This document shows positions 1 through 40,965 of a stretch of 40,965 bases of DNA, piece by piece. The number at the start of each line of letters is the position of its first letter. Within the stretch, counting starts at the first letter, position 1. The notes under the pieces were generated by a model that did not search any database, had not been told where the DNA came from, and saw only the letters and a program-made list of their open reading frames with translations. Position numbers and translations under genes: made by a program. The stretch covers positions 1 through 40,965 of IMG/VR virus record IMGVR_UViG_3300020442_001485, one strand, 5' to 3'. Origin of the DNA: a virus.

Positions 1-86
1 CAGAAGGATATGTAGCACACAAATGGGGTGCAGAGTCGCTTTTACCCGTAAGTCACCCATACAAGAACACAGCACCAACAGGATAA
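1..86 (+). CDS. C-terminal end of a truncated upstream protein
   Basis: An open frame enters from the left edge and ends at TAA 84-86, giving the last 27 residues of a protein (ending NTAPTG). Too little remains to identify it. Its position directly before a set of virion genes suggests a structural protein, which is inference. The stop codon lies inside the late promoter box GATAAATA that serves the next gene. Confidence 0.6.
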   Translation, partial: EGYVAHKWGAESLLPVSHPYKNTAPTG

Positions 87-89
87 ATA
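82..89 (+). promoter_or_regulatory. T4-type late promoter (GATAAATA)
   Basis: GATAAATA matches the T4 late promoter TATAAATA in 7 of 8 bases and recurs before several genes here. With the box at -13 to -6 the predicted +1 is base 95, followed by the ribosome-binding site AGGAAAA and the ATG at 109. The box contains the stop codon of the preceding gene. Confidence 0.7.
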
Positions 90-108
90 TTACAAATAGG
101 AAAACAAA

Positions 109-1677
109 ATGGCAGATAGAATACCACTTATAGTAGATACAGATGACGGTAATAAATTAAAAGAATTACCCATTGGTGATAATTTAAATTTAACAGGATC
201 TGGTATCGTTGGTGCTGGTAACATATCAGCAACAAGTTTAACTGTCGCTGGTGTTCCTTACAATCCATTTAGTGGTGCATACGGCGATCTTACAGGTGCT
301 CCAACTATTCCAACTGATACTGATGATATTGTAGAAGGTTCAAAATTATATTTTTCCGCAGAAAGAGTAGATGACAGAGTAAAAGACTTATTAGTTGCAG
401 GTTCAGGTATTCAACTTGTTTACAATGATACAGCAAATACTTTAACTATTACTTCCACAGGAGGTGGTGGTGGCGGTGGTGGATCTTCCACACTTGCAGG
501 TTTGACTGATGTAACTATTACAGCACCGATTACTAATCAGTTTTTAAAATACAATGGAACAGAATTTGTCAACGCAGGTATTGATTATGCTAACGTAGGT
601 GGAACTCCTAATTTAGCAACTGTGGCAACTACTGGTAGTTACAACGATTTAAGTAACAAGCCTATTATTCCAAATGATCTTGATGATTTATCTGATGTTG
701 ACACAACAACTATTCCTCCAACTAATGGACAGGTTTTAAAATGGTTAAACAATAAATGGGCGCCAGCAGATGATATCACTTCAGGTGGTGGTGGCCTTAA
801 TGCTGATACACTTGATGGCTTTGATAGTACACACTTCTTAAACTTCAATAATATCACAAACAAACCTACTTATGAAGTAAATGACTTAGGTGATATTAGT
901 ATAACAAATTTAAGTGGAAACCAAATTTTAAAGTACACTGGGTTAACTTGGGTAAACAGTACAAACGAACCTGAGTTTTCAGATGTACAAAATAAACCAA
1001 CAACACTATCAGGTTATGGTATTACAGATTCACCTACGGTATTAACAGACCTTGGTATTACAGATGGTAGTGCTAATCAATTACTAAAAACAAATGGTGC
1101 TGGTAACTTTACTTTTACAAGTGCTTTAAGTGGTGTAGGTATTGTTAATGGTAGCAGTATTAACCTTGCCGCAAGTTCAGGAGTAACTATTACTTCCATT
1201 TTAGATGAAAATAATTTATCTTCGGATAGCGATACTGCTCTTGCTACACAACAGTCTATCAAGGCATATGTTGATACAGCAGTGGCAGGCAATACAGAAG
1301 GACTTTCAACAAGATCGAACAGTACACAAATCACAGCCAGTATTGCCGATAACGCCAATCAAGATCTTACATTTTCAGGATTTAAAACTTATGCTTTACT
1401 ATACATTACCACTTCAGCGGCGGCTTGGGTAAGAGTTTATACAAGTAGTACAGCAAGAGCAAATGATTCCTCAAGAGTAGAAGGAGTTGATCCTTCTCCA
1501 GATGCAGGTGTTGTTGCAGAAGTTTTAACAACCGGATCACAAACAATCACATTTGGTCCAAGCATTCTTGGATCTAACAGTGCTAACGATTCCACAATTT
1601 ATGTTGCAGTAAAAAACAAAAGTGGTAGTACAGCATCTATTTCAACTACACTTGGCTTACTGAAACTGGAGGCGTAG
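109..1677 (+). CDS. Tail fibre-like virion structural protein
   Basis: This 522-residue protein is Thr/Ser/Gly/Asn-rich with no catalytic motif. It carries repeated phage-fibre phrases: LAGLTDV and LDDLSDV, each followed by a [FV]LK[YW] segment (around residues 125-150 and 195-220), NADTLDGFDSTHF near 232-244, and an eight-glycine linker around residue 120. Such modules are common in tail-fibre and baseplate-associated proteins of marine T4-like phages. It follows a late promoter and an AGGAAAA ribosome-binding site and lies three bases before the protease gene, so the two are probably co-transcribed. The exact virion location cannot be told. The poly-Gly stretch may be a flexible hinge between an N-terminal attachment part and the distal part. 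Confidence 0.7.
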   Translation: MADRIPLIVDTDDGNKLKELPIGDNLNLTGSGIVGAGNISATSLTVAGVPYNPFSGAYGDLTGAPTIPTDTDDIVEGSKLYFSAERVDDRVKDLLVAGSGIQLVYNDTANTLTITSTGGGGGGGGSSTLAGLTDVTITAPITNQFLKYNGTEFVNAGIDYANVGGTPNLATVATTGSYNDLSNKPIIPNDLDDLSDVDTTTIPPTNGQVLKWLNNKWAPADDITSGGGGLNADTLDGFDSTHFLNFNNITNKPTYEVNDLGDISITNLSGNQILKYTGLTWVNSTNEPEFSDVQNKPTTLSGYGITDSPTVLTDLGITDGSANQLLKTNGAGNFTFTSALSGVGIVNGSSINLAASSGVTITSILDENNLSSDSDTALATQQSIKAYVDTAVAGNTEGLSTRSNSTQITASIADNANQDLTFSGFKTYALLYITTSAAAWVRVYTSSTARANDSSRVEGVDPSPDAGVVAEVLTTGSQTITFGPSILGSNSANDSTIYVAVKNKSGSTASISTTLGLLKLEA

Positions 1678-1680
1678 ATT

Positions 1681-4600
1681 ATGTCCTTGGATAAATTCGT
1701 CCAAAGAAAAGTTTACATGGTCACACTTGGAAAAGACGTTGACCTTAATGCGTTCTATGACGATATGGAAACTCCAGGAGGTAATTTATACATTCCTGAT
1801 CGTGCAGTAGATCTTGTTAATCGAAGACCAACATCAAGATCAACAGAATATTGGTTAACACAAAATGATGTTAACAATCTAAGAAATGATCCAAGAGTTA
1901 TAGCAGTAGAATTGAATCCTAAGGATTTAAATATTGAACCAGGATTAAATGCAACTGAAACAACAGGAACATTTGCAAGAAATGCCTCAGCCACAGCAAC
2001 AGATATTAACTGGGGCATCCTGCGTATGTGGGACGGTTATCTAAGAACAACGGCAACCACAGAAATTACAACCACAGTAAGTTGGAATCACACAGGTAGA
2101 AATGTAGACCTTGTTATCTGCGACGGTGATGGTATTGTGCCTAATCACCCAGAGTTTTTAGACAGTAACAATCAATCCAGAGTTGTACAGTATAATTGGT
2201 ATCAACATAATCCAGAAGTTACTGGTGGTAGTGCCGACACATACAGTTATGGTAATCCAGGCAGTTATCATGCAAATCACGTTATGGGTACAGCAGGTGG
2301 AAATCCAAATGGTTGGGCCAGAGATGCAAATCTATATAACATTTACTATTATGCAGGTGCTTTTGGTAACAATAACTTTCCATACGTAATGGATTATATC
2401 AGAGAATTTCATAGAACAAAATCAGACAATCCAGATACAGGAAGAAAAAATCCTACTGTGATTAATAACAGTTGGGGTATGAGTATCTTCCCCAACCAAT
2501 GGAGTTTCAGCAGTATTGATGCTGTTACTTACAGAGGCACAAGATTCACACCGACTGGTGACACTACTTACAATGGAACTTCTGGTGTGTTTACATCTGT
2601 TGATCTTTTGTCTAACTTTACTGCTGATCCAGAAAACATTACACAAAGAATAGAAACTACAGGCAGTGAAGGTGCACCTAATGGAGAGTTTTCAGGAACC
2701 TTGCCAACTGGTTGGTCAAGGACTGGTGGTGAAGTATCTCTATCTATAAACACTGCGCCATCAACAAGTTACACAATTAGGGTACAAGGTCCATCAACCA
2801 TTAACTGTACAAGCACAACTTCATCTCAAGGCTTATCAGGAATTTCCTATCTAACTTCAAAGATTTTTGTATTTGAATCAGATGGAACAACAGAAGTGAC
2901 AGCAACAGAAGATACACAGGAATCTGTTGATGGTGGACAGGTAAGTATTAGCCTGTCGGCAAACAGTGTAAATTTACCTAACAACGAAATATATCAAATA
3001 CGTTTTGATACTGCTCTTGTAGAAGCAAGTAGTCCAACAACTGCTATGACAGCCAGTGTGGTCATTACAAATTATCAGGCATCAGACGCCGCGGCTACTG
3101 TTACATCATTGGGAACTAATCAATCTATTCCAAGTGTGGCAACTCTTACTGCAAGTATAACACCTACAGTAGGTAGTAATGATGATGGTTATTGGTCTGT
3201 AAATTTACCATTTAACGTAAGTTTTCTTTCAACTAATTACTCAACGGTTCACATGGGTACTAACAGTTATCTTACATTTGGTAGTGGTTCAACAGTTTAT
3301 TACCAGATAGATGAAAACACTCCAGCAGTTCCTAAAATCATGGTCACAGCAGAAGATTGTTCATGTCAAAGAATTTACTACGGAGCAGAAGGCACAACTG
3401 GTTCAAGAACATTTAGATTAGTATATGAAGGTAGTACAGGTACATCAGGATCAGTAGGCAGTCCGACTGTAAGATATCAGTACACATTTTACGAAGCCAA
3501 CCCTAACAGAATAGATTTACTAATAGAAGATAATGCAAATAAACAAGTTGATGGTAGTTTCTCTAATGCAGAACTTAATGGTTGGGGCTTTATTTCAGGT
3601 GCACGTATTCCTGTGAGAGTAGCGGCTCTTGATGCAGATATCGAAGATGCAATCGATGAAGGATTAATATATATTGGTGCGGCAGGCAACGGTGCATGGA
3701 AACATGATGTGCCTGGAGGTGCTGATTGGGATAATACTTTTGAAATGGGTGGCAATACTTATTACTATATGCGTGGTACTTCTCCTACAGCAAATGATGA
3801 TACAGTAAATGGTACTTATGATATACCTAACATTTGTGTAGGTGCAACAGATACAGCATACACAAATAGTTTAGATAGAAAAGTTTACTTTAGTGACTGT
3901 GGTCCTGGAGTAGATATTTACGCACCAGGACATTATATACAAAGTCCACTTAACCCATCTGCACTTGGCGAAATTACAGATGCAAGAGATAGTAATTATC
4001 GTATTGGAAAAATATCAGGAACTTCAATGGCAAGTCCGCAGGTAGCAGGAATTGTAGCCTGTATGATGGAAGCATATCCACACTTCAAACAAGAACAAGT
4101 AAAAGAGTATCTACTAAAAACTTGGTCAGCACAGGATCAACTTTATGATGCTACTGCAACTGATATTCCTACAGATTCAGATGATTTACAAGGGTCACCA
4201 AATAATCACGCAAAATATCACCACGAAAGACCATTAGATGGTACACTGTTTCCTAAATCAAGATATACGCAGAGGCCTACAACAGGTGCTTTATTTCCAA
4301 GGCCAAAAAGAAGTATTATAAAAGGAAACCCAGAACCAGGATCAGCAGTTGAAGGTAATTCTTATAGTTTGACAGTAGGCGTTGTACCTAACAGTGCTTG
4401 GACTTTTTCAGGTTCAGATAGAAATGGCAGTGTAACTGGAAATAATCCAACAATTAATATTAACAGTGGTGACCAACTAACATTAATTGTAAATAATCCA
4501 GGATACCCAGGACATCCTATGTTTATTAAAACAACACAATCAGTTGGTACCGGAAATACAGTGCCAGGTGTAAGCAATAACGGCGGTCAAGTTGGTACTA

Positions 4601-4692
4601 TCGTTTGGAATACAACGGGCGTTACCGCAGGCGATTATTACTATAATTGTCAATATCACAGTTCTATGAATGGCATAATAAGAGTAAGTTAA
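1681..4692 (+). CDS. Subtilisin-like (S8) serine protease with C-terminal cupredoxin-like domain, probable virion protein
   Basis: This 1003-residue protein has the S8 subtilase catalytic residues: Asp148 (ICDGDG), His197 (HANHVMGT), oxyanion Asn670 (AAGN) and Ser782 (GTSMASP). The catalytic His and the oxyanion Asn are separated by a very large Thr/Ser-rich beta insertion of about 450 residues, absent from ordinary subtilases. Residues about 895-1003 resemble a cupredoxin/plastocyanin fold: His945 in GHPMF, then Cys990, His993 and Met996 in CQYHSSM, the usual type I copper ligand set. There is no signal peptide, and the gene sits among virion genes, so a particle-bound protease acting on host surface protein or on virion maturation is inferred. 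Whether copper is bound is unknown. Confidence 0.85.
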   Translation: MSLDKFVQRKVYMVTLGKDVDLNAFYDDMETPGGNLYIPDRAVDLVNRRPTSRSTEYWLTQNDVNNLRNDPRVIAVELNPKDLNIEPGLNATETTGTFARNASATATDINWGILRMWDGYLRTTATTEITTTVSWNHTGRNVDLVICDGDGIVPNHPEFLDSNNQSRVVQYNWYQHNPEVTGGSADTYSYGNPGSYHANHVMGTAGGNPNGWARDANLYNIYYYAGAFGNNNFPYVMDYIREFHRTKSDNPDTGRKNPTVINNSWGMSIFPNQWSFSSIDAVTYRGTRFTPTGDTTYNGTSGVFTSVDLLSNFTADPENITQRIETTGSEGAPNGEFSGTLPTGWSRTGGEVSLSINTAPSTSYTIRVQGPSTINCTSTTSSQGLSGISYLTSKIFVFESDGTTEVTATEDTQESVDGGQVSISLSANSVNLPNNEIYQIRFDTALVEASSPTTAMTASVVITNYQASDAAATVTSLGTNQSIPSVATLTASITPTVGSNDDGYWSVNLPFNVSFLSTNYSTVHMGTNSYLTFGSGSTVYYQIDENTPAVPKIMVTAEDCSCQRIYYGAEGTTGSRTFRLVYEGSTGTSGSVGSPTVRYQYTFYEANPNRIDLLIEDNANKQVDGSFSNAELNGWGFISGARIPVRVAALDADIEDAIDEGLIYIGAAGNGAWKHDVPGGADWDNTFEMGGNTYYYMRGTSPTANDDTVNGTYDIPNICVGATDTAYTNSLDRKVYFSDCGPGVDIYAPGHYIQSPLNPSALGEITDARDSNYRIGKISGTSMASPQVAGIVACMMEAYPHFKQEQVKEYLLKTWSAQDQLYDATATDIPTDSDDLQGSPNNHAKYHHERPLDGTLFPKSRYTQRPTTGALFPRPKRSIIKGNPEPGSAVEGNSYSLTVGVVPNSAWTFSGSDRNGSVTGNNPTININSGDQLTLIVNNPGYPGHPMFIKTTQSVGTGNTVPGVSNNGGQVGTIVWNTTGVTAGDYYYNCQYHSSMNGIIRVS

Positions 4693-4708
4693 AGGGAACC
4701 CAGAATAG

Positions 4709-4716
4709 GATAAATA
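4709..4716 (+). promoter_or_regulatory. T4-type late promoter, predicted leaderless start
   Basis: GATAAATA is followed by exactly five bases and then ATG at 4722. With T4 late-promoter spacing (+1 six bases after the box) transcription would begin on the A of the start codon. There is no Shine-Dalgarno sequence between box and ATG. Confidence 0.7.
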
Positions 4717-4721
4717 TTAGT

Positions 4722-5411
4722 ATGGCAATACAAACTATTAACATTGGACAAGTAGCAAACGACGGTACAGGTGATGATCTAAGAGAAGCATTTGTAAAGG
4801 TTAATAATAACTTTACAGAACTTTCAAATAGAATTCCTGAACAAACAACTGCATCTAATTTAGGCACTGTGGGTGAAGGTGTTTTCGCACAGAAAGTCAC
4901 TTATGATTTACAGTTTAAAAAGATCAAAGCAGGCGGAAATGTTACTGTAACTTCTGATAGCAATAACGTTATTATTAGCAGTGTTGGTGGTTTGCAATCT
5001 TTAATTGTTGCTACAGACAGTGGAAATATCACTTTATCAGAAGGTGAAACATTTACTATTGCAGGTGGTAACAATGTAACTACACAGGTTAATGGTGCAA
5101 ATGGGATTTCAATAAATGCCGCAACAGAACTTTCTACAGATTTAACTCCACAACTTGGTGCAAACTTAGATGGACAAAACAGAGATATTTTAAATGTAAG
5201 AAATATTGAAAGTCTTGTACACATGGTAGATGTACGTGATATTTACGGTTTCAACTTTGGAACACTTACAGGCAGTACATCAAGCATTATTGAATTCTTA
5301 GGATCAGCAGTGGATATTAACTTAGGCACTATTTCACAGCCTGGTTTACAAGACGATAGCACAATAGACGACCTATCAATTGACGTTGGAACAATAACAA
5401 ATCCACTTTAA
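4722..5411 (+). CDS. Virion structural protein (cyanophage-type, NDGTGD N-terminal module)
   Basis: The 229-residue product begins with a module (TINIGQVANDGTGD, then LREAF and NNNFTEL) common at the N-terminus of structural proteins in marine T4-like phages. The rest is Thr/Ser/Asn-rich and beta-like, with a short 'DLTPQLGANLDGQ' segment near residue 140 seen in phage fibre-type proteins. I chose ATG 4722 rather than the longer frame from 4647, because the extra 25 residues would overlap the copper-like domain of the preceding gene and the late promoter lies directly before 4722. No ribosome-binding site is visible, so translation may be leaderless or coupled. Precise virion role unknown. 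Confidence 0.7.
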   Translation: MAIQTINIGQVANDGTGDDLREAFVKVNNNFTELSNRIPEQTTASNLGTVGEGVFAQKVTYDLQFKKIKAGGNVTVTSDSNNVIISSVGGLQSLIVATDSGNITLSEGETFTIAGGNNVTTQVNGANGISINAATELSTDLTPQLGANLDGQNRDILNVRNIESLVHMVDVRDIYGFNFGTLTGSTSSIIEFLGSAVDINLGTISQPGLQDDSTIDDLSIDVGTITNPL

Positions 5412-5428
5412 GCATAGTCAAAGATTCC

Positions 5429-5436
5429 GATAAATA
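5429..5436 (+). promoter_or_regulatory. T4-type late promoter (GATAAATA)
   Basis: GATAAATA precedes the 847-residue structural gene. Predicted +1 is base 5442, followed by AAGGA (5446-5450) and ATG 5457. Confidence 0.7.
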
Positions 5437-5456
5437 CTACTGAATAAGGAATAATT

Positions 5457-8000
5457 ATGGCTTCAATCTGGACATTAAATACTGGTAGTAGACTTGGTGT
5501 ATTTGCGGAAAACGCCACCATTAGATTTGCTTTACCACTTAATACAGCATCTAATACAATATCTAATGTAAAAGTAATCAGCGGAGAATTGCCCGGTGGA
5601 TTACGTATTGATGGTTTATATGTAGTAGGTACTCCGTTTGAAGTAGCAAGAGTTACAGAATCTAAATTTGTTCTTAGAGCAACTGCAAGTGATGGCAGTA
5701 TTGAAGATAGAACATTTACAATATTAATTGACGGACCTGATGAACCTACCTGGACTACTAAAGAGGGTTTATTACAAGTAGATCCTAATAGCAAATATTT
5801 TGTACTTGATAACACTGTGGTTGATTTCCAACTACAAGCAATAGATCCTGATCTACCGGCAGGTGATACTTTACAATATTATATTGAAGATGATGATGGT
5901 GATTTACCTCCGGGACTAAAACTAACAATAGATGGCAGAATTGTTGGAGTAGTAGAACCAGTTCTTGCTTTAGACAAACGTGCTGGCAGTGGACACTATG
6001 ACGCAAATATATATGGTACATTTCCTTTTGACTTTGGTGAAAGAAGTGCAAACGGTTTTGACAGTTTCTTTTACGATACAAGAATTTATGATGATAAAAT
6101 ACCTACAAGACAACCAAGAAAACTAAATCGTTATTATGAATTTATAGTTACAGTTACTGACGGCGATACATTTACAAAACGTAAGTTCCAAATTTATCTT
6201 GTTGGTGACGATTTCTTAAGAGCAGATAATACTAAAATGCAAATTGCTAACGGTTTATTTACTGCTGATAATACATACTTACGAACACCATTATGGCTTA
6301 CTCCAGCAAACTTAGGTTTTAGAAGAGCCAATAATTATCTAACATTTTTCCTTGATGTTTTAGATACAGAAACAATAGCAGGAAGATTACAATACACTTT
6401 AGAAACATTAAATGACGATGGAAGTGCAAGTACACTACCAGACGGAATGAGTTTAGATAGTACAACTGGTGAAATTGCAGGTCGTGTTCCATATCAACCA
6501 GCAGTAACTAAAGAATACAAATTCACAATCAAAGCAACAAGACTTGGCGGTGTGCCTGAAACAATTTTAGCAAGTAAGAACAAAACATTTACTGTTAAAA
6601 TATTAGGAGAAATTGATAGTACTATTAGTTGGCAAACTGCAAGTAACTTAGGTAACATTAGTGCAAACTTTATTAGTACTTTAAGTGTTAAAGCAACTAC
6701 CACAGTACCAGATTCAAGATTAATTTACAGTTTACAGAGTGGAAGTTTACCACCTGGATTATCGTTAGACATAAGCGGTGAAATTATAGGTAAAGTAAAT
6801 CAATTTGGTACCGCAGGCAATCCAGGACTGACTGTGTTTGATAATGGTACACTTACACTTGATGGTGCAAAAACAATATTAGATAGAGAGTTCAAATTTA
6901 CTGTTAGAGCAGAAGATAGATTTGGTTACAGTGCAATAGACAGAGAATTTACAATTGATGTATTAGATCCAGATGATAATCTTTACAGCAACTTATATAT
7001 GAAACCTTTCATGAAGCAAAGTATAAGAGATGAATATACAAAATTTATTTCTGATCCAAATATATTTCCACCAGACTTAATTTACAGAAGTGGTGACCCA
7101 GAATTTGGTGTACAAAAAGATGTCAAGATGTTAGCATACGCAGGTATCTTAACACAGAATATTAGAAATTATGTGGCCGCAAGTGCTAAGAATCATAAAC
7201 GTAAAACTTTCCAAATAGGTGAACTTAAAAAAGCAGTGGCTAAAAACCCAGGATCAAATGATACTGTGTATGAGGTAATTTACTTAGAAGTAGTTGACCC
7301 TTATATGCCTACCAAAGGTGATGTTGCAAAAACAGTTACAGTAACCAAAGGCGATAAAATTACAGTTGATAGTGTACAGTTCGAAACACTCAATGACAAT
7401 ACTGCATTAGGAAGTGGATCAAGTAGTTTTGATTTGCAAATTAGAGGAGTTGGAACTCCTACACTTAAAGTTTCAAGTATAGGTAATGATTTAGAAATTG
7501 TAACAAGAAGTGGTCGAGTAGTATTTCCAACAGTAGGTAATATTACTGTTACACTTAGATCAGGATCAAGTGTTATTTCAGAACAGGTATTTGAAATTAC
7601 TCAAGCAGAACCATATAGATTTAGACCTATTAATAACACACTAAAAGTAGACAGTGATGCTTTAACAGTAGGCAATGACAGTACAAAAGTAAAATACATT
7701 ACTAACATCAAAAATATGCGTGATAGAATTAGCGAAACAGGTGTTACTGAAAGAGACTTTTTACCATTATGGATGCGTACAGCACAGGAGAACAGTGTAC
7801 AAGAATTAGGATATATTACAGCCATTCCTATTGCATACTGTAAATCAGGGTCAGCAGATCAAATATTATTGAATATTAAGAACAGAAACTTTGATTTCAA
7901 AACAATTAACATGGATATTGACAGATATACAGTCGATTCTACTACTGGAAACAGTAACGAACAATACATACTTTTCGCTAATTATGATTACAATATCTAA
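5457..8000 (+). CDS. Large virion protein with Ig-like (He_PIG type) repeats
   Basis: The 847-residue product contains at least four copies of a putative Ig-type repeat. Each has the signature LP.G[LM].[LI]....G.I.G, visible as ELPGGLRIDG (about residue 45), LPPGLKLTIDGRIVG (about 150), LPDGMSLDSTTGEIAG (about 325) and LPPGLSLDISGEIIG (about 435). The repeat is known from cell-surface and phage fibre proteins that bind carbohydrate or build stalks. The C-terminal third lacks the repeat and is more charged (KNHKRKTF near 580), perhaps an attachment or assembly domain. The gene has its own late promoter and an AAGGA ribosome-binding site. A tail-fibre or baseplate stalk is the likeliest role. 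No enzyme motif is seen. Confidence 0.7.
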   Translation: MASIWTLNTGSRLGVFAENATIRFALPLNTASNTISNVKVISGELPGGLRIDGLYVVGTPFEVARVTESKFVLRATASDGSIEDRTFTILIDGPDEPTWTTKEGLLQVDPNSKYFVLDNTVVDFQLQAIDPDLPAGDTLQYYIEDDDGDLPPGLKLTIDGRIVGVVEPVLALDKRAGSGHYDANIYGTFPFDFGERSANGFDSFFYDTRIYDDKIPTRQPRKLNRYYEFIVTVTDGDTFTKRKFQIYLVGDDFLRADNTKMQIANGLFTADNTYLRTPLWLTPANLGFRRANNYLTFFLDVLDTETIAGRLQYTLETLNDDGSASTLPDGMSLDSTTGEIAGRVPYQPAVTKEYKFTIKATRLGGVPETILASKNKTFTVKILGEIDSTISWQTASNLGNISANFISTLSVKATTTVPDSRLIYSLQSGSLPPGLSLDISGEIIGKVNQFGTAGNPGLTVFDNGTLTLDGAKTILDREFKFTVRAEDRFGYSAIDREFTIDVLDPDDNLYSNLYMKPFMKQSIRDEYTKFISDPNIFPPDLIYRSGDPEFGVQKDVKMLAYAGILTQNIRNYVAASAKNHKRKTFQIGELKKAVAKNPGSNDTVYEVIYLEVVDPYMPTKGDVAKTVTVTKGDKITVDSVQFETLNDNTALGSGSSSFDLQIRGVGTPTLKVSSIGNDLEIVTRSGRVVFPTVGNITVTLRSGSSVISEQVFEITQAEPYRFRPINNTLKVDSDALTVGNDSTKVKYITNIKNMRDRISETGVTERDFLPLWMRTAQENSVQELGYITAIPIAYCKSGSADQILLNIKNRNFDFKTINMDIDRYTVDSTTGNSNEQYILFANYDYNI

Positions 8001-8004
8001 AGCA

Positions 8005-8012
8005 GATAAATA
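8005..8012 (+). promoter_or_regulatory. T4-type late promoter (GATAAATA)
   Basis: GATAAATA sits four bases after the preceding stop codon. Predicted +1 is 8018, followed by the ribosome-binding site GAGAGGA and ATG 8032. Confidence 0.7.
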
Positions 8013-8031
8013 AAAGTAGAGAGGAACTAAA

Positions 8032-8610
8032 ATGGCAAGTAATATTGATGATGTAAGTATTAACCAAAACTATCCGGTAGCAGGGCAAGATAACGACTCG
8101 CAAGGATTTAGAGACAATTTTGGTATTATTAGAAACAACTTTGTAGCGGCAAAATCTGAAATTGAAGGTTTGCAGGATAACACTGCGAAAAAGAACGAAA
8201 ACAACAATTTCTTAGGAAACAATATTTCTAATGCTAATTTAATTAATGTCAGTGAAGAACTTAATGCTGGCGGAACATTACAAAACTCTCAAAACATCGA
8301 TTTCCAAAATGGACCTTTACAAACTTTTACAATTGGTGGTGACGTAACACTTACTACGACAGGTTGGCCAGCATCTGGTAAAGTTGGTAAAATTAGAGTC
8401 ATGCTTGTTAATGATGGTTCTGCAAGAACAGTAACATGGGGTACTGAAGCAGGTAGCCAGATTAAGTATGATGGCGACTTTCCACACGTAGACAGTAACA
8501 ACCCTGGATCAATTTCAATTACTAATGATGCTAATCCACAAGTAATTGATTTTTGGACTTACAATGCAGGTTCCACAATTTTTGCTCACTACGTTGGACA
8601 GTTTAGTTAA
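8032..8610 (+). CDS. Virion structural protein, cyanophage-type
   Basis: The 192-residue product begins with an N-terminal module (near residues 20-45: DNDSQGFRDNF, then NNF and a short helical stretch) that parallels the NDGTGD module of the protein encoded from 4722. This suggests paralogous adaptors that dock onto the same virion part. The C-terminal half (about 95-192) is beta-rich with TFTIGGDVTL and ARTVTWG segments, like the distal domains of small fibre proteins. It has its own late promoter and a good ribosome-binding site. Its stop TAA overlaps the next ATG (TAATG). Exact location in the particle unknown. Confidence 0.65.
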   Translation: MASNIDDVSINQNYPVAGQDNDSQGFRDNFGIIRNNFVAAKSEIEGLQDNTAKKNENNNFLGNNISNANLINVSEELNAGGTLQNSQNIDFQNGPLQTFTIGGDVTLTTTGWPASGKVGKIRVMLVNDGSARTVTWGTEAGSQIKYDGDFPHVDSNNPGSISITNDANPQVIDFWTYNAGSTIFAHYVGQFS

Positions 8611-8834
8611 TGCTACATCCTATTGAAGATAACTTAGACAAATATACAAATCAAGAGTTAGAAGCAAAATATAGTGAACTAACTAAAAAGTTCTATATGA
8701 CTCGAAATCCACAAGTTAAAAATCAAATGGCTACACTAATCGAAATGTACAGATTAGAAATTAGGACTCGCCATGCCAAGGAAATGGCAAAAAATCAAAA
8801 TAAAGATCTTGACAATTTAATTAATATAAGTTAA
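8610..8834 (+). CDS. Small helical protein of unknown function
   Basis: This 74-residue charged protein starts in a TAATG overlap with the preceding gene, implying translational coupling. It is predicted almost entirely helical: a short EELEAKYSEL-type segment, then TLIEMYRLEI and a basic middle. Short proteins of this look are frequent beside structural genes in cyanomyoviruses. I do not recognise a named family. The -35 box of the next promoter lies within its last codons. Confidence 0.6.
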   Translation: MLHPIEDNLDKYTNQELEAKYSELTKKFYMTRNPQVKNQMATLIEMYRLEIRTRHAKEMAKNQNKDLDNLINIS

Positions 8835-8837
8835 TAT
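8809..8837 (+). promoter_or_regulatory. Sigma70-like promoter, predicted leaderless start
   Basis: TTGACA (8809-8814), a 17-base spacer and TAATAT (8832-8837, 4 of 6 to consensus). The next ATG lies seven bases after the -10 box, so the predicted +1 coincides with ATG 8844. There is no Shine-Dalgarno sequence upstream of that ATG. Confidence 0.45.
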
Positions 8838-8843
8838 ATTATT

Positions 8844-9365
8844 ATGCTTATAAAAACTGACCCGAATGGTGTTCCTATATTCTCTAATAAGAATTTGATC
8901 GATATGATTTACACAGGTCATATTGATAAATGCCATGTGGTGTTATGCGATCCAAATGATGAAATAGAAAAATTTAATAGTGTATCAAAAGAGTTTGGTA
9001 ATAAAGAACTTAACAAATATATTCCAATTGATGTTGATAAAAAAGATTTTGATAATGTATGCCAGAGCGAATGGTTTATGCCACAGGAATACAAACAACT
9101 TAATGTAGAAGAACACATTATTAATAAGTGTGAAACTGAAGAACAAGTAAAACGTGCATATGAAGAATTGGAAGAATTTCACAAAAGGGATATGTATGAT
9201 TTACTACGTTATATGATTTATTTGGTTGATTATATGCGTGAAAATAATATAGTTTGGGGAGTTGGAAGAGGATCAAGTGTATCAAGTTTTGTATTATACT
9301 TAATTGGTGTACACAGAATTGATCCAATCCAGTATGACCTGGACTGGCGTGAGTTCCTTCGATAA
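8844..9365 (+). CDS. DnaE (Pol III alpha)-like fragment of unknown role
   Basis: The last 40 residues of this 173-residue protein resemble part of the bacterial replicative polymerase alpha subunit (DnaE): WGVGRGSSVSS (residues 138-148) followed by YLIGVHRIDPIQYDL and a final FLR, corresponding to DnaE GPGRGSA...YLLGIT.IDPL.Y.L.FERFL. The N-terminal 130 residues are charged and show no PHP domain. The catalytic aspartates of DnaE lie outside the segment, so polymerase activity is not expected. It may interact with DNA or the host replisome, which is inference. The stop codon lies inside the late promoter at 9361. No ribosome-binding site is visible. Confidence 0.6.
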   Translation: MLIKTDPNGVPIFSNKNLIDMIYTGHIDKCHVVLCDPNDEIEKFNSVSKEFGNKELNKYIPIDVDKKDFDNVCQSEWFMPQEYKQLNVEEHIINKCETEEQVKRAYEELEEFHKRDMYDLLRYMIYLVDYMRENNIVWGVGRGSSVSSFVLYLIGVHRIDPIQYDLDWREFLR

Positions 9366-9368
9366 ATA
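9361..9368 (+). promoter_or_regulatory. T4-type late promoter (GATAAATA)
   Basis: The box contains the TAA stop (9363-9365) of the DnaE-like gene. Predicted +1 is 9374, followed by TAGGAG and ATG 9390. Confidence 0.7.
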
Positions 9369-9389
9369 CTCACATAATAGGAGAAAACT

Positions 9390-9773
9390 ATGGCAGTAAA
9401 ACAAACTGGTAGAAAAGTCTACAAAAGTATGCAAGGTAAAACTGTTGATATGGATTTACTTCGTCAAAAAAACGAACTTACTCCTGCGGTTGGAAATGCT
9501 CGTGTAAATGCACGTGGCGATGAATTAGGCCCAGGTGGTAAAATTGTTAAGACACGTGAAGATGTTTTAGCAGATTATTACAGAGATAATCCAGTAAACG
9601 TTGAGCCTGAACTTCCTGTACGTGAAGAAGCAGATGAACCTGCTCCAGTAGTACAAGAAAAACCTGCTCCAAAAAAGACAGCAACAAAATCTAAAGTACA
9701 AGAAAAAATTGATGCAGTTGAAGACGAGTGGGTAGAAGACGCAGACGGCAATTTTGTTAAAAAAGGTGAGTAG
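9390..9773 (+). CDS. Conserved T4-like marine phage protein, probably virion-associated
   Basis: The 127-residue product has a conserved-looking first half (VYKSMQGK, LRQKNELTPAVGNARVNARG, then ELGPGGKIV) that I associate with a family present in many cyanomyoviruses without assigned function. The second half is a Pro/Ala/Lys/Glu-rich disordered linker (about 70-105), ending in an acidic WVEDADGNFVKKGE tail. A late promoter and a TAGGAG ribosome-binding site precede it, which suits a structural or assembly role. The next gene starts directly after its stop codon. Confidence 0.6.
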   Translation: MAVKQTGRKVYKSMQGKTVDMDLLRQKNELTPAVGNARVNARGDELGPGGKIVKTREDVLADYYRDNPVNVEPELPVREEADEPAPVVQEKPAPKKTATKSKVQEKIDAVEDEWVEDADGNFVKKGE

Positions 9774-10181
9774 ATGTCAACAATTAATCTAAATGCTATT
9801 AAAGGTGAAGTGAGACCTATACATGATAGGTTAATGGTTTCTGATATGGAATTTGGTGAAGTCACTACAAAGGGTGGTATTATCCTTCCAAGTGATGATG
9901 GTCAAACACATGGTGTCAAACCACGTTGGGCCAAGATAGTTTCTATCGGACACGAAAACAAAGACGACTACAAAGTAGGCGATTGGGTGTTAATTGAACA
10001 CGGTCGTTGGTCAAGAGGATTTGCAGTAGAAAATGAAGACGGAGAAACTAAAGTTCTTCGTACAGTAGATCCAAGTGGTGTGTTAGGCGTTTCAGATGAA
10101 GCACCAAATGATCTTGCTTATTATGGTGAGAGCATTGATTTAAGTCAACCTGCACACCGTCCTGAAGATTTTGTTAATTAA
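9774..10181 (+). CDS. GroES-like co-chaperonin (gp31-type)
   Basis: This 135-residue protein has the Cpn10 order: RPIHDRLMV at the start of the barrel (about residues 13-21), a mobile-loop region ending in GGIILPSDD (about 34-42), AKIVSIG, then YKVGDWVLIEHGRWSRG. It is longer than bacterial GroES (about 97 residues), with a C-terminal tail past residue 110. T4 gp31 replaces host GroES to fold the major capsid protein, and a similar capping of host GroEL is the likely role. It follows the preceding stop without a gap, and the late promoter at 9361 would serve both genes, consistent with use in capsid folding. Confidence 0.75.
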   Translation: MSTINLNAIKGEVRPIHDRLMVSDMEFGEVTTKGGIILPSDDGQTHGVKPRWAKIVSIGHENKDDYKVGDWVLIEHGRWSRGFAVENEDGETKVLRTVDPSGVLGVSDEAPNDLAYYGESIDLSQPAHRPEDFVN

Positions 10182-10196
10182 GAAGAAGAGGTAAAA

Positions 10197-10607
10197 TTGT
10201 CAAACGTAGATCTTAACAAGTACAAAGAATTTGTACAAGAAGTAACTTCAAAAGAATCAAATAGCACTATGGTGCTTAATAATAAACTAATTGATTTAGA
10301 AAAAGAATCAGGTGTAAATGTAGCACTGCTAATGACAGGTGCTATTGGTATCGCAAGTGAAGGAGGCGAGTTTAGTGAAATTGTTAAAAAATGTATCTTC
10401 CAAGGTAAACCAATGGACGATGAAACTATATTTCATTGCAAACGAGAACTTGGTGACATTATGTGGTATTGGATTAATAGTTGCCGTGCTCTTGGGTTGG
10501 ATCCTAACGAAGTAGTTGCAGAAAACGTAAACAAACTTAAAGCCAGATATCCTGGAGGAGAGTTTGACGTACACTATTCAGAGAATAGAAAAGAAGGCGA
10601 CTTATAA
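10197..10607 (+). CDS. mazG: MazG-like nucleotide pyrophosphohydrolase
   Basis: The 136-residue all-helical protein has the MazG metal-binding pattern: Glu55, Glu58 and Glu61 (EGGEFSE), then Glu84 and Asp87 (ELGD), followed by the conserved C-terminal run VNKLKARYPGGEF. MazG enzymes hydrolyse (d)NTPs to monophosphates. Phage MazG proteins are thought to adjust nucleotide pools or alarmone signalling in the infected cell. Start is TTG 10197, chosen because the purine-rich AGAAGAAGAGG lies at suitable spacing and no ATG fits before the conserved part. It follows the GroES-like gene by 15 bases and abuts the next gene. Confidence 0.75.
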   Translation: MSNVDLNKYKEFVQEVTSKESNSTMVLNNKLIDLEKESGVNVALLMTGAIGIASEGGEFSEIVKKCIFQGKPMDDETIFHCKRELGDIMWYWINSCRALGLDPNEVVAENVNKLKARYPGGEFDVHYSENRKEGDL

Positions 10608-10608
10608 T

Positions 10609-10839
10609 ATGAATTTTGATGATGCAGATATCCGTAATGTGTACTATGTCATCAACGAACTAATTCAAAAAGAAGCACAAAAAAGCAAAGAACCTTTGAT
10701 TGTTGCATCAGCGGCCGTTGTATCAGCAATCCAAATCTATAAAGATCATTTGAATCCGGAAGAACTTCATACCATGCTTGATGATATTTTGGCATCAGCA
10801 AATTTAGATCTTCCACCAAATAAGAAAAGTATTCATTGA
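10609..10839 (+). CDS. Small conserved helical protein, unknown function
   Basis: This 76-residue protein starts at ATG 10609, one base after the mazG stop codon. An in-frame earlier start at 10564 would overlap mazG by 44 bases and is less likely. The protein looks helical (YYVINELIQKEAQKS, then SAAVVSAIQIYKDHLNPEEL) with no recognisable motif. It is probably translated together with mazG. Its TGA stop lies inside the -35 box of the clamp-loader promoter. Confidence 0.55.
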   Translation: MNFDDADIRNVYYVINELIQKEAQKSKEPLIVASAAVVSAIQIYKDHLNPEELHTMLDDILASANLDLPPNKKSIH

Positions 10840-10864
10840 CATCAACAAAAAAATAGTGTATATT
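10836..10864 (+). promoter_or_regulatory. Sigma70-like early promoter for the clamp loader operon
   Basis: TTGACA (10836-10841), 17-base spacer, TATATT (10859-10864). The predicted +1 is near 10871, followed by AAAGGAAG (10878-10885) and ATG 10892. The -35 box includes the stop codon of the preceding gene. Placement at the head of the replication/nucleotide operon fits early transcription by host RNA polymerase. Confidence 0.7.
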
Positions 10865-10891
10865 ATACATTATGAATAAAGGAAGTCTGAC

Positions 10892-11806
10892 ATGAAAGAA
10901 CTTTGGGTAGAAAAATATCGTCCTAATACAGTTGATGGTTACGTATTTAGAGATGAGCATCAAAAGAAACAAGTAAAACAATGGATCAAGGAAGGCACTA
11001 TTCCACATTTGTTGTTTAGTGGTAATGCAGGTATTGGTAAAACAACACTTGCAAAGATTTTGTTTAATGAACTTGAAATTAATGATTTAGATATACTTGA
11101 AATAAATGCAAGTAGAACAAACTCTGTAGAAGATGTAAGAGATAAAATTGTAAACTTTGTGCAAATGATTCCATTCGGTGATTTCAAAGTTGTGCTACTT
11201 GATGAGGCTGATTATCTAAGTCCAAACGCACAAGCGGCACTGCGTGGTGTAATGGAAGAATATCATACTACAAGTAGATTTATTTTAACTTGTAACTATC
11301 CAAACAGAATTATTCCTGCACTACATTCAAGATGTCAAGGCTTTCATATTGAACGTATTGATCAAACAGAATTTACTGCAAGGGTGGCACAAATCTTAAT
11401 TGATGAAGGTGTACAACCAGATCTTGATACACTTGATACATTTGTAAAAGCAACGTATCCAGACTTACGTAAATGCATTAACATGGTGCAGATGAATAGT
11501 GTAGATGGTGTATTACAAAAACCACAAGACGGGGATACAGGTGAAGCAGATTATAAACTTGAAATGGTTGAACTGTTTAAAGCAGGCAAAATTAATCAAG
11601 CAAGAAAACTTGTTTGTAGTCAAGTAAGGCCAGATGAAGTAGAAGATATCTACAAATGGCTTTATGACAATATCACTTTGTTTGGTGATGAAGAAAAACA
11701 AGACAATGCTATTCTAATTATTAAACAAGGACTTGTTGATCACACACTTGTTGCAGATCCAGAAATTAATTTGGCCGCAACCATGATTCGTTTAGCACGT
11801 CTATAA
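10892..11806 (+). CDS. 44: DNA polymerase clamp loader, large subunit (gp44-like AAA+ ATPase)
   Basis: The 304-residue protein has the RFC/clamp-loader AAA+ features in order: EKYRP (7-11), Walker [10 protein letters not shown] (44-52), Walker [10 protein letters not shown] (Asp104-Glu105) and the SRC arginine-finger motif (Ser146-Arg147-Cys148). T4 gp44 has 319 residues. It hydrolyses ATP to load the sliding clamp (probable gene at 37227) onto primed DNA for gp43. The partner subunit gp62 is not in this window. The gene heads an operon reaching to 14930 with its own early promoter and a strong ribosome-binding site. Confidence 0.92.
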
Positions 11807-11823
11807 ATTGGATACATATTAAT

Positions 11824-12186
11824 ATGACGTACCTTGTAAACGAAAACTGTATAAAATGCAAACACTTAGACTGCGTAGAAGTATGTCCTGTGGATTGCTT
11901 TTATGAAGGCGAGAATATGCTTGTAATCAATCCGGACGAATGTATTGATTGTGGAGTTTGTGAACCTGAGTGTCCTGTAAGTGCAATTATTTCTGACAAC
12001 GATCCTACGTCAGATTTTTGGTTAGAACATAATCGTGAATACAGTGGAAAGTGGCCTAATATTAATGTCAAAGATATTACCAATGTTCCAGAAGATGCCG
12101 AAGATTGGGCATTAGTTCCAAACAAATTTAAAGAGCATTTCTCTCCTGAACCAGGCGGGAAGAAAGATGGAAATAAAGAGACTTAG
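11824..12186 (+). CDS. fdxA: FdxA-type 7Fe ferredoxin
   Basis: This 120-residue protein matches the bacterial FdxA family over its whole length: [30 protein letters not shown] and a C-terminal KWPNI segment. Its nine cysteines (9, 12, 17, 21, 25, 40, 43, 46, 50) fall at the spacing known from Azotobacter ferredoxin I, shifted by one, which predicts one [3Fe-4S] and one [4Fe-4S] cluster. It is a cytoplasmic one-electron carrier, probably host-derived. It sits between clamp loader and parvulin genes in a nucleotide-metabolism operon, so it may feed host or phage reductases (inference). The ribosome-binding site is weak. Confidence 0.9.
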
Positions 12187-12502
12187 AGCGAGTCACATAC
12201 TAATCAGTCACGAAGGCGCTACTGCACAAACAAGCAATCGACCTGCTCCAGCGGCAGAACAAGAAGCAGGCTTTATCATTCAAGACATTGTAGAAGGTTT
12301 ACTTACATTTGATCAAGCGGCAAGAGAACATAGTGCTTGTAGAAAAAGTGCAAAGAATGGAGGCGACTTGGGTTGGTTTGATTATCCAGGTGATATGGAA
12401 TATGAAATCGCACATCCTATCAGTCAAATAAACAAAGACGAAATGTTGACAGTGCCGATTAAAACAGAATACGGATATCATGTATTATTAAGAACAGGTT
12501 AA
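12167..12502 (+). CDS. Parvulin-type peptidyl-prolyl cis-trans isomerase
   Basis: The 111-residue protein is a single PpiC/parvulin domain: RASHILI near the start (7-13), FDQAAREHS (about 48-56), GGDLGWF (about 65-71) and a closing GYHVLLRTG, all hallmarks of the family. It has no signal peptide, so it should act in the cytoplasm, speeding proline isomerisation during folding. It overlaps the ferredoxin gene by 20 bases and shares its TAATG stop/start with the next gene, so the three are translationally linked. Its client might be the ferredoxin or a virion protein; the sequence does not say. Confidence 0.88.
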
Positions 12503-13074
12503 TGGATTATTTTACTATACACAAAACTGAAGCAACAGAAGCCTGCGATATTATTCAGGTTGCGTTTCAACGAGGTATAAGTCAGTTAAATCCAATATTA
12601 GAACAAAAGATTAGAGCAATTGGTGACGAAATGCAACACAGAAGCAATGTCAAAGCAGACATGACCGACTTCTTTATGCATAACGATCCCGACTTTAAAC
12701 ACGTTTGTGATTTTGCTATTTTGCAGGCTATTAATAGTGTAGAAGGATTAAGTCCTGCGGCATCACAATCAATGATTTTTAAGATAGTAGATTGTTGGGG
12801 AATGGTTTACAAAAACAAAAGCAATCATCAGTCTATAGAACACGCACATTGGCCATCAACATTTAGTTTTGTCTATTATGTAAATGCTTGTGAGAACTGT
12901 GCGCCACTACAATTTAAAACTGCAAACTACGAAGTAAAACCTTTTAGTGGATTATTAGTTTTGTTTCCAGGACACGTTAGTCATTGTGTACCTGTGCAAG
13001 ACTGTGATCACGATCGTGTTGCAATATCAGGAAACATTAGTGTTAGAATCAGAGAAGCAGGAGATACAGAATGA
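12502..13074 (+). CDS. 2-oxoglutarate/Fe(II)-dependent oxygenase-like protein
   Basis: The 190-residue protein resembles the phage 2OG-Fe(II) oxygenase family. It has a His-x-His segment (His114, His116 in HAHWPS), SFVYYVNA, GLLVLFPGHVSH with the distal His161, then Arg172 (DRVAIS), which would bind 2-oxoglutarate. Such enzymes hydroxylate proteins, nucleic acids or small molecules. Many marine T4-like phages carry several with unknown substrates. It overlaps the genes on both sides by one to four bases. The first metal ligand is assigned only by eye. Confidence 0.65.
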   Translation: MDYFTIHKTEATEACDIIQVAFQRGISQLNPILEQKIRAIGDEMQHRSNVKADMTDFFMHNDPDFKHVCDFAILQAINSVEGLSPAASQSMIFKIVDCWGMVYKNKSNHQSIEHAHWPSTFSFVYYVNACENCAPLQFKTANYEVKPFSGLLVLFPGHVSHCVPVQDCDHDRVAISGNISVRIREAGDTE

Positions 13075-13748
13075 CCAATGTAAAATTAATTTCATATAGC
13101 ACAGCACCAGAAGGAACAGATTTAGGAGATTGTCAAGAACTTATTGCCTATTGTGCAAGGGTTTCGAATCCAAGTAATCAAATGAATTCTGAAACAAGTG
13201 AAAAACTTATCAAGTACTTGATTAAACACGCTCACTGGTCGCCACTTGAAATGGTAAATGCTTGTTTAGAAATTAATACTACACGTGATATTGCACATCA
13301 AATTGTAAGACACAGAAGTTTTAGTTTTCAGGAGTTTAGTCAACGTTATGCTGATCCAGAAGATCAAGGAGAACTGTTTGAATACAGTGAAGCACGATTG
13401 CAGGATACAAAGAATAGGCAGAATAGTATTGAGGTAGATGATAAAAAATTACAAATAGACTGGCTACACGCACAGATGCGTATCGCACACTTGGCTAAAA
13501 AAGAATATGATTGGGCAATTAAAAAAGGGATTGCTAAAGAACTTGCTCGTAAAGTTTTGCCAGAAGGATTAACAAAGACCAGATTGTATATGAATGGCAC
13601 ACTACGTTCTTGGATACACTATATAGAACTACGTGGTGCTAACGGTACACAAAAAGAGCATATGGAAATTGCTCATGCCTGTGCAAAAGTAATTGCCGAT
13701 ATATTTCCGTTAGCAAAGGATTTACTTAATGAAACAGAAGTTCATTGA
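13071..13748 (+). CDS. thyX: Flavin-dependent thymidylate synthase ThyX
   Basis: The 225-residue protein contains the ThyX signature RHRx7S (Arg80-His81-Arg82 to Ser90) and ends with the expected helical segment. ThyX makes dTMP from dUMP using methylenetetrahydrofolate and FADH2, unlike T4, which uses a ThyA-type enzyme. It starts in an ATGA overlap with the oxygenase gene and overlaps the dCMP deaminase gene by 20 bases. Together they form a path from dCMP to dUMP to dTMP, matching the high thymine demand of an A+T-rich genome. Confidence 0.93.
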   Translation: MTNVKLISYSTAPEGTDLGDCQELIAYCARVSNPSNQMNSETSEKLIKYLIKHAHWSPLEMVNACLEINTTRDIAHQIVRHRSFSFQEFSQRYADPEDQGELFEYSEARLQDTKNRQNSIEVDDKKLQIDWLHAQMRIAHLAKKEYDWAIKKGIAKELARKVLPEGLTKTRLYMNGTLRSWIHYIELRGANGTQKEHMEIAHACAKVIADIFPLAKDLLNETEVH

Positions 13749-14160
13749 TGCATATATGGATGTTGCAGAACGTTTTGCAAAATTAAGTCATGCCAAACGT
13801 TTAAATGTAGGTGCGATTGTTGTAAAAGATGATCGTATTATTTCTATTGGATACAACGGAATGCCAAGTGGTTGGGACAATGACTGTGAAGAAGTTATAG
13901 GACAAGACGAAGTTGGTAGTTTGGTTTTAAAGTCTAAACCAGAAGTTTTACACGCAGAGTCAAATGCTATTGCTAAATTGGCAAAGTCGAATGAAAGTGG
14001 TAATAATGCTACACTATTTGTTACTCATAGTCCTTGCTTAGATTGTGCTAAACTAATATACCAAAGTGGCATTACCACAGTGTACTTTAAAGATAATTAT
14101 CGTAGTAACGATGGAATAGAATTTTTGCGTAAAAGTAATGTTGAAGTAACAAAAATATGA
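13729..14160 (+). CDS. cd: dCMP deaminase
   Basis: The 143-residue protein has the zinc site of the cytidine/deoxycytidylate deaminase family: His75-Ala-Glu77 and Pro102-Cys103-x2-Cys106. It deaminates dCMP to dUMP, the substrate of the neighbouring ThyX. It is shorter than T4 Cd (193 residues), mainly in loops. The start lies within the end of thyX and the stop overlaps the next ATG, so translation is coupled. Confidence 0.9.
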   Translation: MKQKFIDAYMDVAERFAKLSHAKRLNVGAIVVKDDRIISIGYNGMPSGWDNDCEEVIGQDEVGSLVLKSKPEVLHAESNAIAKLAKSNESGNNATLFVTHSPCLDCAKLIYQSGITTVYFKDNYRSNDGIEFLRKSNVEVTKI

Positions 14161-14930
14161 TAAATTGGATAAAAAATCTTTTTAAAAATAATGATCCAGT
14201 AATTAACTTTGCCTGTAATAATTGGGGAGTAAGAAAGTATGCTCCTATTGAACCTGCAGGAAAGTTTTTCCCAGAAAAATTTAAAAAGATGAGTCCGTAC
14301 TTTGAAGATGGTAAGGCTGAACATAACATTGACAGTTTAAAAACTGTAAGAGCCTGTCCTGGTATTACAGATTATATGAGTATGGGATTTGTTATTCCTG
14401 CTTGGTGTGATATAACTATTGAACCAACACCAGATGGTAAGTTTATACAAACACGATACAGTGATGAAATGTATAAAGATGCTTTTCATCCTGACGAACA
14501 ATTACAAGGATTTATGAATGAAAAGTTTAGTGTTCGCGGTGCAGTAAAATTAGACAATCCTTGGTTTACTTGGAACAAGCCAGGTTGGAGTACATTATAT
14601 CTTCCTATGTATTATCATCAAGATAGAAACTGGGAAGCAGTACCAGGGGTTATGGATCATGATTTAGGTGCTCCACAGAGTCCTATTAATATTATGCTAA
14701 AAGAAATTAAACCTATAACTATCAAAATGGGTGAACCTATTGTTCAGGTAATACCATTTAAACGTGAAACACAGATTGCACGAACTATGGAACTGAACGA
14801 AACAGTCATGAAACGTCAGTGGGCAATATCCAGCCTACACAAAATGACTTATGCAGGCTGGATTAAATGGGTGAAAGCAAAGAAACTATATAAAGTAGAT
14901 GCTCGGGATACTAATCTTCCCGGAGACTAA
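14157..14930 (+). CDS. Conserved phage protein of unknown function (DUF6065-like)
   Basis: The 257-residue protein has the features of a family seen in marine T4-like phages: RACPGITDYMSMGFVIPAW near residues 62-80, a NKPGWSTLYLPMYYH segment near 140-155 and GEPIVQVIPFKRE near 192-204. No catalytic motif is evident. It ends the nucleotide-metabolism operon and overlaps dCMP deaminase by four bases. Its TAA shares bases with the TAG of phoH on the opposite strand. The DUF6065 assignment is from memory of the motif and uncertain. Confidence 0.55.
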   Translation: MINWIKNLFKNNDPVINFACNNWGVRKYAPIEPAGKFFPEKFKKMSPYFEDGKAEHNIDSLKTVRACPGITDYMSMGFVIPAWCDITIEPTPDGKFIQTRYSDEMYKDAFHPDEQLQGFMNEKFSVRGAVKLDNPWFTWNKPGWSTLYLPMYYHQDRNWEAVPGVMDHDLGAPQSPINIMLKEIKPITIKMGEPIVQVIPFKRETQIARTMELNETVMKRQWAISSLHKMTYAGWIKWVKAKKLYKVDARDTNLPGD

Positions 14931-15655
14931 ACTACATCTCCATAAATTTCTAAAACTTCCTTAACGGCTTGATGTCTTTCAATATCTCCTTTTGAAAACT
15001 CAACTACTGATAGACGATCTGCATTACCATGATGTTGTAAATGTTTACAAAAATCAATAAGTCCATTATCACTTATCCTGTCTGCTTGAGCCAGGTCTCC
15101 TGTAACAGCCATTTTAGATCCTGTTCCTAATCTTGTTAGCAACATTTTCATTTGATTTTTTGTAGCATTTTGCATTTCATCAGCAACTATAAAAGCACGT
15201 TTAAATGTACGCCCTCGCATGAAAGCCAAAGGTGCAATTTCTACTACACCTTCTTGTAACATACCTTCTATATCTTTTGCTGTAAAATACTCTTGTAGGA
15301 CATCAAAGATTGGCCTTGTCCATGGCGCCATTTTTTGTTCTAATGTGCCAGGTAAAAACCCCAGATCTTCATCAGCACTTACGGCTGGTCTTGTTACTAC
15401 TATTTTATCTACTGAGCCTTCCTTAAATTGTTTTATCGCAGTCTGTACTGCTAACAGTGTTTTACCTGTTCCTGCCGGCCCAATGCCAAAAACTATGTTT
15501 TTCTTTGAGTCTAACAGTTGAAGCATATACGATTCTTGTGATATATTTCTTGGAAGGATTTTGACTTCTTTTTTCTTCTGTGGAAGAAAATTGTTGATTT
15601 CCACAATATTGCTATTGTAGTGTTTGCTCTTTCGAGCACTTCTTCTTGCACCCAT
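14927..15655 (-). CDS. phoH: PhoH-like P-loop ATPase
   Basis: The 242-residue protein has Walker A GPAGTGKT (59-66), a TRPAV segment, an LGFLPG motif and Walker B VADEMQN (about 156-162), then MAVTGDLAQ: the PhoH ATPase core without the N-terminal PIN domain seen in some relatives. PhoH is common in marine phages. Its link to phosphate starvation is traditional, and its activity (RNA-related ATPase) is not settled. It is the only - strand gene in the window, with a very strong ribosome-binding site (AAGGAGGA) before its ATG. It ends by overlapping the stop codon of the convergent gene. Confidence 0.92.
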   Translation of the reverse strand: MGARRSARKSKHYNSNIVEINNFLPQKKKEVKILPRNISQESYMLQLLDSKKNIVFGIGPAGTGKTLLAVQTAIKQFKEGSVDKIVVTRPAVSADEDLGFLPGTLEQKMAPWTRPIFDVLQEYFTAKDIEGMLQEGVVEIAPLAFMRGRTFKRAFIVADEMQNATKNQMKMLLTRLGTGSKMAVTGDLAQADRISDNGLIDFCKHLQHHGNADRLSVVEFSKGDIERHQAVKEVLEIYGDVV

Positions 15656-15727
15656 GCAGTTCCTCCTTTATGGATTAACTTGTACTACGCACAAATAAAG
15701 CATGACGCTCTACTTTTGCGTCCTACA

Positions 15728-15757
15728 ATAATATTTAGTAGGTATAGTTAGTGACAA
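15728..15757 (-). promoter_or_regulatory. Candidate sigma70-like promoter for phoH
   Basis: Reading the - strand: TTGTCA (15757-15752), an 18-base spacer and TATTAT (15733-15728), each 5 of 6 to consensus. This would give a leader of about 65 bases before the phoH start. No convincing pho box was seen. Confidence 0.4.
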
Positions 15758-15783
15758 AACTGCTAACTTATAAATGCAAACCG

Positions 15784-15791
15784 GATAAATA
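15784..15791 (+). promoter_or_regulatory. T4-type late promoter (GATAAATA)
   Basis: GATAAATA lies in the 160-base divergent gap between phoH and the next + strand gene. Predicted +1 is 15797 and the ATG is at 15816. The ribosome-binding site in this leader is weak (TTGGAT). Confidence 0.65.
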
Positions 15792-15815
15792 AGTGTATAA
15801 GATTGGATATTTACT

Positions 15816-16361
15816 ATGAAAGATGTAATTGAAGTAATCAAGAACGTACAGGGCATATACGAAAGCGATACTGCATTTACGGTTCTAAAAGACTTTGAAA
15901 GAGTGCTTGACGAACTTGATTTGTACGTTTACAAGAACTGGGAAGATGGTGAATTAGTTGCTGGTCCTAAAATTAAAAGACATTGGGTAATTTGTTCTTT
16001 TATGTGGCCACAGGAGCAAATGCCAGATCCTATGGGTGGTAAAAGATTGCTTGATTACGACTGTAAAGTAACATACAAAAAAGATCATATTCTTATTCCA
16101 CGTAAGATTAAAAAACCAGATGATATTAGACCAGGTACTAAAAAAGGTAAGTTAGACAGACTGCCTATTTGGGTAGTAGAAATAATGATGCCTAAAAAGT
16201 TAATTGTTGACATTTATAGTGGATACAATGAAATGCTTGACTTACAAACAGAACCTGGCACAGAAAATGCTCCAGCACCAGAGGCTCAACCAGCAGAAGC
16301 AGGTATTGAGGCAGGAGTAGGTGCAGGCGCAGAAGCACCAGCAGACGCAGGAGCAGTATAA
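15816..16361 (+). CDS. Conserved T4-like phage protein with acidic Ala/Glu/Pro tail
   Basis: Residues 1-140 of this 181-residue protein form a compact domain (VLKDFERVLDELDLY, HWVICSFMWP, LLDYDCKV) that I associate with a family conserved in cyanomyoviruses but unnamed. Residues 145-181 are a low-complexity Ala/Glu/Gly/Pro tail, likely disordered. It has a late promoter and overlaps the next gene by one base, which suggests the two products act together, perhaps in virion assembly. Confidence 0.6.
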   Translation: MKDVIEVIKNVQGIYESDTAFTVLKDFERVLDELDLYVYKNWEDGELVAGPKIKRHWVICSFMWPQEQMPDPMGGKRLLDYDCKVTYKKDHILIPRKIKKPDDIRPGTKKGKLDRLPIWVVEIMMPKKLIVDIYSGYNEMLDLQTEPGTENAPAPEAQPAEAGIEAGVGAGAEAPADAGAV

Positions 16362-17071
16362 TGGGATTAAGACAAGACGATTTACAGGATCTGGTTGATA
16401 ATATTTTTGAAATAGATTCATTTAAAAGTAAAATGGGCGATGATAGAGATATTATTGTTTTAAGTTTTTCTACAAAGAATGAAGGCAGTGCTAAAGACCT
16501 TGAAAACTTTTTAGAAAAAGGATATCCATTTGTACTTGACGCAGATGCTACTAACGGTGAACAAGCAGACGGTATGTATAAAGTGTTTGTTGAAATCGAA
16601 AGAGGCAAAGATGCTCCAACACAGATTCACGAGTTAACCGGAGGGATTTCTAAACTTGCAGGATTAGACGGTATGAAGTTTAGATATTACAAAGGTTTTA
16701 GAAGCCATGATTGTAGTGAAGCAAACTTGGCTGAAATGATTCCAACTGATAAAGATGCTTACGATATTAGAGTAAATGAAAGTAACATGGACAACTACAA
16801 AAATTTCTTTAATAAGAGTTATGCTGAATCAGTTGAAATGATCGGCGAGTCCACTATAAGAATAAAAAACACATATAAAGATCCAATTAGTTTTCAATTT
16901 GTTGATTTTGCTCCTACTGAAGAGGTAAATATCAACGAAGCATTAGATGTAAATGGTTTTGCAGAAGTCATTTACTTAACCAAATATTTAGGTGATTATA
17001 ATATTACAAAATATGGTAAAAAGTTAGTGCTTGAAAATAATGGATATTCATTAATTTGTACAAGAGGTTAA
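16361..17071 (+). CDS. Conserved T4-like phage protein, possibly virion-associated
   Basis: This 236-residue protein starts in an A/ATG overlap with the preceding gene. Its N-terminus (GLRQDDLQDLV, then FEIDSFKSKMGDD and VLSFSTK) matches a family I recall from marine T4-like phages without known function. A middle part (YKVFVEIERG) and a beta-rich C-terminus follow, with no catalytic motif or membrane segment. Co-expression from the late promoter at 15784 suggests a structural or assembly protein. Confidence 0.55.
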   Translation: MGLRQDDLQDLVDNIFEIDSFKSKMGDDRDIIVLSFSTKNEGSAKDLENFLEKGYPFVLDADATNGEQADGMYKVFVEIERGKDAPTQIHELTGGISKLAGLDGMKFRYYKGFRSHDCSEANLAEMIPTDKDAYDIRVNESNMDNYKNFFNKSYAESVEMIGESTIRIKNTYKDPISFQFVDFAPTEEVNINEALDVNGFAEVIYLTKYLGDYNITKYGKKLVLENNGYSLICTRG

Positions 17072-17074
17072 ACA

Positions 17075-17602
17075 ATGGCAAAAGACAATTTTAAAGAGTG
17101 CTTAAAGATTATTCTACACCACGAAGGTGGATACGTAGATCATCCAAAAGACCCAGGTGGTGCAACTAACATGGGTGTAACAAAACAAACTTACGAAGAC
17201 TGGGTAGGTAAAGTTGTAACTAAAGAAAGAATTAAAAACTTAACAGAAGCAGATGTAACTCCAATCTACAAAAAGAACTATTGGACTGCTATAATGGCTG
17301 ACGATATTCCTGCAGGTTTAGATTTATGCGTATTTGATATGTGTGTAAATGCAGGTAGACATAGAGCAACAAAATTCTTACAACAATTAGTAGGCTCTAA
17401 AGTAGATGGTTGGATTGGTCCAAACACTATTGCTAAGACACAGGGATTTGTAGAAGCAAAAGGCGTTACTGCCGCTATTGAAGGATATCAACAGATTCGT
17501 CAAGACTATTACGAGTCGTTATCAACATTCAAAACATTTGGTAGAGGATGGACACGCAGAGTAAACGAAACAAAGGAAACCGCGATATCAATGAGCAAGT
17601 AA
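17075..17602 (+). CDS. Endolysin, glycoside hydrolase family 108 muramidase
   Basis: The 175-residue protein has the GH108 signature HEGGYVDHPKDPGGATNMGVT with catalytic Glu17, followed by the conserved YWTAI and FDMCVNAG segments and a C-terminal peptidoglycan-binding half (about 95-175, VDGWIGPNT). It cleaves the glycan chain of peptidoglycan at lysis. It has no signal peptide, so it needs a holin for release, and candidates lie just downstream. This is not a T4 gpe-type lysozyme. The ribosome-binding site is AGAGG. Confidence 0.9.
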   Translation: MAKDNFKECLKIILHHEGGYVDHPKDPGGATNMGVTKQTYEDWVGKVVTKERIKNLTEADVTPIYKKNYWTAIMADDIPAGLDLCVFDMCVNAGRHRATKFLQQLVGSKVDGWIGPNTIAKTQGFVEAKGVTAAIEGYQQIRQDYYESLSTFKTFGRGWTRRVNETKETAISMSK

Positions 17603-17715
17603 AATATACTTGTTCTAACTGTGGACACGAATATCACGAAGGACCTCTTTACAAAGAATATTTGGACGGCGATGGTAAGCCAATTACCATCGAAGTCTGT
17701 AAGTCGGGAAGATAA
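17548..17715 (+). CDS. 55-residue zinc-ribbon-like peptide
   Basis: A short frame overlaps the endolysin 3' end by 55 bases and shares the TAATG junction with the next gene. The ribosome-binding site GTAGAGG lies just before ATG 17548. The product has Cys22-x2-Cys25 followed by His27, His30 and Cys51 (YTCSNCGHEYHE...VC), a zinc-ribbon-like arrangement. The tight coupling to both neighbours and the Cys/His pattern support it as a real gene. Function unknown. Confidence 0.55.
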   Translation: MDTQSKRNKGNRDINEQVKYTCSNCGHEYHEGPLYKEYLDGDGKPITIEVCKSGR

Positions 17716-17942
17716 TGTTAGATTCAATTAAAAAAGCAATAGCAGAACATTTAGACATTGATGCGTCTAAGGTCATACCAGAAGCGTCTTTAATAGATGA
17801 CTTAGGTGCTGACGAATTTGATATTGTTGAACTAACCATTGCAATACAAAAAGCAACAGGTACAACTATTTCAAGTGAAGAAGAAGCCAACGTAAAGACA
17901 GTTGGTGACTTTGTTAAAATAGTGGAGAGCAAGAGTGTTTAG
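17715..17942 (+). CDS. Acyl carrier protein-like protein lacking the phosphopantetheine serine
   Basis: The 75-residue acidic helical protein aligns along its whole length with bacterial AcpP: HLDIDASKVIPEASLIDDLGAD and then IVELTIAIQ. The invariant DSL attachment motif reads Asp33-Glu34-Phe35, so the serine that carries 4'-phosphopantetheine is replaced by glutamate. It therefore should not carry acyl chains. It may act as a decoy, a structural partner or a regulator of host ACP-binding proteins (inference). It lies inside the lysis region, coupled by TAATG to the zinc-ribbon peptide and overlapping the spanin-like gene. Confidence 0.8.
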   Translation: MLDSIKKAIAEHLDIDASKVIPEASLIDDLGADEFDIVELTIAIQKATGTTISSEEEANVKTVGDFVKIVESKSV

Positions 17943-18423
17943 TTCTATAAAAATAGCAATAGTATTAATGATGTTAGCAGGTGCTGGCGGAGGTGTTATA
18001 TATGTGAAAAACCTCAAGGCAGATCTTGCTACAAGTGAAGCCAATAATGCAAAGTTAGAGACAAGCATTAACGAACAGAAGGCTGTTATTGAGCAACAGG
18101 CCGAAGACTTCAAAGCAATATTAGAAGCAAATAAAAAACTTGAAGAAACTAACAGAATATTAACGGCAGAGTATAATGCTTTAGACAAACGTTTTAACAA
18201 AATCAATGGCAAAGGTGAAGTTAGAGACATTGGTAAACTTGCAGAAGAAAGAGCAAAATCCGTTGAACGTATTATTAACAATGCAAGTGACAAGGCAATG
18301 CGTTGTGCAGAAATTGCCATGGGTGCTCCTCTAACTGAAAAAGAAAAGAATGCTACTTTGAAATCAGAAATTAATTCTGAATGTCCAAGTATAGCCAATC
18401 CGAAGTATGTACCTTATGACTAA
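17935..18423 (+). CDS. Inner-membrane spanin-like coiled-coil protein
   Basis: This 162-residue protein starts at GTG 17935 (ribosome-binding site GGAGAG) within the end of the ACP-like gene. It has a single N-terminal membrane segment (about residues 6-24, IAIVLMMLAGAGGGVIYV) and a long predicted coiled coil (about 25-95), followed by a soluble tail with two cysteines. This is the topology of i-spanins (Rz), which link inner and outer membranes at lysis. The following gene, a lipoprotein overlapping by 17 bases, would be the o-spanin partner. No direct Rz sequence match is claimed. Confidence 0.6.
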   Translation: MFSSIKIAIVLMMLAGAGGGVIYVKNLKADLATSEANNAKLETSINEQKAVIEQQAEDFKAILEANKKLEETNRILTAEYNALDKRFNKINGKGEVRDIGKLAEERAKSVERIINNASDKAMRCAEIAMGAPLTEKEKNATLKSEINSECPSIANPKYVPYD

Positions 18424-18802
18424 TGAAAATTTCAGACACGTAGGCAGAGGCGTAATTGTATTAGTAATATTACTAATAGGATTTTTACTTTCAGGTTGTT
18501 CCTCTGTCAAACAACTTGATATATTTAAAACAGAGGTTGAAAGAGCACCTCTAAACTTATCAGAGCCTGAAGCGGCTAAGATGGAAAAAATTCAGTGGGT
18601 AATTATTACCAGTGAAAATGCAGAAGAAGTATTTGCTAAACTAAAAGAACAAGGGAAAGATCCTGTTCTATTTGGTTTAAGTGACGAAGACTACGAACTT
18701 TTATCAAAAAACTTCAATCAAATACGTGCTTATATGATTAAGCAACGTCAAATCATCGACCAGTACAAAGAATACTACGAAGGCGATAAAAAAGCCGAAT
18801 AA
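18407..18802 (+). CDS. Phage lipoprotein, possible o-spanin partner
   Basis: The 131-residue protein has a lipoprotein signal: hydrophobic VIVLVILLIGFL followed by the lipobox LSGC (Cys at about residue 31). The mature part is charged and helical toward the C-terminus (FNQIRAYMIKQRQIIDQYKEYYEG). An ATG three codons later (18416) is an alternative start. It overlaps the spanin-like gene, which supports an Rz/Rz1-like role, although it is longer than typical Rz1 proteins. The second lipoprotein just downstream competes for the role. Confidence 0.65.
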   Translation: MYLMTNENFRHVGRGVIVLVILLIGFLLSGCSSVKQLDIFKTEVERAPLNLSEPEAAKMEKIQWVIITSENAEEVFAKLKEQGKDPVLFGLSDEDYELLSKNFNQIRAYMIKQRQIIDQYKEYYEGDKKAE

Positions 18803-18964
18803 GTGTACAAAATATTCGCAATAATACTGTGCCTCGCTGTGGCCTCTTGTGCTAAAACTTCCTGCAAAGTTAAGCCAGGAGTTGTAGTTGATATCGAAAC
18901 TGTAGACGATTTACGCAAAAGAGACAATTTCAAACCCAAGGGCGAAGTATCCTGTAATTTCTAA
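18803..18964 (+). CDS. 53-residue small lipoprotein
   Basis: A GTG start follows the preceding TAA with no gap. The product has a short hydrophobic signal (IFAIILCLAVASC) ending in a lipobox, leaving a mature peptide of about 38 residues with two further cysteines. Size and location suit an Rz1-like outer-membrane spanin. Two lipoprotein genes in a row is unusual, and this one is short enough to be missed by routine annotation. Confidence 0.6.
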   Translation: MYKIFAIILCLAVASCAKTSCKVKPGVVVDIETVDDLRKRDNFKPKGEVSCNF

Positions 18965-18972
18965 TATACGCA

Positions 18973-18980
18973 GATAAATA
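18973..18980 (+). promoter_or_regulatory. T4-type late promoter (GATAAATA)
   Basis: GATAAATA sits eight bases after the small lipoprotein stop. Predicted +1 is 18986, followed by AAAGGAAG and ATG 19002. Confidence 0.7.
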
Positions 18981-19001
18981 CATATACAAAGGAAGACGTA
19001 T

Positions 19002-19253
19002 ATGTGGTTTTTTATAGTTAAATCAATAGTTGGTGCAGTGCTTGGACAGGCTACAAATGCCTGGTTTAAGAAAACAGCGATGGGTAAATGGTTCTATGGA
19101 AAGATGGAATCATGGTACAACTGGGCGGCAGAAAGATATGATCTAAAAATATTAACTGCGGAAGAAAAAACAATGCAAAAATTTCCTGCTCTTAAGCAGA
19201 AATTAGACGCAATGGAAAGTCGTATCAAGAAGTTAGAAGCCAAGAAGAAGTAA
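19002..19253 (+). CDS. Small protein with hydrophobic N-terminus and coiled-coil tail
   Basis: The 83-residue product begins with a short hydrophobic stretch (WFFIVKSIVGAVLG), then an aromatic/basic segment (KWFYGKMESWYNWAAERY) and a Lys/Glu coiled-coil tail. The N-terminus could insert in or lie on the inner membrane. It has its own late promoter and a strong ribosome-binding site and precedes the MscS-like gene by one base. A membrane-associated late role, perhaps in lysis, is inferred. No family recognised. Confidence 0.6.
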   Translation: MWFFIVKSIVGAVLGQATNAWFKKTAMGKWFYGKMESWYNWAAERYDLKILTAEEKTMQKFPALKQKLDAMESRIKKLEAKKK

Positions 19254-19254
19254 A

Positions 19255-19689
19255 ATGTTTGACCAATTAGGAATGGAAATATCCGATATAATAGCACCGT
19301 GGATTGCTATCTTAATTTCACTGTCAGCAGTCTTTTGGTTTAAAGATTTTGCAGTAAATTTAATGGCTGGATTAAAGTTTAAATTTAATCCTGCATTCAA
19401 TGAAGGTGATCGTATCATCCTTGATGACTGTGATGCAATTATAGTAAAAATTGGATTACGTGAAAGTGTATTCGGTGTGTACAGTGACAAAGGTTACGTA
19501 TGGAGATACATTAGTAATGACAGAATTAAATTACATAAGTTAGAAAAAATTATTAATAAAGATTTACACTTAGATACCGACGAAGAAAAAGGACGTAGAA
19601 TACAGGCAATGATAGATAAGGCACAAGATGATCAAATAAACTCTAACAAAAAAGAAATAGAGATTATAAAAAATGGAAGAAAAAAGTAA
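19255..19689 (+). CDS. Truncated MscS-like mechanosensitive channel protein
   Basis: This 144-residue protein has one membrane segment (about 12-34) followed by a stretch resembling the MscS pore helix and beta domain: LMAGLKFKFNPAFNEGDRI (about 38-56), IVKIGLR, then VWRYISNDRI. MscS reads L.AG...F.RPF..GD.....G......I.LR....D.......PN..I. The sensor helices TM1-TM2 and the C-terminal cage are missing, replaced by a charged tail. It lies between a small membrane-associated protein and a holin-like protein in the lysis region. It might form pores or alter osmotic control. The assignment is by motif only. Confidence 0.5.
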   Translation: MFDQLGMEISDIIAPWIAILISLSAVFWFKDFAVNLMAGLKFKFNPAFNEGDRIILDDCDAIIVKIGLRESVFGVYSDKGYVWRYISNDRIKLHKLEKIINKDLHLDTDEEKGRRIQAMIDKAQDDQINSNKKEIEIIKNGRKK

Positions 19690-19705
19690 AGAAGGGGGCA
19701 AGCCA

Positions 19706-20002
19706 GTGGCTGATGTCAAGAAAAAAGTAAACGTTGAGTTAGAAGTTGATACTTCAGTTAAGGACTTAGGTCCAAATCCTTATGCTAAACTAATTCATTT
19801 AGCACGAGCAGTAGATAGTTGGAGAATTTTTCCACGTATCTTTATTACAACATATATCTATTTGTTATACAAAGTTGTAATTTGGTACATGGCTATTCCA
19901 ACTCCGACAATGGAACAATCAGGTTTGGTTAGTATTGTTGTTGGTGCTGGTGCGGCATGGTTTGGTTTATATACTGGGTCAAGCAAGAAGTCAGACAAAT
20001 AG
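19706..20002 (+). CDS. Holin-like membrane protein
   Basis: The product has a basic/acidic N-terminus and two membrane segments (IFITTYIYLLYKVVIWYMAI and the Gly/Ala-rich SGLVSIVVGAGAAWFGLY), ending in a short basic tail, the layout of class II holins. I chose GTG 19706 (98 residues) because GAAGGGGG precedes it at good spacing. ATG 19673 (109 residues) is an in-frame alternative that overlaps the previous gene and has only a weak ribosome-binding site. Location after the endolysin and spanin region supports a holin. No named family is claimed. Confidence 0.6.
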   Translation: MADVKKKVNVELEVDTSVKDLGPNPYAKLIHLARAVDSWRIFPRIFITTYIYLLYKVVIWYMAIPTPTMEQSGLVSIVVGAGAAWFGLYTGSSKKSDK

Positions 20003-20005
20003 CAT

Positions 20006-20034
20006 TTGACAAACGTCTAAAATAAGTATATAAT
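20006..20034 (+). promoter_or_regulatory. Consensus sigma70 promoter, predicted leaderless dnaJ mRNA
   Basis: TTGACA (20006-20011), 17-base spacer, TATAAT (20029-20034): a perfect consensus. Six bases follow, then ATG 20041, so the predicted +1 is the A of the start codon. No Shine-Dalgarno sequence precedes this ATG. Confidence 0.8.
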
Positions 20035-20040
20035 ACTGCT

Positions 20041-20886
20041 ATGGATTATTACGACTTATTAGGCGTATCACGAAACGCATCAGATTCAGAAATCAAAAAA
20101 GCATACAAAAAACAAAGTATGCAACACCATCCTGACCGTACCGGTGGTGACGATTCTAAATTCAAAGAAATAAATGAAGCCTATCAAGTTCTAAGTAATA
20201 AAGAAAAAAGGCAGATGTACGATCAATTCGGAACTGCTGATCCACAACAAGCAGGTTTCAATCCAAATAATATGGGCGGTCAATCATTCCATTTTAATAT
20301 GGGCCAAGGTGGTATGGAAGATATCTTTTCAACATTTTTTGGCAATGGTTTCCAACAACAAAGAAGACAACCACGTAACAGAGATATTACGATTGCTTGT
20401 GATATTACACTAAATGAAGTTTACACTGGTAAAGGTGTTATAGCAACATTTAGGACCAATACAGGTAAAGAACAAACTGTTAATATAGATATTCCAAAAG
20501 GTGTAAGACACGGAGACACAATCAATTATAGTGGTTTAGGTGACGATAGTATTCCAAATATGCCACGTGGTAACCTATTTGTTAAAGTAAGAATAAAACG
20601 TGATCCAAATTTTGAAAGAGATGGTTACCATTTACACACAACAGTTACAGTAAGTGTATTCGATTTGATGTTAGGCACAGCCACAAACCTAAGTTTGCCT
20701 AACGGAAGAACTATAAGTATTAACATACCACAAGGCACACAACCAGGCACAGTAATGAGTATTAATGGACAAGGCCTACCTGACTACAATTCCGGAACAT
20801 CTGGCAACGTTTATATGAGAATTAATGGTTTAATTCCTAAGAATTTGACCGAGGAACAAAAAGATATTATTAGAAAGTTAAAATGA
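20041..20886 (+). CDS. DnaJ/CbpA-type co-chaperone
   Basis: The 281-residue protein has an N-terminal J-domain (residues 2-62, HPD motif at 30-32), a Gly/Phe/Gln-rich linker (about 75-110) and the two C-terminal substrate-binding domains (RDITIACDITL near 116, then IPKGV, and IPQGTQPGT near 232). It lacks the zinc-finger CxxCxGxG repeats, so it is a class II (CbpA-like) protein. It would stimulate host DnaK. It begins an operon with peptide deformylase and clpA, sharing four bases with the next gene, and is driven by a perfect sigma70 promoter. Confidence 0.92.
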   Translation: MDYYDLLGVSRNASDSEIKKAYKKQSMQHHPDRTGGDDSKFKEINEAYQVLSNKEKRQMYDQFGTADPQQAGFNPNNMGGQSFHFNMGQGGMEDIFSTFFGNGFQQQRRQPRNRDITIACDITLNEVYTGKGVIATFRTNTGKEQTVNIDIPKGVRHGDTINYSGLGDDSIPNMPRGNLFVKVRIKRDPNFERDGYHLHTTVTVSVFDLMLGTATNLSLPNGRTISINIPQGTQPGTVMSINGQGLPDYNSGTSGNVYMRINGLIPKNLTEEQKDIIRKLK

Positions 20887-21404
20887 ATTTAGTTTATCAC
20901 CCAAACGACTGGTTAGATAAAAAGGTACAACCTTTTGATTTTGACAAGTTAGATGCAAAACAAATAGAAAAAGAAATGATTGAACTAATGACTGCTGAAC
21001 ACGGTGTTGGTTTGGCGGCTAACCAAGTAGGCATTGATGCACAAATATTTGTAATGGAGCCAAAGACCCTTGAAGGTTACAAAGAACCATTTGCAATTAT
21101 AAATCCAAAGATTGAAAAAGTATCAACGGAAACTATAGAAGGTGAAGAAGGCTGTTTAAGTTTTCCAGGTTTATATTTTAAGGTAAAACGTGCATCGGCT
21201 TTGGTTGCAAACTTTCTTGACTCTACAGGAAAAGAGTGTAATATAGAGTTTAAGGGTTGGGAAGCAAGAATATTCCAACACGAATTTGATCACTTACAAG
21301 GCATAAACTATATCGACAGAGTAAGTAAACTAAGATTAGATATGGCTCGTAAGAAACAAGCAAAATTATTAAAAAAGTATAAGGATATAATAAAATATGG
21401 TTGA
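20883..21404 (+). CDS. def: Peptide deformylase
   Basis: The 173-residue protein has all three deformylase motifs: GVGLAANQ (41-48), EEGCLS (Cys91) and HEFDH (133-137). It removes the formyl group from nascent protein N-termini. Phage deformylases are known from marine T4-like phages. It overlaps dnaJ by four bases (ATGA) and clpA by eight, so the three proteostasis genes are coupled. The C-terminal basic helix (KKQAKLLKKYKD) could contact the ribosome, as in bacterial deformylases. Confidence 0.93.
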   Translation: MNLVYHPNDWLDKKVQPFDFDKLDAKQIEKEMIELMTAEHGVGLAANQVGIDAQIFVMEPKTLEGYKEPFAIINPKIEKVSTETIEGEEGCLSFPGLYFKVKRASALVANFLDSTGKECNIEFKGWEARIFQHEFDHLQGINYIDRVSKLRLDMARKKQAKLLKKYKDIIKYG

Positions 21405-23646
21405 ACCAAGCGAAGAGTTACAAGCAGTATTTGATAAAGCGATTAATGATGCTAAAAAGTTGCGTCACGAGTATGTTACATTGGAGCATATTCTTTTTGC
21501 TATGCTTTGTTCAGAAAACTTCGTAAAAATTGTAGAAGGTGCAGGATCTAATCCTGATAACATTAAAAAGCAAATTGAAAACTATTTAAAGACTGAGTGT
21601 AGTGAATTATTAGTTGCAGAAGATGTTAAAAAATGGAAGCCTCGTAAAACTGCAACTGTTGAACGTGTATTGAACAGAGCATTTACGCAGGTATTATTCA
21701 GTGGTAGACATCATATTGAATGTACAGATGTATTTTTAAGCATCATGAGTGAGAAAAAATCTTGGTCGTTTTACCATATACAAAAAGAAGGTATTGACAA
21801 AACAAAATTTGCAGACTACTTAAACAATGAACTTGAAGCAACATTTGAAGATGAAGAAATGCGTAATATGTCGCAAAGGGCATTACGTGAATATTCAACA
21901 GATCTAAATCAAGAAGTTGAAAAGAATAAAGTAGATCCTGTAATTGGCCGTTCAGAAGAATTAGAAAGCATTGCTCTTGCATTAGGACGTAGAGCAAAAA
22001 ACAATGTATTACTTGTAGGTGACCCTGGTGTAGGTAAAACTGCTATTGCAGAAGGTCTTGCATTTAATATTGTTAATAAAGCAGTTCCAGAATTTTTACA
22101 AGAATACAAAGTTTACAATTTAGATATTCCTGCTATGTTGGCTGGGTCTAAATATAGAGGCGACTTTGAAGAACGTTTCAAACTTGTTATGAATGCAATT
22201 AAAAAACAAGGCAAAACTATTGTATTCATCGACGAAGCACATATGATTAATGGTGCTGGTGCAGGTGGTGGATCTAATCAAAGTAACGATCTTGCAAATA
22301 TGTTAAAGCCTGCCTTAGGTAAAGGAGATATCAAAGTTGTTGCAAGTACTACTTGGGAAGAATACAGAAAATACTTTGAAAAAGATCGTGCATTAATGCG
22401 TAGATTCCAAAGAGTAAGTGTATCAGAACCAAGTAAAGAAGTAACAAAAGATATTTTACGTGGTATTAAAAAATATTACGAAGATTATCATAAAACAGAA
22501 ATTACAGAAGAAGGTATTGATGCCGCAATCAAGATGAGTGTAAAATATATGGCAGATAAGAAATTGCCAGATAAAGCAATTGACTTGATCGATCTTGCTT
22601 GTTCACGTTTTAATCTGAAAAAAGTTGAAGGTGAAAAAGTAGTTGGCAAAGCAGAAATAGAATTTGAACTTGCAAAAGCAGTTAAGTTACCGCCGGAACA
22701 AGTATCACAAAAAGAATCAAGTAACCTTGCACACTTAGATGAAAATCTAAAACGTACAGTGTACGGACAGGACAAAGCAATTGAAGAAATTGTAGATAAA
22801 ATTCTTGTAGCACAGGCAGGTTTAAAAATTGAAAACAAGCCAATTGGTTCTTTTGTGTTTATGGGTCCAACTGGTGTAGGTAAAACAGAAACTGCAAGAT
22901 CACTTGCAAAAGAATTAGGTGTAGAACTTGTTAGATTTGATATGTCAGAGTATCAAGAAAAACATTCTGTATCTAAACTTATTGGTTCACCTCCAGGATA
23001 TGTAGGTTATGAGGAAAATGCAGGACTTTTGATAACAAAACTGCAAGAACATCCTAACTGTGTATTACTACTTGATGAAGTAGAGAAAGCACATCCAGAT
23101 GTTTCGCAAATTTTACTACAAATTATGGATAATGGAAGAGTTACCGGTAGCAACGGGAAAGAAGCCGATGCCAAGAATACAGTTTTAATCTTGACTACAA
23201 ACTTGGGTGCGGAGCAGGCAGAGAAAAATGCCATCGGCTTCAATGAAGATTTAGAAATGGACTACGAAGATACAGAACTTAAAAAGTTCTTTGCACCTGA
23301 ATTTAGAAATAGACTTGACGGTGTTATAGCATTTGGCAAACTTGAGAAGAATACTATGATTAAAATTGTTGGTAAATTCCTTGTTGAGTTACGTGATATG
23401 CTTAAAGAGAAAAAAGTTACTGTTACAATTACTGACGAAGCAATTGATTATCTTGTTGATGTTGGGTTTGATAAGAAAATGGGTGCAAGACCATTACAAC
23501 GTACTATTGATAAAGAAATCAAACGTGATTTAAGTAAGATATTACTGTTTGGTGAACTTAAAAATGGTGGCCATGTAAATATTGACGTCAAAGATAAGCA
23601 ACTTACATTAGAACCTAAAAAACAAGCAGAAACCGTAGAAGCATAA
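21397..23646 (+). CDS. clpA: ClpA-type AAA+ protease ATPase subunit
   Basis: The 749-residue protein is a full ClpA: N-domain (about 1-145), AAA-1 with Walker A GDPGVGKT (208-215) and FIDEAHM, and AAA-2 with Walker A GPTGVGKT (490-497), LLLDEVEKAH and the PEFRNRLD arginine-finger region. The ClpP-docking loop is retained (Ile613-Gly614-Phe615), so it should couple to host ClpP. No ClpP or ClpS is encoded in this window. A role in redirecting host proteolysis to phage needs, or in removing host or phage regulators, is inferred. E. coli ClpA has 758 residues. Confidence 0.93.
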   Translation: MVEPSEELQAVFDKAINDAKKLRHEYVTLEHILFAMLCSENFVKIVEGAGSNPDNIKKQIENYLKTECSELLVAEDVKKWKPRKTATVERVLNRAFTQVLFSGRHHIECTDVFLSIMSEKKSWSFYHIQKEGIDKTKFADYLNNELEATFEDEEMRNMSQRALREYSTDLNQEVEKNKVDPVIGRSEELESIALALGRRAKNNVLLVGDPGVGKTAIAEGLAFNIVNKAVPEFLQEYKVYNLDIPAMLAGSKYRGDFEERFKLVMNAIKKQGKTIVFIDEAHMINGAGAGGGSNQSNDLANMLKPALGKGDIKVVASTTWEEYRKYFEKDRALMRRFQRVSVSEPSKEVTKDILRGIKKYYEDYHKTEITEEGIDAAIKMSVKYMADKKLPDKAIDLIDLACSRFNLKKVEGEKVVGKAEIEFELAKAVKLPPEQVSQKESSNLAHLDENLKRTVYGQDKAIEEIVDKILVAQAGLKIENKPIGSFVFMGPTGVGKTETARSLAKELGVELVRFDMSEYQEKHSVSKLIGSPPGYVGYEENAGLLITKLQEHPNCVLLLDEVEKAHPDVSQILLQIMDNGRVTGSNGKEADAKNTVLILTTNLGAEQAEKNAIGFNEDLEMDYEDTELKKFFAPEFRNRLDGVIAFGKLEKNTMIKIVGKFLVELRDMLKEKKVTVTITDEAIDYLVDVGFDKKMGARPLQRTIDKEIKRDLSKILLFGELKNGGHVNIDVKDKQLTLEPKKQAETVEA

Positions 23647-23650
23647 ATCG

Positions 23651-23658
23651 GATAAATA
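23651..23658 (+). promoter_or_regulatory. T4-type late promoter, predicted leaderless start
   Basis: GATAAATA followed by five bases and ATG 23664, the same spacing as at 4709. Predicted +1 is the A of the start codon. The five bases between contain no ribosome-binding site. Confidence 0.7.
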
Positions 23659-23663
23659 GTTTT

Positions 23664-24005
23664 ATGCCAAGTAGTAGTGAAACAATTTTATCAGCAAATA
23701 CACACCCGGGTGATAGCACAACTGTCACTGTAACGGGCGACAAGTATAAAGGCGACGGTTATTACGGTCGTGCAGACGGTGTACACACAGTACAATATAA
23801 CTTTACTGATCTAATTGGCACAATTACAATACAGGCTTCATTGGCTGTAACACCTACTGCTTCTGATTGGTTTGCAGTGCATTCATATACAGCAGGATCA
23901 GAAACAGCAAACAAGTATGCTAATTTTACAGGCAACTTTGTTTGGGTAAGAGCAGTAGTAGAATACACAGGCGGTACTGTAAACAGTATTTTGCTTAATC
24001 ATTAG
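23664..24005 (+). CDS. Small beta-rich virion-type protein
   Basis: This 113-residue protein has a Thr/Ser/Gly-rich sequence with KGDGYYGRADGVHTVQY, ITIQASLAVTPTASDWF and FTGNFVWVRAVVEYTGG segments, a pattern I associate with small structural proteins of cyanomyoviruses. It is probably a beta-sandwich and could be a decoration or fibre-tip protein. It is transcribed from a late promoter directly before its ATG and lies after clpA, so the site marks a switch from early to late genes. Confidence 0.6.
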   Translation: MPSSSETILSANTHPGDSTTVTVTGDKYKGDGYYGRADGVHTVQYNFTDLIGTITIQASLAVTPTASDWFAVHSYTAGSETANKYANFTGNFVWVRAVVEYTGGTVNSILLNH

Positions 24006-24013
24006 GAGTAATA

Positions 24014-24283
24014 ATGTCACATTTTATTAACATAGTATGGCCAGGCAAAGAAGAAGATGTAGATGGCATTGTTGCAGAACAAGTGCTAAACTGCACTGAC
24101 GAAGCACTTACTGAGTCTGAAACAACATATGAAGTATATGAGTCAGACAAAGGCGAAACTGTGCTTACTATAGACCTACACAAACAGGTAAACGAAGAAG
24201 AATCTAATGCTATTGCAGAAAGAGTAGCAAATAAACTGTTTGATATGGGTCATTCCAAGTTCGATATCGAAATCTCTGTATAA
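24014..24283 (+). CDS. Small acidic protein, unknown function
   Basis: The 89-residue product is strongly acidic (many Glu and Asp) with a mixed alpha/beta pattern (TVLTIDLHKQVNEEESNAIAERVANKLFDMG). TAGGAG lies just before the ATG, eight bases after the preceding stop, so it shares the late promoter at 23651. No family recognised. Its charge contrasts with the basic proteins that follow. Confidence 0.55.
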   Translation: MSHFINIVWPGKEEDVDGIVAEQVLNCTDEALTESETTYEVYESDKGETVLTIDLHKQVNEEESNAIAERVANKLFDMGHSKFDIEISV

Positions 24284-24292
24284 CCATTTAGT

Positions 24293-24300
24293 GATAAATA
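24293..24300 (+). promoter_or_regulatory. T4-type late promoter (GATAAATA) for the packaged-protein cluster
   Basis: GATAAATA with predicted +1 at 24306, inside a perfect 20-base palindrome (24301-24320). AAGGG and ATG 24331 follow. It would drive the gene run to about 30338. Confidence 0.7.
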
Positions 24301-24320
24301 CTTTATATTGCAATATAAAG
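24301..24320 (+). repeat. Perfect 20-base inverted repeat next to a late promoter
   Basis: The sequence CTTTATATTG followed by its exact complement CAATATAAAG starts one base after the late promoter box and spans the predicted +1. It could be a protein-binding operator or form a small hairpin near the mRNA 5' end. Confidence 0.6.
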
Positions 24321-24330
24321 GGTTATTCAC

Positions 24331-24702
24331 ATGACTAAGAAATTCGTAGATTATTTAAAAGAAGCAGAACTTCGCAGTCAGTCTATAGAAGAAACATATG
24401 ATGGTGATGATTTTTACCATACATATGGAGATATGTGGTTCAATGAGGACTACGTAGACGAGGCTGAATACCAAGGACGTAAAGTATCACTTGGTAAACC
24501 AATGCGTGGTGATGTTAAAAAATTCAAAGTATATGTAAGGGATCCAAAAACCAAGAATATTAAAAAAGTAAACTTTGGTGATCCTAACATGAAAATCAAA
24601 AAATCCAATCCAGCACGTAGACGTTCTTTCAGAGCCAGACATAACTGTGATAATCCAGGCCCAAGAACTAAAGCAAGATATTGGTCATGTAGAAAGTGGT
24701 AG
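24331..24702 (+). CDS. Basic Cys-containing protein with T4-like capsid-targeting N-terminus
   Basis: This 123-residue protein begins MTKKFVDYLKEAE, close in pattern to the T4 internal-protein leader MKTYQEFIAEAR ([YF]-x-x-[FY]-[IL]-x-E-A), with a possible cleavage after Leu-Lys-Glu. The middle is acidic. The C-terminal 45 residues are very basic and contain RRRSFRARHNC and RYWSC with KKVNFGDPNMKIKKS before, a module common in marine phages. A role as a head-packaged DNA-binding protein is inferred from the leader, the basic tail and late expression. It heads the gene cluster. Confidence 0.6.
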   Translation: MTKKFVDYLKEAELRSQSIEETYDGDDFYHTYGDMWFNEDYVDEAEYQGRKVSLGKPMRGDVKKFKVYVRDPKTKNIKKVNFGDPNMKIKKSNPARRRSFRARHNCDNPGPRTKARYWSCRKW

Positions 24703-24708
24703 ACAAAA

Positions 24709-25044
24709 ATGAAGTTTGATGATATAAATCCTAATGTGCAAGATAATAAACCATCATATGATGTGCCAAGTGATTTACACTGCCACATGAAAGACGATAC
24801 AAATTTTTATCGTAAAGCATACTATCCTACAATGTGCCAATGTCAACAGAGTTACAACAAGGGTGATGGTAATCAAGTGATTGGATTAATTATGCCAATG
24901 ATCGACAAAGGTGTAAACCATTACATTAAAAAGTTTGACTTACCTTATGAAGCAAACGATTTGATTTCAATAGATGAAAGAAAGGCATTGGCTCAATCAA
25001 TTTATGAGTCTGAAGTAGAAGCATTCAAAGAAGGCGAATACTAA
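24709..25044 (+). CDS. Conserved hypothetical phage protein
   Basis: The 111-residue protein has no leader of the type seen in its neighbours. It contains a Cys/His-bearing segment (LHCHMKDD near 23-30 and MCQCQQSYNKG near 42-52), then a helical C-terminus (SIDERKALAQSIYESEVEAF). The Cys/His pairs could bind metal. It shares a TAATG junction with the next gene. I recall similar short proteins in cyanophages but no function. Confidence 0.55.
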   Translation: MKFDDINPNVQDNKPSYDVPSDLHCHMKDDTNFYRKAYYPTMCQCQQSYNKGDGNQVIGLIMPMIDKGVNHYIKKFDLPYEANDLISIDERKALAQSIYESEVEAFKEGEY

Positions 25045-26003
25045 TGCTTTTAAGGGAAATATCAGAACCTAATAGAAGTGTAAGTTTTGCTTTAGGCAGA
25101 CTTAACCCTGCAACTGTTGGACATGGTTTACTTGTTGAAGCAGTTAAGCAAGGTCCAGGTGATGCTGTTTTGTTTTTAACAGATCGTCCTGCTAAACTTC
25201 CTACTGATCCCCTTAACCCAAATGAAAAATTAGATTGGGCAAGAAAAAGTTTTCCCGATATTAAAATAGAACTTACAAAAAATATTATGTTCGCCGCAAG
25301 TGATTTGTATGCAAGAGGTTATAGAAGTGTAACTTTTTTTGAAGGTGAAAATAAATTAGGTTCATTGTTAGAAAAATACAACGGTCAAAAATCTGCACAC
25401 GGATTTTTTGACTTTGAAGAAATTAAATTTGAAAGATTATCACGTAATCCTGATGCCGACGATGCCTCGGGTATGAGTGCAAGTAAAATGCGTCAAGCAG
25501 TAATTGACAAAAACTTTGAAGCATTTAGCAAAGGTGTAACTAAAGCGGCACAACCATATGCTAAAAAAATGTATGATAACTTATCAACAATACTTGGTAG
25601 CAAAGAAGAACAAATAGATGAATTTGCTCCTGTTGTATTTCAAACTTTAAGATATGGTAAACACGCATTAACACTTGGAAAATTTTTATGGAATAATAAA
25701 TGGTTAATTAGTTTTTCATTAGTTGCATGGAAAAGTATAAAATGGATTACCGATGCTATAGAATTTGTACAAGGAATAATTGATCATCCAATAGTAAAAG
25801 GTTTATTAAAATATGGATTACCAGCCGTAGGAGTTGCTATTGCTTTATATGGTGGTAAAAAATTATACGACGAATTAGTTACAGCAGAAAAAGAAGGCAA
25901 GTCTCGTAAAGAAATGACAAACATTATTAAAGACTTTAAACCAGATTCAAGTTATATTAAACAATTAGAAGATGAACTTGTTAATCAAATGAAGGCGGCG
26001 TAA
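25044..26003 (+). CDS. Nucleotidyltransferase-like protein with membrane-type C-terminus and capsid-targeting-like leader
   Basis: The 319-residue protein begins MLLREISE, a possible capsid-targeting leader with an Ile-Ser-Glu site at residue 8. Residues 12-180 resemble the cytidylyltransferase/NMN adenylyltransferase fold: GRLNPATVGH (18-27; family [ST]GRF.P.H.GH, here with one His lost) and GMSASKMRQA (about 143-152; family IS.T.LR). The C-terminal part has two hydrophobic stretches (about 220-245 and 257-275) and a charged tail. If packaged and injected it might act on nucleotides or on the inner membrane. Activity is uncertain. Confidence 0.6.
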   Translation: MLLREISEPNRSVSFALGRLNPATVGHGLLVEAVKQGPGDAVLFLTDRPAKLPTDPLNPNEKLDWARKSFPDIKIELTKNIMFAASDLYARGYRSVTFFEGENKLGSLLEKYNGQKSAHGFFDFEEIKFERLSRNPDADDASGMSASKMRQAVIDKNFEAFSKGVTKAAQPYAKKMYDNLSTILGSKEEQIDEFAPVVFQTLRYGKHALTLGKFLWNNKWLISFSLVAWKSIKWITDAIEFVQGIIDHPIVKGLLKYGLPAVGVAIALYGGKKLYDELVTAEKEGKSRKEMTNIIKDFKPDSSYIKQLEDELVNQMKAA

Positions 26004-26227
26004 TGGACATAGATACTTTAAAACAATTAGCAGGTGTAGGTGAATATTCTTTTAAAGGATTGCAACCTGTTGCTAAAGAAAACATTTCTATTACAGGTAC
26101 TGAAAAAAGACGCATTGAAAAAGAAAAAGGAATCAAGCCAGGCGATCCAGAATGGTTTAGATTATGGTTTAGCAGACCACATATGACTGGACAAATGCCT
26201 CCATTTAGAGGACGTAAGAAAAAATGA
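26003..26227 (+). CDS. Small basic protein, unknown function
   Basis: The 74-residue product starts with DTLKQLAGVGE, an element repeated in the 284-residue protein encoded from 28199 (AIKQLAG, LKTLAGIGE). A conserved-looking part follows (GTEKRRIEKEKGIKPGDPEWFRLWF) and a basic end. It overlaps both neighbours (TAATG at its start, ATGA at its end). The [VI]-G-E within the repeated element could be a head-protease site (inference). No named family. Confidence 0.55.
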   Translation: MDIDTLKQLAGVGEYSFKGLQPVAKENISITGTEKRRIEKEKGIKPGDPEWFRLWFSRPHMTGQMPPFRGRKKK

Positions 26228-28194
26228 AGGCGTTTCAAATCTTAGAAAATAAAATTAAACTGTCAACAGATCCAAAATGGTTTGGTGCAGAAATGGGTGA
26301 TTATAAACCTACTGGTCCAGTAGTTGATATTCCTATAAAGCAATTAGTTGGCTTTGAACCAGAGGACAAAATGAATGATCCTAAGAGCAAAGCAAAAGTA
26401 GATTCCATTGCAAAAGCAGTTCAAGATGGAAAAAATATACCACCTATAGTAGCAAGAAAATACAAAAGCGGATATCAAGTTATAGACGGACATCATCGTT
26501 TCTGGGGACAAAAGAAAGCAGGTGCTGATTCTTTAAAAGCACAAATTGTTCCGCCTGAAGATATTGAAGAAAGTTTACAGTTAAAAGAATTTGGCGGAAG
26601 AGTTGTACCAGGTGTAAACACAACACCAGATGTAGGTCCAGATGCGATTAAAAAACAAGCCGCCAAGTTTGGTTTCAAAGTAAACAAAGACGGCTATCCA
26701 CAAAATCATCCAAGAAAAATTAAAGGACCTAAAACCAATGTAGCATTTAATTTAGGTCTTGCAGAATCTACAAACGAAGTTACTGCAAAAGAATTATCCA
26801 GCGATACAGAAATTTATGTAGATATGGACGGTGTGCTTGTAGACTTCTTTGGTGAGTGGACAAAAATGATGGGTGTGAGTGATTGGAAACAGATTAAAAA
26901 TGTTGACGCCGCACTACAAAAAATTAGAGATACAGAAGATTTTTGGATTAATCTAAAACCTACTCCTAATGCAGATAAACTGTTAGGTATAATTAAAAAG
27001 ATTAAAGGTGAATACAATATACTTTCAGCACCGATGACCGGTGACCCAAGAGTTGAACCAAGCAAACGTGAATGGATCAAAAAGAACTTAACAGCATTTC
27101 CACCAAAAAAAGTTATTATTACTGTTGACAAACAAAAGTATGCCACACAGGCAGATGGTACACCAAACATTCTAATTGATGACTTTGGTAAAAATATTGC
27201 AAAATGGGAAGCATCAGGTGGTGTAGGATTCAAACATAAAGATCATAAGTTTGAACGTACTGCACAGAATTTAGCAAAACACTTTAAAACACCTGCAGAG
27301 TCATTAGATGAAATACTTGGCTTTGCAACACACAGTCCTAAACGTGCAACACGTACAGTTAAAAGACGTCCACCAGAAGAAGATAGTGTAAGAGATAAAA
27401 TTGCAAAACGAAGAGCGGCCGCGGCAAGAGGCGATAAAAATGCTTTTAGTCAAGCATGGAAAGATCCAGATAAAAAGAATGAAGGCGATATTATTCCTAA
27501 TCCAACAGGAGGTATTGCAGTAGATACTGATGCTCCTGATTATGATTTCATGAAGATGGGTAGAAATTTAGCCAACCCTGCTAATGCAGATAAATCAGAT
27601 ATGAATCCTATGGATCCTGATTTACCAATTTTTCCATACAGTAAAGAAGAAAGATTAGAAGTATTAAAAGCACTTAAAAAATTAGGTTATGAGTTTGATG
27701 ATATTGGCGGATATCAAGATACTAACTTTAGACCAGGCACTGATGGTGAAGCACCTCCACAAATCAAAGGCAAAGATACTGATGGACAAAAAGGTGTAAT
27801 GAAATTAAGCAACATAAAGCCTGTACAAAGAGCAAGAGACTTTAGCAAGTTAGCCAAACAATATCCAAAAGTAATGAGTGATTCATATGAACCTTTAGTA
27901 GTTGATCGTAAAGGTAGAATTGTAAACGGACATCATAGATATGATAGCCTACTTTTACAAGGTAAAGACATGGCTCGTGTTGTAATGCTAAACGATTATG
28001 TTGAAAGTATTACAGAAAACTTTGCAGACGGTAAAAAAAAGGGTAAATCACGCCCTGGCAGAGTCAAAAAAGCAGGTGCAAGTTGTAAAGGTAGTGTAAG
28101 TAGTTTACGTGCAAAGGCTCGTAAATACGGTGGCGAAAAGGGTAAAATGTACCACTGGTGTGCTAACATGAAGGGCGGTAAAAAAGGTAAATAG
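26224..28194 (+). CDS. ParB-like / HAD nucleotidase / ParB-like fusion with basic Cys tail
   Basis: The 656-residue protein starts MKAFQILEN, similar to the T4 leader MKTYQEFIAE. Domains in order: ParB/sulfiredoxin-like (about 25-115, DGHHRF at 88-93); HAD 5'(3')-deoxyribonucleotidase-like (about 195-355, DMDGVLVD with Asp200 and Asp202, late motif Asp319-Asp320); a disordered stretch (about 365-470); a second ParB-like domain (about 530-595, NGHHRYDS at 568-575); and a basic tail with Cys621 and Cys646 around SLRAKARKYGG. ParB-like domains may bind or cut DNA, and the HAD domain may dephosphorylate nucleotides. Inferred to be a packaged multifunctional protein. Confidence 0.75.
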   Translation: MKAFQILENKIKLSTDPKWFGAEMGDYKPTGPVVDIPIKQLVGFEPEDKMNDPKSKAKVDSIAKAVQDGKNIPPIVARKYKSGYQVIDGHHRFWGQKKAGADSLKAQIVPPEDIEESLQLKEFGGRVVPGVNTTPDVGPDAIKKQAAKFGFKVNKDGYPQNHPRKIKGPKTNVAFNLGLAESTNEVTAKELSSDTEIYVDMDGVLVDFFGEWTKMMGVSDWKQIKNVDAALQKIRDTEDFWINLKPTPNADKLLGIIKKIKGEYNILSAPMTGDPRVEPSKREWIKKNLTAFPPKKVIITVDKQKYATQADGTPNILIDDFGKNIAKWEASGGVGFKHKDHKFERTAQNLAKHFKTPAESLDEILGFATHSPKRATRTVKRRPPEEDSVRDKIAKRRAAAARGDKNAFSQAWKDPDKKNEGDIIPNPTGGIAVDTDAPDYDFMKMGRNLANPANADKSDMNPMDPDLPIFPYSKEERLEVLKALKKLGYEFDDIGGYQDTNFRPGTDGEAPPQIKGKDTDGQKGVMKLSNIKPVQRARDFSKLAKQYPKVMSDSYEPLVVDRKGRIVNGHHRYDSLLLQGKDMARVVMLNDYVESITENFADGKKKGKSRPGRVKKAGASCKGSVSSLRAKARKYGGEKGKMYHWCANMKGGKKGK

Positions 28195-28198
28195 TAGT

Positions 28199-29053
28199 AT
28201 GAAACTTAGAGAACTTACAATTAAAGAACAACCGGCTCCAGCACCGAATCCAGCAGGACAAGGCGCTCCAAACCCAGCACCAGAACAACCTGCTGTTAAG
28301 GCCGCAGGTGCAGTACAAAAAGTAGGACAAGGTGCTAAAATGGCCGCGGCTAAGATGGGTGCTAAAGGTGGCACAGGCGGTATGATGGCAAAGGGTTTAG
28401 ATAAACTTGCATCAGGTGGTGCATTAACAGGCAACCTTTCAAAACAGATTGCTCCATTTGCCAAACAACTTTCAACTATTTTATCAGACACTACTCTAAG
28501 AAACAAATTTATGATGCTTGTTAAACAAGCAGAAGCAGGTGCTAAAAAACAACAAGCGGCTCCAGAAAGTGATGTACAAGAATTAGACACTTCACTTAAA
28601 GGTAAAGACGATTACGAAGCAAAGAAAAAAGCATTGCAAGATATTCAAATGGATCCTAACACTTCTAAAGATAAAGATGTAGAAGATGAAATGAAAGACC
28701 GTTTAAAAAGATTAAAAAATCAAGCAAAAAAACAAAAAATTGAAGTTGAATCAAACGAAGAAGTAGATGCAATTAAACAATTAGCAGGTCTTATGTCAAC
28801 AGCAAAAGCACCAGACACTGCATATAATGATTTAAAAACACTTGCCGGTATAGGTGAAGCCGCAACAGCAGGAGCAACTTCCTCTGGTAATATTGCAAGT
28901 GTAAGCAATCCTGCTCATGCATACGGACAACGTCCACGTGATGATAAAGGATTACCAAAAGCACCACAAAAGAAAAACAAAGACGGTACTACAAAAAATG
29001 CATTAGATATGGACAGCAGTTTTTTTGGGGCACCAGTTAAGAGGAACTCGTAA
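28199..29053 (+). CDS. Disordered Ala/Pro/Gly/Lys-rich protein with capsid-targeting-like leader
   Basis: The 284-residue protein begins MKLRELTIKE, matching the M-x-[LY]-R-E-[IL] leader of its neighbours with an Ile-Lys-Glu site at residue 10. A Pro/Ala/Gly-rich segment (11-80), a helical part (90-120) and a long Lys/Asp/Glu coiled region follow. Two copies of an [LI]K[QT]LAG element occur near 197 and 222. No enzyme motif. It could be an internal head or scaffold protein. Its stop overlaps the next ATG (TAATG). Confidence 0.55.
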   Translation: MKLRELTIKEQPAPAPNPAGQGAPNPAPEQPAVKAAGAVQKVGQGAKMAAAKMGAKGGTGGMMAKGLDKLASGGALTGNLSKQIAPFAKQLSTILSDTTLRNKFMMLVKQAEAGAKKQQAAPESDVQELDTSLKGKDDYEAKKKALQDIQMDPNTSKDKDVEDEMKDRLKRLKNQAKKQKIEVESNEEVDAIKQLAGLMSTAKAPDTAYNDLKTLAGIGEAATAGATSSGNIASVSNPAHAYGQRPRDDKGLPKAPQKKNKDGTTKNALDMDSSFFGAPVKRNS

Positions 29054-29490
29054 TGAAAGAAAAAGATCTTAAAGAAACAGGGTTAGCGGATTTAGCCTAT
29101 AAAGCAGAAGCAGATCACGAAGTTCAGATGGCTCGTGCTCAACTATACAAAATTGGCAAGTACGCAATTAAAATGCACGAAATGTTAAAAGGTGTTTCAG
29201 AACAAGAAGGACTTGAAGGTTGGGTGCAATCTAAAATTACTAAAGCGGCAGACTATATGGGTGCAGTATATCACCATATGGATTACGAACAAAAATTTGA
29301 CGAAGTTCAAGAAGCAAAAGCAAAACCAGACTTCCTTGATATGGATAAAGATGGCGACAAGAAAGAGCCTATGAAAAAAGCAATCAAGGATAAAGAAGCG
29401 AAAAAAGATAAAAAAGAAGAGAGTTACAAAGACACACTTGCTAATAAATTAGCAGAGAATCTTCAAAAAAAAAGACTGAACGCTCTCTAA
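29053..29490 (+). CDS. Helical protein with EF-hand-like loop; 5' part of a probable frameshifted gene
   Basis: Zero-frame product of 145 residues. Residues about 15-80 form a helical domain (MARAQLYKIGKYAIKMHEML, then WVQSKITKAADYM) that I recall from marine phage proteins. Residues about 97-108 read DMDKDGDKKEPM, an EF-hand-like calcium loop. The last residues after a run of nine A (RLNAL) do not look like coding sequence, whereas the -1 frame continues smoothly into the next ORF. A -1 shift at 29466-29472 would join both into one protein of about 257 residues. Confidence 0.65.
   Translation: MKEKDLKETGLADLAYKAEADHEVQMARAQLYKIGKYAIKMHEMLKGVSEQEGLEGWVQSKITKAADYMGAVYHHMDYEQKFDEVQEAKAKPDFLDMDKDGDKKEPMKKAIKDKEAKKDKKEESYKDTLANKLAENLQKKRLNAL
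29466..29472 (+). other. Candidate -1 ribosomal slippery site (A AAA AAA)
   Basis: Within the run of nine A (29465-29473), zero-frame codons CAA AAA AAA AGA allow a -1 slip to AAA AAA AAG. The -1 frame is then open through KTERSLTPGEEKKKEK into the ORF with ATG 29532, which itself lacks a properly spaced ribosome-binding site. A homopolymer indel in the sequence is the alternative explanation. Confidence 0.5.
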
Positions 29491-29531
29491 CTCCAGGCGA
29501 AGAAAAGAAAAAAGAAAAATACGTCAAAGGC

Positions 29532-29825
29532 ATGAAAAAAGCCAAAGGCGATTTTAAAGATCGTTATGGAGATGACGCAGAAGCAGTTATGTATGCAACT
29601 GCAACTAAGATGGCTAAGAAAGAATCTAAACAGCCAGTATTAGAAGACTACGTAAACAAACCAATTACAGAAGCAGAATTTGACGAAGCGGCTGGCAAAA
29701 AAGATGCTTGTTATCACAAAGTGAAAAGAAGATATAAAGTTTGGCCAAGTGCTTACGCCTCAGGTGCATTAGTACAATGCAGAAAGAAAGGCGCAAAGAA
29801 TTGGGGAAACAGTAAGAAGAAGTAA
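29532..29825 (+). CDS. Basic Cys-containing protein; 3' part of a probable frameshifted gene
   Basis: From ATG 29532 this gives 97 residues, but the frame is open upstream to the A run at 29465 and the preceding 20 codons read like normal protein (SLTPGEEKKKEKYVKG). The product has DFKDRYGDDAEAVMYATATKMAKKE (about 7-31), then a module KKDACYHKVKRRYKVWPSAY with a second Cys in LVQCRKKGAKNWG, found in many marine phage proteins. The tail is strongly basic with a Cys pair 24 residues apart, possibly DNA- or metal-binding. AGG lies only one base before the ATG, too close for normal initiation. Confidence 0.65.
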   Translation: MKKAKGDFKDRYGDDAEAVMYATATKMAKKESKQPVLEDYVNKPITEAEFDEAAGKKDACYHKVKRRYKVWPSAYASGALVQCRKKGAKNWGNSKKK

Positions 29826-29826
29826 T

Positions 29827-30219
29827 ATGCTTTTAAGAGAACTTATAGAAGGAACACGTTGTTGGAAGGGTTACGAAAAGAAGGGCATGAAAACCATGTT
29901 CGGAAAACGTGTACCCAACTGCGTTAAAAAGGAAGATATAGACTTCTGTGTAAACTGTGGTAACTTGCTGTTTGCAGAAGATTTAAATGAAGACCTTAAA
30001 AAGTGGTTCAAACAAAAGTGGGTACGCTTTGGCCCAGATGGAAAAATTAGAGGCGACTGTGCAAGAGGCAGTAGCAGTGAAGGTAAGCCTAAGTGTTTGC
30101 CAAGAAGCAAAGCACATTCATTAGGTAAAAAAGGTCGTAAAAAGGCCGCAAGTCGTAAGCGTCGCGAAGATCCAAACAAAAACAGACGCGGTAAAGCCAA
30201 GAACGTAAAAACCAAATGA
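29827..30219 (+). CDS. Very basic Cys-containing protein with capsid-targeting-like leader
   Basis: The 130-residue protein begins MLLRELIEG with a Leu-Ile-Glu site at residue 8. It has a TRCWKGYEKKGMKTMFGKRVPNC segment (two Cys), CVNCGNLLFAEDL (CxxC), then KWVRFGPDGKIRGDC and a Lys/Arg-rich C-terminus (about 90-130). The several Cys pairs suggest zinc binding and the basic tail DNA binding. It starts one base after the preceding stop and overlaps the next gene by four bases. Inferred to be a packaged DNA-binding protein. Confidence 0.65.
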   Translation: MLLRELIEGTRCWKGYEKKGMKTMFGKRVPNCVKKEDIDFCVNCGNLLFAEDLNEDLKKWFKQKWVRFGPDGKIRGDCARGSSSEGKPKCLPRSKAHSLGKKGRKKAASRKRREDPNKNRRGKAKNVKTK

Positions 30220-30338
30220 GGTATAGAGAAATACTTCCAGAAAAATGGTCAGCAAAATACAAGAAAAGCATCAACTGTTCTAACCCTAAAGGCTTCTCTC
30301 AAAAGGCCCATTGTGCAGGGCGTAAAAAGAAAAAATAA
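30216..30338 (+). CDS. 40-residue basic Cys-containing peptide
   Basis: ATG 30216 overlaps the preceding TGA (ATGA). The product starts MRYREILPE, again the M-x-[LY]-R-E-[IL] pattern, and contains INCSNPKGFSQKAHC (Cys21, His32, Cys33) and a terminal run of Lys/Arg. Short phage peptides with CSNPKGFSQKAHC-like sequences are common in marine phage genomes. Its TAA touches the late promoter at 30337. It is too short for most gene callers, but leader, coupling and motif support it. Confidence 0.65.
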   Translation: MRYREILPEKWSAKYKKSINCSNPKGFSQKAHCAGRKKKK

Positions 30339-30344
30339 TAAATA
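30337..30344 (+). promoter_or_regulatory. T4-type late promoter variant (AATAAATA)
   Basis: AATAAATA overlaps the stop codon of the 40-residue peptide. Predicted +1 is 30350, followed by AAGGAG (30363-30368) and ATG 30373. It deviates from the local consensus only in the first base. Confidence 0.55.
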
Positions 30345-30372
30345 CATATAGATTAACTTAATAAGGAGTCCT

Positions 30373-31026
30373 ATGGCTTTTCTCGTCCATAACCTACCAC
30401 CTATAGAAGTATATGTAAAGAAGGAATACCTTTACGATTTACAAAAAGGTTATGGAGAACTTACTCCTGGGATATGGGTTAGCATTAGAAGTATAATGGG
30501 CAAGGCATTATACGTAGAAACACTCCTTACAGAATACGGTGCATTATACGATAAACTACCTTTGAGTGCATTTGTTTGGAAAGAGAATTACGACAAAGAT
30601 AATCAACTACCTTTAGACACATTACAGATATGGGATTGTTTTGATTACGATATTACAGTAATTAAAAAGCCATTACTTTGCGATTGTGAATTCTTTGGCA
30701 AGGATAAGAAAATGCACAAGGGTGAATATATGTTTACACTTGATACTTGCCATGCCGACAACAATAGATTGAATACAAATTTTTCAGAACATGATCCAGA
30801 ACATAAATCATTTAATTTTATAAAATTAGATAATGGACAGTTTGCGGCACAACCAAACAACAGAACAATTTTTACAGATCAAAGTTTAGTCCTTGGTGAA
30901 CGCAAAAGACCAGATTTCAAAGTTTGCACACAAAATTACACAGTAGAAAATAATCCAAAATGGTCCGTAGGTCATACCGACGAATGGCAGTATAAGACAA
31001 AGGACGAAGAAGGTGAATCCAGTTAA
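30373..31026 (+). CDS. Conserved cyanophage-type protein of unknown function
   Basis: The 217-residue protein has a well-defined pattern (HNLPPIEVYVKKEYLYD at 6-22, ALYDKLPLSAF near 57-67, then FNFIKLDNGQFAAQPNNR and DFKVCTQNYTVE) that I associate with a family conserved in marine T4-like phages without known function. It is mixed alpha/beta with several Cys in the middle (CDCEFFG). It has a late promoter variant and a strong ribosome-binding site and overlaps the next gene by 14 bases. A structural or host-directed role cannot be decided from sequence. Confidence 0.6.
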   Translation: MAFLVHNLPPIEVYVKKEYLYDLQKGYGELTPGIWVSIRSIMGKALYVETLLTEYGALYDKLPLSAFVWKENYDKDNQLPLDTLQIWDCFDYDITVIKKPLLCDCEFFGKDKKMHKGEYMFTLDTCHADNNRLNTNFSEHDPEHKSFNFIKLDNGQFAAQPNNRTIFTDQSLVLGERKRPDFKVCTQNYTVENNPKWSVGHTDEWQYKTKDEEGESS

Positions 31027-31222
31027 CAGGAAAGAAGCATATAGGCTTTTCTGGATTGTTAAAGGACATTTAAACACAACTGAACAATGTATCTTAGATT
31101 GTTACGATTCTTATTTTAAACGTGTATGGTATAACGAAGAAGCATACTTGCACGAAGACGGATTCGAAGAAGCCTACCAAAAAGTAGTAAATGCCAATAA
31201 ACAAGTTGACAACTACTCCTGA
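31013..31222 (+). CDS. Small hypothetical protein
   Basis: The 69-residue product starts at GTG 31013 with GAAGAAGG upstream, overlapping the previous gene. It is aromatic-rich and helical (EAYRLFWIVKGHLNTTEQC, YDSYFKRVWYNEEAYL). Nothing identifies its function. The -35 box of the next promoter lies in its last codons. Confidence 0.5.
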   Translation: MNPVNRKEAYRLFWIVKGHLNTTEQCILDCYDSYFKRVWYNEEAYLHEDGFEEAYQKVVNANKQVDNYS

Positions 31223-31234
31223 CGAATATATACT
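31206..31234 (+). promoter_or_regulatory. Sigma70-like promoter upstream of dsbA-like gene
   Basis: TTGACA (31206-31211), 17-base spacer, TATACT (31229-31234). Predicted +1 is near 31241, followed by TAGGAG and ATG 31263. Confidence 0.65.
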
Positions 31235-31262
31235 TAAAGCATTAATAAAATAGGAGACAATT

Positions 31263-31523
31263 ATGTCGAGCAGAACTTATGGACCTGACGAAAAAGCCAA
31301 ACTTGAAAGATTGGTAAACGAAGGTGCCAATGTGATGAGAGAAGTTGAAGATCTTCAAGAAGGTCTTAAAGAAACAGTCAAAGCAGTTGCACAAGAATTA
31401 GATCTTAAACCTGCATTGATTAATAAAGCAATCAAAATTGCACATAAAGGTGATTGGCACAAAGTTGCTGATGAGTTTGACGATCTTGAAACACTTGTTG
31501 TTACAGTTGGTAAGGACAAGTAG
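31263..31523 (+). CDS. dsbA: DsbA-like double-stranded DNA-binding protein (late transcription)
   Basis: The 86-residue protein has the helical pattern of the family called DsbA in cyanomyoviruses: KLERLVNEGANVMREVEDL, GLKETVKAVAQELDLKPALINKAIKIAH and a closing TVGKDK. T4 DsbA binds double-stranded DNA near late promoters and helps late transcription (it is unrelated to the disulfide enzyme). The gene has its own sigma70-like promoter. Assignment rests on recalled family similarity, so treat the symbol as probable. Confidence 0.6.
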   Translation: MSSRTYGPDEKAKLERLVNEGANVMREVEDLQEGLKETVKAVAQELDLKPALINKAIKIAHKGDWHKVADEFDDLETLVVTVGKDK

Positions 31524-31804
31524 TGCAACGGATCAAAGACTTTTGGATCAATAGTTATAAATCTGATAAGATTGCATTTGCATTTGAACTTATTAGTTTC
31601 ATTTTCACAGTGGGTGCGAGTATGACTCTTGCACTAACGGCCAGAGATCCCAATATGCTTATAGTATATCCTGGGTTCTTTGTAGGAAGTATTACACAAT
31701 TCTATGCTTGTATTAGAAGAGGTGCGGCATGGGTAACATTACTAACAGGTTATTTTGCTTGTATTAATGTATTTGGTTATGGAGTAGCCGCAGGCTGGTG
31801 GTAG
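31523..31804 (+). CDS. Three-helix membrane protein
   Basis: The 93-residue product starts at GTG 31523 sharing one base with the preceding TAG. Three hydrophobic segments (about 18-40, 44-62, 70-90) predict an inner-membrane protein; LALTARDPNMLIVYPGFFVGS and a final GYGVAAGWW are its main features. Related small membrane proteins occur in marine T4-like phages. Function unknown. Confidence 0.6.
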   Translation: MQRIKDFWINSYKSDKIAFAFELISFIFTVGASMTLALTARDPNMLIVYPGFFVGSITQFYACIRRGAAWVTLLTGYFACINVFGYGVAAGWW

Positions 31805-32314
31805 ATGATTTCAGTAGAAGAAAAGAAACGTATTGATAATTTTCTTGAAGTTCATTTAAAAGAACTTTCACAACCAAAAGATGGTGGTATGCCAAGATGT
31901 CCTTTTGCATACTCCAAACGTGTACCAATTGTACACACAGAAGAATATATGGACATCATGAAGCATATGATTAACTTTCCTTATGAAGAAGATATTCACG
32001 GAATGTTAATCGTACTGCATCATGTAACTGATCGCGAAGAAGGACAAGATTTAATTGGATTATGCAAAACTCCATACTTTACACAAAGAGATTTGCTATT
32101 CATTGAATACAATTACAATCACTACAAAAACGAATTAAACGATCCTACAATAAGATTCTTTATTATCCAAAAAATAAGTGAAACTACTAAGGCAAGTGAA
32201 AAACTTGTAAAACGTGGTTACTACGATCATTATAGAGATAATTTAGTATTTAGAAAAATACGAGAAGGAATGGGCAAAACACATTTCTTTAAGCAACCAG
32301 AATTGGAGAAATAG
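31805..32314 (+). CDS. Hypothetical protein
   Basis: The 169-residue product starts directly after the preceding stop. It is mostly helical, with GMPRCPFAYSKRVPIV (about 28-43), EEDIHGMLIVLHHV and a basic end. I see no catalytic motif that I can defend. It lies between a membrane protein and a HAD phosphatase gene in a tightly packed run. The next gene begins without a gap. Confidence 0.55.
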   Translation: MISVEEKKRIDNFLEVHLKELSQPKDGGMPRCPFAYSKRVPIVHTEEYMDIMKHMINFPYEEDIHGMLIVLHHVTDREEGQDLIGLCKTPYFTQRDLLFIEYNYNHYKNELNDPTIRFFIIQKISETTKASEKLVKRGYYDHYRDNLVFRKIREGMGKTHFFKQPELEK

Positions 32315-32626
32315 GTGATTTATATGGTTGACATCGATGGCACTATCTGTTATACTGAAGGTAGTAATTATGAAGATAGTCGTCCTATACAAGAACGTAT
32401 TGACCACTTCAATCAATTGTTTGATGAAGGTCACGAGATACACTACTGGACAGCCAGAGGCGCAAGATCAGGAACAGATTGGACAGGATTTACTAAGGCA
32501 CAATTACAAAGTTGGGGAGTCAAATTTACAACAATTAAATTGGGCAAACCACATTATGATATATGGATAGACGATAAGGCACAAAATGGCAACGAGTATT
32601 TCAGAAATAAAAGGTACACAGGCTAA
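32315..32626 (+). CDS. Small HAD-type phosphatase
   Basis: This 103-residue protein starts at GTG 32315 (ribosome-binding site TTGGAG). It has HAD motif I VDIDGT (nucleophile Asp6, Asp8), HYWTARGARSG with the motif II threonine (about 46-56) and the motif IV pair Asp86-Asp87 (WIDDKAQN). The short length and SGTDW.....LQSWG pattern match small HAD phosphatases found near sugar-nucleotide genes and in phages. Substrate unknown; a sugar phosphate or nucleotide is plausible. It overlaps the next gene by 41 bases. Confidence 0.75.
   Translation: MIYMVDIDGTICYTEGSNYEDSRPIQERIDHFNQLFDEGHEIHYWTARGARSGTDWTGFTKAQLQSWGVKFTTIKLGKPHYDIWIDDKAQNGNEYFRNKRYTG
32328..32356 (+). promoter_or_regulatory. Possible internal sigma70-like promoter
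   Basis: TTGACA (32328-32333), 17-base spacer, TATACT (32351-32356), lying inside the HAD gene where TTGACATCGAT also encodes the catalytic VDID. It could transcribe the downstream membrane protein and DNA polymerase genes, or be coincidence from coding constraint. Confidence 0.35.
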
Positions 32627-32858
32627 ACCATATCAGCCGTTAGCATGGTTATCAACCTTTTGCTTATTGGCTTCAGCAGGAACACTTTCTTTGTTTCCAA
32701 ATGAAGTATATGCAATTTACGGTTTTATGGTTGCATCAACTCTTTGGACGATTGTAGGAATACTTTGGAAAGAAAAGAGTTTGATTTTTTTGAATGGTTC
32801 ACTTACACTAATGTATGTTGTAGGTGTTGCTAAACACTTATATAGTTTTGTCGGCTAA
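32586..32858 (+). CDS. Small membrane protein
   Basis: The 90-residue product has three hydrophobic segments (about 20-36, 42-60 and 66-86) after a polar N-terminus, so it is likely an inner-membrane protein. It resembles the 93-residue protein encoded from 31523 in size and topology, but no clear sequence relation is seen. It overlaps the HAD gene and precedes DNA polymerase. Function unknown. Confidence 0.55.
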   Translation: MATSISEIKGTQAKPYQPLAWLSTFCLLASAGTLSLFPNEVYAIYGFMVASTLWTIVGILWKEKSLIFLNGSLTLMYVVGVAKHLYSFVG

Positions 32859-32876
32859 AAAACGACTATTGGTATT

Positions 32877-32900
32877 TGCCAGCCCCAAATGGCATAGGAG
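32877..32900 (+). promoter_or_regulatory. Hairpin at polymerase ribosome-binding site, candidate gp43 translational operator
   Basis: TGCCA (32877-32881) pairs with TGGCA (32890-32894), giving a 5-bp stem with an 8-base loop (GCCCCAAA), one base before the Shine-Dalgarno AGGAG (32896-32900). T4 gp43 represses its own translation by binding a hairpin of the same stem and loop size next to its ribosome-binding site. The loop sequence differs from T4. Confidence 0.5.
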
Positions 32901-32905
32901 AGAAA

Positions 32906-35575
32906 ATGAGTTACGTAGACGCATACTTTGATCGAAACGCAGATATTATTCGCGTTGTCGAACGTAAAGACGGGAAGAGACAATATCATGATTATCCTGT
33001 CAAATACACTTTTTATTATGCAGACCCAAGAGGCAAATACAAAAGTATTAACGGTGAGCCTCTAAATAGAATTGTTTGTAAAAACACAAAAGACTTCCGC
33101 AAAGAATTAGCAATCAACAAAAATAAAGAACTATTTGAAAGTGATGTAAATCCAATCTTTCAGTGTTTGAGTGAAAACTATCTTAATCACGATGCTCCAA
33201 AACTAAACATTGCATTCTTTGATATTGAAACAGACTTCGATCCAGATAGGGGATTTGCAGATCCGAGTGATCCGTTTATGCCTATTACTGCTATTACAGT
33301 TCACTTGCAATGGCTTGACAGTCTTGTTACACTTGCAATACCACCTAAGACATTGACAATGGAAGAAGCACAAGAGCAAGTTAAAGAATTTCCTAATACA
33401 CATTTGTTTGCAGACGAAGGCGATATGCTAAAAACGTTTCTTGATTTAATTCAAGATGCAGATATTATAAGTGGTTGGAACAGTGAAGGTTATGATATTC
33501 CATATACAGTTAATCGTGTACAAAAAGTTTTAAGCAAAGATGATACAAGACGTTTTTGTTTGTTTGATCAGTTTCCTAAAAAACGTGAATATGAAAAATT
33601 TGGTAGAACACAAGAAACCTATGACCTAATAGGCAGAGTGCATTTAGATAGTTTAGAATTATATCGTAAATACACATATGAAGAAAGACACACATATCGA
33701 CTTGATGCCATTGGTGAAATGGAAGTTGGCGAACGTAAAACAGTTTATGAAGGTACCCTCGATCAACTTTATAACAATGACTTCAGAAAGTTCATTGAGT
33801 ACAACAGACAAGACGTTGCACTACTGGACAAGTTGGACAAAAAACTAAGATTTATTGATCTTAGTAACGAACTGGCTCACGCAAATACTGTTTTGCTACA
33901 GACCACAATGGGTGCTGTCGCAGTTACAGAACAAGCAATTATCAACGAATCACATCACAGAGGAATGCAAGTTCCTAACAGAATAAGACGAGAACCTGGT
34001 AGTGATCCAGCCGCAGGTGCTTATGTGGCATTTCCTAAAGTAGGAGTACATAAGTGGATTGGTTCAATGGACTTGAATTCACTGTATCCATCAGTAATTA
34101 GAGCATTGAACATGGCTCCAGAAACTATTGTAGGACAACTGCGTCCTGAACTTACAAACAAATATGTCGGTGAACAAATGAACTTGAAAAAGAAATCATT
34201 TGCATCTGCTTGGGAAGGTAAGTTTGGTACAATTGAATTCGAAGCAGTAATGGACGAACGTAGAGATGTTAGTATTACTGTTGATTGGGAGAATGGACAA
34301 TCTGATGTAATGAGTGGTGCACAAATTAGTAAAATTATCTTTGATAGTAATAATCCTTGGATGATAAGTGCTAATGGTACAATCTTTACATATGAGTTTG
34401 AAGGTATTATTCCTGGACTTCTTAAACGTTGGTACAGTGAACGTAAAGAAATGCAGGCTATGAAAAGAAAGGCTCTTGAAGCAAACAACAAAGCAGAGAT
34501 AGAGTTTTGGGATAAAAGACAACTTGTTAAAAAGATTAACCTAAATAGTTTGTATGGTGCTATCCTTAATCCAGGTTGTAGATTCTTTGACCCACGTATT
34601 GGACAATCAACTACACTTACTGGTAGACAGATTGCAAAACACATGGCCGCAGAAGTAAACAAAGTTGTTACAGGCGAATACAATCATGTAGGTAAAAGTA
34701 TTATTTACGGTGATACAGACTCTGTGTATTTTAGTGCATATCCATTGCTAAAGAAAGAAATTGAAGCAGGCAATCTTCCTTGGACTAAAGACAGTGTAAT
34801 TGAATTGTATGATAAAATTTGCGAAGAAGCAAATAAATCATTTGGTAAGTTTATGGGTGACACTTTCCATTGTCCTAAAACAAGAGCAGAAGTAATTGCG
34901 GCAGGTAGAGAAATTGTTGCTGAAAGTGGATTGTACATCACAAAGAAAAGATATGCCGCTTTAGTGTATGATGAAGAAGGCACAAGAAAAGATGTTGAAG
35001 GCAAGCCAGGCAAAGTAAAAGCAATGGGTCTTGATCTTAAACGTTCTGATACTCCAGTGTTTATGCAGGACTTCTTAAGCGAATTACTACTTAAGGTATT
35101 ACAAGAAGCAAGTGAAGATGAAATTCTTGATCGTATTACAGAATTTAGAACAGAGTTTAAGTCACGTCCTGGACATGAAAAAGGTTCGCCTAAACGTGCA
35201 AATAAAATTGGACACTATCAACGTCTTGAACAAAAGCAAGGCAAAGCAAATATGCCTGGACACGTAAGAGCAAGTATCAACTGGAACACACTTAAAAAGA
35301 TGAATGGTGATAGATATTCTCAAGAAATTGTTGATGGTATGAAAGTTATTGTTTGTAAACTAAAACAAAACCCAATGGGATATACAAGTGTTGCATATCC
35401 TGTAGATGAATTGCATTTGCCAGATTGGTTTAAAGAACTGCCATTTGATGGTGATGCTATGGAAGAAACAATTATTGACAATAAACTTGGCAACTTAATT
35501 GGTGTGCTTAATTATGATTTAGAAAGCACAAAAACAAAAAATACTTTTAATAACTTGTTTGACTTTGGAGAATAG
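32906..35575 (+). CDS. 43: DNA polymerase, family B (gp43-like), with 3'-5' exonuclease
   Basis: The 889-residue protein (T4 gp43 has 898) has exonuclease motifs FDIET (Asp106, Glu108), SGWNSEGYDIPY and YNRQDVALLD, then polymerase motifs DLNSLYPS (Asp389), KINLNSLYG (Asn547) and YGDTDS (Asp603, Asp605), plus KKRYAALVY. The C-terminal NNLFDFGE resembles the clamp-binding end of T4 gp43. I start it at ATG 32906 because AGGAG lies five bases before; the in-frame ATG 32876 falls before the putative operator hairpin. It is the replicative polymerase, working with gp44 and gp45. Confidence 0.96.
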   Translation: MSYVDAYFDRNADIIRVVERKDGKRQYHDYPVKYTFYYADPRGKYKSINGEPLNRIVCKNTKDFRKELAINKNKELFESDVNPIFQCLSENYLNHDAPKLNIAFFDIETDFDPDRGFADPSDPFMPITAITVHLQWLDSLVTLAIPPKTLTMEEAQEQVKEFPNTHLFADEGDMLKTFLDLIQDADIISGWNSEGYDIPYTVNRVQKVLSKDDTRRFCLFDQFPKKREYEKFGRTQETYDLIGRVHLDSLELYRKYTYEERHTYRLDAIGEMEVGERKTVYEGTLDQLYNNDFRKFIEYNRQDVALLDKLDKKLRFIDLSNELAHANTVLLQTTMGAVAVTEQAIINESHHRGMQVPNRIRREPGSDPAAGAYVAFPKVGVHKWIGSMDLNSLYPSVIRALNMAPETIVGQLRPELTNKYVGEQMNLKKKSFASAWEGKFGTIEFEAVMDERRDVSITVDWENGQSDVMSGAQISKIIFDSNNPWMISANGTIFTYEFEGIIPGLLKRWYSERKEMQAMKRKALEANNKAEIEFWDKRQLVKKINLNSLYGAILNPGCRFFDPRIGQSTTLTGRQIAKHMAAEVNKVVTGEYNHVGKSIIYGDTDSVYFSAYPLLKKEIEAGNLPWTKDSVIELYDKICEEANKSFGKFMGDTFHCPKTRAEVIAAGREIVAESGLYITKKRYAALVYDEEGTRKDVEGKPGKVKAMGLDLKRSDTPVFMQDFLSELLLKVLQEASEDEILDRITEFRTEFKSRPGHEKGSPKRANKIGHYQRLEQKQGKANMPGHVRASINWNTLKKMNGDRYSQEIVDGMKVIVCKLKQNPMGYTSVAYPVDELHLPDWFKELPFDGDAMEETIIDNKLGNLIGVLNYDLESTKTKNTFNNLFDFGE

Positions 35576-35576
35576 T

Positions 35577-35711
35577 ATGAAACTAAAAAAAGAAAGAAAC
35601 AAATTTGAAAGAAAGTTAGATGAATACAATCACACTATGGAGTTTATCAGAACAATAGTGCCGATTGCTGTCTTAGTCTTACAAATTGTAATCTTAATGA
35701 AATTGGTGTAG
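35577..35711 (+). CDS. 44-residue single-span membrane peptide
   Basis: ATG 35577 comes one base after the polymerase stop, with GGAG overlapping the polymerase end. The product has a basic N-terminal helix (KLKKERNKFERKLDEY) and one hydrophobic segment (IVPIAVLVLQIVILMKLV). The reading frame fills the gap between gp43 and the exonuclease gene exactly, which supports it. Function unknown. Confidence 0.5.
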   Translation: MKLKKERNKFERKLDEYNHTMEFIRTIVPIAVLVLQIVILMKLV

Positions 35712-35712
35712 T

Positions 35713-36255
35713 ATGGCAACACATGGAATGATAGACTTAGAAACACTTGGTGTAAATCCTGATAGTGTTATTATGACTTTAGGTGCAGTTAAGTTTGATC
35801 CTTTTAGTGATGTTGAACCTCATAGTCCTTTATACTTAAAAGGAGATGTAGAAGAACAAACAGAATCACTAAAACGTTCTGTTGATGAAAACACATTAGA
35901 GTGGTGGGGCAAACAATCTAAAGAGATACAAGAAGAAGCATTCGGCGAAGATACTAAAAGAGTTAATTGTGATGAACTTACAAAACAACTTAACAAATGG
36001 TGTGTAGGTCTTGATTATATTTGGTGTCAAGGACCAACATTTGATTTTGTGATACTACAAGACTTTTATAAAAATGTTGGTAAGCCTGTACCATGGAACT
36101 ACTGGCAGATTAGAGATAGTAGAACACTGTTTAGCATGATGCCATATGATCCAAGAAAAGATATTCAAGAAGATTTGCACAATGCACTTGCTGATTGTTT
36201 TTATCAAGCAAAGTGTGTACAAAAAAGTTTTAAACACTTTGGAGTCAAAAAGTGA
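35713..36255 (+). CDS. dexA: DexA-type DEDDh 3'-5' exonuclease
   Basis: The 180-residue protein has the DEDDh residues: Asp8 and Glu10 (MIDLETLG), Asp111 (TFDF), His156 and Asp161 (HNALAD). The ENTLEWWGKQS and WNYWQIRDSRTL segments match the T4 DexA family. T4 DexA degrades single-stranded DNA 3' to 5', possibly host DNA. It lies two genes after DNA polymerase in a packed run and overlaps the next gene by four bases. Confidence 0.85.
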   Translation: MATHGMIDLETLGVNPDSVIMTLGAVKFDPFSDVEPHSPLYLKGDVEEQTESLKRSVDENTLEWWGKQSKEIQEEAFGEDTKRVNCDELTKQLNKWCVGLDYIWCQGPTFDFVILQDFYKNVGKPVPWNYWQIRDSRTLFSMMPYDPRKDIQEDLHNALADCFYQAKCVQKSFKHFGVKK

Positions 36256-36455
36256 TATACAAAGCAATAAACAGTTTCTTAGAGAATAAAACTGGTGACA
36301 GTATTTCTTTTAGAATAAACAACAAAAGAAAAACCGCATCTATAAGATATTATTATAAATGGGGAAACACAAAGGAACATATTACTTGCTCTATACATGA
36401 TGCAGATGAGAGGTTTGATTCTGCGGTAAAGGCAGGTTATAAGATAAAAACATGA
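36252..36455 (+). CDS. Small basic protein, unknown function
   Basis: The 67-residue product starts at GTG 36252 overlapping the dexA stop. It reads as a small beta-rich fold (SISFRINNKRKTASIRYYYKWG) with a helical end. It overlaps the epimerase gene by four bases. No recognisable family. Confidence 0.5.
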   Translation: MIYKAINSFLENKTGDSISFRINNKRKTASIRYYYKWGNTKEHITCSIHDADERFDSAVKAGYKIKT

Positions 36456-37189
36456 AAATATTATTGACAGGTGGTGACGGTATGCTTGGTACAGTACTTC
36501 AAAAGTATTGGAAAGGTATGCACGAAATTATTAATTTAGATAAAAGATCAGGAAATGATTTATTAAACTGTGACTTAAACTATGACGTAGACGTTGTTCT
36601 GCATTTGGCGGCAAGTAGTGGAGTAAGGCAAAGTCTAAAGACGCCAATAGAATACTTTGATAACAATGTTGTTGCGTCTAACAGACTTTTTAAAGCATTT
36701 CCAAATACAAGGATTTTATTTGCAAGTTCAAGCACTGCAAAAGAACCTGAAAGAAATCCATATGCAATGAGCAAGTACACAGTTGAACGTATTGCTCCTG
36801 CACATAGTTTAGGATTAAGGTTTACAACTATAATTGGTGGCGATGGTAGAGACTATATGTTTATACCAAAACTTTTAAACAATGAAGTAACGTTTATCAA
36901 TATAGATCATAAAAGAGATTTTATACACGTGGCTGACGTGTGTAGAGCAATTACTATGTTATTGGATCATTCAATGACTGGTGTAATTGATGTAGGAACT
37001 GGTATAACAAGACCATTATCAGATTATACAGAAGCAGTCGGATTAGAAAATGTTGAGCATCGCGAAGGTGATGAACACGAACGTAAAGATAATTGTGCTG
37101 ACATTACTCAATTATCATCAATTGGATGGAAACCGAAAATTGATGCATTAGAATATGTACGCCAGGAAAAAACTCTTGACAAACAGTAA
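36452..37189 (+). CDS. NAD-dependent epimerase/dehydratase (extended SDR)
   Basis: The 245-residue protein has the NAD-binding GGDGMLG (7-13), a LAASSGV segment near 51-57, catalytic Tyr104-x3-Lys108 (YAMSK) and RDFIHVADV (about 155-163), typical of nucleotide-sugar epimerases such as GalE- and RmlD-like enzymes. It is shorter than typical family members (about 310). It could modify host surface sugars or supply sugars for DNA or virion glycosylation. No glycosyltransferase is seen next to it. Its last codons contain the -35 box of the clamp promoter. Confidence 0.85.
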   Translation: MKILLTGGDGMLGTVLQKYWKGMHEIINLDKRSGNDLLNCDLNYDVDVVLHLAASSGVRQSLKTPIEYFDNNVVASNRLFKAFPNTRILFASSSTAKEPERNPYAMSKYTVERIAPAHSLGLRFTTIIGGDGRDYMFIPKLLNNEVTFINIDHKRDFIHVADVCRAITMLLDHSMTGVIDVGTGITRPLSDYTEAVGLENVEHREGDEHERKDNCADITQLSSIGWKPKIDALEYVRQEKTLDKQ

Positions 37190-37204
37190 TTTTCTAAATA
37201 TAAT
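37176..37204 (+). promoter_or_regulatory. Consensus sigma70 promoter for the sliding clamp gene
   Basis: TTGACA (37176-37181), 17-base spacer, TATAAT (37199-37204): a perfect consensus. Predicted +1 is 37211, followed by AAGGAG (37213-37218) and ATG 37227. Confidence 0.85.
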
Positions 37205-37226
37205 GTAATATAAGGAGAGACTAACC

Positions 37227-37955
37227 ATGAAAGACATTTTACAAGACATTGTTGCCCATACACACTCGTTAGGGTTTCTAAACATTGTTAAAGTAACTAA
37301 CGAAGCAGATACTACTATCGAATCAATGGCAGAAGATAGAAGTGTTATTCTTAGTTCTAAAACTAAAAACCCTGTGCAGGAATTTTCAGGCACATTTGGT
37401 ATGCCTAACTTAGACAAGTTAGCATTGCATTTAAAATGCCCAGAGTATCAAAAGAATGCAAAAGTATCTGTTGAGACAGCAGATAGAAACGGTGAAACTG
37501 TGCCAACACATATTCACTTTGAAAACGAAGCAGGTGATTTTGAAAACGATTATCGCTTTATGAATAAACAAATTATTGATGAGAAACTTAAAACTGTGAA
37601 GTTTAAAGGTGCTAACTGGGACGTAACTGTTGAGCCAACTATGGCGGCAATTCAAAGAATGAAGTTCCAGAGTCTTGCACACTCAGAAGAAACTGTGTTT
37701 TCAGTAAAAACTGAAGGCGGCAATCTTGTATTTGCATTTGGTGATGCATCACAACACGCAGGTTCATTTGTGTTCCATGCAGGTGTTACAGGTGATCTTA
37801 AACACACTTGGGCGTGGCCAGTTGCACAGGTACAAGCAATTTTAAACTTAGATGGTAAGGTTACAATGAGCATTTCAGATCAAGGTGCTATGCAACTTAC
37901 TGTCGACAGCGGGTTGGCAGAATATAATTACATTCTTCCAGCACAAACAAAATAG
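37227..37955 (+). CDS. 45: Probable DNA polymerase sliding clamp (gp45-like)
   Basis: The 242-residue protein is close in size to T4 gp45 (228). It has repeated beta-alpha-beta patterns, KFKGANWDVTVEPTMAAIQRMKF in the middle and the ending YNYILPAQTK that I recall from the clamp-annotated family of marine T4-like phages. Sequence similarity to T4 gp45 itself is low, so the call depends on family memory, size, fold-like pattern and a strong early promoter. It would encircle DNA and tether gp43; at late times T4 gp45 also activates late transcription. Confidence 0.6.
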   Translation: MKDILQDIVAHTHSLGFLNIVKVTNEADTTIESMAEDRSVILSSKTKNPVQEFSGTFGMPNLDKLALHLKCPEYQKNAKVSVETADRNGETVPTHIHFENEAGDFENDYRFMNKQIIDEKLKTVKFKGANWDVTVEPTMAAIQRMKFQSLAHSEETVFSVKTEGGNLVFAFGDASQHAGSFVFHAGVTGDLKHTWAWPVAQVQAILNLDGKVTMSISDQGAMQLTVDSGLAEYNYILPAQTK

Positions 37956-37962
37956 GAGATGT

Positions 37963-38160
37963 ATGACAAGTGTTGATGAAAGAGACAGTGATGCTACTTG
38001 GGAAAATGAACAAAGTATGGTTACAATTCCCCTAAAGGAGTATGACAAACTTCGTGAAAAACAAAAATATATTACTGATAGAGATATGATTGCAGTAATA
38101 GATAAAATCGAAGAACTTGTAAGAGCACTTAGAAAACATATAATAAGATCGGATATTTAA
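37963..38160 (+). CDS. Small coiled-coil protein, unknown function
   Basis: I start this 65-residue protein at ATG 37963 because TAGGAG precedes it at the right distance; the longer in-frame ORF from 37885 overlaps the clamp gene. It is charged and helical (LKEYDKLREKQKYI, VIDKIEELVRALRKHI), suggesting a short coiled coil. It is presumably co-transcribed with the clamp. No named family. Confidence 0.55.
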   Translation: MTSVDERDSDATWENEQSMVTIPLKEYDKLREKQKYITDRDMIAVIDKIEELVRALRKHIIRSDI

Positions 38161-38171
38161 GAGGTGAATAA

Positions 38172-39632
38172 GTGAATACAGACTTAACAAAAGAACAAAA
38201 AGACTACGCAATATTCCTTCCGGCAATTAGCGGATTCTTTGCAACCTTTATAGGTAAGCAAAGACGTGAGGAGTATGTAGAATACAGTCGTATTCCTACA
38301 CATTTTACAAATGGTGTAGAAAGTATGAATTGGCTTGAACCAAGTAAGTCTTTGTTTAATTACAAATGGAGTTTGTATTCGGCAGGTCATGCCGACTTGG
38401 ATATCCATAAAGACAGTCCTAAAGAAGATATGGTTCGCGACAGAGATCGTAATAACAGTTGGCTACTTGGCGACTCAGGTGGTTTCCAAATTGGTAAAGG
38501 TGTTTGGGAAGGTGACTGGAAAGATCCTAATTGTCCTAAAGCAAAAAAGAAACGTGAACAAGTTCTTGCATGGATGGACGAATATATGGACTATGGAATG
38601 ATTCTTGATATTCCGGCATGGGTATCAAGATCAGAAGCAGGTCAAAAAGCAACTGGTATTAGCACATATCAAGAGGCTGTAAATGCAACAAGAATAAACA
38701 ATGATTACTTTATGCAGAACAGAAGTGGTGCTTGTAAATTCTTAAACGTGTTACAAGGTGAAAATCATGCTGATGCAGAAGATTGGTATCAGCAAATGAA
38801 GGACTATTGTGATCCTAAAAAATATCCTGACACACATTTTAATGGTTGGTCGATGGGTGGTCAGAATATGTGTGATATACACCTTGCACTAAAAAGACTT
38901 GTTGCACTACGTTTTGATGGCTTATTAGAAAAAGGTTTACATGACTTTATGCACTTCTTAGGTACAAGTAAATTAGAGTGGGCAACACTACTAACTGATG
39001 TACAAAGAGCAGTTCGTAAACATCACAACGAAAACTTTACAATTACATTTGATTGTGCTTCACCGTTCTTAGCAACTGCTAATGGACAAATTTATTGTGA
39101 ACTTGAAACAGGTGATAGAAAGAAATGGGTATATCGAATGGTGCCAAGTATTGATGATAAGGCACTTGCAACAGATACAACTGCGTTTGCTGATGCGTTT
39201 GTAAGAGAAGGCAAGCACAGAAGTTTCTTAGATAGTCCTATTACAAAAGGTTTAACTGCAAAAGATGTTTGCATTTATGCTCCAGGTGACCTAAATAAAA
39301 TAGGTAAAGAAGGTAAAACATCTTGGGATAGTTTTAGTTATGCTATTCAGATGGGACATAATGTATGGAGTCATATCAATGCAGTACAACAAGGCAACAA
39401 AAGATATGATGAAGGTATCATTCCTGATATGCTTGTAGAAGAACGTTTTGACAGATTATACTTTAGAGATATTGTTGAAGCCATTTTTGCTACAAGTAAT
39501 AGAGATGAAGCAAATGCAGTTATAGAAGAATTCAGTAAGTACTGGATGTCAATTATTGGGACACGTGGTGCAACAGGTAAAAAGACAGTAAATGCACAGA
39601 CCCAATTTACAAACTTATTTGAGGAGGCGTAA
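38172..39632 (+). CDS. tRNA-guanine transglycosylase-like protein, candidate DpdA (DNA deazaguanine transglycosylase)
   Basis: The 486-residue protein starts at GTG 38172 (GAGGTG upstream). It has the TGT core: LLGDSGGFQ with Asp101 (Z. mobilis TGT Asp102), Asp146 in LDIPAW, FLNVLQGE (TGT VQGG), NGWSMGGQ (TGT G.A.GGL), FLGTSKLEW and the nucleophile-like Asp294 in TFDCASPF (TGT FDCV.PTR). The usual CxCxxC zinc motif is not visible. Phage TGT paralogues of the DpdA type exchange guanine in DNA for a 7-deazaguanine, which blocks restriction. No preQ0 synthesis gene is evident here. A tRNA target remains possible. Confidence 0.7.
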   Translation: MNTDLTKEQKDYAIFLPAISGFFATFIGKQRREEYVEYSRIPTHFTNGVESMNWLEPSKSLFNYKWSLYSAGHADLDIHKDSPKEDMVRDRDRNNSWLLGDSGGFQIGKGVWEGDWKDPNCPKAKKKREQVLAWMDEYMDYGMILDIPAWVSRSEAGQKATGISTYQEAVNATRINNDYFMQNRSGACKFLNVLQGENHADAEDWYQQMKDYCDPKKYPDTHFNGWSMGGQNMCDIHLALKRLVALRFDGLLEKGLHDFMHFLGTSKLEWATLLTDVQRAVRKHHNENFTITFDCASPFLATANGQIYCELETGDRKKWVYRMVPSIDDKALATDTTAFADAFVREGKHRSFLDSPITKGLTAKDVCIYAPGDLNKIGKEGKTSWDSFSYAIQMGHNVWSHINAVQQGNKRYDEGIIPDMLVEERFDRLYFRDIVEAIFATSNRDEANAVIEEFSKYWMSIIGTRGATGKKTVNAQTQFTNLFEEA

Positions 39633-39826
39633 TGACCAAAGCGAGTAAGAAACTTAAAAAACTAAAAGAAAGTCATGCTTGGTATGACAAGAAAGTAAAC
39701 GAACTTGAAGAAGAAAGACAACACGATCGTACGTTTACACATAAATCTTTATTACTAAAATTAAAGAAAACAAAATTAGCAATTAAAGATCAAATCAATC
39801 AAATGTTCAAGGAGCAAAAACAGTGA
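39632..39826 (+). CDS. YdcH-like small coiled-coil protein
   Basis: The 64-residue product is a charged helical hairpin (KLKKLKESHAWYDKKVNELEEE, then LLLKLKKTKLAIKDQINQM), resembling the YdcH/DUF465 family (L.KKEKL.LKD.I near the end). Its ATG overlaps the previous TAA (TAATG), and it overlaps the next gene by four bases. Coupling to the transglycosylase-like gene may mean related function, but this is weak. Confidence 0.6.
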   Translation: MTKASKKLKKLKESHAWYDKKVNELEEERQHDRTFTHKSLLLKLKKTKLAIKDQINQMFKEQKQ

Positions 39827-40335
39827 AACGTGATTACTCAGATGGAGTAAAAAATGATGTAGTATTCTTCACAGGTTATGAAGTTGAAAAAACTCCAGCC
39901 TATGATATGGATACTTTATTTGTTGTAGGTTTGCAACCTTTAGATAAAGTGTTAGACAAAGCAGAAGAAACGCATTGTGAACACATTTATCTTGGTGCAA
40001 ATCAAAGTTTTATGCCAGCAGAAGAATGGGACGATTTGATTAATCCTTTGCTTGATAGAGGTTACACTGTAACACTTGATTATGATGTAAGATATCATGA
40101 ATGGGTACTTGAAAGTGGCTATAATGAAAAGAACAACTTTATTAGCCAAATTAGTGTAAAACTTCCTTACATAGATCAATTAAACTATAATGCTTGTATC
40201 AAAATCGATGACAAAGATTTTAAAGCAACTAATCCTGGTGTTTGGATTCATCAGGTGCATGATTTACAAGAACGTTCAAAGTTTACAGATTGGTCCAAAT
40301 ATGAAGAAGATAATGTGGTTGACAAAGCGAAGTAA
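39823..40335 (+). CDS. Conserved phage protein of unknown function
   Basis: The 170-residue protein starts at GTG 39823 with AAGGAG nearby. It has RDYSDGVKNDVVFFTGYEVEKTPAYD (3-28), LFVVGLQP, HIYLGANQSFMP (about 55-66) and NPGVWIHQVHDLQER (about 137-151), a pattern I recall from marine T4-like phages next to the transglycosylase-like gene. It appears alpha/beta with many aromatic and acidic residues. If the pairing is conserved, it may be an accessory to the modification enzyme (inference). Confidence 0.6.
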   Translation: MKRDYSDGVKNDVVFFTGYEVEKTPAYDMDTLFVVGLQPLDKVLDKAEETHCEHIYLGANQSFMPAEEWDDLINPLLDRGYTVTLDYDVRYHEWVLESGYNEKNNFISQISVKLPYIDQLNYNACIKIDDKDFKATNPGVWIHQVHDLQERSKFTDWSKYEEDNVVDKAK

Positions 40336-40347
40336 AGGTAGTATATT

Positions 40348-40788
40348 ATGAGTATAACAGATAGGTTAATAAAAGAACAAATGGAAATAGACAATAAGGC
40401 AAGAGTTATGAACACTGCAAAAAGAATGATTTGGGTTACTTTTAGGAAAGAAGGTATCCACAAATATCCGGCGGCATTAGAAGATCCTAATCTCGCTACA
40501 GGTGACGAATATGATGTGTCTTTCTTAGGTTATCCACACAGACATATTTTTCATTTTAAAGTTGGTATCACTGTAACACACAATGACAGAGATATTGAAT
40601 TTATTCAGTTTAAACGTTGGTTAGAAAAACTTTATGAGGAGAAGACATTAGAGTTAGATTATAAAAGTTGTGAAATGATGAGCGATGATCTTTACGCAAA
40701 GATCAACGAGAAATACCCTGGTCGTGAAGTACACATTGACGTTAGTGAAGACGGCGAAAATGGTGCTCACATTGAATATTACAAATAG
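40348..40788 (+). CDS. Conserved phage protein with a PTPS/QueD-like pattern
   Basis: This 146-residue protein has a pattern reminiscent of the 6-pyruvoyl-tetrahydropterin synthase/QueD fold: HRHIFHFKV (about 64-72; family HGH.Y.V.V), IEFIQFKRWLEKL (family V[DE]F..LK), CEMMSDDLYAKI (family PT.EN.A..I) and VHIDVSEDG (family V.V.ET). One of the three zinc histidines is not clearly present, so an active QueD is doubtful. It lies downstream of the transglycosylase-like gene, and QueD acts in deazaguanine synthesis, which is why the likeness is noted. Confidence 0.4.
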   Translation: MSITDRLIKEQMEIDNKARVMNTAKRMIWVTFRKEGIHKYPAALEDPNLATGDEYDVSFLGYPHRHIFHFKVGITVTHNDRDIEFIQFKRWLEKLYEEKTLELDYKSCEMMSDDLYAKINEKYPGREVHIDVSEDGENGAHIEYYK

Positions 40789-40799
40789 GAGATTTTGTA

Positions 40800-40965
40800 A
40801 TGCAACTTGGCAAGTATTTTGCTGAACACCCGGAACAGGTGCAGATCTTTGAAGATCTTGAAAAGTTTAAAGAGTTCTGTTCTAAGTCTTGGGTGCTTGG
40901 TTATAGTAGATCTTTTAAGTTTGATGAAAAAGATCTTTATAACAATAAGAGCGAAGCATGGCGTA
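40800..40965 (+). CDS. N-terminal part of a hypothetical protein (runs off the window)
   Basis: TAGGAG precedes ATG 40800, and the frame is open for 55 codons to the right edge. The visible part (QLGKYFAEHPEQVQIFEDLEKF...) is helical with an aromatic middle (SWVLGYSRSF). Too little for identification. Confidence 0.55.
   Translation, partial: MQLGKYFAEHPEQVQIFEDLEKFKEFCSKSWVLGYSRSFKFDEKDLYNNKSEAWR

Follow-up and report, generated by a model that had tools for sequence, protein, structure and literature searches.

Does the gene at positions 38172–39632 of this viral DNA (the window, a stretch of 40,965 nucleotides analyzed as a whole) encode an enzyme that exchanges guanines in phage DNA, or one that acts on tRNA? 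An initial annotation made from the sequence read its product as a paralog of tRNA-guanine transglycosylase (TGT) resembling the DpdA proteins, in a phage genome. The phage origin is well founded: the sequence is a fragment from the IMG/VR virus collection, and the genes around that of the transglycosylase include those for DNA polymerase B and for tail, clamp and chaperone proteins. The DpdA-like reading is supported by a clade of its own, by a TGT fold with a full catalytic set, and by folE and queE genes in a contig with 97% DNA identity to the right end of the window. We are accordingly rather confident that the gene encodes a DpdA-type DNA transglycosylase of a separate subfamily, with DNA as the presumed target and a deazaguanine as the presumed base.

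The Transglycosylase Gene and Its Active Site

The 486 residue product of ORF 38172–39632 (plus strand) begins with a GTG start codon preceded by AGAGGTG, a ribosome-binding-type sequence. Scans against Pfam, NCBIfam and PHROG returned nothing significant for this protein, and a sequence search of the PDB returned no TGT; the family scans are uninformative here, since the DpdA of phage 9g and the DpdA2 of Vibrio phage nt-1 likewise miss the Pfam TGT model. An AlphaFold2 model, for which the input was 52 sequences (the window protein and those of fetched loci), had a pLDDT of 89 and a pTM of 0.88, and all 50 of the 50 PDB matches listed by Foldseek for this model were to tRNA-guanine transglycosylases, the best having an E-value of 9e-7. 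VIA-align superimposed the model on T. maritima TGT over 304 residues (Z 18.9, rmsd 4.3), and matches in a viral structure library included the Achromobacter phage Motura TGT (1.6e-12) and nt-1 DpdA2 (4.4e-11).

The motifs on which the initial annotation was built, DSGGFQ (D101), VLQGE (Q195), SMGGQ (G229-G230) and FDC (D294), were all found in the protein. None of D101, D146, Q195, G230 and D294 varies among 52 relatives (G229 is present in 51/52), so these motifs are not due to chance. D146, which was absent from the earlier motif list, is the counterpart of TGT Asp156, and in a profile alignment the invariant residues pair with the DSGG, FDE, QG and GG residues and the FDC nucleophile of E. 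coli TGT. As modeled, the protein thus shows a TGT fold with a complete base-exchange active site. The CxCxxC zinc site, which the annotation had described as not visible, is indeed missing: a complete C.C..C is present in 0/209 family members, the three zinc cysteines being reduced to one (C367, kept in 51/52 relatives), while the counterpart of the zinc-site histidine, H396-N397, is kept in 52/52.

A further difference concerns Arg286 and Arg289 in the PTRxxR segment of Z. mobilis TGT, which hold the bases next to G34 and contact the anticodon. Both arginines are present in 5/5 tRNA TGTs compared; their equivalents in the window protein are L300 and A303, and in 0/52 relatives are these positions arginine, which argues against tRNA as the substrate. 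Compared with bacterial TGT, the window protein therefore has the fold and the catalytic Asp/Asp/Gln/Asp set in common, but it has neither the set of zinc cysteines nor the PTR-type arginines, and at 486 vs. ~375 residues it carries insertions and an additional acidic, clamp-like tail.

Relatives and Phylogeny

A scan of IMG/VR matched at least 600 stretches, and 599 of those listed encode a relative of the transglycosylase. Among cultured phages, the PA5oct group carries homologs with 35% identity, Sinorhizobium phage Phosso one with 28%, and Vibrio phage 2.275.O one with 32% across a portion of the protein; the subfamily spans these phages together with large marine and freshwater phages. 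Searches for related loci with the PA5oct and Vibrio 2.275.O homologs as queries found none. One contig of 335 kb (L093, PBPT01000016.1), binned as a Neomarinimicrobiota MAG, has a gene 80% identical to the transglycosylase; this contig is probably a jumbo-phage genome, a hint at genome size and at a possible host.

In a maximum-likelihood tree, a phylogeny of the kind proposed in the initial annotation (archaeal TGT being represented among the structure matches only), the window protein did not cluster with the tRNA TGTs, a grouping that the annotation had named as evidence against its reading. It formed a clade of its own with the PA5oct, Phosso and Vibrio 2.275.O homologs (100/99), the other groups being tRNA TGT (100/100), DpdA2 (100/98), DpdA1 (100/100) and GR7B-type proteins (100/100), with their deep order unsettled. 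The DpdA2 clade occupies one side of its 100/98 branch and the window protein lies outside it. Profile comparisons of the window family by hhalign gave E-values of 7e-14 with the GR7B group, 2e-7 with DpdA2 and 5e-4 with TGT, and no significant match to DpdA1. For DpdA3 and DpdA4, the DpdA of Campylobacter phages and haloviruses, the search covered CP220 and a 12-kb region of HVTV-1, and in these we saw no DSGG-type ORF or significant match. By sequence comparison, then, the window protein has its nearest relations in the GR7B-type group and in DpdA2, and may be called DpdA-like in a broad sense, outside each of the subfamilies testable here (tRNA TGT, DpdA1 and DpdA2).

The nearest experimentally characterized subfamily by profile is that of nt-1 DpdA2 (YP_008125322), which is also high in the viral structure list and which, like the window protein, is a phage-encoded TGT-fold protein without CxCxxC. 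However, a BLASTP search gave no match between the two proteins, nt-1 DpdA2 has DSGGLQ where the window family has DSGG[FY]Q, it has no counterpart to the FxxLF tail described below, and its gene is linked to folE, queC and queD, whereas the window relatives are without an ordinary QueC. The insertion of 7-deazaguanine into DNA is established for the DpdA1 of Enterobacteria phage 9g. DpdA1 proteins are shorter (~317 vs. 486 residues) and form a separate clade, with no profile similarity detectable between 9g DpdA and the window protein; their genes in 9g, Seurat, JY38 and R31B adjoin a beta-clamp gene or lie one short gene away from it, an arrangement comparable to that in the window. The GR7B-type TGT-domain proteins (Vibrio GR7B, Pseudomonas Illi-2 and Xanthomonas PhiXhv-12), which give the best profile match of any family beyond the clade, differ from the window family in keeping CxCxxC and in having a Lys-rich tail without FxxLF. 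Proteins of this other, unassigned transglycosylase group, with the zinc cysteines and Lys-rich tails, are encoded at L085:7608–9224, L086:5857–7227 and L087:5566–7272. Within the clade of the window protein, the PA5oct/Paride-type Pseudomonas phage homolog EST35_0316 has an FNSLFD tail and is annotated only as a hypothetical protein, in a phage that has been cultured.

A Sliding Clamp Gene and a Clamp-Binding-Like Tail

At 37227–37955 (plus strand) lies a gene for a 242 residue protein that had no Pfam match; its AlphaFold2 model (pLDDT 93) has the PCNA/gp45 sliding clamp fold, and all 50 of the 50 PDB matches listed by Foldseek were PCNA-type clamps or clamp complexes (best E-value 4.6e-11). 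In 196/198 loci this clamp gene is located directly 5' of the transglycosylase gene, the two being separated by a median of 12 bp. Residues 465–486 of the transglycosylase, its last 22 (39564–39629, plus strand), are disordered in the model (pLDDT < 50) and end in QTQFTNLFEEA. This clamp-binding-like peptide, TQFTNLFEEA, resembles the tail NTFNNLFDFGE of the family B, gp43-like DNA polymerase encoded at 32876–35575 (plus strand; Pfam DNA_pol_B 2.6e-32), the end of which is KNTFNNLFDFGE. In T4, the polymerase, gp55 and gp33 have similar, interchangeable C-termini with which they attach to the gp45 clamp (PMC2988020), and a short hydrophobic/acidic C-terminal motif of this T4-type, polymerase-like kind is present on the transglycosylase. 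Together, the adjacent clamp gene and the polymerase-like tail suggest clamp-tethered base exchange: by analogy, the tail would, like that of the polymerase, bind the neighboring phage clamp, and exchange would then take place on newly replicated phage DNA, a proposal toward which we lean.

It is also conceivable, if in our judgment doubtful, that the FxxLF tail binds another partner, or that it is common to the polymerase by chance or recombination. Clamp binding is here read from sequence likeness, and the tail is not universal: the strict motif is missing in about one quarter of family members, mostly in one subgroup, the relaxed motif is missing in 13/53 members of group C, and FxxLF was not found in the GR7B-type homologs or nt-1 DpdA2. 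The distribution of the motif nevertheless sits poorly with coincidence. Within the last 25 residues, [FYLM]xxLF[DEG] occurs in 2/56 window ORFs, those of the polymerase and the transglycosylase only, and in 1/113 background gene families; it is present in 84/120 distinct transglycosylase tails, against 0.56 expected after shuffling, and has no occurrence in the transglycosylase protein bodies, although these counts take in related sequences and so are not independent events. A relaxed motif is present on both the polymerase and transglycosylase tails in 174/188 loci, and the two tails are alike phage by phage, e.g., HFDSLFGW and SFNSLFDV in PA5oct, and NNTDLFDW and NNNDLFGW in Vibrio 2.275.O. 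Among the known DpdA proteins, LF lies within the last four residues in 5/5 DpdA1 proteins examined, and in 2/5 DpdA2 proteins (ACP17 and Moby) a single residue follows a near-terminal LF; no such LF end is present in tRNA TGTs, GR7B-type proteins or nt-1 DpdA2. In the open-licence literature we found no paper linking DpdA with a sliding clamp; an earlier mention elsewhere is possible.

Genes for Deazaguanine Synthesis

A DNA transglycosylase would need a supply of deazaguanine, and the initial annotation had pointed to folE, queD, queE and queC as the genes to look for in the rest of the genome. None of the queuosine-pathway genes was found among the 40 window ORFs scanned with Pfam; the window ends 1.3 kb past the transglycosylase gene. 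Contig L001, which has 97% DNA identity to window positions 37261–40965, encodes beyond the window edge FolE (10282–10968; Pfam 1.4e-38) and then QueE (11152–12048), ~8 kb 3' of the transglycosylase gene. The best NCBIfam matches of this QueE are all to QueE, yet they are far under the cut-offs. In relatives, this contig among them, the transglycosylase is thus encoded together with genes for deazaguanine synthesis, which lie outside the window.

Among the 112 relatives whose sequence extends 9.5 kb or more 3' of the transglycosylase, FolE is encoded within 10 kb downstream in 108 and QueE in 54, in every case on the same strand as the transglycosylase gene; in 14 large contigs QueE was found in 14/14 and FolE in 13/14. 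A xanthine/guanine-type phosphoribosyltransferase lies between the transglycosylase and folE/queE in 93/112 relatives (L001:7349–7921), and a YhhQ precursor transporter scoring above an NCBIfam cut-off was found in 29/112. Two genes immediately downstream in the window, to which no function was assigned, are each conserved in 111/112 of these relatives with the full downstream region: 39823–40335 (plus strand, 170 residues) and 40348–40788 (plus strand, 146 residues, phrog_17812). In L001 an aminotransferase class-III gene (3067–4302) is inserted between the counterparts of two neighboring window genes (40313/40342).

QueD was found in some relatives only and is divergent. The QueD-type proteins of L116, L117, L118, L119 and L290 have CxxxHGY where CxxxHGH is usual, and may be an altered QueD or another enzyme. 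We recognized no ordinary copy of QueC and no QueF in the relatives, two weak QueF matches being located inside FolE genes. The genes at L111:1030–1731, L270:1471–2106 (minus strand) and L271:1060–1695 encode divergent PP-loop proteins whose C-terminal cysteine cluster resembles that of QueC, the PP-loop genes of L270 and L271 being adjoined by oxygenase-like genes; we rejected these proteins as QueC, as their matches were weak or to the C-terminal end and far below the NCBIfam cut-offs, and QueC-like singletons are known not to be reliable. The complete PA5oct genome encodes FolE, two QueD-type proteins and QueE, and has no QueC and no QueF. A tblastn search with QueE gave matches in only 134/50,697 phage records, the groups named being Vibrio, Pseudomonas, Stenotrophomonas, Campylobacter and Cellulophaga phages, a halovirus and some others; not named were phages of Klebsiella and Escherichia, to which the polymerase relatives RaK2 and 121Q belong.

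With QueD patchy and divergent and an ordinary QueC absent, the pathway may be partial, and FolE alone would be compatible with folate synthesis, a point against the DNA-modification reading. A partial pathway also leaves room for a DpdA homolog that, for want of precursor, is idle or very weakly active in many hosts, and there are precedents in Mycobacterium phage Orion, which has a DpdA and unmodified DNA, and in Salmonella phage 7-11, which modifies only ~0.02% of G (PMC6884629). The keeping of FolE near the gene in 108/112 relatives and of QueE in 14/14 large contigs speaks against this, as selection seems to maintain the precursor supply, and we consider an idle enzyme improbable. Marginally less credible still is a tRNA-guanine transglycosylase acting on host or phage tRNA in a queuosine-type tuning of translation: the fold and catalytic residues are identical to those of TGT, and FolE, QueE and YhhQ would supply queuosine too, but the protein lies outside the tRNA-TGT clade, has lost CxCxxC and has the Arg286/Arg289 equivalents replaced in 52/52, the window has no tRNA gene, and the gene neighbors are a clamp and a polymerase whose clamp-binding tail its own resembles.

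A Possible Role in DNA Modification

The window phage, of a marine jumbo type, has an enzyme that probably swaps DNA guanines for a restriction-resistant modified base. In the mechanism that we propose, a guanine of the phage DNA would be attacked by Asp294 at its glycosidic bond and would leave, its position then being filled by free 7-deazaguanine produced from GTP (by FolE, QueD and QueE); 7-deazaguanine in the phage DNA would block restriction enzymes. The absence of an ordinary QueC points to a carboxy-deazaguanine-type base or a derivative, or to preQ0 that the host helps to supply, through its QueC or through the YhhQ importer of some relatives, and the released guanine may be salvaged by the neighboring phosphoribosyltransferase. 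For the window phage, we infer both the protection from restriction and the identity of the base. A broader proposal, on which we are evenly divided, is that this subfamily, perhaps along with DpdA1 and part of DpdA2, is tethered to the clamp by a polymerase-mimic peptide, making exchange replication-coupled and confined to phage DNA, and that the window subfamily uses a carboxy-deazaguanine-type base without QueC and recycles guanine through the neighboring phosphoribosyltransferase.

For phages of the window type, a deazaguanine synthesis and incorporation system had already been noted in PA5oct by a review (PMC7824862). What we consider new is first and foremost the clamp-binding-like tail of a protein encoded next to a clamp, and in addition the separate and very abundant subfamily and the apparent absence of QueC. 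DpdA enzymes are known to insert deazaguanines into DNA, but we found no account of how they select phage DNA, and a tail that binds the clamp would, if true, be a simple answer: the enzyme may ride the ring that marks replicating DNA and swap bases during copying. With such a tail encoded beside a clamp gene, how DpdA finds phage DNA becomes testable, and PA5oct, Paride and 9g are cultured carriers in which the clamp idea could be examined. Given the abundance of the subfamily (599 relatives among at least 600 stretches), deazaguanine DNA may be common in large aquatic phages, which would affect both restriction and sequencing.

Other Genes of the Window

Some further genes of the window are of interest in their own right. 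A 173 residue protein (8844–9365) has a match to DNA polymerase III alpha (PF07733) that is confined to the start of the latter, the phage itself having a family B polymerase, and Phosso has a short counterpart annotated as DnaE-like. A Cpn10-like gene is located at 9774–10181, and a cluster at 20041–23646 encodes DnaJ, peptide deformylase and a ClpA-type ATPase.
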